Of a stretch of DNA of 64,000 bases, positions 1 through 64,000 are shown one piece after another. Position 1 is the first letter of the stretch, and the number at the start of each line of letters is the position of its first letter. The position numbers and the translations under genes were made by a program. Location of the stretch: the NCBI RefSeq assembly GCF_004803405.1, contig NZ_SSXI01000227.1:21403-85402 (forward strand), written 5' to 3'. Source of the stretch: Nocardioides sp. Lineage in GTDB: Bacteria > Actinomycetota > Actinomycetes > Propionibacteriales > Nocardioidaceae. Under the pieces are notes generated by a model. That model did not search any database. It worked only from the letters and a program-made list of their open reading frames with translations, and was not told where the DNA came from.

Positions 1-125
1 CTCTTGCGGCCCTTCGAGCGACGGTTCGCCAGGACAGCGCGACCGGCGCGGGTGCGCATCCGAAGTCGGAAGCCGTGCACCTTGTGACGGCGACGGTTGT
101 TCGGCTGGTACGTGCGCTTGCTCAC
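1..125 (-). CDS. rpmH: 50S ribosomal protein L34 (partial, C-terminus cut by window edge)
   Basis: This is the small basic protein L34 of the large ribosomal subunit. The minus-strand reading starts at a GTG (125-123) and begins [19 protein letters not shown], the hallmark L34 N-terminus, followed by the [20 protein letters not shown] core. About 41 residues are visible; L34 is usually 44-47 residues, so only the last few are lost beyond base 1. A GAGAGG-like ribosome site lies just upstream (minus strand of 131-136). It is divergent from dnaA across the origin region, the standard bacterial arrangement. Confidence 0.96.
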
Positions 126-624
126 GATGGACCTCTCAGGTGCAATGTCGGGAAGGGCCCCCGGCAGCCCGACGCACACCCGATCACGGGCCTGCGCGGC
201 TCGTCGGCCGGCACCGCGCAGCCACGATGAGACTCAGGAGTTGCTCGTCATGGACATGCGGCGCCGGTCGACACCGGACGACCAACAAACGGTACGCGCA
301 GGCGTGATCGCGGGTCAAACCGGCGGACGCTCCGGGGACCTGGCGCGAGCATGTCCAAAACCTGTGGATAGCGTATTGATCCGGGACCGGCTCGGCGGTT
401 AGGTTCGACCAATCCGGGTTTCCCCGCCGGTTCTGGAGCACCTGCGACATCGGGTGGCTGCAACGCGGCACCAACTCATCCGAATGTGGCGCTGACCTGC
501 GCCGATACACGTACGGTGGGCTCCGGGACGGTCCTGGTCCCCCCATCACCCGTCGGATGATGGAAACGTTCACAACCTGTGGACAACCTTGTGGACCCCC
601 AGACTGACCAGCGAGAGGTGAGGC
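126..624. promoter_or_regulatory. rpmH-dnaA intergenic region with DnaA boxes
   Basis: This is the 499-bp divergent spacer between rpmH and dnaA, with no convincing gene. DnaA-box-like 9-mers are seen on the minus strand: CTATCCACA (363-371), a perfect actinobacterial TTGTCCACA (578-586), and a weaker GGGTCCACA (590-598). The last two lie 27-47 bp before the dnaA start, where bound DnaA could repress its own gene. Promoters for both genes must lie here, but I could not place -10/-35 boxes with confidence. Confidence 0.75.
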
Positions 625-2193
625 GTGACCGGCACCCCGGAACAGCCCCAGAACGACCCCCAGGCGAGCCCGGGCGCAGACCCGGTCGACCCCCTCGAGG
701 CCGCGACCGCCCGACTGGAGCGTGAATGGTCGGCCGTGGTCGGCGAGCTCCAGGCTCACCAGCGGGCGTGGCTCCAGGCGAGCAAGCCGGTCACCCTGCA
801 CGGTTCCACCGCGATCGTCGCGGTGCCCGACGACTTCACCCGCAAGCGGCTCGAGGGCCGGCTGCGCGGACAGCTCGAGGACGCCCTGACCGACCGCTTC
901 GGACACGAGGTGCAGCTCGCGGTCACCGTCGACGGCACCCTGCGCCACGACGTCCCCTTCGACGCGCCCACCTCGTACGACACCGCGACGGTGTTCGAGG
1001 CACAGGGCGACATGTCGACAAATCAACATATCGATTCGTCGACGTTCGACGCCGCGCCGGCGCTCACGGTCCAGCCCGGACCGGACAGCGGTGGCTTCGA
1101 GGGCGCCGACATGGCGGCTGCCAGTGCCGCCGGACCCTCGGCCACCGGGGCTGGCGAGTCCCGGCTGAACCCGAAGTACACCTTCGAGACGTTCGTCATC
1201 GGATCGTCCAACCGGTTCCCGCACGCGGCGGCGGTCGCGGTGAGCGAAGCGCCCGGCAAGAGCTACAACCCGCTGCTGGTCTACGGGGAGTCCGGTCTCG
1301 GCAAGACCCACCTGCTCCACGCCATCGGACACTACGTCCGCACCATCTATGCCGGCAGCAAGGTGCGCTACGTCTCGAGCGAGGAGTTCACCAACGAGTT
1401 CATCAACGCGATCCGGGACGACCGGCAGGACCGGTTCAAGCGGAAGTACCGCGACGTGGACGTGCTCCTGATCGACGACATCCAGTTCCTGGAGGGCAAG
1501 ACGCAGACCCAGGAGGAGTTCTTCCACACCTTCAACACCCTGCACAACGCGAACAAGCAGATCGTGCTCACCTCCGACCGCCCGCCGAAACGGCTGGAGG
1601 CGCTCGAGGACCGGCTGCGCAACCGGTTCGAGTGGGGCCTGATCACCGACGTCCAGCCGCCCGACCTGGAGACCCGGATCGCGATCCTTCGCAAGAAGGC
1701 GGCCATGGACCGACTCACGGCGCCCTCCGACGTGCTGGAGTTCATCGCGAGCAAGATCCAGACCAACATCCGCGAGCTCGAGGGCGCCCTGATCCGAGTC
1801 ACCGCCTTCGCCAACCTCAACCGCCAGGACGTCGACATGACCCTGGCCGAGATCGTGCTGAAGGACCTGATCCCCGAGGGTGGCGAGCCGGAGATCACCG
1901 CGCCGCTGATCATCGCCCAGACCGCGGCGTACTTCGGCCTCTCGATCGAGGAGCTCACCGGTCCCAGCCGCGGTCGCCACCTGGTGATGGCCCGGCAGAT
2001 CGCCATGTACCTGTGCCGCGAGCTCACCGGCCTCTCGCTGCCCAAGATCGGCGCACAGTTCGGCAACCGCGACCACACCACGGTCATGTACGCGGAGCGC
2101 AAGATCAACCAGCTCCTCGGCGAGCGTCGCGCCGTCTTCAACCAGGTGAGTGAGCTGACCAACCGGGTCAAGATGCAGGCCCGGCAGGGCTGA
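625..2193 (+). CDS. dnaA: Chromosomal replication initiator protein DnaA
   Basis: The 522-residue AAA+ ATPase binds DnaA boxes and melts oriC. Domain I is at the N-terminus, followed by a low-complexity domain II (about 110-180), a Walker A GESGLGKTH near residue 221, a Walker B LLIDDIQF near 281, and the C-terminal DNA-binding signature GNRDHTTVMYAERKI near 479. The GTG start at 625 is chosen because GAGAGGTGAGG (613-623) sits directly upstream. It is flanked on both sides by DnaA-box clusters, and dnaN lies downstream. Length and motifs are normal for an actinobacterial DnaA. Confidence 0.98.
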   Translation: MTGTPEQPQNDPQASPGADPVDPLEAATARLEREWSAVVGELQAHQRAWLQASKPVTLHGSTAIVAVPDDFTRKRLEGRLRGQLEDALTDRFGHEVQLAVTVDGTLRHDVPFDAPTSYDTATVFEAQGDMSTNQHIDSSTFDAAPALTVQPGPDSGGFEGADMAAASAAGPSATGAGESRLNPKYTFETFVIGSSNRFPHAAAVAVSEAPGKSYNPLLVYGESGLGKTHLLHAIGHYVRTIYAGSKVRYVSSEEFTNEFINAIRDDRQDRFKRKYRDVDVLLIDDIQFLEGKTQTQEEFFHTFNTLHNANKQIVLTSDRPPKRLEALEDRLRNRFEWGLITDVQPPDLETRIAILRKKAAMDRLTAPSDVLEFIASKIQTNIRELEGALIRVTAFANLNRQDVDMTLAEIVLKDLIPEGGEPEITAPLIIAQTAAYFGLSIEELTGPSRGRHLVMARQIAMYLCRELTGLSLPKIGAQFGNRDHTTVMYAERKINQLLGERRAVFNQVSELTNRVKMQARQG

Positions 2194-2670
2194 TCGGCCG
2201 ACGACGGACCGCGCGGCACGCGAATTCATGTCGTCCGACCCTGTGGACAACTTCGTGCGAACTGTGCGAACTACACGGGGAGGATTCCGTGGAGGCTCCT
2301 GGGGCCGCGTCCACACGGCGCCGGTCCTCCACACCGGCCGGCCGCTGGTACCGATTTCCTCCACAGGTGGTCCCACCCCCCGAGACCGGCCCTCACCTGC
2401 ACGAACACGAGTTCTCCACAGTTTCCACCGCTGCTATGACTACTCCCTGACTACCTACATCTCCTCGATCGCCGGAACTCCACTCGCGCTCTGTCCTGTG
2501 GAACCGACCCGACCGGCCGACGACCGGCCGCCACTGCCGGTCCCGTCGCGAGCCACGACGTGGCAGGATGCAACCCCACACCGGGCACGACTGCCGTGGA
2601 TGTCATTCCGTCAGGGATGCACAGACGCAGATCAGCCCGACCCCTTCGAACTTGTGAGAGGTACGCCGAC
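2194..2670. other. oriC segment between dnaA and dnaN (DnaA box cluster)
   Basis: This is a 477-bp non-coding stretch. In actinobacteria the functional origin normally lies between dnaA and dnaN. By eye I see TGTGGACAA (2242-2250, a perfect box on the minus strand), GCGTCCACA (2307-2315), TCCTCCACA (2325-2333 and 2357-2365), TTCTCCACA (2412-2420) and TGTGGAACC (2497-2505). Most are one or two mismatches from TTGTCCACA and occur in both orientations. A slightly AT-richer stretch (about 2430-2470) could be the unwinding element, but this is weak. The dnaN ribosome site GAGAGG (2656-2661) ends the region. Confidence 0.85.
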
Positions 2671-3819
2671 GTGAAGTTCAGAGTCGATCGCGACGTCCTC
2701 GCGGACGCCGTCGCCTGGGCTGCCCGCAGCCTCCCCGTGCGTCCCAGTGCCCCGGTCCTCGCCGGTCTGCTGATCGAGGCCGGCGATGACGGCCTGGTGC
2801 TCTCGACCTTCGACTACGAGACCTCGGCCCGCGCCACGCTCACTGCCGAGGTCAGCGACGAGGGCAAGGCACTGGTCAGCGGCCGACTGCTGGCCGACAT
2901 CTGCCGCAGCCTGCCGAACAAGCCCGTCGACATCGCCCTCGACGGCGCGCGGGTCGCGCTGACCTGCGGATCGTCCCGGTTCTCGCTGCAGACGATGCCG
3001 GTCGAGGACTACCCGACGATCCCCGAGATGCCCGCCGCGACCGGCACGGTCGCGAGCGAGGCGTTCGCGCACGCGGTCGCCCAGGCGGTCACCGCCGCAG
3101 GTCGCGACGACATGCTCCCGGTGCTCACCGGTGTCCGCCTGGAGATCGAGGGCGACGCGATCGCGCTGCTGGCCACCGACCGCTTCCGGCTCTCGCAGCG
3201 CGAGCTCACCTGGAACCCCGGCACCCCGGACGCCTCGGTCGCGGCCCTGGTCCCGGCGAAGGTCCTCGGTGACACCGCGAAGTCGCTCACCGCCGGCCCC
3301 GAGGTCACCATCGCGTTGTCCGCCTCCGGCGCCGGTGAGGGCATCATCGGATTCGAGGGCACGGGTCCGGGAGGCGTCCGTCGTACGACGACCCGACTCC
3401 TCGACGGCGAGTTCCCCAAGGTCCGCAGCCTGTTCCCGACCGAGCGACTCACGATCGCCAGGATCGACCGCCTCGAGCTGATCGAGTCGGTCAAGCGGGT
3501 CTCGCTGGTGGCCGACCGCAACACCGCCGTGCAGCTGAGCTTCCACGACGGCGCGCTCACCCTCGACGCCGGCTCCGGCGACGACGCGCAGGCATCCGAG
3601 TCGGTGCCCGCCGAGATCCAGGGCGAGGACCTCGTGACCGGCTTCAACCCGCAGTTCCTCCTCGACGGGCTGACCGCGATCGACGAGCCGATCGTGGAGC
3701 TGGCGTTCACCCAGGCCTCGAAGCCGGTCGTGATCAGCGGCACCGGTGACGACGCTGCCGACTCCGCCGAGGGCGGCAGCTTCCGCTACCTCCTGATGCC
3801 GCGTCGCCTGCTCAGCTGA
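2671..3819 (+). CDS. dnaN: DNA polymerase III beta subunit (sliding clamp)
   Basis: This 382-residue ring-forming clamp tethers polymerase III to DNA. The chosen GTG start gives MKFRVDRDVLADAVAWAAR, the usual beta-clamp N-terminus, preceded by GAGAGG 9 bases upstream; the open frame continues further 5' but without clamp homology. Three repeats of the clamp fold span the length, and the C-terminus ends in the typical YLLMPRRLL, which forms part of the peptide-binding surface. Its position just downstream of oriC and dnaA matches the family context. Confidence 0.97.
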   Translation: MKFRVDRDVLADAVAWAARSLPVRPSAPVLAGLLIEAGDDGLVLSTFDYETSARATLTAEVSDEGKALVSGRLLADICRSLPNKPVDIALDGARVALTCGSSRFSLQTMPVEDYPTIPEMPAATGTVASEAFAHAVAQAVTAAGRDDMLPVLTGVRLEIEGDAIALLATDRFRLSQRELTWNPGTPDASVAALVPAKVLGDTAKSLTAGPEVTIALSASGAGEGIIGFEGTGPGGVRRTTTRLLDGEFPKVRSLFPTERLTIARIDRLELIESVKRVSLVADRNTAVQLSFHDGALTLDAGSGDDAQASESVPAEIQGEDLVTGFNPQFLLDGLTAIDEPIVELAFTQASKPVVISGTGDDAADSAEGGSFRYLLMPRRLLS

Positions 3820-3916
3820 GCCGGCCGGGACGGGCACCGACCTTCCGGCGGCAGCCACCCACCCCGTAGTTTTCAGCACCGACGTCGCAGCAACCGCATC
3901 CACAGGGGGATCGCCC

Positions 3917-4825
3917 ATGCACATCGGACTGGTCGGACTCGGCAAGATGGGTGGGAACATGCGCACCCGGATGCGGCAGGCCGGGCTCACCGTGGTCGGG
4001 TACGACCGCAACCCCGACCTCTCCGACGTCGACAGCCTCGCCGCCATGGTCGATGCGCTGCCGAGCCCCAGGGTGGTCTGGGTGATGGTGCCGCACGGCG
4101 AGCCGACCCGGTCCACGATCGCCGAGCTCAAGGACCTCCTGGGGGCGGGCGACCTGGTCGTGGACGGCGGCAACTCCAAGTACACCGACGACACGGTCAA
4201 CGCCGCCCTGCTCGGTGAGAAGGGCATCGGCTTCGTGGACTGTGGCGTCTCCGGTGGGGTGTGGGGACTGGAGAACGGCTACGCGCTGATGTGCGGTGGC
4301 TCGGAGGAGGACGTCGCCAAGGTGCAGCCGGCCTTCGACGCGCTCAAGCCGGCGGAGGGCGGCTTCGTCCACGCCGGTCGCACGCCCGGTGCCGGGCACT
4401 TCGCCAAGATGGTCCACAACGGCATCGAGTACGCCATGATGCAGGCCTACGCCGAGGGCTGGGAGCTGCTCGAGAAGGTCGACCTCGTCGAGAACGTGCC
4501 CGAGGTCTACGACTCCTGGCGGCACGGGACCGTGATCAGGTCCTGGCTCCTGGACCTGTTGACCGAGGCGATCTCGGCCGACACCCACCTCGACAACCTC
4601 CGCGGCTACGCCGAGGACTCCGGCGAGGGCCGGTGGACGGTCCAGGCCGCGATCGACCACGCCGTGCCGATGCACGTGATCGCCTCCTCACTCTTCGCGC
4701 GCTTCACCTCGCGCCAGGACGACAGCCCGGCGATGAAGGCGATCGCCGCGATGCGCAACCAGTTCGGCGGCCACGCCGTGCACACCGAGCCGCCCCCGGG
4801 CGGAGAGGCGAACCCGGACGTCTGA
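3917..4825 (+). CDS. gnd: 6-phosphogluconate dehydrogenase, short decarboxylating form
   Basis: It oxidises and decarboxylates 6-phosphogluconate to ribulose 5-phosphate in the pentose phosphate pathway. At 302 residues it belongs to the short (Gnd2/YqeC-like) class rather than the 470-residue class. The N-terminus has the Rossmann motif MHIGLVGLGKMGGNM. The substrate-binding DGGNSKYTDD is near residue 85, and the catalytic segment HYMVHNGIEY-like GHFAKMVHNGIEYAMMQ is near residue 160. It sits between dnaN and recF, a placement common in high-GC Gram-positives. It is convergent with the DUF2752 gene, with 7 bases between the stops. Confidence 0.93.
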   Translation: MHIGLVGLGKMGGNMRTRMRQAGLTVVGYDRNPDLSDVDSLAAMVDALPSPRVVWVMVPHGEPTRSTIAELKDLLGAGDLVVDGGNSKYTDDTVNAALLGEKGIGFVDCGVSGGVWGLENGYALMCGGSEEDVAKVQPAFDALKPAEGGFVHAGRTPGAGHFAKMVHNGIEYAMMQAYAEGWELLEKVDLVENVPEVYDSWRHGTVIRSWLLDLLTEAISADTHLDNLRGYAEDSGEGRWTVQAAIDHAVPMHVIASSLFARFTSRQDDSPAMKAIAAMRNQFGGHAVHTEPPPGGEANPDV

Positions 4826-4832
4826 GCGCGGC

Positions 4833-5246
4833 TCAGGCCGCCGCGGCCATCCGGATGACGGCGAAGCCGAGCCACGCCACGGCCACCACGATCCCGGCCG
4901 GGTGCGTGACGATCCGGTCCAGCGACGGTGCGGCGGTACGGCGGAGCCGGGCCCGGACGGCCAGCAGCGCCAGGACGACGACGAGCGCGACGGCGAGGGG
5001 TCCGAAGGGGTGCGCGAGGAACGACTCCCGCCACCAGCCGTGCACCAGGTAGACCCAGGAGCGGGTCAGGCCGCAGCCGGGGCACGGCAGCCCGGTCAGT
5101 CGACGGAAGGGACAGAGGACCGGCCCGTCCTCGATCTGCTCCGGTGAGAGCAGGCACGCGGCCGCCAACGCGACGACCCCGCCGGCCGCGAGCACTTCTG
5201 TGCTCGCGAGCCGCGGGGTCGTGATCGGTGGGACCGTGGTGGTCAC
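4833..5246 (-). CDS. DUF2752 family membrane protein
   Basis: This is a 137-residue predicted integral membrane protein of unknown function. It starts at GTG ([15 protein letters not shown]), since the longer frame overlaps the upstream TM2 gene. It has the family signature [19 protein letters not shown] near residues 50-70, with a paired-cysteine CPGCG loop between hydrophobic helices. Two more hydrophobic segments follow ([15 protein letters not shown] and [14 protein letters not shown]). The start lies two bases after the stop of the TM2 gene, so the two are probably co-transcribed and translationally coupled. That pairing is common for this family, but no biochemical role is known to me. 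Confidence 0.85.
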
Positions 5247-5248
5247 CT

Positions 5249-5671
5249 TCAGCGGAGGGGGCGGCCCTGCGCGTCCGGGACCTTGCGCAGCAGGATCAGC
5301 ACCAGGTCGATGATCGCCCAGATGCCACAACCACCGAGGGTCAGCAGCTTGCCCACGCCGAGGCCGGTGTAGCCGAGGTAGAACCGGTCGACGCCGAAGA
5401 TGCCGACCAGCCAGGAGATGAGGACCGTGGTCAGCCACTCCTTGTCGGAGTACAGGCCCGGGACGTCCTTGGCCGCGAAGAACTGCTGGCTGTCGGCCGT
5501 CCGCACCGGCGTGTCGGCCTTGATCTGGTTGGAGACCGCCATCTGGGCGAGCGTTCCGAAGTCCAACGGGCCCTGCTCCTGCCCGAGAACGTTCACATAG
5601 AAGGAGCCACCGCCGGGGGCGCCGGGCGCCTGGGGCTGGTTGCCGTAGGGAGGGTTGGGTGGTTGCGTCAT
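5249..5671 (-). CDS. TM2 domain-containing protein with N-terminal GYF_2-like domain
   Basis: This is a 140-residue membrane protein. A proline- and glycine-rich head (about 1-25) leads into a GYF_2-like domain ([21 protein letters not shown], about 24-70). A TM2 domain follows: two transmembrane helices around the turn [18 protein letters not shown]. It is likely a small envelope protein of unknown function. The ATG start at 5671 is the only reasonable one. It is the first gene of a two-gene minus-strand unit with DUF2752 and is divergent from recF. Confidence 0.88.
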
Positions 5672-5803
5672 GCCGGTCAGCCTAGGGTGATCGGACCCTT
5701 CCTAAACCCGGTTTGCCGTTTGCATGCGGTTTTTTCGTCGCGGAGACGATCCGGGGCGAGGATGGTGGGATCCACGGGGGCAAGAGCGAAGAGGAGTGGT
5801 GCC

Positions 5804-6961
5804 GTGCACGTCTCGCACCTGTCGCTCCACGACTTCCGCTCCTACGCCGAGGTCGACGTCGCGCTCGAGCCTGGAGTCACCGCGTTCGTCGGCAGCAACG
5901 GGCAGGGCAAGACGAACCTGGTCGAGGCGATCGACTACCTCTCGCGGCTCTCCTCGCACCGGGTCGCCACCGACGCGCCCCTGGTCCGCGCCGGCGCCGA
6001 GCAGGCCGTGGTCCGCGCCGCGGTCGTCCGCGACGGGCGCACCGCGATCCTCGAGGTCGAGCTCAACCCCGGTCGCGCCAACCGGGCACGGATCAACCGG
6101 TCGCCGCTGTCGCGTGCCCGCGACCTCGTCGGCATCGTCCGTACGGTGGTGTTCAGCCCGGAGGACCTCGCCCTGGTCAAGGGCGACCCGGCGCAGCGGC
6201 GCAGCCTCCTCGATGACCTGCTGGTGCTGCGGACGCCTCGCTACGCCGGCGTGATCGCGGACTACGAGCGGGTGCTCAAACAGCGCAACACCCTGCTGAA
6301 GTCGCTCCACGCCGCCCGTGGAAGCAGTCGGGACGCGGCGCTGGCCACCCTCGCGGCCTGGGACGACCACCTGGTGTCCGCCGGCGCCGAGCTGCTCGCG
6401 GGCCGGCGCGCGCTGGCGACCGACCTGGCGCCGTACCTGGGGAAGGCGTATGAGGCCGTCGCCCGAGGCGCCTCCCGCGACGACGCCCGGATCGCCTACC
6501 AGGCCACCGTCCCGGTCCCTGGATCCAGCGACACCACCGGCTCCGGAGCGGGCGACCTGGCCGGCAGCTTCCGCGCCGAGCTGGAGCGTCGGCGCGACGA
6601 CGAGATCAACCGTGGGCTGACCCTGGTCGGCCCGCACCGGGACGACCTGCTCTGCACCCTGGGGCCCGGCGACGACCAGCGGCTGCCGGTCCGCGGCTAC
6701 GCCAGCCACGGGGAGTCGTGGTCCTTCGCGCTGGCGCTGCGCCTGGCGTCGTACGACCTGCTCCGCGCCGACGGCGACGACCCGATCCTGATCCTCGACG
6801 ACGTCTTCGCCGAGCTGGACTCGGACCGCCGCGCGCAGCTGGCGCAGCTGGTGGCCGGCGCCGAGCAGGTGCTGGTCACTGCCGCGGTCGAGGCCGACGT
6901 GCCCGAGCAGCTGCGTGGGACGACGTTCCGGGTGGCGGCCGGCGAGGTGACCCGTGCCTGA
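5804..6961 (+). CDS. recF: DNA replication and repair protein RecF
   Basis: This 385-residue SMC-like ATPase helps load RecA at ssDNA gaps. It begins [19 protein letters not shown], then Walker [16 protein letters not shown] near residue 30. The ABC-type signature region is near 310 and the Walker [13 protein letters not shown] near 325. The GTG at 5804 is chosen over the long upstream extension because it matches the family N-terminus and has GAGGAG at 5791-5796. The 3' end overlaps the next gene by 8 bases, indicating an operon with dciA. Confidence 0.96.
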
Positions 6962-7556
6962 GGTCCCGGACCTGCCCGAGGAGCCGAGCCCGGTCGACCG
7001 GGTCGACCCGGTCGAGGAGGCCGAGGAGGCCGAGGAGCACCGTGCCGACGGCCTGGACCTCGCCCGGTCGATGATGAAGGGCGCAGCCGGATCGAGTACG
7101 ACGCCGGCCCGGCGCCGGCCGCGGCGCAGTGCCGACGGTCAGTTCCGGCCCCGTGGCCGCCGGGGCGACGCGCAGCTCTCGGGGGCACACCCCGACGGCC
7201 GCGACCCGCAGATGATCGGGTCGGAGCTGGGCCGGATCATCGACGAGCGCGGCTGGGGACTGGACCTCCAGGTGCGGGGGGTGTTCGGCCGGTGGACCGA
7301 GATCGTCGGCACCGAGATCGGCGCCCACTCGACGCCGGAGTCGCTCAGTGACGGCGTCCTCGTGGTCCGCACCGACTCCACCGCCTGGGCGACCCAGCTG
7401 AAGATGCTCGCCTCGAGCGTGGTGAAGCGGCTGAACCAGGAGCTCGGCGACGGCACCGTCACGGTCGTGGAGGTGCTCGGACCCAACGCCCCGAGCTGGA
7501 AGCACGGCCGTCGGTCGGCCCGCGACGGTCGGGGTCCGCGCGACACCTACGGCTGA
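6954..7556 (+). CDS. dciA: DUF721 / DciA-type protein, probable replicative helicase loader
   Basis: This 200-residue protein has an acidic, Pro/Glu-rich N-terminal tail (about 1-35), a basic linker (about 45-75), and a C-terminal DUF721 domain (about 85-185: [50 protein letters not shown]). DUF721 proteins include DciA, which assists DnaB helicase in bacteria lacking DnaC/DnaI. That role is known for other species and inferred here. The GTG start overlaps the recF stop by 8 bases. Placement between recF and gyrB is typical of actinobacteria. Confidence 0.9.
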
Positions 7557-7829
7557 GGGGCGCGGCCGAGAGGGATCGGTCTGGACCGGCCCTCTGGACG
7601 ATCGGATCGCTCGATCGTCGTACCGGGACCCATCGGCACCCCTCCCGGGCCGTCCTGACCGCGGTTCTGTGGCGCTCAGGGCCCCATTTCATCCACAGAC
7701 CACCCGGCCCCGGGGGTGGCGACCGTGTCTGGATGCCCTCAGGCCGCTATCATGGCTGTTGGGCCGGGTTTGCGTCACCACGGCGTGTGCCCCGGCCTTC
7801 GCTATGCCACCGCTCCCGAAGAGGTCCTT

Positions 7830-9980
7830 GTGTCCAGTGCTGACCAGCCCGTCCCCGCGGTTCCCGTCGAGTCCGCCGAAGGCACCCCCAGCGGGCAGGT
7901 CCCCACGGGTGACTACGACGCCTCCGCGATCCAGGTGCTCGAGGGCCTCGAGGCGGTCCGGAAGCGGCCCGGCATGTACATCGGCTCGACCGGTGAGCGC
8001 GGCCTGCACCACCTGATCTGGGAGATCGTCGACAACGCGGTCGACGAGGCGCTGGCCGGCTACTGCGACCGGATCGTGGTCACCCTGATGGCCGACGGCG
8101 CGGTCCGGGTGGAGGACAACGGCCGCGGCATCCCGACCGGCACGGCGCCGGGCCAGGACATCCCCGCGGTGACGCTCGCGCTGACCGTGCTCCACGCCGG
8201 CGGCAAGTTCGGCGGCGGCGGGTACAAGGTCTCCGGTGGCCTGCACGGGGTCGGCGTCTCCGTCGTGAACGCCCTCTCCAGCCACCTCAAGGTCGAGGTG
8301 AAGAACCGCGGCAAGCTCTGGGAGCAGGAGTTCTCCCTCGGCGACCCCGTCTACGACCTGCGCGAGGTCCGTGACCTCGAGGACGGCGAGGGCACCGGCA
8401 CCACGGTGACCTGGCACGCGAGTCCCGAGATCTTCGAGACGACCACCTACTCGCTGGAGACGATCAGCCACCGCTTCCGCGAGATGGCCTTCCTCAACAA
8501 GGGCCTCGAGATCGTCGTCGTCGACGAGCGGCCCGCCGCGGCCGAGCTCGCCGACGTCGTCGCGGACGACTCGATCAACACCTCTCTCGCCGGCGACGGC
8601 GGCGACGGCCACCCCGGGTCCCAGGGCGACGCGATCCAGCGCGAGGGGGCCGGACTCAAGCAGGTCTTCAAGTACGAGCGCGGTCTGGTCGACTACGTCG
8701 AGCACATCAACCGCAGCAAGCAGGCCGCCAACCCCACGGTCATCAGCTTCGAGGCCGACTCCGACGACTACCCCGGCCTCAACACCAACGGCTCGCACAT
8801 GAGCCTGGAGGTGGCGATGCAGTGGAACACCTCCTACACCGAGTCGGTCCACACCTTCGCCAACACGATCAACACCCACGAGGGCGGCACGCACGAGGAG
8901 GGCTTCCGGTCGGCGCTCACCTCGCTGATCAACAACTGGGGCGAGGAGTGGGGCCTGATCAAGAAGCGCGAGGACCGGGTCAGCGGCGACGACATCCGCG
9001 AGGGCCTGACCGCGATCATCTCGATCAAGCTCGGCGAGCCCCAGTTCGAGGGCCAGACCAAGACCAAGCTCGGCAACACCGAGGCCAAGGGCTTCGTGCA
9101 GCGCCTGGTCAACGACCAGCTCGGCGCCTGGCTGGAGCAGAACCCCGCCGAGGGCAAGGACATCGTCCGCAAGGCGCAGGCCGCGGCCTCCGCTCGGATC
9201 GCCGCCCGCAAGGCGCGCGACCTGGCCCGCAACCGCAAGGGGCTGCTGGGCGGCGGCGGCCTCCCCGGCAAGCTGTCGGACTGCCAGTCGACGAACCCCG
9301 AGGAGTGCGAGGTCTTCATCGTCGAGGGCGACTCGGCGGGTGGCTCGGCCCGTCAGGGCCGCGACCCGCGCGTCCAGGCGATCCTCCCGATCCGCGGCAA
9401 GATCCTCAACGTCGAGAAGGCCCGCATCGACAAGGTTCTGGCCAACCAGGAGGTCCAGGCGATCATCTCCGCGCTCGGCACCGGCATCCAGGAGGAGTTC
9501 AACCTGGAGAAGCTGCGCTACCACAAGGTGGTGCTGATGGCGGACGCGGACGTCGACGGCCACCACATCAACACGCTGCTGCTCACGCTGCTGTTCCGGT
9601 TCATGCGGCCGCTGATCGAGCACGGCTTCGTCTACATGGCGCAGCCGCCGCTGTACCGGATCCGGTGGAACAAGCCGGCCGAGCACGAGTTCGTCTACTC
9701 CGACTCCGAGCGGGACGCGCTGATGCGCGACGGCCTCGCGAACGGCAAGAAGCTGCCCAAGGAGAACCCGGTCCAGCGCTACAAGGGTCTCGGCGAGATG
9801 AACGCCGAGGAGCTGTGGGAGACCACGATGAACCCCGAGCAGCGGCTGATGCTCCAGGTCAACCTCGACGACGCGGCCCAGGCCGACGAGATCTTCTCGA
9901 TCCTGATGGGGGAGGACGTCGAGCAGCGACGCTCCTTCATCCAGCGCAACGCCAAGGATGTTCGCTTCCTCGATATCTGA
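7830..9980 (+). CDS. gyrB: DNA gyrase subunit B
   Basis: This is the ATPase and TOPRIM subunit of gyrase (716 residues from this GTG). The GHKL ATP-binding motifs [13 protein letters not shown] and [14 protein letters not shown] lie in the first third. The TOPRIM motif [16 protein letters not shown] is near 500 and the metal-binding DADVDGHH near 570. The [16 protein letters not shown] tail box is intact. A Gly/Asp-rich loop (about 250-270) resembles the extra loop seen in actinobacterial GyrB. The start is set by GAAGAGG at 7818-7824; the open frame extends 114 bases upstream without homology. A possible -10 (TATCAT, 7748-7753) lies about 77 bp upstream. Confidence 0.97.
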
Positions 9981-10006
9981 GTGTCTAGCGCAGACCTTAG
10001 ATATCG
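9971..10006. promoter_or_regulatory. Strong hairpin in the gyrB-gyrA junction
   Basis: The 36 bases contain an 11-bp stem (CGATATCTGAG against CTTAGATATCG, one G-T pair). A one-base bulge follows, then four more pairs (GTCT/AGAC) closing on a five-base loop. The structure includes the gyrB stop codon and ends 25 bases before the gyrA start. No T-run follows, so it is not a classic terminator; it could be a partial attenuator, an RNase block or a stability element. Confidence 0.6.
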
Positions 10007-10031
10007 ATAGAACCAGCCAGAGAGAGCAATC

Positions 10032-12718
<2,687 letters not shown>

Positions 12719-12719
<1 letters not shown>

Positions 12720-13264
12720 TGACCGACCGAGCCGACGAGACCGCCGTCCGTCCGGCGACGGAAACCGGACCCGGGCGGGCCGGCGGACAGGCCTCGGTCG
12801 CCGAGGCTCCGCCCGCTCCGCCGGAGGCGCGCAGGCCGATCTCCGTGGCCACCACCAGCGGCACGCCCGGCCAGGCCTCGGTTCACCGTCCGCCGCGCCG
12901 AGCGCGGCTCCGGCTGACCCGGATCGACCCGTGGTCGGTGATGAAGACTTCCTTCCTCCTCTCGATCGCCTTCGCGGTCGTGACCGTCGTGTCCGTCGCG
13001 ATGGTGTGGCAGGTGCTCGGCGCCGCGGGCGTGTGGGACTCGATCAACTCCACGATCCAGGAGAGCATCGGCGGCGAGGACATCGCGGCGTTCCGGATCG
13101 AGGACTACCTCGGAACCAGCCGGGTGCTCGGTTTCACGATGCTCGTCGCGGCCATCGACGTCGTACTGATCACCGCGGCGGCCACCCTCCTGGCCTTCCT
13201 CTACAACATGGCGGCGGCCCTCCTCGGCGGCGTCGAGATCACCCTCGCCGAGGACGCGCAGTAG
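12719..13264 (+). CDS. DUF3566 domain transmembrane protein
   Basis: This 181-residue protein has an unstructured Pro/Ala-rich head (1-65). The DUF3566 region follows (RLTRIDPWSVMKTSFLLSIA), with two transmembrane helices (about 77-100 and 140-170). The function is unknown to me; the family sits directly after gyrA in most actinobacteria, as here. Start and stop overlap with gyrA by one base, indicating the same operon. The match to the family pattern (RIDPWSVMK, then WDSINS, and a closing LLGGVEITLAED) is strong. Confidence 0.92.
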
Positions 13265-13270
13265 GCGAAC

Positions 13271-13292
13271 GGCACCGTTTTGTTGCGGTGCC
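13271..13292 (+). terminator. Possible hairpin terminator after the gyrase operon
   Basis: GGCACCG (13271-13277) and CGGTGCC (13286-13292) form a 7-bp stem around TTTTGTTG, seven bases after the DUF3566 stop. The thymine run is in the loop rather than after the stem, so termination is only plausible. Confidence 0.4.
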
Positions 13293-13360
13293 GAGAGGTC
13301 GGGTAGTGTTCCCCCTCGGCTCGCTGCCGAGGGGCTTCCACCCGGAGCAGCAAGCCACCC

Positions 13361-13434
13361 GGGCCTATAGCTCAGACGGTTAGAGCGCTTCCCTGATAAG
13401 GAAGAGGTCACAGGTTCAAGTCCTGTTAGGCCCA
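13361..13434 (+). tRNA. tRNA-Ile (GAT anticodon)
   Basis: This is a 74-base cloverleaf. The acceptor GGGCCTA pairs with TAGGCCC, with A as discriminator. The D-arm region is AGCTCAGACGGTTAGAGC, the anticodon arm TTCCCTGATAAGGAA has GAT in the loop, and the T-arm is CAGGTTCAAGTCCTG. CCA is not encoded. It lies in the conserved gyrA/tRNA-Ile/tRNA-Ala order. Confidence 0.97.
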
Positions 13435-13483
13435 CGCACACTCGGGTCGGCGCAACGACCCGGTCCAGACCCCGGAGGTCCAC

Positions 13484-13612
13484 ATGGTGAAGAAGCTCCT
13501 GCTCGCCGCTCTCGCCGCCGCCGGCGTCGCGCTCGCCGGCAAGAAGCTCCAGCAGAGCAAGGCCGAGCAGGCCCTCTGGGCCGAAGCGACGGACAAGCTC
13601 CCGAAGAACTGA
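13484..13612 (+). CDS. DLW-39 family small protein
   Basis: This is a 42-residue protein between the tRNA-Ile and tRNA-Ala genes, too short for most gene finders. It reads MVKKLLLAALAAAGVALAG, a single hydrophobic helix or signal-like segment. A basic/Gln stretch and the diagnostic ALWAEATD follow, then DKLPKN. The DLW-39 family of actinobacteria is named for a DLW...ATD ending; here the first Asp is Ala. GGAGG (13473-13477) lies upstream of the ATG. The function is unknown; it is probably membrane-anchored. Confidence 0.88.
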   Translation: MVKKLLLAALAAAGVALAGKKLQQSKAEQALWAEATDKLPKN

Positions 13613-13669
13613 TCCACCTGCGCCGGGGGTCGTGTCGCGCAGCGACCGGCACGAGACCATCGGCGACCA

Positions 13670-13745
13670 GGGGCCTTGGCGCAATTGGTAGCGCACCTGC
13701 TTTGCAAGCAGGGGGTTGCGAGTTCGAGTCTCGTAGGCTCCACCA
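13670..13745 (+). tRNA. tRNA-Ala (TGC anticodon), integration target
   Basis: This is a 76-base tRNA including an encoded CCA. The acceptor GGGGCCT pairs with AGGCTCC (one G-T), the anticodon arm CCTGCTTTGCAAGCAGG carries TGC, and the T-arm is TGCGAGTTCGAGTCTCGTA. Its 3' end from base 13707 onward, plus the terminator, is duplicated at 52326. It is therefore the probable att site of the island to its right. The tRNA itself is intact. Confidence 0.97.
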
Positions 13746-13837
13746 GCAAAACCCCAGGTCAGCCTGGGGTTTTGTTCTTTTCTTGAGCGTTGCGATCGAC
13801 TTCGAGATCGGCGTCTAGGGGGACTGGTGGGGGAAGG
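13707..13837. repeat. Left attachment-type direct repeat (attL)
   Basis: This is the left copy of a 131-bp direct repeat; the right copy is at 52326-52456. Bases 13707-13761 (the tRNA-Ala 3' part and the first arm of the terminator) match 52326-52380 exactly. The rest matches without gaps, with about eight substitutions by my reading. A tRNA 3' end plus terminator is a classic target of tyrosine-recombinase elements. Confidence 0.9.
13748..13781 (+). terminator. Rho-independent terminator of tRNA-Ala
   Basis: AAAACCCCAGG (13748-13758) and CCTGGGGTTTT (13763-13773) form an 11-bp perfect stem with loop TCAG, followed by GTTCTTTT. It lies directly after the tRNA CCA and is included in the duplicated att segment. 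Confidence 0.92.
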
Positions 13838-13921
13838 CCGCGAAGACCTTCCTGTCCGGTGCCTGCCCGACGATGCTGATGACTTCGTGGGCAGGCCGGC
13901 CAGGTCCGCACCAACCGCCCT

Positions 13922-13999
13922 GCGCCCGACCTGCAGGCGCCCTTCGGCGGTTCCAAGCAGTCCGGCCACGGGCGCGAGTTCGGCCGGTCGGGCTCTAGG
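13922..13999 (+). pseudogene. Aldehyde dehydrogenase C-terminal remnant
   Basis: One frame reads APDLQAPFGGSKQSGHGREF, the near-universal C-terminal box of NAD-dependent aldehyde dehydrogenases (compare TPFGGYKQSGIGRE in the intact enzyme at 21656-23143). A tag stop ends the frame at 13997-13999, and no catalytic Cys or Glu region remains upstream. It lies about 85 bp inside the left repeat, where an integrase would be expected. Confidence 0.75.
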
Positions 14000-14090
14000 A
14001 GTTCCCACGACGAAGGCGCTGATGCTCTAGTCGCCGCGCCGCTCGGCTCACAGGGCGAGACTGCCCGGCGGCGCACGCCCGAATATCCCT

Positions 14091-14106
14091 GCTAATGGTT
14101 ACCATG
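14091..14106. promoter_or_regulatory. Palindromic operator candidate before the P450 remnant
   Basis: GCTAATGGTTACCATG contains the near-perfect palindrome ATGGT-T-ACCAT. It matches the TGGTnACCA-type sites bound by FadR-like GntR proteins and aligns with the 16-mers at 24088, 37939, 44071 and 47936. It lies 68 bases before the ATG of the deleted P450. Confidence 0.5.
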
Positions 14107-14173
14107 AACGCTTTAGTGACCTCCGCCACATCCAGACCCCAGCAACCACCACCGGAAACGCCCAGGAGCTCTG

Positions 14174-14320
14174 ATGACCGAGATCCAGACCAACGCGGCG
14201 AACGCGCAGGGAAGGACGTCGGGGGTTGCCCCGTCTTCCACAACGACTACCGCATCGCCGAGGGCGCCGAGCTGCGGGAGCGCGGCGACCAGCTGCGGCT
14301 GCAGTCCCTGGCCCCTCGAG
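14174..14320 (+). pseudogene. Cytochrome P450 remnant with internal deletion
   Basis: The ATG at 14174 reads MTEIQTNAA. A one-base frame slip near 14200 then gives ERAGKDVGGCPVFHNDYR, matching the N-terminal RRCPVVHTDYRRDRP of the intact P450 at 18946. This runs straight into RIAEGAELRERGDQLRLQSL, matching that protein's C-terminal YRLSPGAELTERGGQLRLQTL. The central 350 or so residues, including the I-helix and haem Cys loop, are gone. The join is at the shared DYR, suggesting recombination at short homology. It cannot encode an active enzyme. Confidence 0.85.
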
Positions 14321-14380
14321 TGGTCCTGACCACTCGACCCCAACGGACCGCCCCCGGTCCGCGCCCCACGTGGCGCGGAC
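14316..14380. promoter_or_regulatory. Cluster of three inverted repeats upstream of the ferredoxin reductase
   Basis: Three perfect inverted repeats occur. TCGAGTGGTC/GACCACTCGA (14316-14337) has 10-bp arms and a 2-base centre. CGGACC/GGTCCG spans 14344-14349 and 14356-14361. GTCCGCGCC/GGCGCGGAC (14357-14380) has 9-bp arms and a 6-base loop. The second and third share bases 14357-14361 and so are mutually exclusive as RNA hairpins. They end 46 bases before the ATG at 14427. Confidence 0.55.
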
Positions 14381-14426
14381 GGGCAGGTCCAGGAACTGAC
14401 GAACCGTCATCGCCCGAGGAGCACAC

Positions 14427-16100
14427 ATGACCTACGTGATCACCCAGAGCTGCTGCAACGACGCGGCGTGCGTCCCCGCCTGCCCCGTCAACTGCATCCA
14501 CCCGACACCCGACGAGCCCGACTACGCGACGGCGGAGATGCTGTACATCGACCCGGACAGCTGCATCGACTGCGGCGCCTGCGTCGACGCGTGCCCGGTG
14601 AACGCGATCTCGGCCGACTACGACCTTCCCGACCAGCTCCTCCGGTTCACCGACCTCAACGCCGCCTATTTCCGCGATCCGGCACACCAGGGTTACCCGA
14701 GCAGTCCGCCCAGGTCCCAGGCCCGTCGCTGGGACGGCGACCGGACCGAGCCGCTCCGGGTGGCGATCGTCGGCTCGGGCCCGGCCGCATGCTACGCCGC
14801 GGAGGAGCTGCTGACGCAGAGAGGACTCACGGTGGAGGTCGACATGTTCGAGCGGCTGATGACACCGTGGGGGCTGGTGCGTTTCGGCGTCGCGCCCGAC
14901 CATGCGACCACCAAGCAGGCCTCCGACGCCTTCGCCCGGACCATGCAGCGCAAGAACTTCCGGCTCTTCCTGGGCGTCGAGATCGGCACGCACCTGACCC
15001 ACGACGACCTGGCCGGTCGCTACCACGCCGTGATCTACGCGGTGGGCGCGATGACCGATCGCCGCCTCGGCATTCCCGGGGAGGACCTGCCCGGCAGCCA
15101 CTCGGCCACCGAGCTCGTCGCCTGGTACAACGGTCATCCCGACTTCGCTGACCGTACGTTCGACTTCTCCGGCGAGCGCGCCGTCGTGATCGGCAACGGC
15201 AACGTCGCCCTCGACGTGGCCCGCATCCTGCTGAGCGACGTCGAGGCGCTGCGCCGTACCGACATCGCCGACCATGCCCTCGAGGCGCTGTCTGCCAGCA
15301 ACGTGCGTGAGGTCCTCGTGGTGGGCCGGCGCGGTCCGGCCCAGGCCGCCTTCACGACACCTGAGCTCTGGGGCCTGGACGACACTGGCCTCGGGCTGCG
15401 GGTGTCGGCCGACGAGGTCGAGCTCGACCCCGTGACCAGGGCCGTGATGCCCGACGAGCACGCGATGGCCATGATCAAGGCGGCACACATCTCCGCGCTG
15501 CCCACCGAGGGGCCGACTGACCGCACGGTGATCCTGCGCTTCCTGCGCTCCCCGGTGGAGATCGTGGGCGACGGCGCCGTCAGCGGTGTCCGACTGGTCC
15601 GCAACGACCTGGTGCCGGACGATGGCCGGGGGGTGACCGCCATTGCGACCGACGACGTCGAGCTGGTCGAGTGCGGCCTGGTCTTCCGATCGGTGGGTTA
15701 CCGGGGCCGGCGCGTCGAGGGCCTGCCGTTCGACGACGACCGCGGCACGCTGCCGAACCTCGACGGACGGGTCGTCGACCCCGACACGGCGCAGCCGGTA
15801 CCAGGCGTCTACACCGCCGGGTGGATCAAGCGCGGGCCCTCCGGCGTCATCGGCACCAACAAGAAGGACGCCGTGGACACCGTCAGGGTGCTGCTGGACG
15901 ACTGGGTGGCGGGGACGCTGCGCGCCGACAGCGCCCAGGATCTCGCCGAACTGCTGCCAGACAATCCGGGCCTCGCCGGCTGGAAGGCCATCGACCACTA
16001 TGAACGGGCCGCCGGCCGCGAGCAGGCGCGGCCACGCATGAAGGTCGTCGACCACGAGGCGTTGCGCGAGCTGGCCGCGGGCGCGCTGTCCACGACCTGA
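14427..16100 (+). CDS. Ferredoxin-NADP+ reductase with N-terminal 4Fe-4S domain (FprB-like)
   Basis: This 557-residue flavoprotein probably passes electrons from NADPH to a ferredoxin, and so to the island P450. The N-terminal domain (1-75) has two cluster motifs: CCNDAACVPACPVNC and CIDCGACVDACPVNA. The rest resembles adrenodoxin reductase/FprA: an FAD-binding VAIVGSGPAACYAAEEL near 112, then AVVIGNGNVALDVARIL near 252 for NADPH. The C-terminal AGWIKRGPSGVIGTNKKDA completes the fold. GAGGAG (14416-14421) precedes the ATG. It is the first intact gene of the island. Confidence 0.9.
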   Translation: MTYVITQSCCNDAACVPACPVNCIHPTPDEPDYATAEMLYIDPDSCIDCGACVDACPVNAISADYDLPDQLLRFTDLNAAYFRDPAHQGYPSSPPRSQARRWDGDRTEPLRVAIVGSGPAACYAAEELLTQRGLTVEVDMFERLMTPWGLVRFGVAPDHATTKQASDAFARTMQRKNFRLFLGVEIGTHLTHDDLAGRYHAVIYAVGAMTDRRLGIPGEDLPGSHSATELVAWYNGHPDFADRTFDFSGERAVVIGNGNVALDVARILLSDVEALRRTDIADHALEALSASNVREVLVVGRRGPAQAAFTTPELWGLDDTGLGLRVSADEVELDPVTRAVMPDEHAMAMIKAAHISALPTEGPTDRTVILRFLRSPVEIVGDGAVSGVRLVRNDLVPDDGRGVTAIATDDVELVECGLVFRSVGYRGRRVEGLPFDDDRGTLPNLDGRVVDPDTAQPVPGVYTAGWIKRGPSGVIGTNKKDAVDTVRVLLDDWVAGTLRADSAQDLAELLPDNPGLAGWKAIDHYERAAGREQARPRMKVVDHEALRELAAGALSTT

Positions 16101-16237
16101 GGACCCGGCGGTTCAGTCGGTGAGCTCCTGGTCGCGCCAGAGCCTGAACAGGCACAGCGAGATGAACAGCTGGGCATCTGAACCGTCCACGCGGTAGGGC
16201 GCAACTCGGAACACCGACACCGCGGGATCTGGCGCGT

Positions 16238-17686
16238 TCACGCTTGGGCGTCGTAGCTGTGCGAGGCGGCGGCGGAGAGCTCGGCAGCGCCGGCATCTGG
16301 GCGTCGAGAGACGACCGCCGCTGTCGCCGCTGCAGCGACACCTGCGATCACCCACAGGGCCACTCCCACGAATGCGACCTGCGTGAACGTGTCGTGGGTC
16401 GCGGGTCGGTCGCCGGCGAACAGGTCGACCAACGCCGGCATCAGCGCACTTCCCGCCGCGAACCCGAGGAATCGAAGCACCATGTTGAACGCGAGCGCGC
16501 TTCCGGTCTCGGCGAGGGGCAGGCCGCGCAGGAGCAACGCGGGCATCACCGCGAAGGTCGTCCCACCCCCGAGGCCCGCGAATGCCATGCCGAGCATCAG
16601 CTGCCAGATGTTTGCGTGGAACAAGGCGACGAAGACGGTCGAGGCGCCGTAGATCACGCAGCCGGCAGGCAGGACCAGGTCCCTGCGCATGTGTCGACCG
16701 AGCATCGCTGCGAGTCGACTACCAGCAAGGCTGAGCAGCGAGTACGGCAACAGGAGCAAGCCCGCGGTGACGACGCCTCGCCCGAGGCCGAAGCCGTCGG
16801 TGCTCGACGCCTGAGTGCCCAGCATGATCAGCGACAGCATGAGGTAGACAGCCACGCCGGCCACGAGGGCCGTCAGGTTCGCTCCGAATGCAACCGGGCC
16901 CCAAGCCAGCCGCAGGTCGACGAGTGGATGCTCGATCCTCAAGGTCCGCCGGACCCAGAGCACGAGCAGCGCACCGGATGCGGATGCGAGTCCGATCGTC
17001 GGCAGCGCCAGCCAACCCCACGGCTCTCCACGATTGAGCGCGAGGAGGAAGCCGGCAGTCCCGGCCGCGAGCAGCACGGCGCCCCAGACATCGACCGAGA
17101 TGCGCTGTCGGGCCGCGTCGTGGGGGACCGTAAGCGCAGCGACGACGGCAGTGCCACAGCACAGGACGAAACCGAGCCAGAATGCAGCCGCGATCCCTGC
17201 GTGCGCCGCCACGATGGCCGTCACCGGGTATCCGAGTCCGGAGCCGGCGACCGTCGTGACCGACAGCAGCCCGACGATCGACGCCACCCTTGCGACGGGA
17301 AGCCTGTCGCGTGCGACCGTGATCGCCAACGGGATCAGGGCGATCCCGACGCCCTGCAGCGCCCTGCCGACGAGCAGGCTGGTGAACCCCAACGGAAGGG
17401 CGCACAGCAGGAGGCCGGTCGCGACGACCGCGAGCCCGGCCAGCACTGCCGACCGCGGTCGCCCGCCGCCGACGCGGCCCATCAACGGGGTGGTCACCGC
17501 TCCGACGAGCATCGTCAGGGTCAGGGACCACTGCGCCGCCTGGACCGAGACGTCGGCATCGTGGGCGATTGCGGGGATCAGCGGCGCTCCGAGGCTGCTC
17601 ACGATCGACGTGACCGTCGTGAGGAGGACGAGTCCGGGGACGAAGGCTCGGGGGAGTGGCTGCCGGTCCGGATCCCTCAACCTCAC
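16238..17686 (-). CDS. MFS transporter, DHA2-like (14-helix class)
   Basis: This 482-residue membrane carrier is probably a drug/proton-antiporter-type exporter or a solute transporter. Alternating hydrophobic helices run through the whole length. The loop 2-3 motif GRVGGGRPR follows helix 2 near residue 68, and RDRLPVARVASIVG and GSGLGYPVTAIVA resemble the antiporter motif region. The substrate cannot be read from sequence; the catabolic context suggests import of the substrate or efflux of a toxic intermediate. It is divergent from the luciferase-like gene across a 131-bp spacer with an AT-rich patch (TTATAATGAATCTA at 17710-17723). The GTG start is used. Confidence 0.85.
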   Translation of the reverse strand: MRLRDPDRQPLPRAFVPGLVLLTTVTSIVSSLGAPLIPAIAHDADVSVQAAQWSLTLTMLVGAVTTPLMGRVGGGRPRSAVLAGLAVVATGLLLCALPLGFTSLLVGRALQGVGIALIPLAITVARDRLPVARVASIVGLLSVTTVAGSGLGYPVTAIVAAHAGIAAAFWLGFVLCCGTAVVAALTVPHDAARQRISVDVWGAVLLAAGTAGFLLALNRGEPWGWLALPTIGLASASGALLVLWVRRTLRIEHPLVDLRLAWGPVAFGANLTALVAGVAVYLMLSLIMLGTQASSTDGFGLGRGVVTAGLLLLPYSLLSLAGSRLAAMLGRHMRRDLVLPAGCVIYGASTVFVALFHANIWQLMLGMAFAGLGGGTTFAVMPALLLRGLPLAETGSALAFNMVLRFLGFAAGSALMPALVDLFAGDRPATHDTFTQVAFVGVALWVIAGVAAAATAAVVSRRPDAGAAELSAAASHSYDAQA

Positions 17687-17817
17687 TGGCGTCCGCCTTC
17701 GCCTATCTCTTATAATGAATCTAAGGTATTCTCAGATCGACCCGAAGTCAAAGGGCGGGCGCACGTCCCACGCGGGCAGGTGTCACGCTGGCTTTCCAAC
17801 CTCGAGGGAGAACGAGC

Positions 17818-18843
17818 ATGGCGCTCAAGTTCGGCCTGGCCATCATGAACGACTTCCCGCCCGACGTCGTCCCGGCCGACCGCGTTGCCGAGATGCGCGA
17901 GCAGGTTCGGGCTGCACGCGGCGCCGGCCTGTCATCGGTGTGGATGCTCCAGCACTACCTGGGAAGCATGCCCACGCTGCAACCGCTGCCCACGCTGGCG
18001 GCGATGGCCCAGGACGCGGGGGAGATGACGCTGGGCACGAACATGTTCATTCTCCCGTTGCGGCATCCGGTGGACGTCGCCGAGGAGTTCGCGACCCTTG
18101 ACCACCTCACGGGAGGGCGCGCTGTCGCCGGGTTCGGCATGGGTTACCGGGAGAACGAGTTCGAGTCGTTCGGAGTCGACATGGGCGCGCGCGTCGGTCG
18201 GTTCGAGGAGTCGATCAGTCTCATCCGAAGCCTGTGGTCCGGAGAGCGGACAACCTTCGAGGGTGAGCACTTTCGCGTGAAGGACGAGCGCATCAGCCTC
18301 GTCCCGACCCAGCAGGGCGGGCCGCCGATCTGGATCGGCGCGGGACCGCACAAGACCGGCGCCCAGAGGGCTGCCCGGCTTGGTGACGCCTGGATCATTC
18401 CTCCGCACGTCGATCCCGAGCGGCTCAAGGTCGTCCTCAGGCACTACCAGACCGAGCGCGAGCGGCTTGGGCGCGGGCCGTCTGAGCTCGTCGTACGCCG
18501 TGAGCTCGTCCTGGACCCCGACCCGGAACGTGCCAGGGCGATCGGACTAGCGGCGCGGAATGCGCTAAGCCGCAAGTACGCCGAGTACAACGCTCCGCAA
18601 CAGGGGGACGCCTACAAGCACCTGGCGACCGACGCAGCGGCGGAGCAAACCGCGGACGCCTCCTATCTCTTCACGGACCCCGCGGGCGCCGTTGCTGCGC
18701 TCAAGGAGCTCGAGGCCTGCGGAATCACCTACGTGGTCCTCCGCATGCAGTGGTTCGACCTGAGCCAGGAACAGGTCCTCGCAACGCTCGCCCTGTTCCG
18801 CGACGAAGTGCTGCCGCACTTCGCCGGACAGTCCGCGAAGTGA
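17818..18843 (+). CDS. LLM-class (luciferase-like) flavin- or F420-dependent oxidoreductase
   Basis: This 341-residue TIM-barrel oxidoreductase belongs to the bacterial luciferase superfamily. Family features include LGTNMFILPLRHPVDVAEEFATLD near 70-90, a GFGMGYRENEFESFG stretch, and GGPPIWIGAGPHKTGAQRAARLGD near 165-185. Members use either FMNH2 or coenzyme F420; which one applies here cannot be settled by eye. The island also has NpdG and a CofC fragment, which favours F420. GAGGGAGAACG upstream of the ATG supplies the ribosome site. The gene precedes the P450 unit in the same direction. Confidence 0.88.
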   Translation: MALKFGLAIMNDFPPDVVPADRVAEMREQVRAARGAGLSSVWMLQHYLGSMPTLQPLPTLAAMAQDAGEMTLGTNMFILPLRHPVDVAEEFATLDHLTGGRAVAGFGMGYRENEFESFGVDMGARVGRFEESISLIRSLWSGERTTFEGEHFRVKDERISLVPTQQGGPPIWIGAGPHKTGAQRAARLGDAWIIPPHVDPERLKVVLRHYQTERERLGRGPSELVVRRELVLDPDPERARAIGLAARNALSRKYAEYNAPQQGDAYKHLATDAAAEQTADASYLFTDPAGAVAALKELEACGITYVVLRMQWFDLSQEQVLATLALFRDEVLPHFAGQSAK

Positions 18844-18868
18844 GCCCGTCCAAATGCGGACCATGCCG

Positions 18869-18897
18869 TTGACAACCGAATCTATGCGGATGATTAT
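18869..18897 (+). promoter_or_regulatory. Promoter of the P450 operon
   Basis: A consensus -35 TTGACA (18869-18874) is followed by a 17-base spacer and GATTAT (18892-18897) as -10. The AT-rich TCTATGCGGATGATTA (18881-18896) is 14/16 identical to TCTATGATGATGATTA (24080-24095) before the ABC importer, which has the same TTGACA-17-GATGAT layout. Confidence 0.6.
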
Positions 18898-18945
18898 ATG
18901 TGTTGTTCGCCACATAGCTGCGGGTCGTCCTTTTGGAGGGATCAC

Positions 18946-20160
18946 ATGACATCAGAGTTCGACGCCGAACGGCGCTGCCCGGTCGTGCACACCGACTACC
19001 GCCGCGATCGACCGGCGTTCACGACCATCCCCCAGCTGGGCGAGGAGCGCGAGCTCGCGCCTGCTGTGTGGAACGACAGCACCGAGCACGGCTTCCTGAT
19101 GGTCCAGCGGTACGACGACGTCATGGAGCTGTTGAAGCAGACCGACGTGCTCGTCAGCGACAACGTGAACGCATTCGACCCCCACATGCAGATCCCGCTG
19201 ATTCCGAACTCCCTCAACCCGCCCGAGCACACCAAGGTGCGGCGCGTGCTCAACCCGTTCTTCTCGCCCGCGGCGGTCAAGCGGCTCGAGCCCCTTGCCA
19301 GGGAGCGCGCGGAGAGCCTCATCGGCGCCCTGGCCGAGAAGAAGAGCGTGGACCTGGTCTCGGAGTTCGCGATCCTCTACCCGACCGAGCTCTTCCTCGC
19401 CCTCCTCGGCCTGCCCACGGAGGACGGCGAGATGGTCCTGCCCTGGGTGGAGGCGATCTTCGGCGGCTTCTTCGCCTCGACCCCCGAGGAGCTACAGGCG
19501 GCCGGTGACGCAGTGGCCAGCTTCAACGAGTACTTCGGCAAGCTGGTCGACGAGCGCAGCGCCGACCCCGGGGACCCGGAGATCGACCTGGTCAGCCGCC
19601 TCCTCGTCGCGGAGATCGACGGCGTGCCCATGAGTCGCGAGGACATCCTGGTCACCTGCATGACGCTGATGACGGCTGGGCTGGACACGACCCGATCGGC
19701 ACTGGGCTACATCTTCCACCAGCTCGCCACCGAGCCGGACGTCCGCCACCGCATGGTCAACGAGCCCGAGTCGTGGCCTCGATTCATCGAGGAGGCCATC
19801 CGGGTCAACAGCCTGATCATCCAGGACGGACGTCAGGTGAAGGAGGACATGGAGGTCCTGGGCTGTCCGATGAAGGCTGGTGAGATGGTCTGGCTGGGGC
19901 TCGCTGCCGCCAACCGCGACCCGCGCAAGTTCGAGGACCCGGACACCTTCGACATGGATCGCGAAGGTCTCAACCACCACCTCGGGTTCGGCGCCGGCGT
20001 GCACCGCTGCATCGGTATGCATCTCGCACGAGCAGAACTCGTCATCGCGCTCGAGACCTGGCACAAGGTGATTCCGGACTACCGGCTGAGCCCCGGAGCC
20101 GAGCTCACCGAGCGCGGCGGCCAGCTTCGCCTGCAGACCCTGCCATTGGAGTGGGACTGA
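18946..20160 (+). CDS. Cytochrome P450
   Basis: This 404-residue soluble bacterial P450 monooxygenase probably does the first hydroxylation of the substrate. The I-helix oxygen-binding motif is TAGLDTTRS (near 245), and the haem-ligand loop is FGAGVHRCIG with the axial Cys near 357. The K-helix ExxR is EEAIR (near 284). The start is set at ATG 18946, with GGAGGG at 18935-18940; a longer frame lacks a ribosome site. The stop overlaps the ferredoxin start, giving a paired electron donor. The CYP family cannot be assigned by eye. Fragments of two sister P450s occur at 14174 and 28124. Confidence 0.95.
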   Translation: MTSEFDAERRCPVVHTDYRRDRPAFTTIPQLGEERELAPAVWNDSTEHGFLMVQRYDDVMELLKQTDVLVSDNVNAFDPHMQIPLIPNSLNPPEHTKVRRVLNPFFSPAAVKRLEPLARERAESLIGALAEKKSVDLVSEFAILYPTELFLALLGLPTEDGEMVLPWVEAIFGGFFASTPEELQAAGDAVASFNEYFGKLVDERSADPGDPEIDLVSRLLVAEIDGVPMSREDILVTCMTLMTAGLDTTRSALGYIFHQLATEPDVRHRMVNEPESWPRFIEEAIRVNSLIIQDGRQVKEDMEVLGCPMKAGEMVWLGLAAANRDPRKFEDPDTFDMDREGLNHHLGFGAGVHRCIGMHLARAELVIALETWHKVIPDYRLSPGAELTERGGQLRLQTLPLEWD

Positions 20161-20378
20161 TGACTGCCAGATTGATCGTCGATTTCGCCAGGTGCACCGG
20201 GCACGGGCGCTGCTACAGCACCGCCGAGGACCTCCTCACCTACGACGAGGAGGGATTCGTGAGCGTGCGCCACGAGCCGATGGTCCTGGACGAGAACCAG
20301 CTTCCCGACGCGAAACTCGCCGCGGACGCCTGCCCCGAGCTTGCCATGCGCATCGAATACGGAACGGAGTCACCATGA
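20160..20378 (+). CDS. 3Fe-4S type ferredoxin
   Basis: This 72-residue electron carrier is coupled to the P450 (start overlaps its stop, TGATG). The cluster ligands are Cys12, Cys18 and Cys58. The second position of the usual CxxCxxC is His15 (CTGHGRC), and a CPE follows Cys58. This pattern is typical of actinobacterial P450-linked [3Fe-4S] ferredoxins. It probably receives electrons from the FprB-like reductase at 14427 or the reductase at 39316. Its ATGA overlap with the next gene indicates continued translational coupling. Confidence 0.93.
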   Translation: MTARLIVDFARCTGHGRCYSTAEDLLTYDEEGFVSVRHEPMVLDENQLPDAKLAADACPELAMRIEYGTESP

Positions 20379-20833
20379 CCGACATCGAGGCGCTGACAGC
20401 CAGGCTGCAGCGGCTGGAGGACATCGAAGCTGCGCGGAACATGCACCACGTGTACGCTGAGATCCTCGAGGAGCCCAACGCCAAGACGGTTGGACAGCTC
20501 TTCGCCGACGACGGGGTGCTCCGCACCCCCATGGGCGACTTCGTCGGTCGCGACGACATCGAGGGCTTCTATGCGATGGCGTTCGAGGCGGACACGTCGG
20601 TGAAGCAGCACCTCATCGTCAACCCGAAGGTGATCTCCGCCGAGCCCGGGCTGGTCCGGCTGCAGAGCTACTTCCTCTACCTCGGCCGCGGGGACGACGC
20701 CTCGGTCATCGGCTGGGGTACCTACGACGACCTCATCGACGTGTCCGGTCCCGATCCGCTCTTCCGTGAGAAGACGATCGGGATCATCGTCGGGACCACG
20801 CTGGAGGCCGGCTGGAAGAAGGTCGTCCAGTGA
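20375..20833 (+). CDS. SnoaL/NTF2-like fold protein
   Basis: This is a 152-residue alpha+beta-barrel-type protein. It begins with a helix, ALTARLQRLEDIEAARNMHHVYAE, then has VGQLFADDGVLRTPMGDFVGRDDIEGFYA, the usual SnoaL_4/NTF2 pattern. Members act as cyclases, isomerases, dehydratases or small-ligand binders; no single reaction can be assigned. It lies inside the P450 operon with four-base overlaps on both sides, so a role on the same substrate is likely (inference). Confidence 0.8.
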   Translation: MTDIEALTARLQRLEDIEAARNMHHVYAEILEEPNAKTVGQLFADDGVLRTPMGDFVGRDDIEGFYAMAFEADTSVKQHLIVNPKVISAEPGLVRLQSYFLYLGRGDDASVIGWGTYDDLIDVSGPDPLFREKTIGIIVGTTLEAGWKKVVQ

Positions 20834-21655
20834 CCGGTCGTCTCTCCGGCAGGGTTGCCGTGGTCACCGGGGGCGCGAGCGGCATCGGCGCGGCGACGGT
20901 TCGTCGCTTCGTCGACGAGGGCGCCAAGGTCGTCATTGCCGACGTCCAGGTGGACGCGGGGGAGATCCTGGTGAAGGAGCTCGGTGACTCGGCGATCTTC
21001 GTCCGCTGTGACGTGACGCGTGAGGAGGACGTCGCTGGCGTCGTGGACACCGCAGTCTCCGCGTTCGGCGGGCTCGACGTCTTCTACGCCAACGCCGGCG
21101 TCATGGGGGCACTCGGCCCGATCGCCGGGACACGCACTGACGACGCAGACACCACCATCGCGGTGAACCTCCGCGGCGTCCTGCTGTCGATGAAGCACGC
21201 GGCCCGCGTGATGCAGAGCCAGGGCCGCGGTGTGATCCTCGCAACTTCGAGTCCTGCGGCCACGGTCGGCGGTGTCGGAGCACACACGTACAGCGCCACC
21301 AAGGCGGGGATCATCGGCCTGGTCCAGTCGGTCGCGGCCGAGCTTCGCCCAGCTGGAGTACGGGTCAACGCGATCGTGCCGGGTGCCATCGTGACGGCGA
21401 TGACCGCCGACATCCTGACGGGCGATGCCGGCAACACCGCAGGCGCGCACGACATCCTCGTCGGCGCGGAGAAGATGCCGCGTCCCGGCCGTCCCGAGGA
21501 CGTCGCCGCCGCCGCTGCCTTCCTGGCCAGCGACGACGCGTCGTTCGTGACCGGCTCGACCTTCCACGTCGACGGTGGCTACACGCACGCGCCCGGCGAT
21601 TCACCGTTCGCCTCAGGTGAGCCCGTCGGCATGTTCGAGGCCGGGCGGCGGTCGA

Positions 21656-21663
<8 letters not shown>
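20830..21663 (+). CDS. Short-chain dehydrogenase/reductase (P450 operon)
   Basis: This 277-residue NAD(P)-dependent oxidoreductase has the glycine motif TGGASGIG near residue 13. NAG appears as YANAGVMG, the catalytic Ser lies in LATSSPAAT, and the Tyr-Lys pair in YSATKAG near 157. The C-terminal FVTGSTFHVDGGY is typical of classical SDRs. It likely oxidises the alcohol made by the P450 to a ketone. The GTG start overlaps the previous gene by four bases, and the stop overlaps the ALDH start by eight. Confidence 0.92.
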
Positions 21664-23143
<1,480 letters not shown>

Positions 23144-23146
23144 GCC

Positions 23147-23953
23147 TTGAGCATCACGGAGCCAATGCTTGACAAGCGCTGCATCGTCACGGGATCGGCC
23201 CAGGGCATCGGACGCGCTGTTGCCATCGAGCTCGGGGAGCAGGGAGCAGCCCACGTTGTCCTCGCGGACCGGAACGCAGACGCCGCGGAAGAGACCGCCG
23301 AGCTCGTTCGCAAGACGGGCGCGGCGGCGACCGTGGCGGCCGTGGATCTGCGCGACCGGCAACAGATCCAGGATCTGGTCGACACGGCCGTGCAAGCGAT
23401 GGGTGGCCTCGACACAGTCGTGAACGTGGCCGGGGTGATCGAAGCTCTCCTCACGGACAAGCCCACGACGGTCGAGCTGCTCGAGGAGGAGATCTGGGAC
23501 GCGGTCTTCGACGTCAACCTCAAGGCGATCTGGCTCCTCACCAAGTTCGCCGCCCCGGAGCTGCGCAAGGGCAACGGACCGGCGATCGTGAACTGCTCCT
23601 CGGTCTCCGGTCTCACCGGCTACGCAATGGGGGCCGCGTACTGCGCTAGCAAGGGCGGCCTGATCCAGCTGACACGCGCTGCCGCTGTGGACCTGTCACC
23701 AGAGATCCGGGTGAACTGCTTCGCGCCCGGCTCCATCGACACCCCGATGCGGCACGGCTTCCTGGAGGCCGCCGAGGACAAGGAAGCAGTCGAGAAGTTC
23801 ATGATCGCCTCGCACCTCGTGAGGCGATCCGGCCAGGCAGACGAGGTCGCCAAGGTGGCCTGCTTCCTGGCCTCGGACGCGTCCTCCTTCGTCACCGGCG
23901 CCGTCTACACGGTCGACGGCGGCTCGCTCGCCTGGCGCGGAAGCAACGCCTGA
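23147..23953 (+). CDS. Short-chain dehydrogenase/reductase (end of P450 operon)
   Basis: This 268-residue classical SDR has cofactor motif TGSAQGIG, VVNVAGVI in place of NAG, SSVSGLTG with the Ser, and YCASKGG with the Tyr-Lys pair. The ending FVTGAVYTVDGGS is typical. The TTG start at 23147 is preferred because GGGGAGGG lies eight bases before it; an ATG at 23165 would give a slightly shorter protein. It is the last gene of the unit: a 15-bp hairpin terminator follows within 31 bases. Confidence 0.9.
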   Translation: MSITEPMLDKRCIVTGSAQGIGRAVAIELGEQGAAHVVLADRNADAAEETAELVRKTGAAATVAAVDLRDRQQIQDLVDTAVQAMGGLDTVVNVAGVIEALLTDKPTTVELLEEEIWDAVFDVNLKAIWLLTKFAAPELRKGNGPAIVNCSSVSGLTGYAMGAAYCASKGGLIQLTRAAAVDLSPEIRVNCFAPGSIDTPMRHGFLEAAEDKEAVEKFMIASHLVRRSGQADEVAKVACFLASDASSFVTGAVYTVDGGSLAWRGSNA

Positions 23954-23983
23954 CCCCTCCTTCCACCAGCCTCAGCGCCACCC

Positions 23984-24017
23984 GCCGGCACCGACCGTCT
24001 CGACGGTCGGTGCCGGC
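23984..24017 (+). terminator. Hairpin terminator after the P450 operon
   Basis: GCCGGCACCGACCGT (23984-23998) and ACGGTCGGTGCCGGC (24003-24017) form a perfect 15-bp stem with a four-base loop, CTCG. No T-run follows, common for terminators in high-GC actinobacteria. Confidence 0.8.
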
Positions 24018-24064
24018 GTCACGTTCAAGGCCCGGGACTGATCCGCGTTCGTCCACGTGAGTGA

Positions 24065-24103
24065 TTGACATCACTACATTCTATGATGATGATTACTACC
24101 ATG
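24065..24103 (+). promoter_or_regulatory. Promoter and operator of the ABC importer operon
   Basis: TTGACA (24065-24070) is followed by a 17-base spacer and GATGAT (24088-24093). The overlapping 16-mer GATGATTACTACCATG (24088-24103) fits the island operator pattern GATnATnnTTAnnATS approximately. The promoter -10 lies so close to ATG 24101 that the transcript may be leaderless or translation may start at 24119. Confidence 0.55.
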
Positions 24104-25660
24104 CGCACGAGCGAAGACATGGACGAGGTCGACACCGGTCAGCACCAGCTCTCCGGCGACCTCCCGGTCCTGTCGCTCGGGAACGTCTCCAAGACCTTCG
24201 CCGGTACCCAGGCCCTCGAGAGCGTCGACCTCGACATCCGCGCCGGGGAGGTCCACGCCTTGGTCGGTCAGAACGGTTCGGGCAAGTCCACGCTGATCAA
24301 GCTGCTCGCGGGCTACCACCAACCGGACCCCGGCTCGGTCGCTCGGTACAACGGCGAGGAGTTCCACCTCGGTCAGCGTGACACCAGCGGCTTCAGCCAC
24401 ATCCGGTTCGTCCACCAGGACCTCGGTCTCGTCCTCGAGATGAGCGCGACCGAGAACCTCGCGCTCAGTGCCGGGTTCATCACCGGCACTTCCGGCCGCG
24501 TGCACTGGAAGGAGCAGGAGGAGCGCACGAAGGCCTCACTGGCTCGACTCGGCGTCGACCTCGACATCCGAAAGCCGCTCGGTGCGGCCACGCCGGTCGA
24601 GCGGACGATCGTCGCCATCGCGGCGGCACTGACCGGGTGGGAGAGCGGTCGCGGCCTCCTCGTGCTCGACGAGCCGACGGCCGTCCTGCCCCACACCGAG
24701 GTGGACCGGCTTCTCGAGATCGTCAGGGGCATCCAGCGCCTCGGCGCGAGCGTCCTCTACGTCTCACACCGCCTGGACGAGATCTTCAAGATCGCCGATC
24801 GAGTCACAGTGCTGCGCGACGGCCGGGTGGTGACCACGAAAGAAACTGTCGGCCTCAACACGCAGTCACTGGCCGAGCTCATGGTGGGTGAACGCGTCGA
24901 TGCCGCGTTCAGGCTCGCGCGGTCTCCAGTCGATGCCGAGGCCAGCGTTCTCGCCGTCCGAGACCTCGCTGGTGGCACGCTGCGTCGGCTGACCGCGTCG
25001 GTCGCACCTGGGGAGATCCTGGGGATTGCCGGTTTCACCGGGTCGGGGAGCGAAGTGGTGCCCTACCTGCTCGCCGGCGCCCGGCCCGCGACCTCTGGAC
25101 AGGTCAAGCTGGCGGATGGGAAGTGGCATCCCGCATCTCGGCTTCGCAGGAGCGGCTTTCCGCTGGTCCCGGCAGACCGGCAGCGTGAAGCGGCGGTCGC
25201 GGACTTCACAGTCGCCGAGAACCTGACCCTTCGCGTGATGGAGAGCTTCAGCCGCGGCGGCGCGTTGTCAGCGAAGCGCGAGGCCGATGTGGTCCGCGAA
25301 TGGATCAAGAAGCTCCAGATCAAGGTGGCCAACTCCGAGGACTCGATCATGAGCCTCTCGGGGGGAAACCAGCAGAAGGTGATCATGGGCCGTTGTCTTG
25401 CTGCGGATCCATCCGTGCTGGTTCTGGCTGAGCCCACAGCGGGGGTCGACGTCGGGACGCGTCAGGCCATCTATGAGCTCATCGGCGGCCTCGCGGACCG
25501 CGGCCTCGCCGTCGTCGTCACCTCCACCGATACGACAGACCTGATCGCTCTCTGCTCGCGCGTCATCGTCCTGTCGCGCGGAGAACAGTGCTCCGAACTC
25601 GTCGGGGACGCCATCGACGAACACTCCCTTCTCGCAGCCATGGAAGCAGGAACACCATGA
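24101..25660 (+). CDS. Ribose-type (CUT2) ABC transporter ATP-binding protein
   Basis: This is a duplicated ATPase of the RbsA/MglA type, about 519 residues from this ATG. The first half has Walker A GQNGSGKST, signature-like ATPVERTIV, and Walker B LLVLDEPTAVLP. In the second half the P-loop is degenerate (AGFTGSGSEV, no GKS), as usual in RbsA, but LSGGNQQKV and VLVLAEPTAGVDVG remain. It powers the permease and binding protein that follow with ATGA overlap. Several in-frame starts exist (24065 TTG, 24101, 24119); 24065 falls on the -35 and is rejected. Confidence 0.9.
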   Translation: MRTSEDMDEVDTGQHQLSGDLPVLSLGNVSKTFAGTQALESVDLDIRAGEVHALVGQNGSGKSTLIKLLAGYHQPDPGSVARYNGEEFHLGQRDTSGFSHIRFVHQDLGLVLEMSATENLALSAGFITGTSGRVHWKEQEERTKASLARLGVDLDIRKPLGAATPVERTIVAIAAALTGWESGRGLLVLDEPTAVLPHTEVDRLLEIVRGIQRLGASVLYVSHRLDEIFKIADRVTVLRDGRVVTTKETVGLNTQSLAELMVGERVDAAFRLARSPVDAEASVLAVRDLAGGTLRRLTASVAPGEILGIAGFTGSGSEVVPYLLAGARPATSGQVKLADGKWHPASRLRRSGFPLVPADRQREAAVADFTVAENLTLRVMESFSRGGALSAKREADVVREWIKKLQIKVANSEDSIMSLSGGNQQKVIMGRCLAADPSVLVLAEPTAGVDVGTRQAIYELIGGLADRGLAVVVTSTDTTDLIALCSRVIVLSRGEQCSELVGDAIDEHSLLAAMEAGTP

Positions 25661-26724
25661 CCCTTCAGTCAGTACAGGAAAGCCCGGCTGCCGAAGCGGG
25701 AACCACGCGCCAAGACGTCCCTCGGGAGGTGTCGTCCCGGGTGTGGCGAACGCTGGACCCGCGCAAGGTGAGTGCGCTGTACGTCCTGCTCGTGATCGTG
25801 GTGATCTTCTCGATCTGGGTCCCCGACACGTTCCTGCAGGTCGCCACGGTGCGTCAGGTGTTGAACAGCAACGCCGTGATCGGCCTGGCCGCGCTGTCCC
25901 TGGCGATCCCCCTTGCGGCGCGCGTGTTCGATCTGTCCTTCGCATTCACCATGTCGCTCTCTGGTGTCACTGCCGCCCACTTCATCGCCGACAAGGACTG
26001 GCCGGTGTGGCTGGCTGTCGGCGCCGCGTTGCTCGTCGCGCTCCTGGTCGGTGTGATCAATGCCGTCGTCGTCGTCATCATGAGGGTCGACTCGATGATC
26101 GGCACGCTGGCCACTGGCTCCATCATCCAGGCGTTCATCACGTACGTGACAAATGAGCTGCCGATCACCAATGCCAAGCTGTTCGGGACGTTCTCGGACA
26201 TCGGGCAGAAGGACATCGGCGGCTTCATCCTTCCGGTGTACTACGTGCTTGCCATCGCTGCGGTGACCTGGTTCGTCATGGAGCACACGCCCCTGGGGCG
26301 ACGGATCTATGCCACGGGGTTCAACATGGAGGCAGCCCGGCTCACTGGCATCAAGACCAAGCGGATCCAGTTCTGTTCGTTGCTCGCCTCGGCAGTCGTC
26401 GCAGGCTGGGCCGGGGTCGTGCTGGCGGCGGTCCTCGGTACCGGCTCGCCGACGGCCGGGACGCCGTACCTGCTCCCTGCCTTCGCGGCCGCATTCCTCG
26501 GAGCGACCCAGATCAAACCCGGACGCTTCAACGCGCGTGGCACGGTCCTCGGGGTAGTCACGCTCGGTGCCGGCATCACCGGACTTTCGCTGGCCACCGC
26601 GCCCACGTGGGCGGCAAACATGTTCACCGGCATCGTCCTCATTGCTGCGCTCGCCACCACGACGGTGCAGCGCAAACCCAAGACGCCTGGCGCCGGATGG
26701 CGCTCCAGGCTCCGTCGTTCCTGA
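25657..26724 (+). CDS. Ribose-type ABC transporter permease
   Basis: This is a 355-residue membrane subunit of the RbsC family. It has about ten hydrophobic segments starting near residue 45. Family landmarks include QVLNSNAVIGLAALSLAIPL, SFAFTMSLSGVTAA in place of the usual DLSVG loop, the cytoplasmic EAA-like PLGRRIYATGFNMEAARLTGI near 210, and GTPYLLPAFAAAFLGAT. The ATG overlaps the ATPase stop. The substrate is unknown; CUT2 systems outside sugar use are common in catabolic islands. Confidence 0.88.
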   Translation: MTLQSVQESPAAEAGTTRQDVPREVSSRVWRTLDPRKVSALYVLLVIVVIFSIWVPDTFLQVATVRQVLNSNAVIGLAALSLAIPLAARVFDLSFAFTMSLSGVTAAHFIADKDWPVWLAVGAALLVALLVGVINAVVVVIMRVDSMIGTLATGSIIQAFITYVTNELPITNAKLFGTFSDIGQKDIGGFILPVYYVLAIAAVTWFVMEHTPLGRRIYATGFNMEAARLTGIKTKRIQFCSLLASAVVAGWAGVVLAAVLGTGSPTAGTPYLLPAFAAAFLGATQIKPGRFNARGTVLGVVTLGAGITGLSLATAPTWAANMFTGIVLIAALATTTVQRKPKTPGAGWRSRLRRS

Positions 26725-26767
26725 CGGACGTCACGCAGCACCATCCCTACCCCTGCTAGGAGAGCAC

Positions 26768-27913
26768 ATGCAAACCTCTACCACGAAGGCCTTGCGTCGG
26801 CGTCGGATGTTCACCACAGCTGTGTCGACGCTTGCGCTCGCCGCCCTGGCGGCCTGCGGTGCGTCCAACGGTGGCACCGGTGGTGGTGGCACGACGGACA
26901 AGGTCGACTCGAGCGGCATCGAAAAGGCTCAGGCGCTCTACGACAGCTACATCGAGCGCCCGACCCAGATCCCGAACAAGACGCCCATCGACAAGCCGAT
27001 TCCGGGCGGCAAGAAGGTCACCTTCATCTCGTGCGGGACGCCGACCTGCAACCTCGAGGCCGACATCATCGAGAGGGCAACGGAGAAGCTCGACTGGTCG
27101 TTCTCGGTTATCGCCAACGACGGCACCCCTGAGAAGACCAAGGCAGCGTGGCAGCAGATCCTGCGCGAGAAGCCTGACGGCGTCATCTACTCCGCGACGC
27201 CGCGGGCCGGCTTCGAGCCCGAGCTGCAGGAGGCCAAGGACCTGGGCATCCACGTCACGGCATGCTGCACGACCGACCCGCCCGGCAACGGCCTCGATTT
27301 CGTCATCGGCCAGCCGCACCACTCCAAGCCCGTCGGTCAGGCGATGGCCGCATGGGTGATCACGAACTCCAAGGGCTCCGGCAACTCCGTCTATGTCGAT
27401 ATCTCGGCGTTCCCGATCCTCGGTGAGCTGTACAAGGGCTACAGCGGGCTGATGGACGACATGTGTGCGGCCTGCAGGTACGACAGGCTCGACATCCCGA
27501 TCACCGCACTCGGCAAGGACGTGACTGAGCGCATCGTCGGATTCCTGCGTTCGCATCCCGACACCAAGTACGTCGCCCTCTCGGTTGATGGCGCACTCGG
27601 CGTCGGGCTTCCGGCGGCACTGAAGGCGGCTGGGCTCAATGACATCAAGATCGTCGGTGAGGGCCCAGACACCACCACGCTGCAGTACATCTCCAGCGGT
27701 CAGCAGGAGGCAACGGTGATGTTCCCCTACTGGGAGGAGATGTTCTCCCAGGTGGACGCGCTCGCCCGGATGTTCTCAGGCCTCACATTGGAAGAGGAGA
27801 CCTTCGTGCCCACGTGGATCGTGACGAAGGACAATCTCCCGACCGACGAGGAGATCTTCCCAGTCGTGGAGGACATGGAGGAGCAGTACTACAAGCTCTG
27901 GGGCGTCGCCTGA
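26768..27913 (+). CDS. Periplasmic-binding-type lipoprotein of the ribose-class ABC importer
   Basis: This 381-residue solute-binding lipoprotein has a signal peptide (RRRRMFTTAVSTLALAALAAC) ending in the lipobox LAAC with Cys near residue 30. A Gly/Thr-rich linker and a type I periplasmic-binding fold follow (KKVTFISCGTPTCNLEADI, KPDGVIYSATPRAGFEP, IKIVGEGPD). AGGAGAG precedes the ATG. An unusual number of cysteines (CGTPTC, ACCTTD, CAAC) appears in the mature part. It captures the transported substrate outside the cell; its identity is unknown. It ends an operon closed by a hairpin. Confidence 0.88.
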   Translation: MQTSTTKALRRRRMFTTAVSTLALAALAACGASNGGTGGGGTTDKVDSSGIEKAQALYDSYIERPTQIPNKTPIDKPIPGGKKVTFISCGTPTCNLEADIIERATEKLDWSFSVIANDGTPEKTKAAWQQILREKPDGVIYSATPRAGFEPELQEAKDLGIHVTACCTTDPPGNGLDFVIGQPHHSKPVGQAMAAWVITNSKGSGNSVYVDISAFPILGELYKGYSGLMDDMCAACRYDRLDIPITALGKDVTERIVGFLRSHPDTKYVALSVDGALGVGLPAALKAAGLNDIKIVGEGPDTTTLQYISSGQQEATVMFPYWEEMFSQVDALARMFSGLTLEEETFVPTWIVTKDNLPTDEEIFPVVEDMEEQYYKLWGVA

Positions 27914-27926
27914 GCCGAACCATCGT

Positions 27927-27962
27927 CCTCGGGGCGTCGCGCGCAGGCGCGGCGCCCCGAGG
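27927..27962 (+). terminator. Hairpin terminator after the ABC operon
   Basis: CCTCGGGGCG (27927-27936) and CGCCCCGAGG (27953-27962) form a perfect 10-bp stem 14 bases after the binding-protein stop. The 16-base loop can fold further; there is no T-run. Confidence 0.65.
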
Positions 27963-28123
27963 CATGCGCCCACCCGGCCGAGGAGGAGGGTCGCGGATGG
28001 CGCCGCCGAGGATCCGGGACCAGGAGCCGGTCGCTGCCCGATCTCGCAACAACTACCTGCTGGAGCGGAGCGTCTGCGAGAACTACCTCGGCGAAGACGA
28101 AGCCGTTCACCCGTTGCCGGCAC

Positions 28124-28256
28124 CCGACAGAGCTCTTCCTTGCCCTGTTCGGCCTGCCGCCGGAGGAGAGCATGCTGCGCTCGGTCACCTCTTCGACCAC
28201 CTCGCGACGCACCCCGAGGACCGCGAAGGACTGGTCGCCGAACCCTCGGGCTTCGC
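28124..28256 (+). pseudogene. Second cytochrome P450 remnant
   Basis: Bases from 28124 read PTELFLALFGLPPEESM, matching PTELFLALLGLPTEDGEM of the intact P450. After a frame change, bases from about 28177 read ALGHLFDHLATHPEDREGLV, matching its post-I-helix ALGYIFHQLATEPDVRHRMV. About 110 residues, including the oxygen-binding motif, are missing between the two pieces, and there is no haem loop downstream. It lies in the 350-bp gap between the ABC operon and the convergent ADH gene; the start of that gap holds only the terminator. Confidence 0.8.
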
Positions 28257-28263
28257 GCTGGGG

Positions 28264-29346
28264 TCAAAAGGTCAGGACGGTCCGCGCACCTAGAGGGTTG
28301 TCGAGGGCGGAGAGCGCTTCGTTGACCTTCTCCAGCGGGACGGTCTCGCTGAGCAGCTCGTCGAGCATCAGCCGGCCGTCGAGGTAGAGCTGGCAGTAGA
28401 GCGGAATGTCGATCCGCGGTCGCGTCGAACCCATCTTGGTTCCTTGCAGCCGCTTCTCGAGCAGCAGGTCGACTGCAGGGATGCGGACCCGCATGTCGGG
28501 TCGTGCCACCCCGACCACCGTTGCGGTGCCCCTGGTGTCCAGCATCGCAAACGCCTGCTCGATCGTCGCCTCGATGCCCACCACCTCGATGGCATGGTCC
28601 ACGCCCAGCCCACCGGTGAGCTCCCTGACCGCTTCGACGGGTTCCACGCTCGAGGCGTCGACCGTGTCGCTGGCCCCGAATCGCCGCGCCAGCTCCAGCT
28701 TCTCGGGGATCCGGTCGATCGCGATGATGCGAGCGGCGCCCACCAGGCGAGCACCTTGAACGGCGTTCAGGCCCACACCGCCGCACCCGATCACCGCAAC
28801 GGTGTCGCCGGCGCGGACGCGTGCGGCGTGGCGAACTGCGCCGAGGCCGGTGATGCCCGCGCACCCAAGCAAGGAGGCGCGGTCCAGGGGCATCTCGTCG
28901 GGGAGCCTGACCAGCGTGCGCTCATGCACCAACAGCTGTTCGGCGAACCCCCCGAGTCCGACGAACGGTTCGACTGGTGTGCCGTGCCGGCTCAGGCGAG
29001 GCGGCTGACCGGACGGCCTGGCACGCCCCTTGTTCTCGCAGTGCTGAGGCTCTCCTCGCTGGCACCACCGGCAGTGTCCGCAGAAGGAGGAGGCCGTCGT
29101 GGCGACAGGGTCGCCGACCTTGACGTAGGTCACGTCCCGTCCGACTGCTTCCACCACGCCGGCGGCCTCGTGGCCCAGGACCAGCGGGAGGGTAAGCGGG
29201 TTTGCGCCGAGCTGCATCGTCCGGTCGGTGTGGCACACCCCGGAGGCCACCGTGCGCACCAGGACCTCGTCAGGAGCAGGTCCTGCGACGTCGACGTCCT
29301 CGACGACGAGGTCGGCGCCGAACTCGTGCAGGATCGCTGCCTTCAC
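28264..29346 (-). CDS. Zinc-dependent alcohol dehydrogenase (MDR family)
   Basis: This 360-residue enzyme oxidises an alcohol with NAD. The catalytic-zinc residues are in SGVCHTD (Cys near 37) and GHEAAG (His near 58). The structural zinc site CGHCRWCQRGEPQHC has all four cysteines (near 87-101), and the Rossmann motif is VIGCGGVGLNAVQGA. The GTG start at 29346 (VKAAILHEFG) matches the family; the long upstream frame has no homology. It is divergent from an SDR across 58 bases containing an AT-rich patch. It is the only zinc ADH in the island. Confidence 0.93.
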   Translation of the reverse strand: MKAAILHEFGADLVVEDVDVAGPAPDEVLVRTVASGVCHTDRTMQLGANPLTLPLVLGHEAAGVVEAVGRDVTYVKVGDPVATTASSFCGHCRWCQRGEPQHCENKGRARPSGQPPRLSRHGTPVEPFVGLGGFAEQLLVHERTLVRLPDEMPLDRASLLGCAGITGLGAVRHAARVRAGDTVAVIGCGGVGLNAVQGARLVGAARIIAIDRIPEKLELARRFGASDTVDASSVEPVEAVRELTGGLGVDHAIEVVGIEATIEQAFAMLDTRGTATVVGVARPDMRVRIPAVDLLLEKRLQGTKMGSTRPRIDIPLYCQLYLDGRLMLDELLSETVPLEKVNEALSALDNPLGARTVLTF

Positions 29347-29404
29347 CTGCTCCCACCTTTCCCGGTCCTTGCGGTGAATCAACGCTAGCACTAGATTGGT
29401 GATA
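29347..29404. promoter_or_regulatory. Divergent promoter region between ADH and SDR
   Basis: This 58-bp spacer includes the AT-rich ATTGGTGATAATGAAT (29394-29409), which resembles TATAATGAATCTA before the luciferase-like gene. It must hold both promoters; GATAAT (29401-29406) could be a -10, but no good -35 was found. Confidence 0.4.
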
Positions 29405-30172
29405 ATGAATAGCGTGAATTGGCGGACCGAACAGCGCCGATACCTCGTCACGGGCGCGGGCGGTGCGCTCGGCTCCGCGATCGCACGCGCTCTTGCGTCC
29501 GCGGGTGTATGCCTCACGCTCGTCGACCGTGACCAAGCATCCCTCCTCCCGGTCGCGCACGCAGCGGAACAGGCCGGCGCCGAGGTCGTCGCGGTGACCG
29601 CGGACGTCACCGTCGAGGAAGACGTACGCCGATACGCGGAGGCGGCGGCCGGTGACACAGGGCGGATCGACGGGTTCGCGAACAATGCCGGGGTCGAGGG
29701 CCCCGTCATGCCGCTCGTCGACTACAGCGTCGCGGACTTCGACTCCGTGTGGGCGGTCAACGTCCGGGGAGTGTTCCTCGGGATGAAGCATGCCGTCCCC
29801 CTGATGCGGTCAGGTGGCGCCATCGTGAACACGGCCAGCACCGGAGGACTCGTCGGAGCGGTCAACCTTGCTGCCTACATCGCCTCGAAGCACGCCGTGG
29901 TCGGCCTCACCCGCGCGGCAGCGCTCGAGCTCGCGCCCGTGGGAATCCGGGTCAACGCAGTGTGCCCGGGTCCGATCAGGGGGCGGATGATGACGTCGAT
30001 CGCTGCGGGACTCGGCGTCGAGGACGTGGAGGCGGTGTCCTCGTCGAAGGTTCCGCTCGGTCGCCCGGCAGATCCTGAGGAGGTCGCCGGCGTCATCGCA
30101 TTCCTCCTCGGGACGGGGGCCTCGTACATGACCGGTGCCGCCGTGCCGGTCGACGGCGGGAGGTCCACCTGA
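29405..30172 (+). CDS. Short-chain dehydrogenase/reductase
   Basis: This 255-residue classical SDR has TGAGGALG as the cofactor motif, FANNAGVEG, a Ser in NTASTGG, and YIASKHA with the Tyr-Lys pair. It ends in YMTGAAVPVDGGRS. The ATG at 29405 is a choice among TTG 29396, GTG 29399 and ATG 29405; all lie in the AT-rich promoter patch, so the true start could be the GTG at 29414. The stop overlaps the next SDR start (TGATG). The two SDRs form a coupled pair. Confidence 0.87.
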   Translation: MNSVNWRTEQRRYLVTGAGGALGSAIARALASAGVCLTLVDRDQASLLPVAHAAEQAGAEVVAVTADVTVEEDVRRYAEAAAGDTGRIDGFANNAGVEGPVMPLVDYSVADFDSVWAVNVRGVFLGMKHAVPLMRSGGAIVNTASTGGLVGAVNLAAYIASKHAVVGLTRAAALELAPVGIRVNAVCPGPIRGRMMTSIAAGLGVEDVEAVSSSKVPLGRPADPEEVAGVIAFLLGTGASYMTGAAVPVDGGRST

Positions 30173-30951
30173 TGGTGGTGAGCGCTCGACAGGCGGCGTA
30201 CGACTTCCGGGACGCGGTCGCGCTGGTCACCGGGGGAGCGTCGGGAATCGGGGAGGCCTGCGTCCGAGCTCTCGCTGCAGCTCATGCCCACGTGGTCGTG
30301 GGGGACCTGACCCTGGAGGCAGCCGAACAGCTCGCTGGCGAGCTCGACGGCCGGTCTGGTCGAGTTGTCCCGGTACAGGTGGACGTCACTGACCAGGCGC
30401 GGGTCGAGGCGCTCGGCGCGTACGTCCAGGCGACGTTCGGGCGGCTGGACCTGGCCGTCAACAGTGCCGGAATCGGCGTGACCAACCAGCCCGTGGTCGA
30501 CCACGACCCGGAGATGTGGCGCAACGTCCTCGCGGTGAACCTCGACGGCACGTTCCTCTCCTTGCGGATGGAGCTCGACCTGATCCGGCGAACAGCGGGG
30601 CGCGGGTCGATCGTGAACATGGCCTCGGTCCTCGCGCACCGGGGATGGGCGGGTTCGGCCGCCTACGTCGCGTCCAAGCACGCCGTCATCGGGCTGACGC
30701 GGGCCGCAGCGCTGGAGAATGCAGAGCAAGGTGTGCGGGTGAACAGCGTGAGCCCCGGCTTCATCGAGACGCCGCTGCTGGTCGAGCGCCACGACGCCGA
30801 GGCGCGAGCGGCGATGGGTGCCTTGCATCCGCTCCAACGGCTGGGATCCCCCGACGAGGTCGCCGAGACCGTGCTCTGGCTGCTCTCGGACTCGGCGACC
30901 TTCGTGACCGGCGCCGACTTCGCGGTGGAGGGCGGTTTCCTGTCCAGGTGA
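30172..30951 (+). CDS. Short-chain dehydrogenase/reductase, second of a coupled pair
   Basis: This 259-residue classical SDR has TGGASGIG near residue 22, a VNSAGIG variant, NMASVLAHRG with the Ser, and YVASKHA with the Tyr-Lys pair. It ends in FVTGADFAVEGGFLSR. It is about as different from its upstream partner as from the other island SDRs, so this is not a recent tandem duplication. The start overlaps the previous stop by one base. It is convergent with the esterase gene, with 10 bases between stops. Confidence 0.92.
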   Translation: MVVSARQAAYDFRDAVALVTGGASGIGEACVRALAAAHAHVVVGDLTLEAAEQLAGELDGRSGRVVPVQVDVTDQARVEALGAYVQATFGRLDLAVNSAGIGVTNQPVVDHDPEMWRNVLAVNLDGTFLSLRMELDLIRRTAGRGSIVNMASVLAHRGWAGSAAYVASKHAVIGLTRAAALENAEQGVRVNSVSPGFIETPLLVERHDAEARAAMGALHPLQRLGSPDEVAETVLWLLSDSATFVTGADFAVEGGFLSR

Positions 30952-30961
30952 CGGGCCTGCC

Positions 30962-31918
30962 TCAGGTGACCGAGGGCGCAGTCTCCTGCGCCAGCGCGAG
31001 GATGCGCTCCACGAGGCGGTCGCGCGCAGCAAGCGCGCCGGACGAGGCGGCCGTGAAGCGCAGGAAGCCATGGCACAGGGAGCCGTGCAGCTCCGTCGTG
31101 ACCGGTACACCGGCCTCGGTCAACCGGCGCGTGAACGCATGTGCTTCGTCCCGGAGCGGGTCGTGCCCGGCCACGACCAGGTGCGTCGGAGGCAGGCCCA
31201 CCAGCGAGGCGGCGCGCAGGGGCGCGACCCGGTCGTCGTCGCGAAGGCGCGCCTCGACGTAGTGGTCGAGGAACCAGCGCATCTCCGCAGCGCCTATCGG
31301 GAATGCCCGCGCCTCGGAGACGTACGAAGGCCGGGCGACATCGGTGTCGAGCACTGGGTACACCAGGACCTGGAAGGCGAGCGCCACCTTGGGCTGATCA
31401 CGAAGGGCGATCGCAGCCGCCACCGCCACGTTGCCACCGGCGCTGTCGCCGCCCACCGCAACCCGTCGGTAGGCGCGCGACGCCCAGAGCGTCGCGGTGA
31501 GCATGTCTTCGAAGGCAGCAGGAAACGGATGTTCAGGAGCCAGTCGATAGTCGACGCTCACGACGCGAACGCCCCCTGAGGCAACGAATCGGCACAGCTC
31601 GTCGGTGTAGTCCAGGTCACCGGTGACCCAACCCCCGCCGTGGGCGTAGACGAGCGTCACGGCGGCGTCAGGACTCTCGTAGACCCGAACGTCGACGTAT
31701 CGCCCGTCGTGCTCCGCCACAACCTCGGCGGTGTCGACATCAACAGGTCCGGCTGCGCACAGCCGGTTGCCGCCCCTGACGCGCTCACGGGCGTCGGTCG
31801 GGGAGAGCTCGATCAGGGGTGCGAGCGCGGCTTCGCGGCTCTTGTCGCGGAGATCGCGGATCTCGTCGTCCAGGTCCGCCACGAACGCGGTGCTGGCGCC
31901 AGGCCGCTCGGTCACCAT
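30962..31918 (-). CDS. Alpha/beta hydrolase, hormone-sensitive-lipase-type esterase
   Basis: This 318-residue esterase has an oxyanion-hole HGGGW near residue 95 and a nucleophile elbow GDSAGGN near 165. The catalytic Asp/His region is HDPLRDEAHAF and GSLCHGFL near 260-290. The sequence matches the HSL (family IV) pattern. It lies 18 bases downstream of the Baeyer-Villiger monooxygenase in the same unit, so hydrolysis of the lactone or ester formed by that enzyme is the most natural role (inference). Confidence 0.92.
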   Translation of the reverse strand: MVTERPGASTAFVADLDDEIRDLRDKSREAALAPLIELSPTDARERVRGGNRLCAAGPVDVDTAEVVAEHDGRYVDVRVYESPDAAVTLVYAHGGGWVTGDLDYTDELCRFVASGGVRVVSVDYRLAPEHPFPAAFEDMLTATLWASRAYRRVAVGGDSAGGNVAVAAAIALRDQPKVALAFQVLVYPVLDTDVARPSYVSEARAFPIGAAEMRWFLDHYVEARLRDDDRVAPLRAASLVGLPPTHLVVAGHDPLRDEAHAFTRRLTEAGVPVTTELHGSLCHGFLRFTAASSGALAARDRLVERILALAQETAPSVT

Positions 31919-31936
31919 CTCGCTCTCCGGCGTTCC

Positions 31937-34534
<2,598 letters not shown>

Positions 34535-34545
<11 letters not shown>

Positions 34546-35011
34546 CGACTTCCCGGTTCGCGAAGGCACGCTTGAGCATCAGGCCCGCACGGTGGGCGAT
34601 GTGCACGACCTCTCCGCGCTGGTTGATGCCCCGGTGCTCGAAGTACACGATCCCGGAGTCCTCGCGGCTCTTCGACTCCCGCTTGTCCAGAATCGTGGTC
34701 TCGGCGCGAAGGGTGTCGCCGTGGAACACGGGCCGCGGGAAGTCGAACTTCGTGTAGCCGAGGTTGCCCAACGTCGTGCCGAGCGTGAGGTCGTTCACGA
34801 TCATGCCGCCGATCACCCCTGCGGTCCACAGGCTCGGCACGAGCCGCTGTCCGTGGATGGTGCCCTCCATGTAGTGCTGGTCCAGGTGGATCGGCGCCGG
34901 GTTCATGGTGAGTCCGCAGTACAGGATCGTGTCGGTCTCGGTGACCGTACGCGTCCAGTCGTGGACGTACTCCTTGCCGATCTCGAAGTCCTCGTAGTAG
35001 AGGCCTGCCAT
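34535..35011 (-). CDS. MaoC-like hotdog dehydratase
   Basis: This 158-residue protein has an R-hydratase-like hotdog fold. It has GLTMNPAPIHLDQHYMEGT with the catalytic Asp/His type pair, then GQRLVPSLWTAGVIGGM. It probably hydrates an enoyl-CoA or handles a branched CoA ester (inference). It is the last gene of a minus-strand unit of four (hydratase, acyl-CoA dehydrogenase, CitE-like lyase, MaoC) with short spacers. MaoC beside a CitE-like lyase recalls mesaconyl/methylmalyl-CoA-type chemistry, but that is not proven here. Confidence 0.87.
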
Positions 35012-35033
35012 GTTGCTCTCCTTGTCCTTGGTC

Positions 35034-35927
35034 TCAGATGCCGCCGTTGAGCTCGGCGAGCCGGTCGACTCGCGCGAGCCATTCCTCGGCCTTGTCGGCG
35101 TGAGCCTTGTCGACGTGGATCTCGCCGTACATCACGGCACCGTCGCCGCGCTTCTCAGCGGCGTAGTACGTGTCGAGCAGGCCGCGGTAGAAGTCGATCT
35201 GCTCCCCGTCCGGGGTGAAGACGGCGTTCACCACAGACACGTGAGAGGGATGGAGAACGATCTGCCCGCGGAAGCCCATCTTCCGGCCACGTGTGGTGAA
35301 CTCGCGCAGGCCCTCCAGGTCGTGGATCCGCTCCCACAGAGCGGTCAGCGGGTGTCGTCCGGCAGCGAGGGTGGCCAGCAGGATCTTGGTCCGGTGGACC
35401 ATCGACTCGGTGCCCTCGGGCGTCCATTCGTAGCCCACCGCCTTCGCGATGTCCGCGTGCTCGGCGGTCGGCCCGATCATCGCGCCCACGCGGGGCGAAG
35501 CTGCAGCGATCTCCTCGCAGTTCTGGATGCCCTGGATCGTCTCGACGGGGACGATGTACTCCAGACCCGTCACTTCCGCACGGGCCTCGAAGTGGTCCAG
35601 CAGGGCGTCGTACTTGAACACCTCGACGGCCGAGTTGACCTTGGGCGCAAAGACGCCGGTGAGCCCGGGTGCAATCGCCCACTCGAGGTCGACGCCGGCC
35701 AGCCCGGTGCCGAGGGAGTTCGGCCTGACGAACATGCCCATCGCCGGATGCGACTTCGCGAATCGCTCGACGGCGGCAGCGACCTGTTCGCGGGCCTGGG
35801 GCTTGAGGTGATCGGGGACGGAGTCCTCGAGGTCGAAGCACACGGCGTCGGCACCGGAGTCGGCGGCCTTGTCGAACCAGGACGTCTTGTGCGCCGGGAC
35901 GAAGAGGACAGAGCGATAGGGCAACAT
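35034..35927 (-). CDS. CitE/HpcH-type CoA ester lyase
   Basis: This is a 297-residue Mg-dependent aldolase-type lyase (malyl-CoA/beta-methylmalyl-CoA/citramalyl-CoA lyase family). It begins MLPYRSVLFVPAHK. CFDLEDSVPDHLK holds the metal-site region (near 30), MFVRPNSLGTGLAG (near 65) the conserved Arg, and YIVPVETIQGIQNCEEIA (near 125) the Glu. Full length is retained. It would cleave a hydroxyacyl-CoA into smaller acyl-CoA units at the end of the pathway. The exact substrate is unknown. Confidence 0.9.
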   Translation of the reverse strand: MLPYRSVLFVPAHKTSWFDKAADSGADAVCFDLEDSVPDHLKPQAREQVAAAVERFAKSHPAMGMFVRPNSLGTGLAGVDLEWAIAPGLTGVFAPKVNSAVEVFKYDALLDHFEARAEVTGLEYIVPVETIQGIQNCEEIAAASPRVGAMIGPTAEHADIAKAVGYEWTPEGTESMVHRTKILLATLAAGRHPLTALWERIHDLEGLREFTTRGRKMGFRGQIVLHPSHVSVVNAVFTPDGEQIDFYRGLLDTYYAAEKRGDGAVMYGEIHVDKAHADKAEEWLARVDRLAELNGGI

Positions 35928-35940
35928 CTCTACAGTCCTC

Positions 35941-37107
35941 TCAGTAGCTGCGTGGGAGTCCGAGGACGTGCTCGGCGAGATAGTTGAGAACCATCTCCTG
36001 AGTGATGGGCGCGATCCTCTTCAGACGGGCTTCGCGGAAGTAGCGCTCGACGTGGAACTCCTTGCCGTAGCCGTAGCCACCGTGGACCTGGATGGCGACG
36101 TCGGCAGCCTTGAACGCAGCGTCGGCAGCGAGATACTTGCCCTCGTTCGCTTCCTTGCCGCAGTCGTAGCCGTTGTCGAGCAACCACGCGGCCTTGTCGA
36201 TCATGAGCTGTGCCGCGTCGAGGCGCATCATCGCCTCGGCGATCGGGTGCGCAACCGCTTGGTTCTGGCCGATCGGGCGGCCGAACACCTGGCGCTCGTT
36301 GGCGTACGACGTGGCGCGCCGAATTGCCGCACGCCCGATTCCTGTCGCGGCGTTGGACGCGATGATCCGTTCGGCGTTGAGGCCGGCCAGGATGGCGCGG
36401 AAGCCCTTGCCGACCTCGCCGACGACGTCCTCGTCGGCAACGAACAGGTCGTCGATGAAGAGCTCGTTCGTGTCGACCGCATTCCGACCGAGCTTCGGGA
36501 TCTCGCGGATCTGCACGTGGTCCGGGTCCATCTCGGCGAAGAGCAGGGTCATGCCATCGGTACGTTTCGCGCACTCCTCGCGCTTCGTCGTGCGGACGAG
36601 CAGCAACATGCGCTCGGCCTCCTTGGCCTTCGTGATCCAGACCTTCTTCCCCGAGACCCGGAACCCGCCGTCGACCTTGCGTGCGAACGTCGTGATGCCG
36701 GTCGTGTCCGTGCCGGCATCCGGTTCGGTGACCGCGAAGGAGATGTGGAGATCACCGTTCGGGACGCGGGGGAGGAAGCGTCGCTTCAGGTCCTCCGATC
36801 CGTGCCGGATGATCGGGTCGAACCCGAAGATCCCGATATGGACTGCGCTGCACGCGTTCATCCCGCCGCCCGACGCGGAGATCTCGTGCTCGACGATCGC
36901 TGCCTCGGTGACGCCCAGGCCGCCACCGCCGTACTCCTCCGGAATGGTGATGCCCAGCCAGCCGGCCTTGGCGACAGCGTTGTAGAACTCCCAGGGAAAC
37001 TCCTTGGAGTTGTCGTGCTCCATCCAGTACTGGTCGTCGAACGGTTCCATCATGTCGCGCACGGCCGCGCGGATGTCGTCGTGGAGGGAGTTCTGGGCAA
37101 AGTCCAT
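35941..37107 (-). CDS. Acyl-CoA dehydrogenase family protein with altered catalytic segment
   Basis: This 388-residue FAD flavoprotein has the ACAD fold: GWLGITIPEEYGGGGLG near 50, ISFAVTEPDAGTDTTGI near 125, YANERQVFGRPIGQNQAVAH near 260 and QVHGGYGYGKEFHVERYFREARL near 345. The segment where typical family members have YEGT reads IAPITQEMVLNYL, so the usual catalytic Glu position is not occupied by Glu. Such forms exist in the family and may use another base or another reaction. It sits in the unit with MaoC, CitE-like lyase and the hydratase. Confidence 0.9.
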   Translation of the reverse strand: MDFAQNSLHDDIRAAVRDMMEPFDDQYWMEHDNSKEFPWEFYNAVAKAGWLGITIPEEYGGGGLGVTEAAIVEHEISASGGGMNACSAVHIGIFGFDPIIRHGSEDLKRRFLPRVPNGDLHISFAVTEPDAGTDTTGITTFARKVDGGFRVSGKKVWITKAKEAERMLLLVRTTKREECAKRTDGMTLLFAEMDPDHVQIREIPKLGRNAVDTNELFIDDLFVADEDVVGEVGKGFRAILAGLNAERIIASNAATGIGRAAIRRATSYANERQVFGRPIGQNQAVAHPIAEAMMRLDAAQLMIDKAAWLLDNGYDCGKEANEGKYLAADAAFKAADVAIQVHGGYGYGKEFHVERYFREARLKRIAPITQEMVLNYLAEHVLGLPRSY

Positions 37108-37135
37108 CGGTCGTGTCCGATCAGTGTGCGGTTGG

Positions 37136-37933
37136 TTACTGAGACGTGGTCGGGAACTCGCCGGGATCCAGCTGGAATCGAGGTGGTCTCTTGGCCATGA
37201 ACGCAGAGGCGCCCTCGACCATGTCGGCGCTTCCGATGGCCTGGACGAGCATGCCGACGCCTTGTGCGAACGAGTCCCGGGCGCTGTTCCACCAGACGTT
37301 GGAGCTGACCTTGGTGATCTCGAGGTATCGCGGACTGAGCGCGGCGATCTCCGCGCACCAGCGCTCCACCTCCTGCTCCAGCTCGTCTGCAGGGACGACC
37401 GCGTTGATCAGGCCGAGGTCGAGGGCCTGCTGGGCGGAGTACCGCCGGCAGAGCATCGCCATCTCCTTTGCACGCTTCTCACCGATCTGGACGGACAGGA
37501 CGTTGGTAGCTCCGGTGACCGGCGCCGAGCCCACGCGGGGCCCGGTCTGTCCGAAGGTCGCTGTGGTCGAGGCGACCGCCAGGTCGCAGGCGACGACCAG
37601 CTCGTTGCCCCCACCCGCCGCAGCGCCGTTGATCGCGGCGACGACCGGACGAGGACAGGAGCGGATTGCGTCGAACATCCGCGAGGAGGCCCGGTAGAGC
37701 GCTCGCATGCCGCGTGCGGTCGGAGAAGTCAGGCCGGCGAGCATCCCACCGGCGCAGAATGCGCCCTCGGCGCCGGTGATCACCACCGAGCGGACATCTC
37801 CGCACTCCTCCAGCACCTCGGCCACACGAGCGGCCATGTGCTGGTCGTAGGCGTTCCGGGCCTGGGGGTTGTCGAGCGTGATCCAGCGGCTGTCGCCGCG
37901 GTCCTCGACGTGCACCGCACCTGATGACTCCAC
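37136..37933 (-). CDS. Enoyl-CoA hydratase/isomerase superfamily, MenB/BadI-like
   Basis: This crotonase-fold protein has about 265 residues. ITLDNPQARNAYD and AFCAGGM are at the front, and GAAAGGGNELVVACDL forms the oxyanion hole. FGQTGPRVGS, GEKRAKEMAMLCRRYSAQQAL and VPADELEQEVERW are especially like MenB (naphthoate synthase) and BadI (2-ketocyclohexanecarboxyl-CoA hydrolase). Those enzymes make or break a ring next to a ketone, so ring cleavage of a cyclic beta-keto-CoA is a reasonable guess. The GTG at 37933 is chosen because upstream bases hold the palindrome 37939-37954; a GTG at 37978 is an alternative. Confidence 0.87.
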   Translation of the reverse strand: MESSGAVHVEDRGDSRWITLDNPQARNAYDQHMAARVAEVLEECGDVRSVVITGAEGAFCAGGMLAGLTSPTARGMRALYRASSRMFDAIRSCPRPVVAAINGAAAGGGNELVVACDLAVASTTATFGQTGPRVGSAPVTGATNVLSVQIGEKRAKEMAMLCRRYSAQQALDLGLINAVVPADELEQEVERWCAEIAALSPRYLEITKVSSNVWWNSARDSFAQGVGMLVQAIGSADMVEGASAFMAKRPPRFQLDPGEFPTTSQ

Positions 37934-37938
37934 AAACT

Positions 37939-37954
37939 CATGGTAATCATGATC
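37939..37954. promoter_or_regulatory. Operator candidate upstream of the MenB/BadI-like unit
   Basis: On the minus strand GATCATGATTACCATG matches the island 16-mer pattern; ATGGTAATCAT on the plus strand is a near-palindrome of the TGGT-N-AYCA type. It lies six bases before the chosen GTG. Confidence 0.5.
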
Positions 37955-37983
37955 AGGGTTAGGGTCAAGTCGGCCCACTGGCC

Positions 37984-38420
37984 GGTCCGGACGGGGAGCC
38001 GCTCAACCTCTTCTCGACGCTGGTCCGTTGGCCGGAGCTGATGCGGCGGGTGAGTGCCCTCCGCGGCTAGTTCCTGACGCGGGGAGCGCTCGCCCAGACG
38101 CTTCGCGAGCTCGCGATCCTCCGGACCGCTGCGCTGCTCGGTTCGGAGTACGAGCTCACCCAGCATCGGTGGCTCGCGGCCGACATGGACGTCGATGCCG
38201 GGAGCGTGGAGGCGGGGCCTCTCGCTCGGAGGGCTCCTCCCCGACCTGGGGACCTCCGGAGGCGGCACTGATAGCACTGGTCGGCGAAGTGGTCCAGCTC
38301 GACGCGGTCACGGACGCGATGTGGACGAGGGCCTGCGAGCAGCTGGGGGAGAACGCCGCGGTGGAGGCGGTGCTGCTCGCCGGGTTCTACCGGATGCTGG
38401 CCGGCTTCATCGCGGTGGCG
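37984..38420 (+). pseudogene. Carboxymuconolactone decarboxylase-like gene, broken
   Basis: Reading from 37984 gives GPDGEPLNLFSTLVRWPELM, then an in-frame TAG at 38068. The same frame continues LTRGALAQTLRELAILRTA and ALLGSEYELTQHRWLAADMD. After a frame change near 38240 the third frame gives ALIALVGEVVQLDAVTDAMW and FYRMLAGFIAVAA. This order matches CMD/AhpD-like proteins (about 190 residues). One stop and at least one frameshift make it a pseudogene. It accounts for most of the 514-bp gap before the GntR gene. Confidence 0.82.
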
Positions 38421-38447
38421 GCGACTAGGCCGAGCCGCTGCAGTGGC

Positions 38448-39197
38448 TCAGCGCCACTCGACGACTTCCTCCATGATCCCGGGGTGTCGCTCGAACACGA
38501 ACGCCGCGAATTCCTCCATGTGCTGGCGCATGAGCTTCTCCGCGCGCGACCCGTTGCCGGTGTGGATGGCGCGGGCGATCGCCTCGTGGGCAGCGACGAT
38601 GTCGCCGCGACGATCGACGGGGAACAGCACTCCGCGGACGCGCTCGTGGTAGACGTCTGCGAGCGACTGGCAGAACAGGGACACGATGCCGTTGCCGCTC
38701 GCACGGATCACGGCGGTGTGAAAGTCACTGGTGTGCAGGAGGTAGTCGTGCTCGTCGCTCACGTCCTTGACGGTGGCGGCGCCCTGCAGGCGGCCTGCCG
38801 ACACGGCCTCACTGCGGTGCTCCGCGGCAAGGCGTGCGGCGACGGGTTCCATGATCAGCCGGGCTTCCACGAGCTCGCGGTACGTCGTTCCGCCCATCTG
38901 GAAGAACAGTGTCGCCATTCGACCGAAGCTCTCGCCGTGGAGGCCTTCGACGGTCGGTCCTCCACCGGGCCCCGGCTTGAGGGTGATGAAGCCGTTGACC
39001 TCGAGGATGCGCAACGCCTCGCGCAACGTGCCGCGCCCCACCCCGAAGTCGGCGATCATGTCCGCCTCAGGGGGCAGGCGGGTGCCGCGCTCGAGGCCTT
39101 GGGACTGGACGTGGCGCACGATGGCGCGAGCAATCACCTCCGACGTCTTGTCTCGTCGCCGGACCGACGCGTCCAGCCTCTGGGGCTCGACCGACAT
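38448..39197 (-). CDS. GntR-family (FadR-type) transcriptional regulator 1
   Basis: This 249-residue repressor-type regulator has an N-terminal winged helix (about 15-80: LPPEADMIADFGVGRGTLREALRILEVNGFI, then a GPGGG wing). A helical FCD ligand-binding domain follows (about 100-235), with the metal-binding pattern Asp/His in HTSDFHTAVI and His in VAAHEAI and RQHMEEF. The ATG at 39197 is favoured by GGAGG nine bases upstream. It is monocistronic on the minus strand. It probably senses an acyl-CoA or pathway acid and controls island promoters (inference). Confidence 0.9.
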   Translation of the reverse strand: MSVEPQRLDASVRRRDKTSEVIARAIVRHVQSQGLERGTRLPPEADMIADFGVGRGTLREALRILEVNGFITLKPGPGGGPTVEGLHGESFGRMATLFFQMGGTTYRELVEARLIMEPVAARLAAEHRSEAVSAGRLQGAATVKDVSDEHDYLLHTSDFHTAVIRASGNGIVSLFCQSLADVYHERVRGVLFPVDRRGDIVAAHEAIARAIHTGNGSRAEKLMRQHMEEFAAFVFERHPGIMEEVVEWR

Positions 39198-39315
39198 CAA
39201 CACCTCCGAGATGTGGACGATGATTGGCAGGAATCCGCACGGTAGCACTGGGTGGCCGATTTCTCTGCTGCCCGGTCGCTATAGGGGCAGCGTCGAGCTC
39301 TCCGGCTGACCACGA

Positions 39316-40548
39316 TCAGGAGATCCCGCGTCCGCAAGCCTCGCGGAGCCCCTCGACCAGCTGCTGACGGTACGGCAGCAAGCGGCGACGCATCCCGAGG
39401 AGCGCGAGCCCGATCAAGGTGTCCTGGCGGTGGTAACCGATCACTGCCTCGTCCTCGAGGTCGCCTTCGAGCACCCGCACGTCGTCGATCCCGTGGGAGG
39501 GGAGCCCGAGGAACTGGACCCGGGTGTCGTACTGGTCGGTCCAGAAACTCGGGAGGAGCTCGAAGGGCGCATCGGTGCGCTCTGCACCGGCGAGGCCGGT
39601 GATCAGTGACCTCGCCGCGTGGCCAGCGCAGTCCCCGGCCATCTGCCAGTGCTCGATCCGCAGGGGGTCCGCGCCGTACAGATCCAGGGGGAAGCGCGCG
39701 ACGTCGCCGAGCGCGACCACGTCGCGTCGTGGTCCGCCCTCGGCGAGCGGGTGGAGGTCTCGGTCACATAGGACGCCGTCCGACAGGTTGAGACCCTGGC
39801 CTGCGAGCCAGTCGGTGTTGGGTACGCCGCCGACGGCCTCCACGACCACTTCGGCTGCGAGGGTCGTACCGTCATCGAGCACCACTCCGGTCGATCCCCG
39901 GGCGTCTCCCTCGATCGCCGCGATTGTCCTGCCGAGCACGAAGCGCACGCCGTGCGCCTCGTGGCGGCGCTGAACCTCGGCGCCGACGGCGTGCCCTGCT
40001 ACGCGTTCCAGCGGCGTGCTCAGGGGTTCTACAACGGTGACCTTGCAGCCCAGTGTCGCCGCGGCTGCCGCGACCTCGCAGCCGACGAATCCGCCGCCGA
40101 TGACGCCGACGCGCGGTCGGTCGACGAGCCGGCCTCGGAGACTCGCGGCGTCCTCCGGAGTTCGGACCGTGTAGCGCCAGCTGTGCGGGCCATCCAGTGG
40201 TAGCCGCCGTGGACCGACCCCAGTCGCGATGACGAGCCCATCGAACGAGATCTGCTCGCTCGTGCCATCTGGACCCTCGAGCGTCAGGCGCTTTGCGGCC
40301 AGGTCGCTTGACACGATCCGCGTGCCCAGACGCCAGTCGATCTCCGCGTCGGGCATCGGGAACTTCAGCACCTCGACGTCCACACCGTGCCAGAGGGCTT
40401 CCTTCGTCAGGGGCGGTCGGTTGTAGGGCAGGTGTCGCTCGGCGCCGATGACGCCGAGGTAGCCGGTCCACCCGGCCGCCCGGAGCTGCTGCGCGACACG
40501 CAAGCCGGCGACACCGCCGCCGGCCACCACGACCCTTTGCTCACCCAA
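39316..40548 (-). CDS. FAD-dependent pyridine nucleotide-disulphide-type ferredoxin reductase
   Basis: This 410-residue reductase is of the rubredoxin/putidaredoxin reductase type. It starts RVVVAGGGVAGLRVAQQLR (FAD motif) and has RPPLTKEALW near 45. RVGVIGGGFVGCEVAAAAATLG near 140 binds NAD(P)H, and VVALGDVARFP near 265 is the second FAD motif. The TTG start overlaps the GntR-2 stop by eight bases and has GGGAG 10-14 bases upstream; no ATG/GTG fits. It may be a second route for electrons to the P450 ferredoxin. Being coupled to a regulator gene is unusual. Confidence 0.87.
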   Translation of the reverse strand: MGEQRVVVAGGGVAGLRVAQQLRAAGWTGYLGVIGAERHLPYNRPPLTKEALWHGVDVEVLKFPMPDAEIDWRLGTRIVSSDLAAKRLTLEGPDGTSEQISFDGLVIATGVGPRRLPLDGPHSWRYTVRTPEDAASLRGRLVDRPRVGVIGGGFVGCEVAAAAATLGCKVTVVEPLSTPLERVAGHAVGAEVQRRHEAHGVRFVLGRTIAAIEGDARGSTGVVLDDGTTLAAEVVVEAVGGVPNTDWLAGQGLNLSDGVLCDRDLHPLAEGGPRRDVVALGDVARFPLDLYGADPLRIEHWQMAGDCAGHAARSLITGLAGAERTDAPFELLPSFWTDQYDTRVQFLGLPSHGIDDVRVLEGDLEDEAVIGYHRQDTLIGLALLGMRRRLLPYRQQLVEGLREACGRGIS

Positions 40549-41290
40549 GGAACTTCTGCTCCCACGGGATGACCTCGTCGAGGAGATGAGGGAACTTGCG
40601 CTGGGCGTACCGCTCGTACTCCGCGATGTGGCAGCGCATGCGTTCTTCCGCGACCACCGGGTCACGCGAGCTCAGAGCCTCGAAGATCTCGACATGGGCA
40701 GCGAGGATGGCCGCACGCCGATGAGCCGGGTAGTCGATCCCGATCGCGCTCCCGTCCATGATCCCCAGCAGGGAGTCCACGATGTAGCCGAACAGGGCGT
40801 TCCCGGATGACCACGCGATGATGCCGTGGAACCGGGTGCTCGCGTCGAGGAACGAACTCTGGTTGTCCAGCTCGTCTCGCATCTGCAAGACGGAGCCCTC
40901 GAGGGCGCTGAGCTCCTCGTCTGTCATCCGCACGGCAGCGAGACTGCTGGTCATCGGTTCGAGAGCCGAACGCACCTCGACGATGCTGCGGAAGGGTGCG
41001 TGCTTGAGCTGCATGAGCAAGATCACCGTGCTCGCCAGGTGCGATGCATCCGGATCCTGGAGGACAGGGCCGCCGCCGGGCCCGGGCTTCAAGGAGATGA
41101 CGCCCTGGAACTCCAGGAGTCGAAGGGCTTCACGCAAGGTGCCGCGACCGGTCTTGTACCGCTCGAGCATCGTGCGCTCCGGAAGGAGCATGTCGCCGGG
41201 CTTGAGCCGTTCGCGGAAGGTGTCCTGCACGATGCTCTGGGCAAGGAGAACTGCTGCCTTGGGCGGACGTGCTCCGTGAGTCATGGACAT
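40541..41290 (-). CDS. GntR-family (FadR-type) transcriptional regulator 2
   Basis: This 249-residue regulator has a winged helix (about 10-75: LLPERTMLERYKTGRGTLREALRLLEFQGVI and the GPGGGP wing). An FCD domain follows, with Asp/His in ASTRFHGIIA and His in LAAHVEIF and RCHIAEYE. It is clearly related to regulator 1 over the DNA-binding domain, including the identical GRGTLREALR recognition helix segment, so both could bind similar operators. It lies inside the thiolase operon, 10 bases after the hydratase. Confidence 0.9.
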   Translation of the reverse strand: MSMTHGARPPKAAVLLAQSIVQDTFRERLKPGDMLLPERTMLERYKTGRGTLREALRLLEFQGVISLKPGPGGGPVLQDPDASHLASTVILLMQLKHAPFRSIVEVRSALEPMTSSLAAVRMTDEELSALEGSVLQMRDELDNQSSFLDASTRFHGIIAWSSGNALFGYIVDSLLGIMDGSAIGIDYPAHRRAAILAAHVEIFEALSSRDPVVAEERMRCHIAEYERYAQRKFPHLLDEVIPWEQKFLG

Positions 41291-41300
41291 TGCGTCTCCA

Positions 41301-42080
41301 TTAGATCCCCTGCCAGCGTGGCGAACGCTTCTCCTTGAAGGCGCGCGCCCCTTCCCTGGCGTCCTCCGATGCCCTCACCGGTTCGCTGATCGCACGCTGG
41401 CGGTCGAACATCTCTGCACGCGGCCACTCGGCAGCCTCGACGATGGTGCGCTTGGTCGCTGCCACGGCCAATGGCCCGTTGCCCGCGATGGTCCCGGCCA
41501 GCTCGAGGGCCAGGTCGAGAGCCGTGCCCGGCGCCGCGAGGCGGTTGACCAGGTTGACCTCATGGGCACGCACGGCGGGTATGAGCTCGCCTGTCAACGC
41601 CCACTCCATGGCGAGGTGGTAGGGAATGCGCTGCGGCAGGCGGATCAGGCCGCCGCCTGCCGCGACCAGACCGCGCTTCACCTCGGGAAGCCCGAACAGC
41701 GCATCCTCTGCGGCGACGATCATGTCGCAGGCAAGTGCGATCTCGAACCCGCCGGCAATCGCGTGACCCTCGACCGCCGCGATGAGTGGCTTCGACGGCG
41801 GCCGCTCGACGATCCCGGCAAAACCCCGGCCGGGGATCGACGGTCGCTCGCCCCCGAGGAACGCCTTGAGGTCCATGCCGGCGCAGAAGGTCCTGCCTGC
41901 TCCCGTCAGGATGCCGGAGACGAGCGAGGAGTCCGACTCGAGCCGGTCCATCGCCTCCCCGATCGCGACGGCGGTGACCGTGTTGATCGCGTTGCGGGCC
42001 GCCGGCCGGTTGATGGTCACGACGAGTACGCCGTCGACCACGGTGGTGAGTACGGGAGCCGCGGCCGAGGTCTGCGTCAT
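41301..42080 (-). CDS. Enoyl-CoA hydratase
   Basis: This 259-residue crotonase-family enzyme has VVTINRPAARNAINT, then RTFCAGMDLKAF with the first oxyanion-hole segment. EGHAIAGGFEIALACDM is the second, and LPEVKRGLVAAGGGL follows. The family hydrates trans-2-enoyl-CoA or does related isomerisation; the exact reaction is not clear from the sequence. The ATG at 42080 shares bases with the stop of the upstream SDR (ATGA). It is part of the five-gene minus-strand operon thiolase-SDR-hydratase-GntR-reductase. Confidence 0.9.
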   Translation of the reverse strand: MTQTSAAAPVLTTVVDGVLVVTINRPAARNAINTVTAVAIGEAMDRLESDSSLVSGILTGAGRTFCAGMDLKAFLGGERPSIPGRGFAGIVERPPSKPLIAAVEGHAIAGGFEIALACDMIVAAEDALFGLPEVKRGLVAAGGGLIRLPQRIPYHLAMEWALTGELIPAVRAHEVNLVNRLAAPGTALDLALELAGTIAGNGPLAVAATKRTIVEAAEWPRAEMFDRQRAISEPVRASEDAREGARAFKEKRSPRWQGI

Positions 42081-42841
42081 CGTGGGGACATCCGGATCGC
42101 GCCGTCCAGGCGGATGGTCTCCCCGTTGAGGTACGGGTTGTCGATCACGTGCAACGCCAGAGCGGCGTACTCCTCCGGACGACCGAGTCTCGAGGGATTG
42201 GGAACCTGCCGGGCGAGGCCTTGCAGGATCTCCTCGGAGTGGCGAGCGAGGATCGGAGTGTCGAAGACGCCCGGAGCAATGGCGCTCACGCGGATCTGTC
42301 GTTGGGCAAGGTCTCGGGCGGCGACCAGAGTCATCCCGACGACACCCGACTTGGCGGACGCATACGGGATCTGACCGACTTGGCCTTCCCATGCCGCTAC
42401 GGAAGCCGTCAGGACGCAGACCCCTCGTTCTCCCTCGATCGGGTCGTGGGCGGCCATGCGTGCAGCCGCGAGCCGCAGCACGTTGAACGTGCCGGCCAGG
42501 TTGACGTCGACGATCTCGCGGTACAGCTCGAAGTCGCCGGCGCTGCCGTCGCGGTCGACCACCCGCACCGTGCCGCCACGGCCTGCGCAGTGCACGAGCG
42601 CTCGGAGCGGGGCCCGGCTCTCGGCGAGCTCGAGGGCGGCATCGACCGCTTCCGGGTCGCGGACGTCAGCGGGGGAGAAGGCAGCCAGGGCGCCGAGCGA
42701 CTGTGCCCGTTCCGCGCCCGCGGAGGTGGGCAGGTCGAGGATCGTGACCGCGACGCCGCGGTCGACGAGCCTGCTGGCGGTCGCGAGGCCGAGCCCCGAC
42801 GCACCGCCGGTGACGACTACCGAGGCGTTGTTCAGGTCCAT
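42077..42841 (-). CDS. Short-chain dehydrogenase, 3-hydroxyacyl-CoA dehydrogenase-like
   Basis: This 254-residue SDR begins MDLNNASVVVTGGASGLGLATA. It has an HCAGRGG variant of the NAG motif, TASVAAWEG, and YASAKSG with the Tyr-Lys pair. The ending NPYLNGETIRLDGAIRM is like type 10 (HSD10) 3-hydroxyacyl-CoA dehydrogenases. It lies between thiolase and enoyl-CoA hydratase, so oxidation of the 3-hydroxyacyl-CoA is the best guess. It is translationally coupled to the hydratase. Confidence 0.88.
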   Translation of the reverse strand: MDLNNASVVVTGGASGLGLATASRLVDRGVAVTILDLPTSAGAERAQSLGALAAFSPADVRDPEAVDAALELAESRAPLRALVHCAGRGGTVRVVDRDGSAGDFELYREIVDVNLAGTFNVLRLAAARMAAHDPIEGERGVCVLTASVAAWEGQVGQIPYASAKSGVVGMTLVAARDLAQRQIRVSAIAPGVFDTPILARHSEEILQGLARQVPNPSRLGRPEEYAALALHVIDNPYLNGETIRLDGAIRMSPR

Positions 42842-42869
42842 GAGCTTCCTTGTCGGATCCGGGGGATGG

Positions 42870-44057
42870 TCAGGCGAGCGATTCGATGATCGTGGCGTTG
42901 GCCATGCCGCCTGCCTCGCACATCGTCTGCAGCCCGAAACGGCCGCCGGTCTGCTCGAGGTGGTTGATCAGCGTGGTCATCAGGCGTGCGCCGGAGGCGC
43001 CCAGCGGGTGACCGAGAGCGATCGCGCCGCCGCGCGGGTTCAAGCGGTCATCGTCGATCGGAAACTCTGCGTGCCAGGCGAGCGGCACGGAGGCGAAGGC
43101 CTCGTTGACCTCGACTGCATCGATCTGCTCGATGCTCATCCCCGCCCGTGCGAGGACGCGCGCGGTCGCCGGGATCGGTCCCGTCAGCATGAGGGTGGGG
43201 TCGTCGCCGACGACCGAAGAGGCCATGATCCTGGCGCGAGGTGAGAGGCCCATGCGTGCTGCGGCCTCCTCGCTCATCAGGAGCATGGCGCTGGCGCCGT
43301 CAGTGATCTGTGAGGAGTTGCCGGCGGTCACCTTCCACTCGATGGACGGGAAGCGACGGGCCGTGTCTTCGGTGCAGAAGGCGGGGTTGAGGCCGGCGAG
43401 ACGCTCGGCGGTCGTCCCGGGTCGGATGGTCTCGTCCGAGCGGATGACACCTCCTTCTGCCGTGGTCACGGCGACGATCTCGTCGTCGAAGGCTCCAGCG
43501 GCGGCCGCGCGAGTGGCGCGGTCGTGCGACCGTGCGGCGTACTCGTCGAGCTGAGCACGGCTCAGACCCCACTTGTCGGCGACCAGCTCGGCCGAGACGC
43601 CCTGCGGCACGAGATCCGGGAAGCGTGCTGTCACGCCCGGCCCGAACGGATCGGCGCCCATGCGCGCCGAGCCCATGGGCACGCGGCTCATCGACTCGAT
43701 ACCCGCCGCGATGACGATGTCGTACACGCCGGCGGCGATGCCCTGTGCTGCGAACTCGACCGCCTGCTGACCGGACCCACACTTGCGCTCGATCGTGACC
43801 GAGGGGACGTGGACCGGGAAGCCCGCGGCGAGCCACGCCTGGCGGCCAGGGGTCGACGACTGTTCTCCCGCTTGGCTCACACAGCCGACCATGAGGTCCT
43901 CGACATCTCCCGGATCGACACCGGTCCGTTCGACCAGCGCGGTGATGACGCCGGCGAGCAGGTCGGTGGGATGCACGGTCGACAGGGTGCCCCCCGCCTT
44001 CCCGCGACCCATGGGTGAGCGGACCGCATCAACGATGACTGCTCCGGGCATGTCCAC
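42870..44057 (-). CDS. Acetyl-CoA C-acyltransferase (thiolase)
   Basis: This 395-residue thiolase performs the last step of beta-oxidation, cleaving 3-ketoacyl-CoA. The acylated Cys is in ERKCGSGQQAVEF near residue 91, the His in GGAIALGHPLGASGAR near 347, and the second Cys in TMCEAGGMA near 380. VDAVRSPMGRGKAGG opens the protein. It is the first gene of the minus-strand operon. The upstream 152-bp spacer, shared with the divergent CoA ligase, contains the best palindrome of the island. Confidence 0.95.
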   Translation of the reverse strand: MDMPGAVIVDAVRSPMGRGKAGGTLSTVHPTDLLAGVITALVERTGVDPGDVEDLMVGCVSQAGEQSSTPGRQAWLAAGFPVHVPSVTIERKCGSGQQAVEFAAQGIAAGVYDIVIAAGIESMSRVPMGSARMGADPFGPGVTARFPDLVPQGVSAELVADKWGLSRAQLDEYAARSHDRATRAAAAGAFDDEIVAVTTAEGGVIRSDETIRPGTTAERLAGLNPAFCTEDTARRFPSIEWKVTAGNSSQITDGASAMLLMSEEAAARMGLSPRARIMASSVVGDDPTLMLTGPIPATARVLARAGMSIEQIDAVEVNEAFASVPLAWHAEFPIDDDRLNPRGGAIALGHPLGASGARLMTTLINHLEQTGGRFGLQTMCEAGGMANATIIESLA

Positions 44058-44209
44058 CTCGCTAATCGATGATTATAGTTATAATCTACATGCGCAACTA
44101 GGTCCGGGGCAACCAGTGCCTGGATGCTTGCGATCAGAGACTATTCAGCCGCATGATTGTCAGGAACTATCCGACGCGGAAGCTCTTCCGCTCGCACTGT
44201 GAGGTCCCC
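44058..44209. promoter_or_regulatory. Divergent control region with palindrome GATTATA-GT-TATAATC
   Basis: GATTATAGTTATAATC (44071-44086) is a perfect 7-bp inverted repeat around GT in a GC-rich setting, and GATGATTATA overlaps it on the left. It lies 14 bases from the thiolase start and 124 from the ligase start. It is the clearest member of the island 16-mer family. A FadR-type GntR or other dimeric regulator is the expected binder (inference). Confidence 0.65.
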
Positions 44210-45901
44210 GTGACTGACGAGAACCAGCACGTCATCGAGCCGATGGTCTACGCCGGTCTGGTGCCGAACTTCGCCGACCCCGAGACGTGGACGTTTGCCC
44301 ACGTCCTGCGTCACCACGCAGCCAGTCGCCCAGAAGCGGTGTGCTTGGACCTACCCGAGGAGCGGTCGAGCTGGACCTACTCCGAGGCCCTGGACCTAGC
44401 GGAGCGGGTCGCTTCGACGATGTACCGGTCGGGAGCCCAGCAGGGCGACCGGGTGATCCTGATGGCCGCGAACTCGTCCAGGTTCGTGTTCACCTGGTGG
44501 GGGACCGCCGTCGGCGGTCTGGTGGAGGTGCCCATCAACACCAGCTACGAGGGTGACTTCCTCCGGCACCAGCTGCACATCGCCGACGCCAGGTTCGCGG
44601 TGATCGACGACGTCCACGTCGAGCGCTGGGTCGCGTTGGGTGATCAGGCCCGCTGCATCGAGAAGTTCTGGGTGATCGACACGGGGACCGGGATCTTCGA
44701 GAAGGCCGTGGCAGTGCTTCGGGAGAACGGCTGGGAAGCTGCCTCGTGGGACGAGCTGCGTGACGGGAACAAGGTCGACCTGCCGACGCCGCGCGCGCAG
44801 GATCTCGGCGCGATCTTCTACACCTCAGGCACCACCGGACCTTCCAAGGGCGTGGCCATGCCCCACTCCCAGCTGTACTTCTTCGCGCAGATCGTCGTCA
44901 GCCTGACGCGACTGACCGAGGAGGATGTGTACCTGACGACGACCCCGCTCTTCCACGGCAACGCCACGTTCATGGCGGTCTACCCGGCGATCGTGGCCGG
45001 CGGCCGGGCGGTCGTGAGGCCCAAGTTCAGCGCGAGCCGCTGGATCGACCACGTGCGGGACTCGGGCGTGACAGTCACCAATTTCGTCGGCGTGATGATG
45101 GACTTCGCCTGGAAGCAGCCGCCCCGTGCCGACGACCATGACAACCGGCTCCGATGCGTGTATGCCGCACCTACGGCGAGCACGATCGTCGAGGAGTTCA
45201 AGGCGCGCTACGGCATCGAGGCGTTCGTCGACGCCTTCGGACTGACCGAGACAAGTGCACCGATCATGTCGCCGTACGGCGTGCCGCGGCCGGCCGGCGC
45301 CGCAGGGCTTGCCAACACGGAGTGGTTCGACATCAAGCTCGTGGATCCGGAGACCGATCGAGAGGTCGCCCTCGGTGACATCGGCGAACTCGTTGTTCGA
45401 CCGGTCCACCCGTGGACGTGCAGCATGGGCTACTACAACATGCCCGAGAAGACCGTCGAGGCGTGGCGGAACCTGTGGTTCCACACCGGCGACGCGCTTC
45501 GCCGGGACGACGACGGCTGGTACTACTTCGTCGACCGCTTCAAGGACGCCCTTCGCCGACGGGGCGAGAACATCAGCTCCTACGAGGTCGAACAGGCCAT
45601 CCTGGGGCATCCGTCGGTGGCCGAGGCGGCGGTCCTCGGCGTCCCCGCGGACCAGGAAGCCGGCGAGGACGAGGTGCTCGCCGTCGTGGTCCTGTCCGAG
45701 CCGGTGGACCCGGGCGAGATCCTCGCCTGGTGCCGAGGCCGGATCCCACCGTTCGCCATCCCGCGGTACGTGCGTGTCGTCGATGCGCTTCCCAAGACTC
45801 CGTCGGAGAAGGTGCGCAAGGCCGCCCTTCGTGAGGACGGAGTCACTCACGACACCTACGACGACACACTTCGCGTCGCGGCAGAGGGAGCGCTTCGATG
45901 A
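44210..45901 (+). CDS. AMP-forming acyl-CoA ligase
   Basis: This 563-residue adenylate-forming enzyme activates a carboxylic acid to its CoA ester. The P-loop YTSGTTGPSKGVAM is near residue 205. The A5 motif FGLTETSAP is near 342, the A7-A8 region GDALRRDDDGWYYFVDRFKD and RRRGENIS near 425-450, and the A10 Lys in PKTPSEKVRKAAL near 530. The GTG at 44210 is preferred, with TGTGAGG at 44198-44204; an in-frame ATG lies at 44153. The stop overlaps the CoA-transferase start. Confidence 0.93.
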   Translation: MTDENQHVIEPMVYAGLVPNFADPETWTFAHVLRHHAASRPEAVCLDLPEERSSWTYSEALDLAERVASTMYRSGAQQGDRVILMAANSSRFVFTWWGTAVGGLVEVPINTSYEGDFLRHQLHIADARFAVIDDVHVERWVALGDQARCIEKFWVIDTGTGIFEKAVAVLRENGWEAASWDELRDGNKVDLPTPRAQDLGAIFYTSGTTGPSKGVAMPHSQLYFFAQIVVSLTRLTEEDVYLTTTPLFHGNATFMAVYPAIVAGGRAVVRPKFSASRWIDHVRDSGVTVTNFVGVMMDFAWKQPPRADDHDNRLRCVYAAPTASTIVEEFKARYGIEAFVDAFGLTETSAPIMSPYGVPRPAGAAGLANTEWFDIKLVDPETDREVALGDIGELVVRPVHPWTCSMGYYNMPEKTVEAWRNLWFHTGDALRRDDDGWYYFVDRFKDALRRRGENISSYEVEQAILGHPSVAEAAVLGVPADQEAGEDEVLAVVVLSEPVDPGEILAWCRGRIPPFAIPRYVRVVDALPKTPSEKVRKAALREDGVTHDTYDDTLRVAAEGALR

Positions 45902-47109
45902 TGGAGGACCTGGACACGATGGATCAGAGGCCGAGATCGTCCGGCCCGCTGGCGGGTGTGACCGTCCTCGAGCTCGGCACCATGTACGCCGCGCCGACCT
46001 GTGGCCGCATGCTGCGCGACTTCGGTGCGGACGTCATCAAGGTGGAGGACCCGATCCACGGCGACTATGCCCGGCAGTGGACTCCCATGAAGTCGGGCCA
46101 GTCCCTGGGTTTCGCCCGCCTGAACGCCGGCAAGCGCTCCGTGGCGATCGACCTGCGGACCGAGGCTGGGCGAGATCTCGTGCGCCGCCTCTCCGGCACG
46201 GTGGACGTCATCATCGAGTCGTTCAGGCCGGGCCGGATGGCCCAATGGGGCATGGGCTACGAGACCCTGTCGGCCGACAATCCCGGGCTCGTCTTGACCA
46301 GCGTCTCCGGGTTCGGCCAGACCGGCCCCTACCGAGAGAAGCCAGGATTCGGCACGGTCGCGGAGACCGGGAGCGGCTTCGCCTACATCAACGGCTGGCC
46401 CGAGACGCCGCCGACCTCACCGCCCTTCGGATTCGCCGACTCGCTCGCCGGCATCTCGGCAGCGATGGGCACGGCGATGGCGCTCTTCAACCGCGAGCGC
46501 ACCGGCCGTGGGGATCACGTCGACGTGGCGCTCTACGAGCCGCTGATGTTCATGCTTGGTGACATGGTGCTCAACTTCACTGCAACCGGACACGTGCAGG
46601 GGCGTGTCGGGAACGGCACCGGGTCGGCCTCCCCGCGCGGTGTCTACGAGGCAGCAGACGGCAAGTGGCTGTCGATCGCGGCTTCGAACCAGGGGATCGC
46701 TGCCAGGCTCTTCGCAGCCATGGGGTGTCCAGAGCTGATCGAGGATCCTCGCTACGCCACCAACGCCGAGCGGATGAAGCACAACGACGAGCTGCAGGAG
46801 AGGGTCACGGCGTGGGTCGGCGCGCAGTCACGCCAGGAAGTCCTCGACATCCTGGAGAAGTTCGAGGTCGTGTGCTCTTCGGTCAACGACTCCAGTGACA
46901 TCGTTGCCGACCCGCACTTCCGCGAGCGCACCTTAGTCGAGATCACCGGGAGCCAGGCGCTCGGTCGGATCTTGACGCCCGGGCCCGTGCTCCATCTCGC
47001 CAGCTACGACGGACCCGTCTACCACGGGGTTCCCGCGATCGGCGAGCACACCGAGGAGGTCCTGGCCGAGCTCCTGGGCGATTCGGAAACGTCCGATCTC
47101 GTGATCTGA
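45898..47109 (+). CDS. Class III (CaiB/BaiF) CoA transferase
   Basis: This 403-residue enzyme moves CoA between carboxylic acids. It begins with PLAGVTVLELGTMYAAP, then FGADVIKVEDP near 45 and SGFGQTGPYREKPGFGTVAE near 138. Where formyl-CoA transferase has GYD with the catalytic Asp, this protein reads GFG; this variant is seen in many family members, but the catalytic residue is therefore unclear. The four-base overlap with the ligase gives two possible ways to make the CoA ester. It is convergent with an SDR. Confidence 0.9.
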   Translation: MMEDLDTMDQRPRSSGPLAGVTVLELGTMYAAPTCGRMLRDFGADVIKVEDPIHGDYARQWTPMKSGQSLGFARLNAGKRSVAIDLRTEAGRDLVRRLSGTVDVIIESFRPGRMAQWGMGYETLSADNPGLVLTSVSGFGQTGPYREKPGFGTVAETGSGFAYINGWPETPPTSPPFGFADSLAGISAAMGTAMALFNRERTGRGDHVDVALYEPLMFMLGDMVLNFTATGHVQGRVGNGTGSASPRGVYEAADGKWLSIAASNQGIAARLFAAMGCPELIEDPRYATNAERMKHNDELQERVTAWVGAQSRQEVLDILEKFEVVCSSVNDSSDIVADPHFRERTLVEITGSQALGRILTPGPVLHLASYDGPVYHGVPAIGEHTEEVLAELLGDSETSDLVI

Positions 47110-47113
47110 GGAG

Positions 47114-47875
47114 CTAGGGCTGACCACCGTCGACGGTGAGCACCGACCCGGTTGTGTAGGACGACAGGTCGCTGGCGAGGTAGAGCGCAGCGCCCACGAT
47201 CTCACCGGGCTGTCCGCCCCGCTTGAGCGCGAACGTCTGCGCTCTCGTCGCGAAGGCCTCGTTGTCCCAGGACTTGCTGATGTCGGTCATGAAAGTCCCG
47301 GCCATAATGGCGTTGACCCGGACCGTGGGACCTAGGGCATGCGCGAAGCCGGCCGTCAGCGCGTTGAGGCCTGCCTTCGCCGCTGCATAGGGCAGGATCC
47401 CCGGCCGTGGATGGACGGCTCCCGCGCTCGAGATGTTGATGATCGAACCGCCGTCGCCTGCTGCCATCCGCGCGCCGACGGCGGCCATGAGCCGGAAGGG
47501 TCCCTTCAGGTTGACCCCCACGACCTTGTCGAACAGCTCCTCGGTCACGTTGGCCTCGCCGTCGTACTGGGGCGACATGCCGGCGTTGTTGATCAGCACG
47601 TGTAGCGCACCGAACTCGTCGTACGCCTGCTCGACCAGATCGTCGAGGGCCGACCACCGGCCTACGTGGGCAGCGATCCCGACCGCGCGGACGCCAGTCT
47701 CGTCCCGCAGCTCCGCGGCGGTCCTGGTACACGCCTCTTCGTCACGGCTGACCACGACCACGTCGCCACCTGCCCGAGCGATGCCGCGTGCCATCGCTCG
47801 TCCGAGGCCCCTGGTGCCACCGGTCACCAGCGCGACCTTCCCGCTGAGGTCGAACTCGTTGGTCGTCCCGCTCAT
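47114..47875 (-). CDS. Short-chain dehydrogenase/reductase
   Basis: This 253-residue classical SDR has TGGTRGLG near residue 17, LINNAGMSP, NISSAGAVHPRPG with the Ser, and YAAAKAG with the Tyr-Lys pair. It ends in YTTGSVLTVDGGQP. The ATG at 47875 is chosen (GAGAG about eight bases upstream); in-frame ATGs upstream lie in the control region. It is divergent from the acyl-CoA dehydrogenase pair and convergent with the CoA transferase, four bases apart. Confidence 0.9.
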   Translation of the reverse strand: MSGTTNEFDLSGKVALVTGGTRGLGRAMARGIARAGGDVVVVSRDEEACTRTAAELRDETGVRAVGIAAHVGRWSALDDLVEQAYDEFGALHVLINNAGMSPQYDGEANVTEELFDKVVGVNLKGPFRLMAAVGARMAAGDGGSIINISSAGAVHPRPGILPYAAAKAGLNALTAGFAHALGPTVRVNAIMAGTFMTDISKSWDNEAFATRAQTFALKRGGQPGEIVGAALYLASDLSSYTTGSVLTVDGGQP

Positions 47876-47935
47876 CGCTCGCATCTCTCGCTCTCGCCGA
47901 AGTACTTGCCGTTTCCACGGCCAGTTCGTTATCCT

Positions 47936-47951
47936 GATCATAGTTATCATC
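47936..47951. promoter_or_regulatory. Operator candidate between SDR and acyl-CoA dehydrogenase pair
   Basis: GATCATAGTTATCATC shares GAT-N-ATAGTTAT-N-ATC with the palindrome at 44071-44086 (14 of 16 bases the same). It sits in the 124-bp divergent spacer, 49 bases before the GTG at 48000. Confidence 0.6.
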
Positions 47952-47999
47952 CATTAGGGCAGCCCTCTTGGCTACCCACCAGGCCGAAGAAGGTCGCAC

Positions 48000-49178
48000 G
48001 TGACTGGCTTCCAACTGTCTCCGGAGCAGGACCAGCTCCGCGCGCTCGCAGCCGACGTGGCCCGCGACGTCTACGCGCCGCTGGCCGCCCAGTGGGACAT
48101 CGACCGCACGCCCCTGCCCGACGGCGAGGTGAAGCGACTCGCCGATCTCGGGTTCCTCGGAATCGCCGTCCCCGAGGAGTACGGCGGTCAGGGAGGCACC
48201 CTCATGGATGCGCTGATCGTGATCGAGGAGCTCGCCAAGGAGTGTCGACCTGCGGCGTGGCAGGTGTTCGAGGCGAACACTGGCCCGATCCGTGTCCTGG
48301 AGTTCTTCGGCACCGAGGGCCAGAAGCGCGACTATCTCGCCCGGTCGGCGCGCGGCGAGCTCTCGATGGCGATAGGGATCTCCGAACCGGACGCCGGGTC
48401 TGCGGCGACGGACATGCGGACCCGCGCACGCCTGGAGGGCGACGAGTGGGTGATCAACGGCAGCAAGCGCTGGATCTCCAACGGGGGCCACGCCGACCAC
48501 TACCTCGTGTACTGCAGGCTCAGCGACGACCCCGGCGCCAAGGGCATCGGGGCCCTCATCGTGCCGCGGGACACGCCCGGATTCTCGGCCGGCGCTCAGG
48601 AGAAGCTGATGGGCTTCCGCGGTGTTCCCAGCGCTGACCTGTACTTCGACGACGTCCGTGTCCCCAAGGACAACCTGGTCATCGACGCGGGCGGCTTTCA
48701 CAAGCTGTTCGGGGTCTTCTCGATCGAGCGGCTGGGCAACGCGACCATGAGCCTGGCGATCGGGCAGACGTCACTGGACCGGACCAAGGCCTACGTCCAG
48801 CAGCGGGAGCAGTTCGGTCGACCCATCGTGGAGTTCCAGAACGTGCACATGACCGTGGCCGACATGGCCGTCCAGGTCGAAGCGGCCCGCCTACTAGTCC
48901 AGCGAGCGGCGGTGAACGCGGGTCGCGACCTCCCGGACCCGTACGAGGTGTCGGTCGCGAAGTGCTTCGCCAACGAGATGGCCAAGCGTGTCTCGGATCT
49001 CGCGATCCAGATGCATGGCGGGAACGGCTACACCGAGGAGTACGGCATCGAAAGACTGCACCGCGACGCGCACGGCTGGGCGATCGCGGGCGGCACGCCG
49101 GCGATGCAGCGAGTGCGGATCGCCTCCGAGCTGTTCGGCCGCGGCTTCAGCCAGCGACCGCCGGAGCTCGTGAAGTGA
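48000..49178 (+). CDS. Acyl-CoA dehydrogenase subunit A (non-canonical catalytic site)
   Basis: This 392-residue ACAD has LGFLGIAVPEEYGGQGG near 52, MAIGISEPDAGSAATDM near 122, YVQQREQFGRPIVEFQNVHM near 265 and QMHGGNGYTEEYGIERLHRDAHG near 340. The position of the usual YEGT reads IAGGTPAM, so the catalytic Glu is replaced by Gly. It is overlapped by a second ACAD that has an intact EGS. This is the pattern of the heteromeric acyl-CoA dehydrogenases of steroid side-chain breakdown, which use two unlike subunits (family knowledge; assembly here is inferred). Confidence 0.9.
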   Translation: MTGFQLSPEQDQLRALAADVARDVYAPLAAQWDIDRTPLPDGEVKRLADLGFLGIAVPEEYGGQGGTLMDALIVIEELAKECRPAAWQVFEANTGPIRVLEFFGTEGQKRDYLARSARGELSMAIGISEPDAGSAATDMRTRARLEGDEWVINGSKRWISNGGHADHYLVYCRLSDDPGAKGIGALIVPRDTPGFSAGAQEKLMGFRGVPSADLYFDDVRVPKDNLVIDAGGFHKLFGVFSIERLGNATMSLAIGQTSLDRTKAYVQQREQFGRPIVEFQNVHMTVADMAVQVEAARLLVQRAAVNAGRDLPDPYEVSVAKCFANEMAKRVSDLAIQMHGGNGYTEEYGIERLHRDAHGWAIAGGTPAMQRVRIASELFGRGFSQRPPELVK

Positions 49179-50332
49179 CCATGGAGAATGTGCTCTTCGA
49201 GCTGCCGGAGCGCTACCTGACCCTGCAGCGCGAGGCCCGGGGCGTCGCCGCCGCGTGTGCCGATGTCGCGGCCCGGGCCGACGAGGCCGACCGATTCGAT
49301 CCGGACGTGCGCAGCCGCCTCACCGAGTCGGGGCTCTGCTCGGTTGTCGTGGCCGGAGAGTTCGGTGGCCGCTTCGCTGCGGTCGACTCCCTGGCGGTGA
49401 CCGTGGTCCGCGAGGCACTCGCGTTCGAGAGCGCGCACCTGGACTCGATGTTCGCGATGCAGGGCATTGGTTCGTTCGCCATCTCGGTGGGCGGCTCCGA
49501 CGCAGTGCGCAAGCAGTGGCTGGCACCGGTGGGGTCGCTGGAAGCGATCGCTGCGCTCGCGCTCACCGAGCCCGACGTGGGCTCGGACCTCCGTGCGATC
49601 AAGACCACGGTAGCGAGCGACGGCGGCGAGCTGGTGGTCAACGGCCACAAGTCGTTCATCACGAACGCGGGCGATGCGGACTTCTACAGCGTCCTGTGCA
49701 GGGAGGGCGACGGCTACTCGCTCGTGCTTGTTCCGGCAGACACACCCGGAGTCTCGGTGACATCGCCCCACCAGGTGATCGCCCCGCACGTTCTCGGGGA
49801 CGTGATGTTCGACGACGTACGCGTTCCCGAGGACCACCGACTGGGGGAGCCGGGCAACGGCTTCAAGCTGATGCTCGCGACCCTGGCGACCTTCCGGGTC
49901 TCGGTGGCGGGCGCAGCGGTGGGTCTGGCACAGGCTGCCCTCGAGGAGGCGCTGCGCCACACCTCGGCACGTGAGCAGTTCGGAGTCCCCCTTGCGCGAC
50001 TTGGTCCCGTCCCCGCCAAGCTCGCCGAGAGCTGGGTGGAGATCGAGATGGCGCGTGCGATGTCCTACCGGGCTGCGGCCGCGGCCGCGCGAGATCCGTT
50101 CACCGCGTTGCACCTGTCGTCGATCGCCAAGGTCGGTGCGACGGAGATCGCCGGGCGCACGGTGGACAGGTGCGTCCAGGTCATGGGCCGCTTCGGTCTC
50201 CTTCAGGGCAGCAAGATCGAACGTCTCTACCGCGAAGCCAGGCCGATGCGGATCTACGAGGGCTCTACTGAGGTCATCCTCGACTCGCTGGCCAAGAAGC
50301 TGGTGAAGGATCGAGCGCAGGTCGGACGATGA
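49175..50332 (+). CDS. Acyl-CoA dehydrogenase subunit B (canonical Glu)
   Basis: This 385-residue ACAD (from GTG 49175; ATG 49181 is the alternative) has IAALALTEPDVGSDLRAI near 120, KSFITNAGDADFY near 155, HTSAREQFGVPLARLG near 265 and QVMGRFGLLQGSKIERLYREAR near 330. RIYEGSTEVILDSLA retains the catalytic Glu. GGAG (49163-49166) suits the GTG start, which overlaps the stop of subunit A by four bases. The two proteins probably form one enzyme or act in sequence on the CoA-activated intermediate. Confidence 0.9.
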   Translation: MTMENVLFELPERYLTLQREARGVAAACADVAARADEADRFDPDVRSRLTESGLCSVVVAGEFGGRFAAVDSLAVTVVREALAFESAHLDSMFAMQGIGSFAISVGGSDAVRKQWLAPVGSLEAIAALALTEPDVGSDLRAIKTTVASDGGELVVNGHKSFITNAGDADFYSVLCREGDGYSLVLVPADTPGVSVTSPHQVIAPHVLGDVMFDDVRVPEDHRLGEPGNGFKLMLATLATFRVSVAGAAVGLAQAALEEALRHTSAREQFGVPLARLGPVPAKLAESWVEIEMARAMSYRAAAAAARDPFTALHLSSIAKVGATEIAGRTVDRCVQVMGRFGLLQGSKIERLYREARPMRIYEGSTEVILDSLAKKLVKDRAQVGR

Positions 50333-50345
50333 GGAGGACGAGCGG

Positions 50346-51134
50346 ATGATCATCGACTGTCACATGCACGTGTGGCCGGACCACATCGCAGACGCCATGC
50401 AGTCGCAACGTCCCTCCGGGATGCCGTTGCGCTTCGACGGAAAGGTGTCGGGCTTGTTGCGGACGATGGACGAGGTTGGCATCGACATGGGGCTCGCGCT
50501 GGGCGTCGGGATCAAGGCGTCGGTCGTGGCCCGGACGAACGAGTTCATCGGCACCGTTCCTCGCGACCGCCTCGTGCCGATGGGGACCGTGCACCCCGAT
50601 CTGCCTGTCGAGGAGAACCTGAGGCACCTGAAGGACAACGGGATCGTCGGCGTGAAGCTGCACCCACTGTTCCAGGACCTGTCGTTCGACGATCCCCGAG
50701 TGCTCGACATCCTCACAGCTCTCTCCGAGGAAGGCATGCCCGTCGTCGCGCACGTCGGTGCCGGGGATGACACTGCCGCCAACGAACGCGGCACCCCAGC
50801 GAAGCTGCGCGCCATCGCCGAGTCGCTCCCGGAACTGCGGCTGATCGCCTGCCATTACGGCGGGTACCACCGGCTGGACGAGGCGGAGGAACACGTCGTC
50901 GGGTCGTCGGTGACCCTCGAGACCTCGTGGCCACCGACCATGGCTGAGCTGGATCGAGAACGCATCGTTACCTTGATCCGCAAGCACGGGGCAGACCGGG
51001 TCGTTTTCGGCTCGGACTGGCCGATGACGGACCCCGGCGCCGAGATCTCCGCGATTCGCAACCTCGGTCTCACCGAGCCGGAGCAGGAGGCGGTTCTCGG
51101 GGGAAATCTGGCGCGGATCCTGGGGCTTCCCTGA
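50346..51134 (+). CDS. Amidohydrolase-2 family metal-dependent hydrolase
   Basis: This 262-residue TIM-barrel protein has DCHMHVWPDH (metal His pair) at the N-terminus. VGVKLHPLFQDLSFDD is near 105, VVAHVGAGDD near 138, LIACHYGGYHRL near 168 and VVFGSDWPMTDP near 220. Relatives are decarboxylases (ACMSD-like) or hydrolases acting on ring or ring-cleavage products; the reaction is not certain. GAGGAGGACGAGCGG precedes the ATG. It is co-directional and 13 bases after the acyl-CoA dehydrogenase pair. Confidence 0.87.
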   Translation: MIIDCHMHVWPDHIADAMQSQRPSGMPLRFDGKVSGLLRTMDEVGIDMGLALGVGIKASVVARTNEFIGTVPRDRLVPMGTVHPDLPVEENLRHLKDNGIVGVKLHPLFQDLSFDDPRVLDILTALSEEGMPVVAHVGAGDDTAANERGTPAKLRAIAESLPELRLIACHYGGYHRLDEAEEHVVGSSVTLETSWPPTMAELDRERIVTLIRKHGADRVVFGSDWPMTDPGAEISAIRNLGLTEPEQEAVLGGNLARILGLP

Positions 51135-51198
51135 GGGCGGTGGGCCCGCGCATGACGCGGCTTGCCGTCGAGGTCGCTAATGCGTCGACCCGGGCCAG

Positions 51199-51663
51199 GT
51201 GTTCGTGGTGACCAGTGACGGTTGGGTGACGCAGGCTGCTGCACAGAGACACGTTGCCGCTCTGGATGACACGTCTGGGGAATTGAACGCCTCCGTCGAT
51301 CGCGGGTGGCGTTCGCTTCGCCGTCGCTTTCCCAGCGCTCCGCTCGCGGTGTTGGTCACTGATCTTCCGATGTTGACGCCTTCGGTACTACGCAGCGCAC
51401 TGACGAACGCCGGTACCTCGCCCTGTCCCCGTCACGTCGTCGACCATCGCGGGACGGGGACCACCTTCATTTCGATCCCGCCGCGAATGACGTTTGTCAT
51501 GCAGTTTGGACCCGATTCCGCCCGTCGCTTCAGCGACGCAGGCTCGGAGGCCATGCCGCTTCCTCCGAGAGAGATCACCCACGACCTTGACATCCTGGTG
51601 GATCTCGAGGCACTGAACCCCCAACAGAAGGAAACGTTGTGCCCAACTACCGCGTTGCTGTGA
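51199..51663 (+). pseudogene. 5'-truncated CofC/FbiD-like guanylyltransferase
   Basis: CofC joins GTP or a related nucleotide with a phospho-acid in coenzyme F420 synthesis and is about 200-220 residues. Here 154 residues remain: VFVVTSDGWVTQAAAQ, LVTDLPMLTP (nucleotide-site Asp region), GTGTTFISIPP, FGPDSARRFSDAGSEAM and ITHDLDILVDLEAL all match the C-terminal two-thirds. The N-terminal nucleotide-binding part (typically LPVKPLxxAKSRL) is absent; an in-frame TAA lies at 51178 and upstream frames show no match. It is probably inactive. It overlaps the npdG start by 25 bases. Confidence 0.75.
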
Positions 51664-52319
51664 TCGGTGGCACCGGCCCTCAGGGCAAAGGCTTGGGCTA
51701 CCGCTTCGCCCGCCACGGCCATGACATCGTGCTGGGCTCCCGTGCCGCCGAGAAGGCTGAGGTCGTCGCCGCCGAGGTGACCGAACGGCTCTCCGGTGTC
51801 GAGGGTGCGGGCGTCGCCCGCGGAGCCACGAACGCCGACGCGATCGCTGCTGCCGACGTCGTCCTGCTGGCGGTTCCGTACGACGGCCATGACGAGCTCG
51901 TTGCCTCGCTGCCCCTCGCGGGCAAGACCGTGATCTCCTGTGTCAATCCGCTGGCCTTCGACAAGCGCGGCGCGCACGGCCAGGTCGTCAACGGCGGCGA
52001 GGGCTCGGCGGCCGAGTCCGCCCAGGAGCTCGCACCCGAGGCCGTCGTGGTCGGTGCGTTCCACAACGTGTCGGCCGTCGGCCTGTGGGGCCACGACGAG
52101 TTCCTCGATGAGGACGTCATCGTTGTCGGCGACTCAGTCGAGGGCAAGCAGGTCGCGATCGACCTCGCTGCTGCCGTGACCGGCAGGCCCGGCGTCGACG
52201 GTGGCAAGCTCCGCCTCGCCCGCGTGCTTGAGCCCTTCACCGCCGTACTCATCTCGATCAACCGGAAGTACAAGGTGCACTCGGGCATCCGGGTACGGGG
52301 GCTCGAGACCGGGCGGTGA
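51639..52319 (+). CDS. npdG: NADPH:coenzyme F420 oxidoreductase
   Basis: This 226-residue NpdG/FNO transfers hydride between NADPH and F420. It starts MPNYRVAVIGGTGPQGKGLGYR (NADP motif) and has GHDIVLGSRAAEKAE near 28. VVLLAVPYDGHDELVASL, VISCVNPLAFDKRG and VVGAFHNVSAVGLW are all hallmark segments. The GTG at 51639 has AAGGAAA upstream (51627-51633). The gene ends seven bases before the right att repeat, so it is the last island gene. It implies F420 use, most likely by the LLM-class enzyme at 17818. Confidence 0.92.
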   Translation: MPNYRVAVIGGTGPQGKGLGYRFARHGHDIVLGSRAAEKAEVVAAEVTERLSGVEGAGVARGATNADAIAAADVVLLAVPYDGHDELVASLPLAGKTVISCVNPLAFDKRGAHGQVVNGGEGSAAESAQELAPEAVVVGAFHNVSAVGLWGHDEFLDEDVIVVGDSVEGKQVAIDLAAAVTGRPGVDGGKLRLARVLEPFTAVLISINRKYKVHSGIRVRGLETGR

Positions 52320-52325
52320 GTTTGC

Positions 52326-52456
52326 AGCAGGGGGTTGCGAGTTCGAGTCTCGTAGGCTCCACCAGCAAAACCCCAGGTCACCCTGGGGTTTTGTTCTTTT
52401 CTGGAGTGTTCCGGTCGACTTCGAGGTTGGCCTCTAGGGGGACTGGTGGGGGAAGG
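52326..52456. repeat. Right attachment-type direct repeat (attR) with tRNA-Ala 3' end and terminator
   Basis: This is the second copy of the 131-bp repeat. Bases 52326-52380 equal 13707-13761; the remaining 76 bases differ at about eight sites. It holds only the 3' half of tRNA-Ala (from the anticodon stem on) with CCA, and a terminator hairpin (AAAACCCCAGG 52367-52377, CCTGGGGTTTT 52382-52392). It is not a functional tRNA. Confidence 0.9.
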
Positions 52457-52645
52457 GTCAGCGCCCATGAGTGGTGGTGGCTCCCGTGGGGAGTCGGCTC
52501 GGGAGGCAAAGAGGATTCGCGACTGCCACGGTGTCTAGTGCGTCGTCGAGCACGCCAGCGAAGGTTGGGGATCGTGCCAGGTGTAGTCGGGACTGATGTT
52601 CGATTTTCTGGTCGTACTGACGGCTATGCATGAGAGCTTTGGCCC
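52457..52645. other. Spacer between attR and the helicase gene
   Basis: These 189 bases have no gene, tRNA or clear repeat. They presumably hold the promoter of the following cassette; no confident -10/-35 was found. With the att repeat, the gene-free stretch is 52320-52645. Confidence 0.5.
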
Positions 52646-55600
52646 GTGACGGAACACCCGCTCCTGTTGCCCGGGCTCCACGAGCATCTCGTGACCAATG
52701 GGACGTTGGCCGCCCTCGATGCTGGGTGCGAGCTTCGGGCAGAGTTCGCGAAAGTCGACCCAGCTGACCAATCGCATGTGCTGGCACGACACGTGTACGA
52801 GCTCACCCTCCGCGCGCTGGAAGGCCGGACCGATCCCGGCGGGCGGATCCAGCTCCTCAACGAACTGGTCGGCTTACTTGAGGAACCCGCTGCAGTGGTC
52901 GACGTTCCAGCGCGACAGCTACGTCGGATCGCTCTACCGCCCGGTCCCGGCGTGATTGACATCGAATCCGTCAGGCCTAAGACGCCCCTCTCTGACGCGG
53001 CGCTACTGACGAACAATGTCGGCGAGCCCAACCTCGCCGCAGAACTTCGTGCGGAGATCGACACTTCCGACGAGGTCGACCTGTTGTGCGCCTTCGTGAA
53101 GTGGCACGGTCTCCGCCTTCTAGAGGACGAGCTCGGACGGCTGCGCCTTCGCCACGCGCCGCTGCGCGTCATCACGACGACCTACATGGGCGCTACCGAG
53201 CGAGCAGCGCTCGATCGCCTCGTGCGAGAACTGGGAGCCGAGGTGCGAATCCAGTACGACGCCGCCCGCACCCGCCTGCACGCCAAGGCCTGGATGTTTC
53301 GCCGTCAGACCCGCTACGACACGGCATACGTGGGTTCCTCCAACCTTTCTCGTGCCGCGCTTCTCGACGGGGTCGAGTGGAACGTCCGCTTGTCGCGGGT
53401 CGCGACCCCGGCGCTATTGGATAAGTTCCGCGGCACCTTCGACACCTACTGGAACGACGCCAGCTTTGAGGTTTACGACCCGGATCTCGATCGGGACCGG
53501 TTGGACGATGCGCTCGCCGAAGCTTCGGGACGCCGCCAGCACGACCGAGTGACGATCAGTCTGTCCGGGCTCGAGGTCAGACCGTTCGTCTACCAGCAGC
53601 ACATGCTGGATGAACTGGCCGTCGAGCGCGATGTCCACGACCGTCATCGCAACCTGGTCGTCGCTGCAACCGGGACGGGCAAAACGGTGGTCGCTGCTCT
53701 TGACTACCGGAGACTGTGCGGACCCGCCCCCGCTCACCGGCCGCGCCTGCTCTTCGTCGCGCACCGTAAGGAAATCCTCGAGCAGTCACTACGTACATAT
53801 CAAGAGGTCTTAGCGGACCCCACGTTCGGTGAGCTGTACGTAGCTGGCGCGCGCCCGGAGCGCTGGGACCATGTCTTCGCCAGCGTTCAGTCCCTGCAGT
53901 CGTACGGCGTCACGAACATTCCTGCAGACACCTACGACGTGGTGGTCATCGACGAGTTCCACCACGCCCAGGCGCCGACCTATCGACGGCTTATCGATCA
54001 CCTGACCCCTCGTGAACTGCTTGGCCTCACCGCGACTCCGGAGCGCGCCGACGGCGTCGACGTCCGCGCCGAGTTCTTCGACGGGCGCACTGCCACTGAG
54101 TTGCGGTTGTGGGACGCCCTGGGCAAGGACTTGCTCTGTCCGTTCCACTACTTCGCTATCGCGGACGGCACCGATCTACGCCGCATCAGCTGGAGCCGTG
54201 GTCGGTACGACGAGAACGAGTTGTCGCACGTCTACACGGGCAACCAGGCGCGGGCGGAGATCGTGCTCAGGCAACTGCGCGACAAGATCATCAATCCCGG
54301 ATCGATGCGTGCCCTCGGCTTCTGCGTCAGCGTGGCCCATGCTCGCTTCATGGCCAAGACGTTCAGCGCTGCCGGCATCCCCGCCCTGGCGGTCAGCGGG
54401 GACACACCCTCGGCCGAACGCCAACGCGCGCTCGACGATCTCAAGTCGCGCCGAGTCAACGTTCTCTTTGCCGCCGACCTGTTCAACGAAGGCCTCGACC
54501 TGCCCGATGTCGACACAGTGTTGTTCTTGCGTCCCACGGAGAGCGCCACGGTCTTCTTGCAGCAGCTCGGTCGCGGACTTCGCCGCACCCCCGACAAGGC
54601 CGTTCTGACCGTCCTCGACTTCGTCGGACACCAACGCCAGGAGTTTCGCTTCGACAAGAAGCTGCGCGCGCTTACCGGCCAGACTCGACGAGGCCTGGAA
54701 CGCGAGATCGAACGAGGGTTTCCGTTCCTACCGTCCGGCTGCCAGATCGTCATGGATCAGCGAGCGCAGTCGTTGATCCTCGAGAACCTGCGCACCCAGG
54801 TTGCGAACAGCTGGAAGTCTATGACTGCGGAGCTGCGCTCCTACGGCGACCTCGACCTCGCGGACTTCGTACATGAGTCCGGAGTCGAGTTGCCTGACAT
54901 TCTGCGACGCGGTCAGCGCTCCTGGACCGAGCTCCGCCGAGACGCGGGGCTTCCGACGCCCGTGGGTACGCCTCGCGAAAATGAAATACTCAAGCGAGTC
55001 CGCGCCTTCGCCCACGTTGACGACGAGCTACGAGCGGCCGGCTACCGCCAACTGCTGAGCTCAGGCACCCCATACGCCGATCTCACCCAGGTTGAACAGC
55101 GGTTGGCGCGGATGCTTTTCTTTTCCGCGTTCCCTAATGCCAACGGGTTCTCAACGTACGACGATGGCCTCGCCGCTATCCGCACCGAGCAGGCCGCCGC
55201 CGCCGAACTCGGAGCAGTCATCGATCTAGTGTTTGACGAGACCCGTCATGGTGCGGTGTCGTTGACCGGATCCTTGGCCGATGTGCCGCTTCGCGTCCAC
55301 GCCTCGTATCAGCGCGAAGAGATCCTTGCGGCCCTCGACTATGCCAACCTCCAGCGCAAACCGACCAGCATGATGCAAGGCGTCGCCTACTGCGAGCCGC
55401 TCAACGTGGACGCATTCTTCGTCACCTTGAAGAAGTCCGAGGCCGACTACTCCCCCACGACGATGTACCGCGACTACCCGATCAGCCCAACCCTCTTTCA
55501 TTGGGAATCGCAGAACGCCACCTCGGTCGCCTCACCCACCGGGCAGCGTTACCTCAGCGGCTCAAGCACGGTACTTCTCTTCTGCCGGATCGAGCACAAG

Positions 55601-55747
55601 GGCGAGTACGACACTGAGCCATATGTGTTTCTTGGGCCCGCCTCCTATGCCAGTCATGTGGGCGAGCGCCCCATCGCCATCACCTGGGAACTGCAGCACG
55701 CCATGCCGTCGACCTTCTTCGCGCGCGCCACCTTGGCCGGATCTTGA
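52646..55747 (+). CDS. PLD-nuclease / SF2 helicase / DUF3427 fusion protein
   Basis: This is a 1033-residue protein. A phospholipase-D-type domain (about 115-290) has the HKD-like RLHAKAWMF near 210 and YVGSSNLSRAAL near 228. An SF2 helicase core follows: Walker A AATGTGKTVVA near 341, VVVIDEFHHA (DEAH variant) near 432, GLTATPERADG near 460, and QLGRGLRRTPDKA (motif VI) near 640. The C-terminus (about 790-1030) fits DUF3427, with YCEPLNVDAFFVTLKKSE. Such proteins are common in restriction/defence loci, where the PLD domain may cut DNA. The GTG start has only a weak GAGAG upstream. Confidence 0.88.
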   Translation: MTEHPLLLPGLHEHLVTNGTLAALDAGCELRAEFAKVDPADQSHVLARHVYELTLRALEGRTDPGGRIQLLNELVGLLEEPAAVVDVPARQLRRIALPPGPGVIDIESVRPKTPLSDAALLTNNVGEPNLAAELRAEIDTSDEVDLLCAFVKWHGLRLLEDELGRLRLRHAPLRVITTTYMGATERAALDRLVRELGAEVRIQYDAARTRLHAKAWMFRRQTRYDTAYVGSSNLSRAALLDGVEWNVRLSRVATPALLDKFRGTFDTYWNDASFEVYDPDLDRDRLDDALAEASGRRQHDRVTISLSGLEVRPFVYQQHMLDELAVERDVHDRHRNLVVAATGTGKTVVAALDYRRLCGPAPAHRPRLLFVAHRKEILEQSLRTYQEVLADPTFGELYVAGARPERWDHVFASVQSLQSYGVTNIPADTYDVVVIDEFHHAQAPTYRRLIDHLTPRELLGLTATPERADGVDVRAEFFDGRTATELRLWDALGKDLLCPFHYFAIADGTDLRRISWSRGRYDENELSHVYTGNQARAEIVLRQLRDKIINPGSMRALGFCVSVAHARFMAKTFSAAGIPALAVSGDTPSAERQRALDDLKSRRVNVLFAADLFNEGLDLPDVDTVLFLRPTESATVFLQQLGRGLRRTPDKAVLTVLDFVGHQRQEFRFDKKLRALTGQTRRGLEREIERGFPFLPSGCQIVMDQRAQSLILENLRTQVANSWKSMTAELRSYGDLDLADFVHESGVELPDILRRGQRSWTELRRDAGLPTPVGTPRENEILKRVRAFAHVDDELRAAGYRQLLSSGTPYADLTQVEQRLARMLFFSAFPNANGFSTYDDGLAAIRTEQAAAAELGAVIDLVFDETRHGAVSLTGSLADVPLRVHASYQREEILAALDYANLQRKPTSMMQGVAYCEPLNVDAFFVTLKKSEADYSPTTMYRDYPISPTLFHWESQNATSVASPTGQRYLSGSSTVLLFCRIEHKGEYDTEPYVFLGPASYASHVGERPIAITWELQHAMPSTFFARATLAGS

Positions 55748-55815
55748 TCAAGCTCGGCACATGAAGGATCAGGCCAGGTCCGACGATGAAGAGCATCGCG
55801 AACTAGGCTCCGCTC

Positions 55816-56136
55816 ATGTCGAAACCAGCAGTGCGAGACGCTCTGGAGCGCTTCGTCGACGAGCGTGACTGGGCTCAGTTCCACAGTCCGGCCAATCTCG
55901 CAAAGAGCATCGTCATCGAAGCCGCCGAGCTCGTTGAGTGCTTCCAGTGGAGCGATGAAGCCGACTTGGACCGTGTGCGCGACGAGCTCGCTGACGTCCT
56001 TACCTACTGCCACCTGCTCGCAGCCCGCCTGGACGTCGACCCCGAGCAGATAGTTCTCGATAAGCTCAAGCGAACCGACGCAAAGTACCCCGTCGACCGA
56101 TCTCGGGGACGGAGCACGAAGTATGACCAGCTTTGA
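55816..56136 (+). CDS. MazG-like nucleotide pyrophosphohydrolase
   Basis: This 106-residue all-alpha NTP pyrophosphatase has KSIVIEAAELVECFQW (ExxE metal motif, near 30-45) and RVRDELADVLTYCHLLA (ExxD motif, near 55-70). It ends with LDKLKRTDAKYP. It resembles RS21-C6/dCTP pyrophosphatase-like proteins. Its 3' end overlaps the next start by 14 bases, so the two are coupled. In a defence setting it could drain nucleotides or destroy a modified or signal nucleotide; that is inference. Confidence 0.87.
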   Translation: MSKPAVRDALERFVDERDWAQFHSPANLAKSIVIEAAELVECFQWSDEADLDRVRDELADVLTYCHLLAARLDVDPEQIVLDKLKRTDAKYPVDRSRGRSTKYDQL

Positions 56137-57835
56137 GATCGAGGAGTTCGCGTTCGACGCCCGCGGCCTCGCAGCGTGGGCAGTCGGAGATCCCCGCTTT
56201 CGCAACTGGCCCGTTGTCTACCTGCTGGACAACCCGGACGAGATCTACGTCGGCGAGTCGCTGAACACCGTCGCCCGACTGCGGCAGCACCTTGACTCCC
56301 CCTCCAAGCAGCGACTCGTCGCAGCGCGCGTCATCGTCGACGAGACGTTCAATAAGTCGGTCTGCCTCGACCTCGAGTCCTTTCTGATTCGCCTCTTCGC
56401 AGGCGACGGCAAATTCCAGGTTCTAAACCGAAACGACGGCATCACCGACGCCGACTACTACCGGCGCGCGAGCTACCAAGAATCCTTCGACGCGATCTTC
56501 CAGGCTCTGCGCGAGCGCGGCGCGTTCACACGTCCTATACGCGAGATCGAGAACACCGACCTCTTCAAGCTCTCACCCTTCAAAGCCCTCTCTCCTGATC
56601 AGGCCATCGCTGTCGAAGACATCCTCAGCGGGTTGTTCGAGGACATCAACGCGAAACGTCAGAGCCGCATCGTGATTCAAGGAGATCCGGGGACCGGCAA
56701 AACCGTCGTCGCCGTGTACCTGATGAAGCTGCTTCAGGACATCAAGACAGCGGACCTCACCGAGCCCGCTGACAGCGACTCGATCCTGTCCGAGTTCTTC
56801 GTCGAGGGCTACCCCGAACTGCTTGAAGGCTTCCGTATCGGACTGGTCGTGCCGCAGCAGTCTCTCCGCAAGTCAATCGAGAAGGTCTTCCGAAAAACCC
56901 CCGGGCTCGATCCCGCCTTGGTCGTCACGCCCTTCGACGTCGGCGAAGATCCCGAGCGCTTTGACCTGCTGATCGTCGACGAGACACATCGTCTGAACCA
57001 GCGATCGAGCCAGGCTTCTGGCCAGAAGAACACCCAGTTCCGCACGATCAATGAGCGTCTCTTCGGCCAAGACGACATGGCCAAGACACAGCTCGATTGG
57101 ATCATCGCGAACAGCGATCACCAGATCTTTTTGTTTGACTCGGCCCAGAGCGTCCGACCCCACGACGTCAGCGAGCACAGCCTGAACGGGCTCCTCGGCC
57201 AGGTCGACGACCAGCACCGCCGCTACCGCCTAGCGACGCAGATGCGAGTTCGGGCCGGCTCCGACTACGTCGGTTACGTGCGTCGGGTCCTATCGGCAAA
57301 TCCTCCGGAGCCCGAAGCCTTCGACGGTTACGACCTGCGCATGTTCGACGACCTCGCCGAAATGCACCGAACGATCCGAGGACGCGACGCCGAACACGGA
57401 CTCGCACGCCTTGTCGCCGGCTACGCATGGCCCTGGCTGAGCCGAAGGAACGCGGCAGCGTACGACATCGTGCTCGACGGCGTCGAGCTGCGTTGGAACA
57501 AGACCGATGTCGACTGGATCAACTCCGCTGGCTCCATCAATGAAGTCGGGTCCATTCACACAGTCCAGGGCTACGACCTGAACTACGCCGGGGTGATCAT
57601 CGGCCGCGACCTCTGCTTCGATCCCACCAAGCAGCGACTCGTCTTCGACCGGGCTAGCTACTTCGATGCCAAAGGGAAGGAGAACAACCGGGCCCGGGGG
57701 ATCACGTACGGCGACGATGACATCCTGCGGTTCGTTCGCAACATCTATTCAGTGCTGCTCACCCGCGGGATGCTCGGTACCTACATCTATGTGTGCGACG
57801 ACGAGCTGCGCAGATACCTTCGCCAGTTCTTCTAG
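56123..57835 (+). CDS. GIY-YIG nuclease-like domain fused to DUF2075 ATPase/helicase
   Basis: This is a 570-residue fusion. A GIY-YIG-like domain (about 28-110) has VVYLLDNPDEIYVGES, then RLRQHL and ESFLIRLF, though the first motif is VYL rather than GIY. A DUF2075 P-loop domain follows: Walker A GDPGTGKTVVAVYL near 188, LLIVDETHRLNQ near 282, LFDSAQSV near 338, and TVQGYDLNYAGVIIG (helicase motif V-VI-like) near 480. The gene starts inside the MazG frame, so stoichiometric expression is likely. It is convergent with the NERD gene. Confidence 0.85.
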   Translation: MTSFEIEEFAFDARGLAAWAVGDPRFRNWPVVYLLDNPDEIYVGESLNTVARLRQHLDSPSKQRLVAARVIVDETFNKSVCLDLESFLIRLFAGDGKFQVLNRNDGITDADYYRRASYQESFDAIFQALRERGAFTRPIREIENTDLFKLSPFKALSPDQAIAVEDILSGLFEDINAKRQSRIVIQGDPGTGKTVVAVYLMKLLQDIKTADLTEPADSDSILSEFFVEGYPELLEGFRIGLVVPQQSLRKSIEKVFRKTPGLDPALVVTPFDVGEDPERFDLLIVDETHRLNQRSSQASGQKNTQFRTINERLFGQDDMAKTQLDWIIANSDHQIFLFDSAQSVRPHDVSEHSLNGLLGQVDDQHRRYRLATQMRVRAGSDYVGYVRRVLSANPPEPEAFDGYDLRMFDDLAEMHRTIRGRDAEHGLARLVAGYAWPWLSRRNAAAYDIVLDGVELRWNKTDVDWINSAGSINEVGSIHTVQGYDLNYAGVIIGRDLCFDPTKQRLVFDRASYFDAKGKENNRARGITYGDDDILRFVRNIYSVLLTRGMLGTYIYVCDDELRRYLRQFF

Positions 57836-57847
57836 GCACCCGCATGA

Positions 57848-58702
57848 TCAATGGGCCGGTGGCAGTGCACCACCGAGCAATCGGTGGAGGGCGCGCACCT
57901 GCCCGGTGCTCCACGGGCCATCCGCGCTCAGCTTCGCGTAGAGCTTCTTGGGCCACAGGACGTCGACATCACGAGTGACGAACGAGCCGCCAATGAGCGG
58001 CCAGTCGGCCTCGACGAAGCAGAGAACGCCGTGCACTACTCGGTCGTCTTCCACGATGCCGCGCACGACCTCAACCTGCTTCCGCACGCTGTCGACGACC
58101 CTGGTGCAGTCGCGCCGACCGACTAGGAGCTTCTCGACTCGTGGGCGCAGGACGCCCCCTTCCACCTTGAGGGTCGGGCGGCCCTTGTATCGCTTCGCGT
58201 CGACCACGTAGACGCCTGACCTAGCCACGACGATGTGGTCGATGTTGGCCCTGCTCCCAGGGATCCGCCGGTCGTGCAGCACGCGTATCGAGTCGGATGC
58301 GTACTCGTTGAGTCGAGCGCCAAGACGCTCTTCTCCGATGGCGCCCGTGTCCCAGGCCGTCGTGGACTGCGGCTCATCGCCAAGGGCAAGGATCAGTCCG
58401 CCCAGCCGGGGATGCTTCACTCGGATTCGCTGCTCCCGCGAAGCTCGGCGGCGCTCGAACTCCCGGCGCGCGGACCCGCCAGGCACGCCAGGCTCGACCT
58501 CGGTCGGGTCCCCCTCGCGCCGGGAAAGCTGAGGCTTTTCGGGTTCGCTCGGCGCCGGAACGCACTCGACACAGCGCACCGTCTTGGTCGACTTCTGGTA
58601 AATCGCGTCCGTTCTTGCGGGCAGATCGACGCCGCATGCCCGACACGTTCCGGCGTACCGCAGGCGCATGTGCTTCTCGTCCGGGACGGGCACCTCGGTC
58701 AT
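57848..58702 (-). CDS. NERD (nuclease-related) domain protein with N-terminal zinc-ribbon-like motif
   Basis: This 284-residue protein has an N-terminal CRACGVDLP...CVEC pair-of-cysteines motif (near 20-48), possibly a zinc ribbon. A charged linker leads to a NERD domain (about 120-230): GAIGEERLGARL, RRIPGSRANIDHIVVARSGVYVVDAKRY, which carries the restriction-enzyme-like Asp...Asp-x-Lys layout. The function is likely nucleic-acid binding or cutting (inference). It opens from ATG 58702; the longer frame lies in the relaxase promoter region. It is convergent with the DUF2075 gene, 12 bases apart. Confidence 0.85.
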   Translation of the reverse strand: MTEVPVPDEKHMRLRYAGTCRACGVDLPARTDAIYQKSTKTVRCVECVPAPSEPEKPQLSRREGDPTEVEPGVPGGSARREFERRRASREQRIRVKHPRLGGLILALGDEPQSTTAWDTGAIGEERLGARLNEYASDSIRVLHDRRIPGSRANIDHIVVARSGVYVVDAKRYKGRPTLKVEGGVLRPRVEKLLVGRRDCTRVVDSVRKQVEVVRGIVEDDRVVHGVLCFVEADWPLIGGSFVTRDVDVLWPKKLYAKLSADGPWSTGQVRALHRLLGGALPPAH

Positions 58703-58919
58703 TCTCGCGACGCTAACCGTCGAGCAACACATTCGTCCCGGCTTTCGGCTTCCCGACAGCGCGCCCCCCGCGCTGACGACGATTGACGAGTTCCAAGACA
58801 GCCCCCGCTCTCGCAGCCGAACAGCCTTCAAACCGAGCGGCACGCGTGCTACGAAGGTTCGTAGAAGGTCCGTCCCCCCGGGGACGGGCCAGCGTCATTT
58901 CAGGGGTCTTTGACGAGAC
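58703..58919. other. Divergent spacer upstream of the relaxase; candidate oriT
   Basis: This is a 217-bp non-coding region between NERD and the MobF relaxase gene. It holds a perfect inverted repeat CCGTCCCC-CC-GGGGACGG (58870-58887). The oriT of MobF systems commonly lies next to the relaxase gene and contains such inverted repeats. No nic consensus was recognised. Confidence 0.4.
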
Positions 58920-61607
58920 GTGACGGGCGGTGACGAGCACATCATGCACGGTGGAGTGAAGTTCTACCGCGGCTCCGCAGCCGCCGCCCGCTCCTACGTC
59001 GAGGCCGACCACTCCCGCGCCGACGACTACTACCTGGCCGAGGGGAGCGGCGTCGCCGAGCACTACGCCGTCGTCGTCAGCGACGACGGTGTCGCCACCG
59101 AACGGCGGCCTGACCTCGACGGCGCGGCGTACGAACATTGGGTCGCCGGGTACGACGTCGCCACCGGTCAGGCGAAGGGACGACTGCGCGACGACGACCA
59201 CGCGCTGCGGTTCGTCGAGGTGGTCGTCAACGGTCCCAAGACCTGGTCGCTCGCGGCTGCGCTCCACCCCGAAGTCGCCGCTGCTTACGAAGCCGCGCAG
59301 GCGCGCGGCGCAGAGGAGATCATCGACTGGGTCGCACAGCACGCGACCACGCGCGTGGGACCGCGCGGTCGACAGGTCCAGGTGCCCGTAGAGAAGATCG
59401 AGGCTGCCGTCGTACGGCACTACACCTCGCGTGCCGGCGACCCGCACCGTCACCTTCACCTCCAGATCAACGCGCGTGTGTTCGCTTCTGGTGCGTGGCG
59501 TGGCCTCCACTCGGTCGGCGTCGTCGACTCCATCGAGGCACTCAACGGCATCGGTCACGCTGCCGTCATGTGCGACCCGGAGTTCCGTGCGGCTCTGGCC
59601 GCCCGGGGGTACACGCTCGACGAGGCTGGCGAGGTCGAGGAGCTCGCGCCGTACGCCGGACGGTTCAGCCAGCGCGCCTCCCAGATCACCCGCAACGTCG
59701 ACCGCTACGAGGCCGAATGGCGAGCGGACCATCCCGGTGAAGAACCGGGGCCGAAGCTGCGGCGCACCTGGGACCGCCGCGCGTGGGCGGACGCGCGCCC
59801 CGACAAGGTCGTCCCTGCCAACGGTGCCCAGCTTGTGGCGCGTTGGAACGACGAGCTGCTCAATCTCGGGTTCCAACCGCCGACCCAGTCGAGACAACTC
59901 GACCCGACCGCCGTCGGCCGGCTCCGGCGGGACGTCGCCGTCGATCTGATGCTCACGCGCTTGGGCTCGAAGCGCTCCGCGTGGAACGCCGCGGACATCC
60001 GAGGAGAAGCGGAGAAGCTGATCGCGTCCGTCGGGGTCATTGTGGATCGAGCCGTTCGAGTGGAGCTCGCCGAGGACCTCACCGCGCGTGCAGTGCGCGA
60101 GTGCCGACCACTGCGCGAACGGACCGACGTACCCGACCACATCCGCAACCTCACCTCCGACCGGGTCCTCGCGATTGAGGCAGAGCTGATTGACAGCCTC
60201 GCCACGCGTTCGATGGGACCGGTCGAGCACGCCCCCCGCGTCCACGGCGCCGGCCACCTCGACATCGCTCAGCGGACGGTCGTCGCCGCCCTGGCCGGCG
60301 AGGCCGGTCTGCTCGTCATCGAAGGCGCAGCCGGCACGGGCAAGACCACCACGCTGGCCGCCGCGCGCGACGTACTCGACGCCCACGACCGCCGACTCGT
60401 CGTCGTCACCCCCACCCTCAAGGCCGCGCAGACAGCCCGGCAACAGGTCGGCACCGACGCGTTCTCTGCGGCGTGGCTCATCCACCAGCACGGGTTCCGG
60501 TGGGACGACGACGGAAACGGGTGGCAGGTCGACGCCAGTCCCGACGCCCGCGCACGGCTGCTGCCCGGCGACGTACTCCTGGTCGACGAGGCCGGCATGC
60601 TTGATCAGGACACGGCCCGCGCGCTGTTCGCGATCGCCGACCGTGCCCACGCGACCGTCGCCCTGCTCGGGGACCGTCACCAGCTGCCCGCCGTCGGCCG
60701 TGGCGGGGTGCTGGACCTCGCCGCGCGGTGGGTGCGGCCCGAGGCGCACCTCGAGCTCGAGTCGGTGCACCGCTTCGCCGACCCGGCGTACGCCGACCTC
60801 AGCCTGCTCATGCGCGGCGGTGAGCGCCCGGGTGAGGTCTTCGACGATCTCGTCGCACGCGGCGAGATCGTCGTCCACGCCAGCAAGGTCGAGCGCGCCG
60901 ACGCAATCGCCGACATCGGCGCAGCCGGTGACGAGCTGATCATCGCTGACACGCGCGAGCTGGTCGGATCCATCAACGCAGCCATCCGCGACCTCCGCCA
61001 CGACACTGGTGCGCGAGTTGGTGAGCGAGATGGTGAGCCTGTCACCCGCCTGGGTGAGCGGATCGGTCTCGGTGATCGCGTCGCAACGCGCCGCAACGAT
61101 CGCGACCTCGGCGTCGCCAACCGCGACGTCTGGACAGTTGCCGGCATCGGCGACGACGGAAGCCTCGTCGTCACCGGCCGCGCCGGTCAACGCGAGCTTC
61201 CCGCCGACTACGTCAACCGACACGTCGAGCTCGCCTTCGCCTCGACCGCGTACGGTGCCCAGGGGGAGACGGTCGACTCCGCCCACCTCGTCGTCGGCGA
61301 GGTCACCGGCGCAGCCGCGGCGTACGTCGGCATGACCCGCGGCCGCCACAACAACGTCGCCCATCTGGTCGCCGACTCGGTCGAGGACGCACGCCAGCAG
61401 TGGATCGACGTCTTCAGCCGCGACCGCGCCGACCTCGGACCCGGCCACGCCGCGACCCGGGTCGACGAGGACATCGACCGCTACGGCACCCAAGCCCCCA
61501 CAGGCGCAGCGCTCCTCCAGGCCGCAGCCCTGGCTGCGAGCCAGCGCGGGACGGAGCCCCCGCCGCCGTACCCGAGCCGTCCGACCAGTCCCGGCATCAG
61601 TCGCTGA
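58920..61607 (+). CDS. MobF (TrwC-type) conjugative relaxase with helicase domain
   Basis: This 895-residue protein nicks oriT and unwinds DNA during conjugation. The relaxase domain (1-290) has Tyr16 and Tyr26 as nicking candidates (GGVKFYRGS, AAARSYVEAD) and the three-His metal motif HRHLHLQINARV near 177. The helicase half has Walker A EGAAGTGKTTTLAA near 468, VDEAGMLDQD near 557, LLGDRHQLPAVGRG near 582 and AYGAQGETVDSAH near 778. The GTG at 58920 or ATG at 58944 can start it. It is shorter than plasmid TrwC at the C-terminus. No type IV secretion gene is in view. Confidence 0.92.
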   Translation: MTGGDEHIMHGGVKFYRGSAAAARSYVEADHSRADDYYLAEGSGVAEHYAVVVSDDGVATERRPDLDGAAYEHWVAGYDVATGQAKGRLRDDDHALRFVEVVVNGPKTWSLAAALHPEVAAAYEAAQARGAEEIIDWVAQHATTRVGPRGRQVQVPVEKIEAAVVRHYTSRAGDPHRHLHLQINARVFASGAWRGLHSVGVVDSIEALNGIGHAAVMCDPEFRAALAARGYTLDEAGEVEELAPYAGRFSQRASQITRNVDRYEAEWRADHPGEEPGPKLRRTWDRRAWADARPDKVVPANGAQLVARWNDELLNLGFQPPTQSRQLDPTAVGRLRRDVAVDLMLTRLGSKRSAWNAADIRGEAEKLIASVGVIVDRAVRVELAEDLTARAVRECRPLRERTDVPDHIRNLTSDRVLAIEAELIDSLATRSMGPVEHAPRVHGAGHLDIAQRTVVAALAGEAGLLVIEGAAGTGKTTTLAAARDVLDAHDRRLVVVTPTLKAAQTARQQVGTDAFSAAWLIHQHGFRWDDDGNGWQVDASPDARARLLPGDVLLVDEAGMLDQDTARALFAIADRAHATVALLGDRHQLPAVGRGGVLDLAARWVRPEAHLELESVHRFADPAYADLSLLMRGGERPGEVFDDLVARGEIVVHASKVERADAIADIGAAGDELIIADTRELVGSINAAIRDLRHDTGARVGERDGEPVTRLGERIGLGDRVATRRNDRDLGVANRDVWTVAGIGDDGSLVVTGRAGQRELPADYVNRHVELAFASTAYGAQGETVDSAHLVVGEVTGAAAAYVGMTRGRHNNVAHLVADSVEDARQQWIDVFSRDRADLGPGHAATRVDEDIDRYGTQAPTGAALLQAAALAASQRGTEPPPPYPSRPTSPGISR

Positions 61608-61752
61608 CCAGCTTGTCCCCAGGTGATCGCTGCCGACCCCGTCCAACACATAGGTGACCGGAGGAGGCCGCGGATGTCCGATCCCGGGCCGTCGCGGTTG
61701 CTTCTCCGGGCACGGGCGCCACCAGGTGCTCGCAGAACCAAGGAGACCGATC

Positions 61753-61965
61753 ATGACGATCAAACCGCTGGGCGTCCCCGACGACTGGGACGACAACCAC
61801 ATCCTGCTGTTCGAGGAGTTCTGCGCATTCATCCGTACGCCGCAGCGCACAGTTAGGGAATGGCGCCGACTCAACCGAGGCCCGAAGTGGTGGAGGTTCA
61901 ACGGCAACGGACGGCTCTACACCACCGTCGCCGAACTCCGCCGCTTCCTCGAGGCCGGTGAGTGA
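61753..61965 (+). CDS. Small helix-turn-helix DNA-binding protein (AlpA/excisionase-like)
   Basis: This 70-residue protein has a winged-helix pattern of the MerR/excisionase kind: FEEFCAFIRTPQRTVREWRRLNRGPKWWRFNGNGRLY, then TTVAELRRFLEAGE. GGAGACCG (61743-61750) precedes the ATG. Such proteins regulate or assist excision of integrative elements. The 3' end overlaps the next HTH gene by eight bases. Confidence 0.82.
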   Translation: MTIKPLGVPDDWDDNHILLFEEFCAFIRTPQRTVREWRRLNRGPKWWRFNGNGRLYTTVAELRRFLEAGE

Positions 61966-62176
61966 GATGGCCGCGACCACCGGTCCGGCCGACCAGCGAC
62001 CCCGCTGGCTGAGCATCACCGGCGCCGCGCTTTGGGTGAGCCTCTCCGCCAAGACCATCCGCCGCAAGATCGCCGCCGGCGAGCTGCGCGCCTACCGTTG
62101 CGGCAAGACCATCCGGATCAAGACCGACGACCTCGAGGCCATGATGCGTCCCGTGCCATCGGCAAAGGATTGGTGA
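61958..62176 (+). CDS. Helix-turn-helix excisionase-family protein
   Basis: This 72-residue protein (from GTG 61958; ATG 61967 possible) has RWLSITGAALWVSLSAKTIRRKIAAGELRAYRCGKTIRIKTDDL, the standard HTH_17/excisionase layout: helix-turn-helix, wing with Arg/Lys, final helix. In many actinobacterial integrative elements this gene is followed by a tyrosine integrase; here the next gene is a P63C protein. It may act as recombination directionality factor or as a repressor. Confidence 0.85.
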   Translation: MSEMAATTGPADQRPRWLSITGAALWVSLSAKTIRRKIAAGELRAYRCGKTIRIKTDDLEAMMRPVPSAKDW

Positions 62177-62238
62177 TCTGCGACCTGGTCAGTGCGTCCC
62201 GGATGCAGCGCGTCATGGCCGGGTCAAGACGCGGGGCG

Positions 62239-62284
62239 CATGCTTGCCGGCATGCACGTGCTACGATGCATGCCGGCAAGCATG
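62239..62284. promoter_or_regulatory. Perfect 18-bp-arm inverted repeat upstream of the P63C gene
   Basis: CATGCTTGCCGGCATGCA (62239-62256) and TGCATGCCGGCAAGCATG (62267-62284) are exact reverse complements with a 10-base centre, CGTGCTACGA. Each arm also contains the short palindrome TGCCGGCA. A -10-like TACGAT overlaps the centre (62262-62267), and the P63C ATG is 14 bases downstream. This could be an operator for an autorepressor, a hairpin in the leader, or a recombination site. Confidence 0.8.
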
Positions 62285-62297
62285 TTGGGAGAGTCTG

Positions 62298-63344
62298 ATG
62301 TCAGAGCGGAACGACCTGGACCCGAACGCGGACGCGGCCAGCGAGTTGGCGCGCAAGGGGGGCCGCGCGCGAGCTGCGAAGCTCGGCGCAGAAGAGCGCA
62401 GTGCGATCGCTGCGGCAGCGGCCGCCGCCCGCTGGGGCGACGTTCACGTTGCGGAGAGCACCGGAGAGATCCGGATCGGCAATTTGAGCATCGCCTGCGC
62501 GGTTTTGGACGACGGCACGCGGGTGGTGAGCCAGTCGACCGTTCTGCAAGCGCTCGGGCGAAACCCCGAGAAGTCGCGACGGACCAGGGGCACTTCCGAA
62601 CTGCGCGCGCCCTTCCTGCTGGCCAACAATCTTCAGCCCTTCATCAGCGATCAGCTCAGGGATCTCGACGAGCCGATCCCGTACCGCGTGGCTGGTGAGT
62701 CTGGTCGCTCCCTTGGCTACCGCGCCGAGATGCTTCCGCTCGTGTGCCTGGTCTACATAGACGCGGCGAAAGCGGGGGCGCTCGACAGCAAGCAGATGGG
62801 CGCGGCTGCGGCAGCAGAGATTCTGTACCGGGGCCTAGCCACGGTCGGAATCGTGGCGCTCGTCGACGAGGCCACCGGCTTCCAGGAGCGTCGCGCGCGC
62901 GACGAATTGCGCAGCATCCTCGAGGCGTACGTTTCGGCGGAATTCCGGCAGTGGGTTCGGGTGTTCCCCGACGAGTTTTTCGAGCAGATCTATCGACTGC
63001 AAGGATGGGACTACGACAAGCGCAGTAGCAAGCGGCCCGGCTACGTTGGCAAGCTCATCAACAAGTACATCTACGACGCCCTCCCGGTTGGCGTGACCGA
63101 GGAACTCCAGCGCCTGAACCCGAAGAATGAGCGTGGCAATCGTCCGCGCCGCCACCATCAGCACCTCACCGCGGACACCGGAAATGTTCACCTCGATCGG
63201 CAGATATCGACGGTCATCACTCTTATGCGCATCTCAAACTCGAATAGCGAGTTCGAGGACCTGTTCGCCCGTGCGTTCGCACCGCAACTGCGGCTGCCTG
63301 TGGTGATCGATCCCGGAAGCTACCGCGACGCGCCCAAGCAGTAG
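62298..63344 (+). CDS. P63C domain-containing protein
   Basis: This 348-residue protein has an N-terminal head rich in Ala/Arg/Lys (SELARKGGRARAAKLGAEE, about 13-45). A middle region (GTRVVSQSTVLQALGRNPEK, about 75-95) resembles phage regulatory or antirepressor-type domains. A P63C domain follows (about 195-285: LVDEATGFQERRARDELRSI, FRQWVRVFPDEFFEQIYRLQGW). P63C is found in phage and plasmid proteins with poorly known function. GGGAGAG upstream of ATG 62298 is a good ribosome site. It occupies the place where an integrase would be expected. Confidence 0.82.
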   Translation: MSERNDLDPNADAASELARKGGRARAAKLGAEERSAIAAAAAAARWGDVHVAESTGEIRIGNLSIACAVLDDGTRVVSQSTVLQALGRNPEKSRRTRGTSELRAPFLLANNLQPFISDQLRDLDEPIPYRVAGESGRSLGYRAEMLPLVCLVYIDAAKAGALDSKQMGAAAAAEILYRGLATVGIVALVDEATGFQERRARDELRSILEAYVSAEFRQWVRVFPDEFFEQIYRLQGWDYDKRSSKRPGYVGKLINKYIYDALPVGVTEELQRLNPKNERGNRPRRHHQHLTADTGNVHLDRQISTVITLMRISNSNSEFEDLFARAFAPQLRLPVVIDPGSYRDAPKQ

Positions 63345-63617
63345 TCGAAAATCAGGGATCGGGGGCGGATCGCCACTTTGGTGCCCGCAATGAGGATCTT
63401 GTTTCCCTACGTTGCCGCTGAGTGAATGGCGATGCTGCCCCGATAACGATCCGCACTACACGCTTCTCTGCCGATGCGGCTCGTCCGCCGTCTCAGATCG
63501 GTGTGTCCGGATGACCGACGTGACGCACCGGCTTCGATTCGGCAAGCGGGCATCCCTCCGGCTTTCGCCGCGGGTCTGCTGCCCCCGCCAAGCGGCGCTC
63601 ATCCATGACCGGTGCCA
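63345..63617. other. Intergenic stretch without recognised features
   Basis: This 273-bp gap lies between the P63C gene and the convergent membrane-protein gene. Short plus-strand frames here have no family-like pattern. I found no third copy of the tRNA-Ala repeat and no terminator of note. Confidence 0.5.
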
Positions 63618-64000
63618 TCAGCGGCTATGGCTGTGCCCAGGGTGATGCGACGGCGGTCCATTCATCTGATCTGAGGCATTGCTGGCGTCGATCCACGCTG
63701 CGGCCGCCGCGATTAGCAGCAACACGGTGGCTGCCCACATCAACGCCCTGATGACGAACGAGTACTTCCGAAACCGCTGACGTGGCTTGTCCACCCCCTT
63801 CACGATGTTGATGTCGGGCAGCGATGCGCGCACTCCCAAGCGCTCTTCGAGCGTTGCTAAGGCCGGCTCGACAGCTTGAACCAGTTCTCGCGTTCGTGAT
63901 TCGAGTAGTAGGAAACTGAGCGTGATGACGGCGCCCGTCACGGCGATCCCCACGGCCACTACGTGGTTGTCGGCCTGCATCGAGGTCCCGTAGCCAGCTA
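63618..64000 (-). CDS. Two-helix membrane protein (partial, N-terminus beyond window)
   Basis: At least 127 residues are visible. Two hydrophobic segments, VVAVGIAVTGAVITLSFLLL and ALMWAATVLLLIAAAAAWI, flank a charged helical stretch (RTRELVQAVEPALATLEERLG) and a KPRQRFRKYSF turn. The tail is His-rich. An ATG at 63980 could start the gene, but it has no convincing ribosome site and the frame stays open to base 64000, so the protein probably extends beyond the window. The family is not recognised with certainty. Confidence 0.65.
   Translation of the reverse strand, partial: AGYGTSMQADNHVVAVGIAVTGAVITLSFLLLESRTRELVQAVEPALATLEERLGVRASLPDINIVKGVDKPRQRFRKYSFVIRALMWAATVLLLIAAAAAWIDASNASDQMNGPPSHHPGHSHSR

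What the first reader, a model, noticed from the sequence alone, without database searches (positions are those of the whole stretch)
52646..58702. Candidate defence cassette: PLD-helicase-DUF3427, MazG-like, GIY-YIG-DUF2075, plus NERD
Three co-directional genes combine two nuclease-like domains (PLD and GIY-YIG), two P-loop motors (SF2 and DUF2075) and a nucleotide pyrophosphohydrolase; the last two overlap by 14 bases. A NERD protein is convergent. The set sits right after an att site beside mobilisation genes, a typical defence-island address. I do not recognise it as a named system. One model: the helicase-nuclease senses foreign DNA, and MazG and the DUF2075 protein cause nucleotide depletion or cleavage.
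Basis: partly seen in the sequence, partly recalled or inferred. Interest (0 to 1): 0.8.

Follow-up and report, generated by a model that had tools for sequence, protein, structure and literature searches.

The report
dCTPase–nuclease pair beside methyl-DNA cutter
A probable bacterial anti-virus locus joins a known type of enzyme that cuts chemically marked DNA to an unnamed, almost inseparable gene pair (a nucleotide-destroying enzyme and a helicase-nuclease) that recurs beside restriction systems in many bacteria; the pair's role has not been tested.

Summary
[quoted passage not shown] (2) Genes 2-3 are a conserved pair: a MazG-like protein of the dCTP-pyrophosphatase (DCTPP1/RS21-C6) family and a GIY-YIG + Schlafen-group-3 helicase protein. 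MazG lies directly upstream in 94 of 96 loci, 84 with the same 14-base overlap; conversely 13 of 13 strong MazG sites in 140 family genomes lie at the helicase gene. I found no name for the pair in PADLOC, NCBIfam or eight paper searches. It is patchy and co-locates with restriction genes: 6 of 9 close SauUSI-type copies and 11 of 47 C5-methylase loci lie within 11 kb (expected 0.06 and 0.29). No C5 methylase was found in 16 genomes with the restriction enzyme, against 34 of 64 without. In Bacillota a NUDIX gene flanks 12 of 17 relatives with the modified-base reader, 0 of 13 without. Best reading: restriction of C5-modified cytosine DNA plus dCTP/modified-dCTP hydrolysis. The biochemistry is inferred.

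The parts
52646..55747 (+). [quoted passage not shown]
   Evidence: PADLOC mREase_IV PDLC03659 1178.5 bits over residues 108-1025; PLDc_2, ResIII, Helicase_C, DUF3427; solved relative 7clg, E 1.2e-72. H212, K214, N233, Walker A and DExH present; residues opposite SauUSI's 5mC-pocket positions are F925, V926, D943, W953 (weak part of the alignment; letters)
55816..56136 (+). MazG-like pyrophosphohydrolase of the DCTPP1/RS21-C6 family, 106 aa
   Evidence: PF12643 1.1e-17; RS21-C6 / dCTP pyrophosphatase 1 structures E about 2e-17; E35, E38, E57, D60, W45, Y64 in 95 of 95 relatives, W19 and H23 in 94 of 95
56123..57835 (+). GIY-YIG nuclease domain + Schlafen-group-3 helicase, 570 aa; overlaps the MazG gene by 14 bases
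   Evidence: PF09848 6.7e-67; Y33, Y42, G44, R52, H56, E85, N102 and G187/G190/G192/K193/T194 in 96 of 96; model pLDDT 78, best PDB fold hit human SLFN11
57848..58843 (-). NERD-domain protein, convergent; recurrent neighbour of the pair
   Evidence: PF08378 4.6e-14; relatives in 10 of 96 pair loci, 0 of 40 control regions (p 0.027)
58920..61607 (+). MobF/TrwC relaxase-helicase (mobilisation context, not part of the module)
   Evidence: TrwC 5.7e-49, MobF NF041492 above cut-off; relatives in 6 of 96 pair loci, 0 of 40 control regions
61958..62176 (+). excisionase-like HTH (mobile context)
   Evidence: TIGR01764 41.3 bits, cut-off 28.8
52326..52456 (+). duplicated 3' end of tRNA-Ala(TGC) plus flank (att copy); partner copy at 13707-13837

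Best explanation
A two-arm defence locus. Arm 1: the SauUSI-type enzyme reads C5-modified cytosine in incoming DNA with its DUF3427 (SRA-like in SauUSI) domain, translocates with its ATPase and cuts with its PLD domain. Arm 2: the translationally overlapped MazG + GIY-YIG/Schlafen-helicase pair, probably made in fixed ratio and possibly as a complex. MazG hydrolyses dCTP or C5-modified dCTP (5-methyl/5-hydroxymethyl), denying replicating invaders their cytosine precursor, while the helicase-nuclease unwinds and cuts invader nucleic acid. Shown here: domains, conserved candidate catalytic residues, near-obligate pairing, conserved overlap, co-location with restriction genes, and absence of C5-methylase matches from the sampled genomes with the restriction enzyme. 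Inferred: substrates, complex formation, defence activity, and any functional link between the arms. My sub-estimates: gene 1 is a C5-cytosine-dependent restriction enzyme 0.85; the pair is one functional unit 0.95; the pair serves defence 0.75; its MazG acts on dCTP or C5-modified dCTP 0.6; the two arms cooperate here 0.35.
For: Gene 1: with SauUSI mechanism from passages of PMC7913695. Pairing 94 of 96 and overlap 84 of 94; converse 13 of 13 strong MazG sites. MazG = DCTPP1 family, conserved residues; DCTPP1 hydrolyses dCTP and 5-halogenated/5-methyl/5-formyl dCTP (PMC7162842 passages). Co-location: close restriction-enzyme copies 6 of 9, C5-methylase loci 11 of 47. C5-methylase match (E <= 1e-20) in 0 of 16 genomes with the restriction enzyme (E <= 1e-60) against 34 of 64 others, p 3.7e-5. 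NUDIX beside 12 of 17 DUF3427-bearing relatives against 0 of 13 without; solved relatives of two such NUDIX proteins include MutT2 and a CTP pyrophosphohydrolase that I take to be Orf135. PMC10742078 (passages) names Orf135, RS21-C6 and DCTPP1 as 5-methyl-dCTP hydrolases and MutT2 as active on it, though MutT2 also digests dCTP. A type II CRISPR-Cas9 locus lies upstream of the pair in L008. Patchiness: 23 of 245 and 75 of 299 genomes.
Against: I found no test of the pair's activity. A close SauUSI-type gene was not found near the pair in 90 of 96 loci, and order and strand vary where both occur, so the arms may be independent. The pair also sits near C5 methylases, which argues against a link to type IV restriction alone. 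If MazG removed modified dCTP from a phage it would remove the mark that arm 1 needs. Some loci show non-defence neighbours: NrdR and ribonucleotide reductase upstream in L006, and nothing I recognised by eye in L007, L009, L011. In more distant plasmid helicases MazG was beside only 2 of 9. The control-region comparison is weak: clusters with no defence link also gave 0 of 40. DCTPP1-family membership does not fix the substrate. The statistics ignore phylogeny. Outside the Bacillota sample NUDIX was beside only 5 of 15 SauUSI-type genes.
Confidence: 0.5

Rival explanations
1. Self-protection: MazG (and, in other loci, the NUDIX enzyme) removes 5-methyl/5-hydroxymethyl-dCTP salvaged from degraded DNA so that the host never builds modified cytosine into its own chromosome and is not cut by its own type IV enzyme. 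The pool enzyme would act like an antitoxin for the restriction enzyme.
For: NUDIX tracks the DUF3427 reader, 12 of 17 against 0 of 13; MazG and/or NUDIX lies in the same gene cluster as a SauUSI-type gene in the window, L047, L056, L073, L127, L171 and L173, and a NUDIX gene lies directly upstream of a SauUSI-like stretch, itself in pieces, in a Staphylococcus plasmid record; no C5-methylase match in 16 genomes with the restriction enzyme. A figure legend in PMC7641849 notes MutT homologs adjacent to SauUSI homologs (passage).
Against: MazG is mostly found without the restriction enzyme; whether 5-methyl-dCTP arises by salvage is disputed (PMC7162842 passage); no toxicity data.
Confidence: 0.25
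2. Abortive dCTP depletion: infection sensed by the GIY-YIG/Schlafen helicase switches on MazG, which drains dCTP and stops phage replication.
For: Near-obligate pairing with conserved overlap; DCTPP1-family MazG. Defence by dCTP/dGTP depletion is established for other enzymes (recalled, no call).
Against: No toxin-like regulation was looked for or seen; MazG enzymes are usually constitutive house-cleaners (recalled).
Confidence: 0.25
3. The pair is a genome-maintenance (damage repair plus pool sanitation) module carried by mobile islands, not a defence system; its neighbours reflect shared island addresses.
For: NrdR and class II ribonucleotide reductase directly upstream in L006; other loci with metabolic neighbours by eye; MazG and helicase families have housekeeping members (recalled).
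Against: Patchy presence (23 of 245 in the family); co-location with restriction genes.
Confidence: 0.15
4. Genes 1-3 are simply neighbours in a defence island with no functional link between gene 1 and the pair.
For: Only 6 of 96 pair loci have a close gene-1 relative near by; order and strand vary; gene 1 is 86-87% identical but MazG/helicase only 62-68% between the window and L056/L171.
Against: Co-location of close copies far above chance, 6 of 9; NUDIX-REase-MazG-helicase run in a Lactiplantibacillus plasmid.
Confidence: 0.4

Closest known systems
[quoted passage not shown] PADLOC mREase_IV)
   Same: PLD nuclease - SF2 ATPase - DUF3427 order; conserved HxK, Walker and DExH; residues opposite the pocket positions conserved or similar
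   Different: C-terminal half barely alignable by phmmer, so sequence context and modification preference may differ; here followed by MazG and helicase genes rather than flanked by NUDIX
DCTPP1 / RS21-C6 (dCTP pyrophosphatase 1)
   Same: Same MazG subfamily by sequence, ExxE-ExxD and W/H/Y residues
   Different: Bacterial, shorter, translationally overlapped with a GIY-YIG/Schlafen helicase; activity unknown
Human SLFN11 / Schlafen group 3 helicase (PF09848, ex DUF2075)
   Same: Helicase family by HMM; best PDB fold hit, E 2.5e-9
   Different: N-terminal GIY-YIG domain in place of the Schlafen RNase domain (recalled); TM-score only 0.35
MutT homologs beside SauUSI homologs in Streptococcus (PMC7641849, legend seen)
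   Same: Nucleotide pyrophosphohydrolase beside a SauUSI homolog
   Different: MutT/NUDIX, not MazG; no Schlafen helicase mentioned in the passage seen
DefensePredictor's predicted MazG defence domain (PMC13092281, passage)
   Same: MazG flagged as an untested defence domain
   Different: Partner genes not given in the passage seen; figure not held, so it could be the same pair

Membership tests
SauUSI-type type IV restriction enzyme | PLD nuclease + SF2 ATPase + DUF3427/SRA target-recognition domain in one chain | tested here: met
SauUSI-type type IV restriction enzyme | Intact HxK/N/E, Walker A and DExH residues | tested here: met
   invariant in 6 aligned proteins, letters
SauUSI-type type IV restriction enzyme | 5mC-pocket residues (Phe841, Ile842, Asp858, Trp868 of SauUSI) | tested here: inconclusive
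   stand opposite F925, V926, D943, W953, but this part of the alignment is weak; model of the region of low confidence, pLDDT 57
SauUSI-type type IV restriction enzyme | ATP-dependent cleavage of 5mC/5hmC DNA | not testable with these tools
   indirect support: no C5-methylase match in 16 of 16 genomes with the enzyme
DCTPP1/RS21-C6 MazG | Sequence similarity and ExxE-ExxD metal site with W/H/Y pocket residues | tested here: met
   roles of the DCTPP1 residues recalled
DCTPP1/RS21-C6 MazG | Hydrolysis of dCTP and C5-modified dCTP | not testable with these tools
   no assay possible
GIY-YIG nuclease | Conserved Tyr, Tyr/Gly, Arg, His, Glu, Asn | tested here: met
   96 of 96; Pfam weak in window protein, 0.012, 4.2e-6 in L173; residue roles recalled
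Schlafen group 3 helicase | PF09848 above cut-off | tested here: met
   226.7 bits, cut-off 24; fold
Named anti-phage system in PADLOC 2.0 for genes 2-3 | Model match over most of the protein | tested here: not met
   gene 2 none; gene 3 weak partial matches only, best 4.1e-7 over 51 residues
BREX, DISARM | Strong core-gene match among the window proteins scanned | tested here: not met
   8 proteins scanned; only weak partial helicase-domain matches such as BrxHI 1.1e-5 and DrmD 0.009

The most novel reading that the evidence does not exclude
Modification-dependent (type IV) restriction enzymes are partnered by dedicated nucleotide-pool enzymes, MazG/DCTPP1-type or NUDIX/Orf135-type, that destroy C5-modified dCTP. 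The pool enzyme keeps the host's own DNA free of the mark its restriction enzyme attacks, or denies it to phages; the MazG form is coupled by gene overlap to a new GIY-YIG/Schlafen helicase-nuclease.
Probability: 0.3. Interest if true: 0.85.

Novelty: new variant of a known kind. Interest (0 to 1): 0.62.

Why it matters
If true, restriction of modified DNA is not a single-enzyme affair: it comes with nucleotide-pool policing, which would explain how cells avoid self-restriction by type IV enzymes or how they block phages that swap cytosine for C5-modified cytosine. It would also define a widespread, unnamed bacterial Schlafen-helicase defence module. The idea is directly testable with two small enzymes and a phage panel.

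Tried and rejected
Three-gene operon as the conserved unit: rejected, since a close gene-1 relative was near only 6 of 96 pair loci. Phage origin: the A2 profile found no relative in viral contigs; 4 phage-collection records matched gene 3, and the best of them (MT836409, L171) also encodes an alpha-amylase-family protein, so it looks like a bacterial fragment. tRNA-bounded island carrying the genes: rejected, they lie outside the repeat-bounded segment. Fold of the gene-1 C-terminus by AlphaFold: pLDDT 57, so I ran no fold search on it.

Results against simple readings: L115 has a C5-methylase relative and a member of the McrB-type ATPase cluster in one locus. That cluster has 4 members; only L045 was shown to carry an MrcB_N domain beside a McrBC-family protein, and L114 showed only AAA domains. 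In one search, clusters without a defence link (for example an RNase_T/BRCT exonuclease, 5 of 96, and a DUF2510/G5 cluster, 6 of 96) were also 0 of 40 in controls, so those zeros prove little. Family L100-like (4 loci; 3 members plus the L102 one scanned) got no Pfam hit. L056's gene-1 relative matches from residue 441 on only and looks broken.

Rows left out: L050 (G081, 137 bits) was not among the 96; there the MazG match is on the opposite strand. The 96 are not all hits: searches list more sites than the 80 fetched (L051-L130). In one search, 52 raw C5-methylase matches were merged to 47 loci; it assumes 3.6 Mb genomes and independence. The gene-1 copies of the window, L056 and L171 are 86-87% identical and L072/L073 85%, so independent events are fewer than copies. 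In the NUDIX test the stretch beside the gene was under 450 bases on one side in L203, L209, L215 and L218 (of 13) and in L210 and L212 (of 17), so some NUDIX genes may have been missed in both groups.
Full report
WHAT IS THERE. The four ORFs are as described: 52646-55747, 55816-56136, 56123-57835 (all +) and 57848-58843 (-). The MazG stop and the next start overlap by exactly 14 bases. Pfam gives PLDc_2, ResIII, Helicase_C and DUF3427 in gene 1, MazG-like in gene 2, SLFN-g3_helicase (the renamed DUF2075, recalled) with a weak GIY-YIG in gene 3, and NERD in gene 4. A MobF relaxase, an excisionase-like HTH and a P63C protein follow. GC is 0.60-0.64 in genes 1-3 against 0.70 in the first 13.7 kb of the window, consistent with acquisition. 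The host is in the family of Marmoricola endophyticus, i.e. Nocardioidaceae: the Marmoricola locus L005 has the same match coordinates as genome G925, listed as 'same family'.

THE ATT SITE. The 3' end of tRNA-Ala(TGC) plus flank, 13707-13837, recurs with some mismatches at 52326-52456; a 35-base probe finds no other copy in the genome at up to 3 mismatches. Nine of the ten genes I scanned there and just before it, eight of them inside the bounded stretch, gave Pfam hits, and those inside are metabolic or transport-like. The defence genes begin 190 bases to the right of the second copy, outside that stretch. The contig ends 1.9 kb past the window and I saw no integrase there on reading its ORFs.

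GENE 1 IS A KNOWN KIND. PADLOC mREase_IV matches at 1178.5 bits over residues 108-1025, and the solved protein 7clg (named 'Putative helicase'; from its length, 953, I take it to be SauUSI) matches at 1.2e-72. SauUSI has a PLD nuclease, an SF2 ATPase and an SRA-fold reader of 5mC/5hmC (PMC7913695, passages). In the weak second part of the alignment, SauUSI pocket residues Phe841, Ile842, Asp858 and Trp868 stand opposite F925, V926, D943 and W953 of the window protein (letters checked). The AlphaFold model of this part is poor (pLDDT 57), so the SRA fold is not independently shown. That is what a 5mC-dependent enzyme should look like.

GENES 2-3 ARE A NEAR-OBLIGATE PAIR. A 96-locus set (window; L005-L011; L042-L049; L051-L130) was examined. 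A MazG relative lies directly upstream on the same strand in 94 of 96, and 84 of the 94 have the same overlap. Of the two others, L083 has a more distant MazG in the same slot and in L111 none was found. Conversely, in 140 genomes of the family, the 13 MazG sites at E <= 1e-30 are all at helicase sites listed; two weaker paralogs are not. Relatives reach Bacillota and Saccharibacteria, as metagenome-assembled genomes. Carriage is patchy: 23 of 245 genomes of the family, 75 of 299 of family f37, 22 of 248 of the order of G230, 2 of 299 Bacillota including the centre genome itself. The host holds a second, different copy beside a relative of the same relaxase (L042). The pairing thins out with distance: of 9 plasmid loci of helicases with 25-32% identity (L172-L176, L185-L188), MazG was found beside 2.

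CHEMISTRY SUGGESTED. MazG is closest among solved structures to RS21-C6/dCTP pyrophosphatase 1 (E about 2e-17). E35, E38, W45, E57, D60 and Y64 are in 95 of 95, W19 and H23 in 94 of 95; their equivalence to DCTPP1 residues is from the alignment, their roles are recalled. [quoted passage not shown] In gene 3 the GIY-YIG candidate residues and Walker A are in 96 of 96. Its model (pLDDT 78) has human SLFN11 as best PDB hit, E 2.5e-9 but TM only 0.35.

NEIGHBOURS. Genome-wide counts are the fair test: of 9 close gene-1 copies in 80 genomes 6 lie within 11 kb of the pair (expected 0.055), of 47 C5-methylase loci 11 (expected 0.29), of 7 more distant mREase_IV copies 0. A second comparison is weaker: within about 9 kb, relatives of NERD (10 of 96), C5 methylase (10), gene 1 (7), MobF relaxase (6), an McrB-type ATPase cluster (5) and HSDR_N (5) recur, against 0 of 40 control regions for each. 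The clusters were chosen because they recur near the pair, some clusters with no defence link were also 0 of 40, and 10 of 96 against 0 of 40 is only p 0.027. Arrangements of gene 1 differ: upstream (window, L056, L171), downstream (L073), after a NUDIX gene (L047), divergent with a NUDIX gene (L127), 7 kb away (L072). A mobilisable Lactiplantibacillus plasmid has NUDIX - gene 1 type - MazG - helicase in a row. L045 has McrBC and McrB genes one gene away; L008 has Cas9, Cas1, Cas2 and Csn2 upstream; L006 has NrdR and a class II ribonucleotide reductase instead.

THE NUDIX CLUE. Of 74 PLD-helicase places in 299 Bacillota genomes, 30 of the 31 best-scoring were given as loci: 17 have DUF3427 and 13 do not (L215, one of the 13, has lost its C-terminus). 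A NUDIX gene lies within 80 bases of 12 of the 17 and of 0 of the 13 (p 7.2e-5, or 1.2e-4 without L215). The two groups are also two sequence clades, so this is a contrast of clades, not of the domain alone. NUDIX is annotated beside relatives in Hymenobacter, Latilactobacillus and Staphylococcus records and found in a viral contig (L221). Outside the sample it is beside 5 of 15 (yes L173, L182, L183, L219, L221; no L171, L177-L181, L184, L220, L222, L223). Solved relatives of two of these NUDIX proteins include MutT2 and a CTP pyrophosphohydrolase, 2rrk, that I take to be Orf135; the top hit of both is 5x1x, a MutT. PMC10742078 (passages) names Orf135, RS21-C6 and DCTPP1 as 5-methyl-dCTP hydrolases, and MutT2 as active on it and on dCTP. 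PMC7641849 mentions MutT homologs adjacent to SauUSI homologs in a legend (passage), so the adjacency is in print; I saw no explanation of it in the passages read.

MECHANISM. I commit to a two-arm locus: gene 1 cuts C5-modified DNA; the pair hydrolyses dCTP or C5-modified dCTP and unwinds/cuts invader nucleic acid. The common thread of several neighbours (5mC-dependent enzymes, C5 methylases, pool enzymes whose relatives act on 5-methyl-dCTP) is cytosine C5. hm5C enters phage DNA through an hmdCTP pool (PMC3874153, passage), so a pool enzyme is a sensible weapon or safeguard. Whether it starves the phage, protects the host from its own enzyme, or depletes dCTP outright cannot be decided here.

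WHAT IS IN PRINT. Paper searches (open-licence PMC only; titles and abstract starts seen, passages of ten papers read) gave no paper I could identify as describing the MazG + GIY-YIG/Schlafen pair. DefensePredictor lists MazG as a predicted, untested defence domain (PMC13092281, passage); its figure is not held, so overlap with this pair cannot be excluded.

Noticed in passing
13746-52325: 38.6 kb segment with metabolic genes (P450, luciferase-like monooxygenase, MFS, MaoC by Pfam; CaiB- and acyl-CoA-dehydrogenase-like ORFs by eye) bounded by tRNA-Ala and a 131-base imperfect repeat of its 3' end and flank: looks like an integrated metabolic island.
   Followed up: partly
G000 contig C196, L042:9673-11707: Second MazG-helicase pair in the same genome, beside a relaxase of the same family on the opposite strand.
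   Followed up: partly
L049:6057-8877: C5 methylase followed by an HATPase/Hypoth_ymh protein upstream of the pair: possible restriction-modification-like operon.
   Followed up: no
L100:10679-11653, L122:13177-14181, L124:11760-12662, L102:12962-14047: Unnamed family of about 300-360 aa near the pair in four loci, without Pfam match; in L102 and L124 a NUDIX match lies beside it.
   Followed up: partly
L115: One pair locus holds relatives of a C5 methylase, of the McrB-type ATPase cluster and of NERD together, against a simple exclusion of 5mC and type IV enzymes.
   Followed up: no
L187:684-6728: NUDIX gene near a DUF262 protein, a restriction endonuclease and a distant GIY-YIG/Schlafen helicase on a Lactobacillus plasmid: NUDIX may also accompany GmrSD-type enzymes.
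   Followed up: no
L056 and L171: Gene 1 is 86-87% identical to the window's while MazG and helicase are 62-68%: the two parts may exchange independently.
   Followed up: partly
L180:3614-8066: A NERD gene also lies directly upstream of a SauUSI-type gene on a Pseudoalteromonas plasmid, so NERD may track the restriction enzyme as well as the pair.
   Followed up: partly
L008:65-5262: A Cas9-Cas1-Cas2-Csn2 locus lies upstream of the MazG-helicase pair in a Bacillota metagenome genome.
   Followed up: partly
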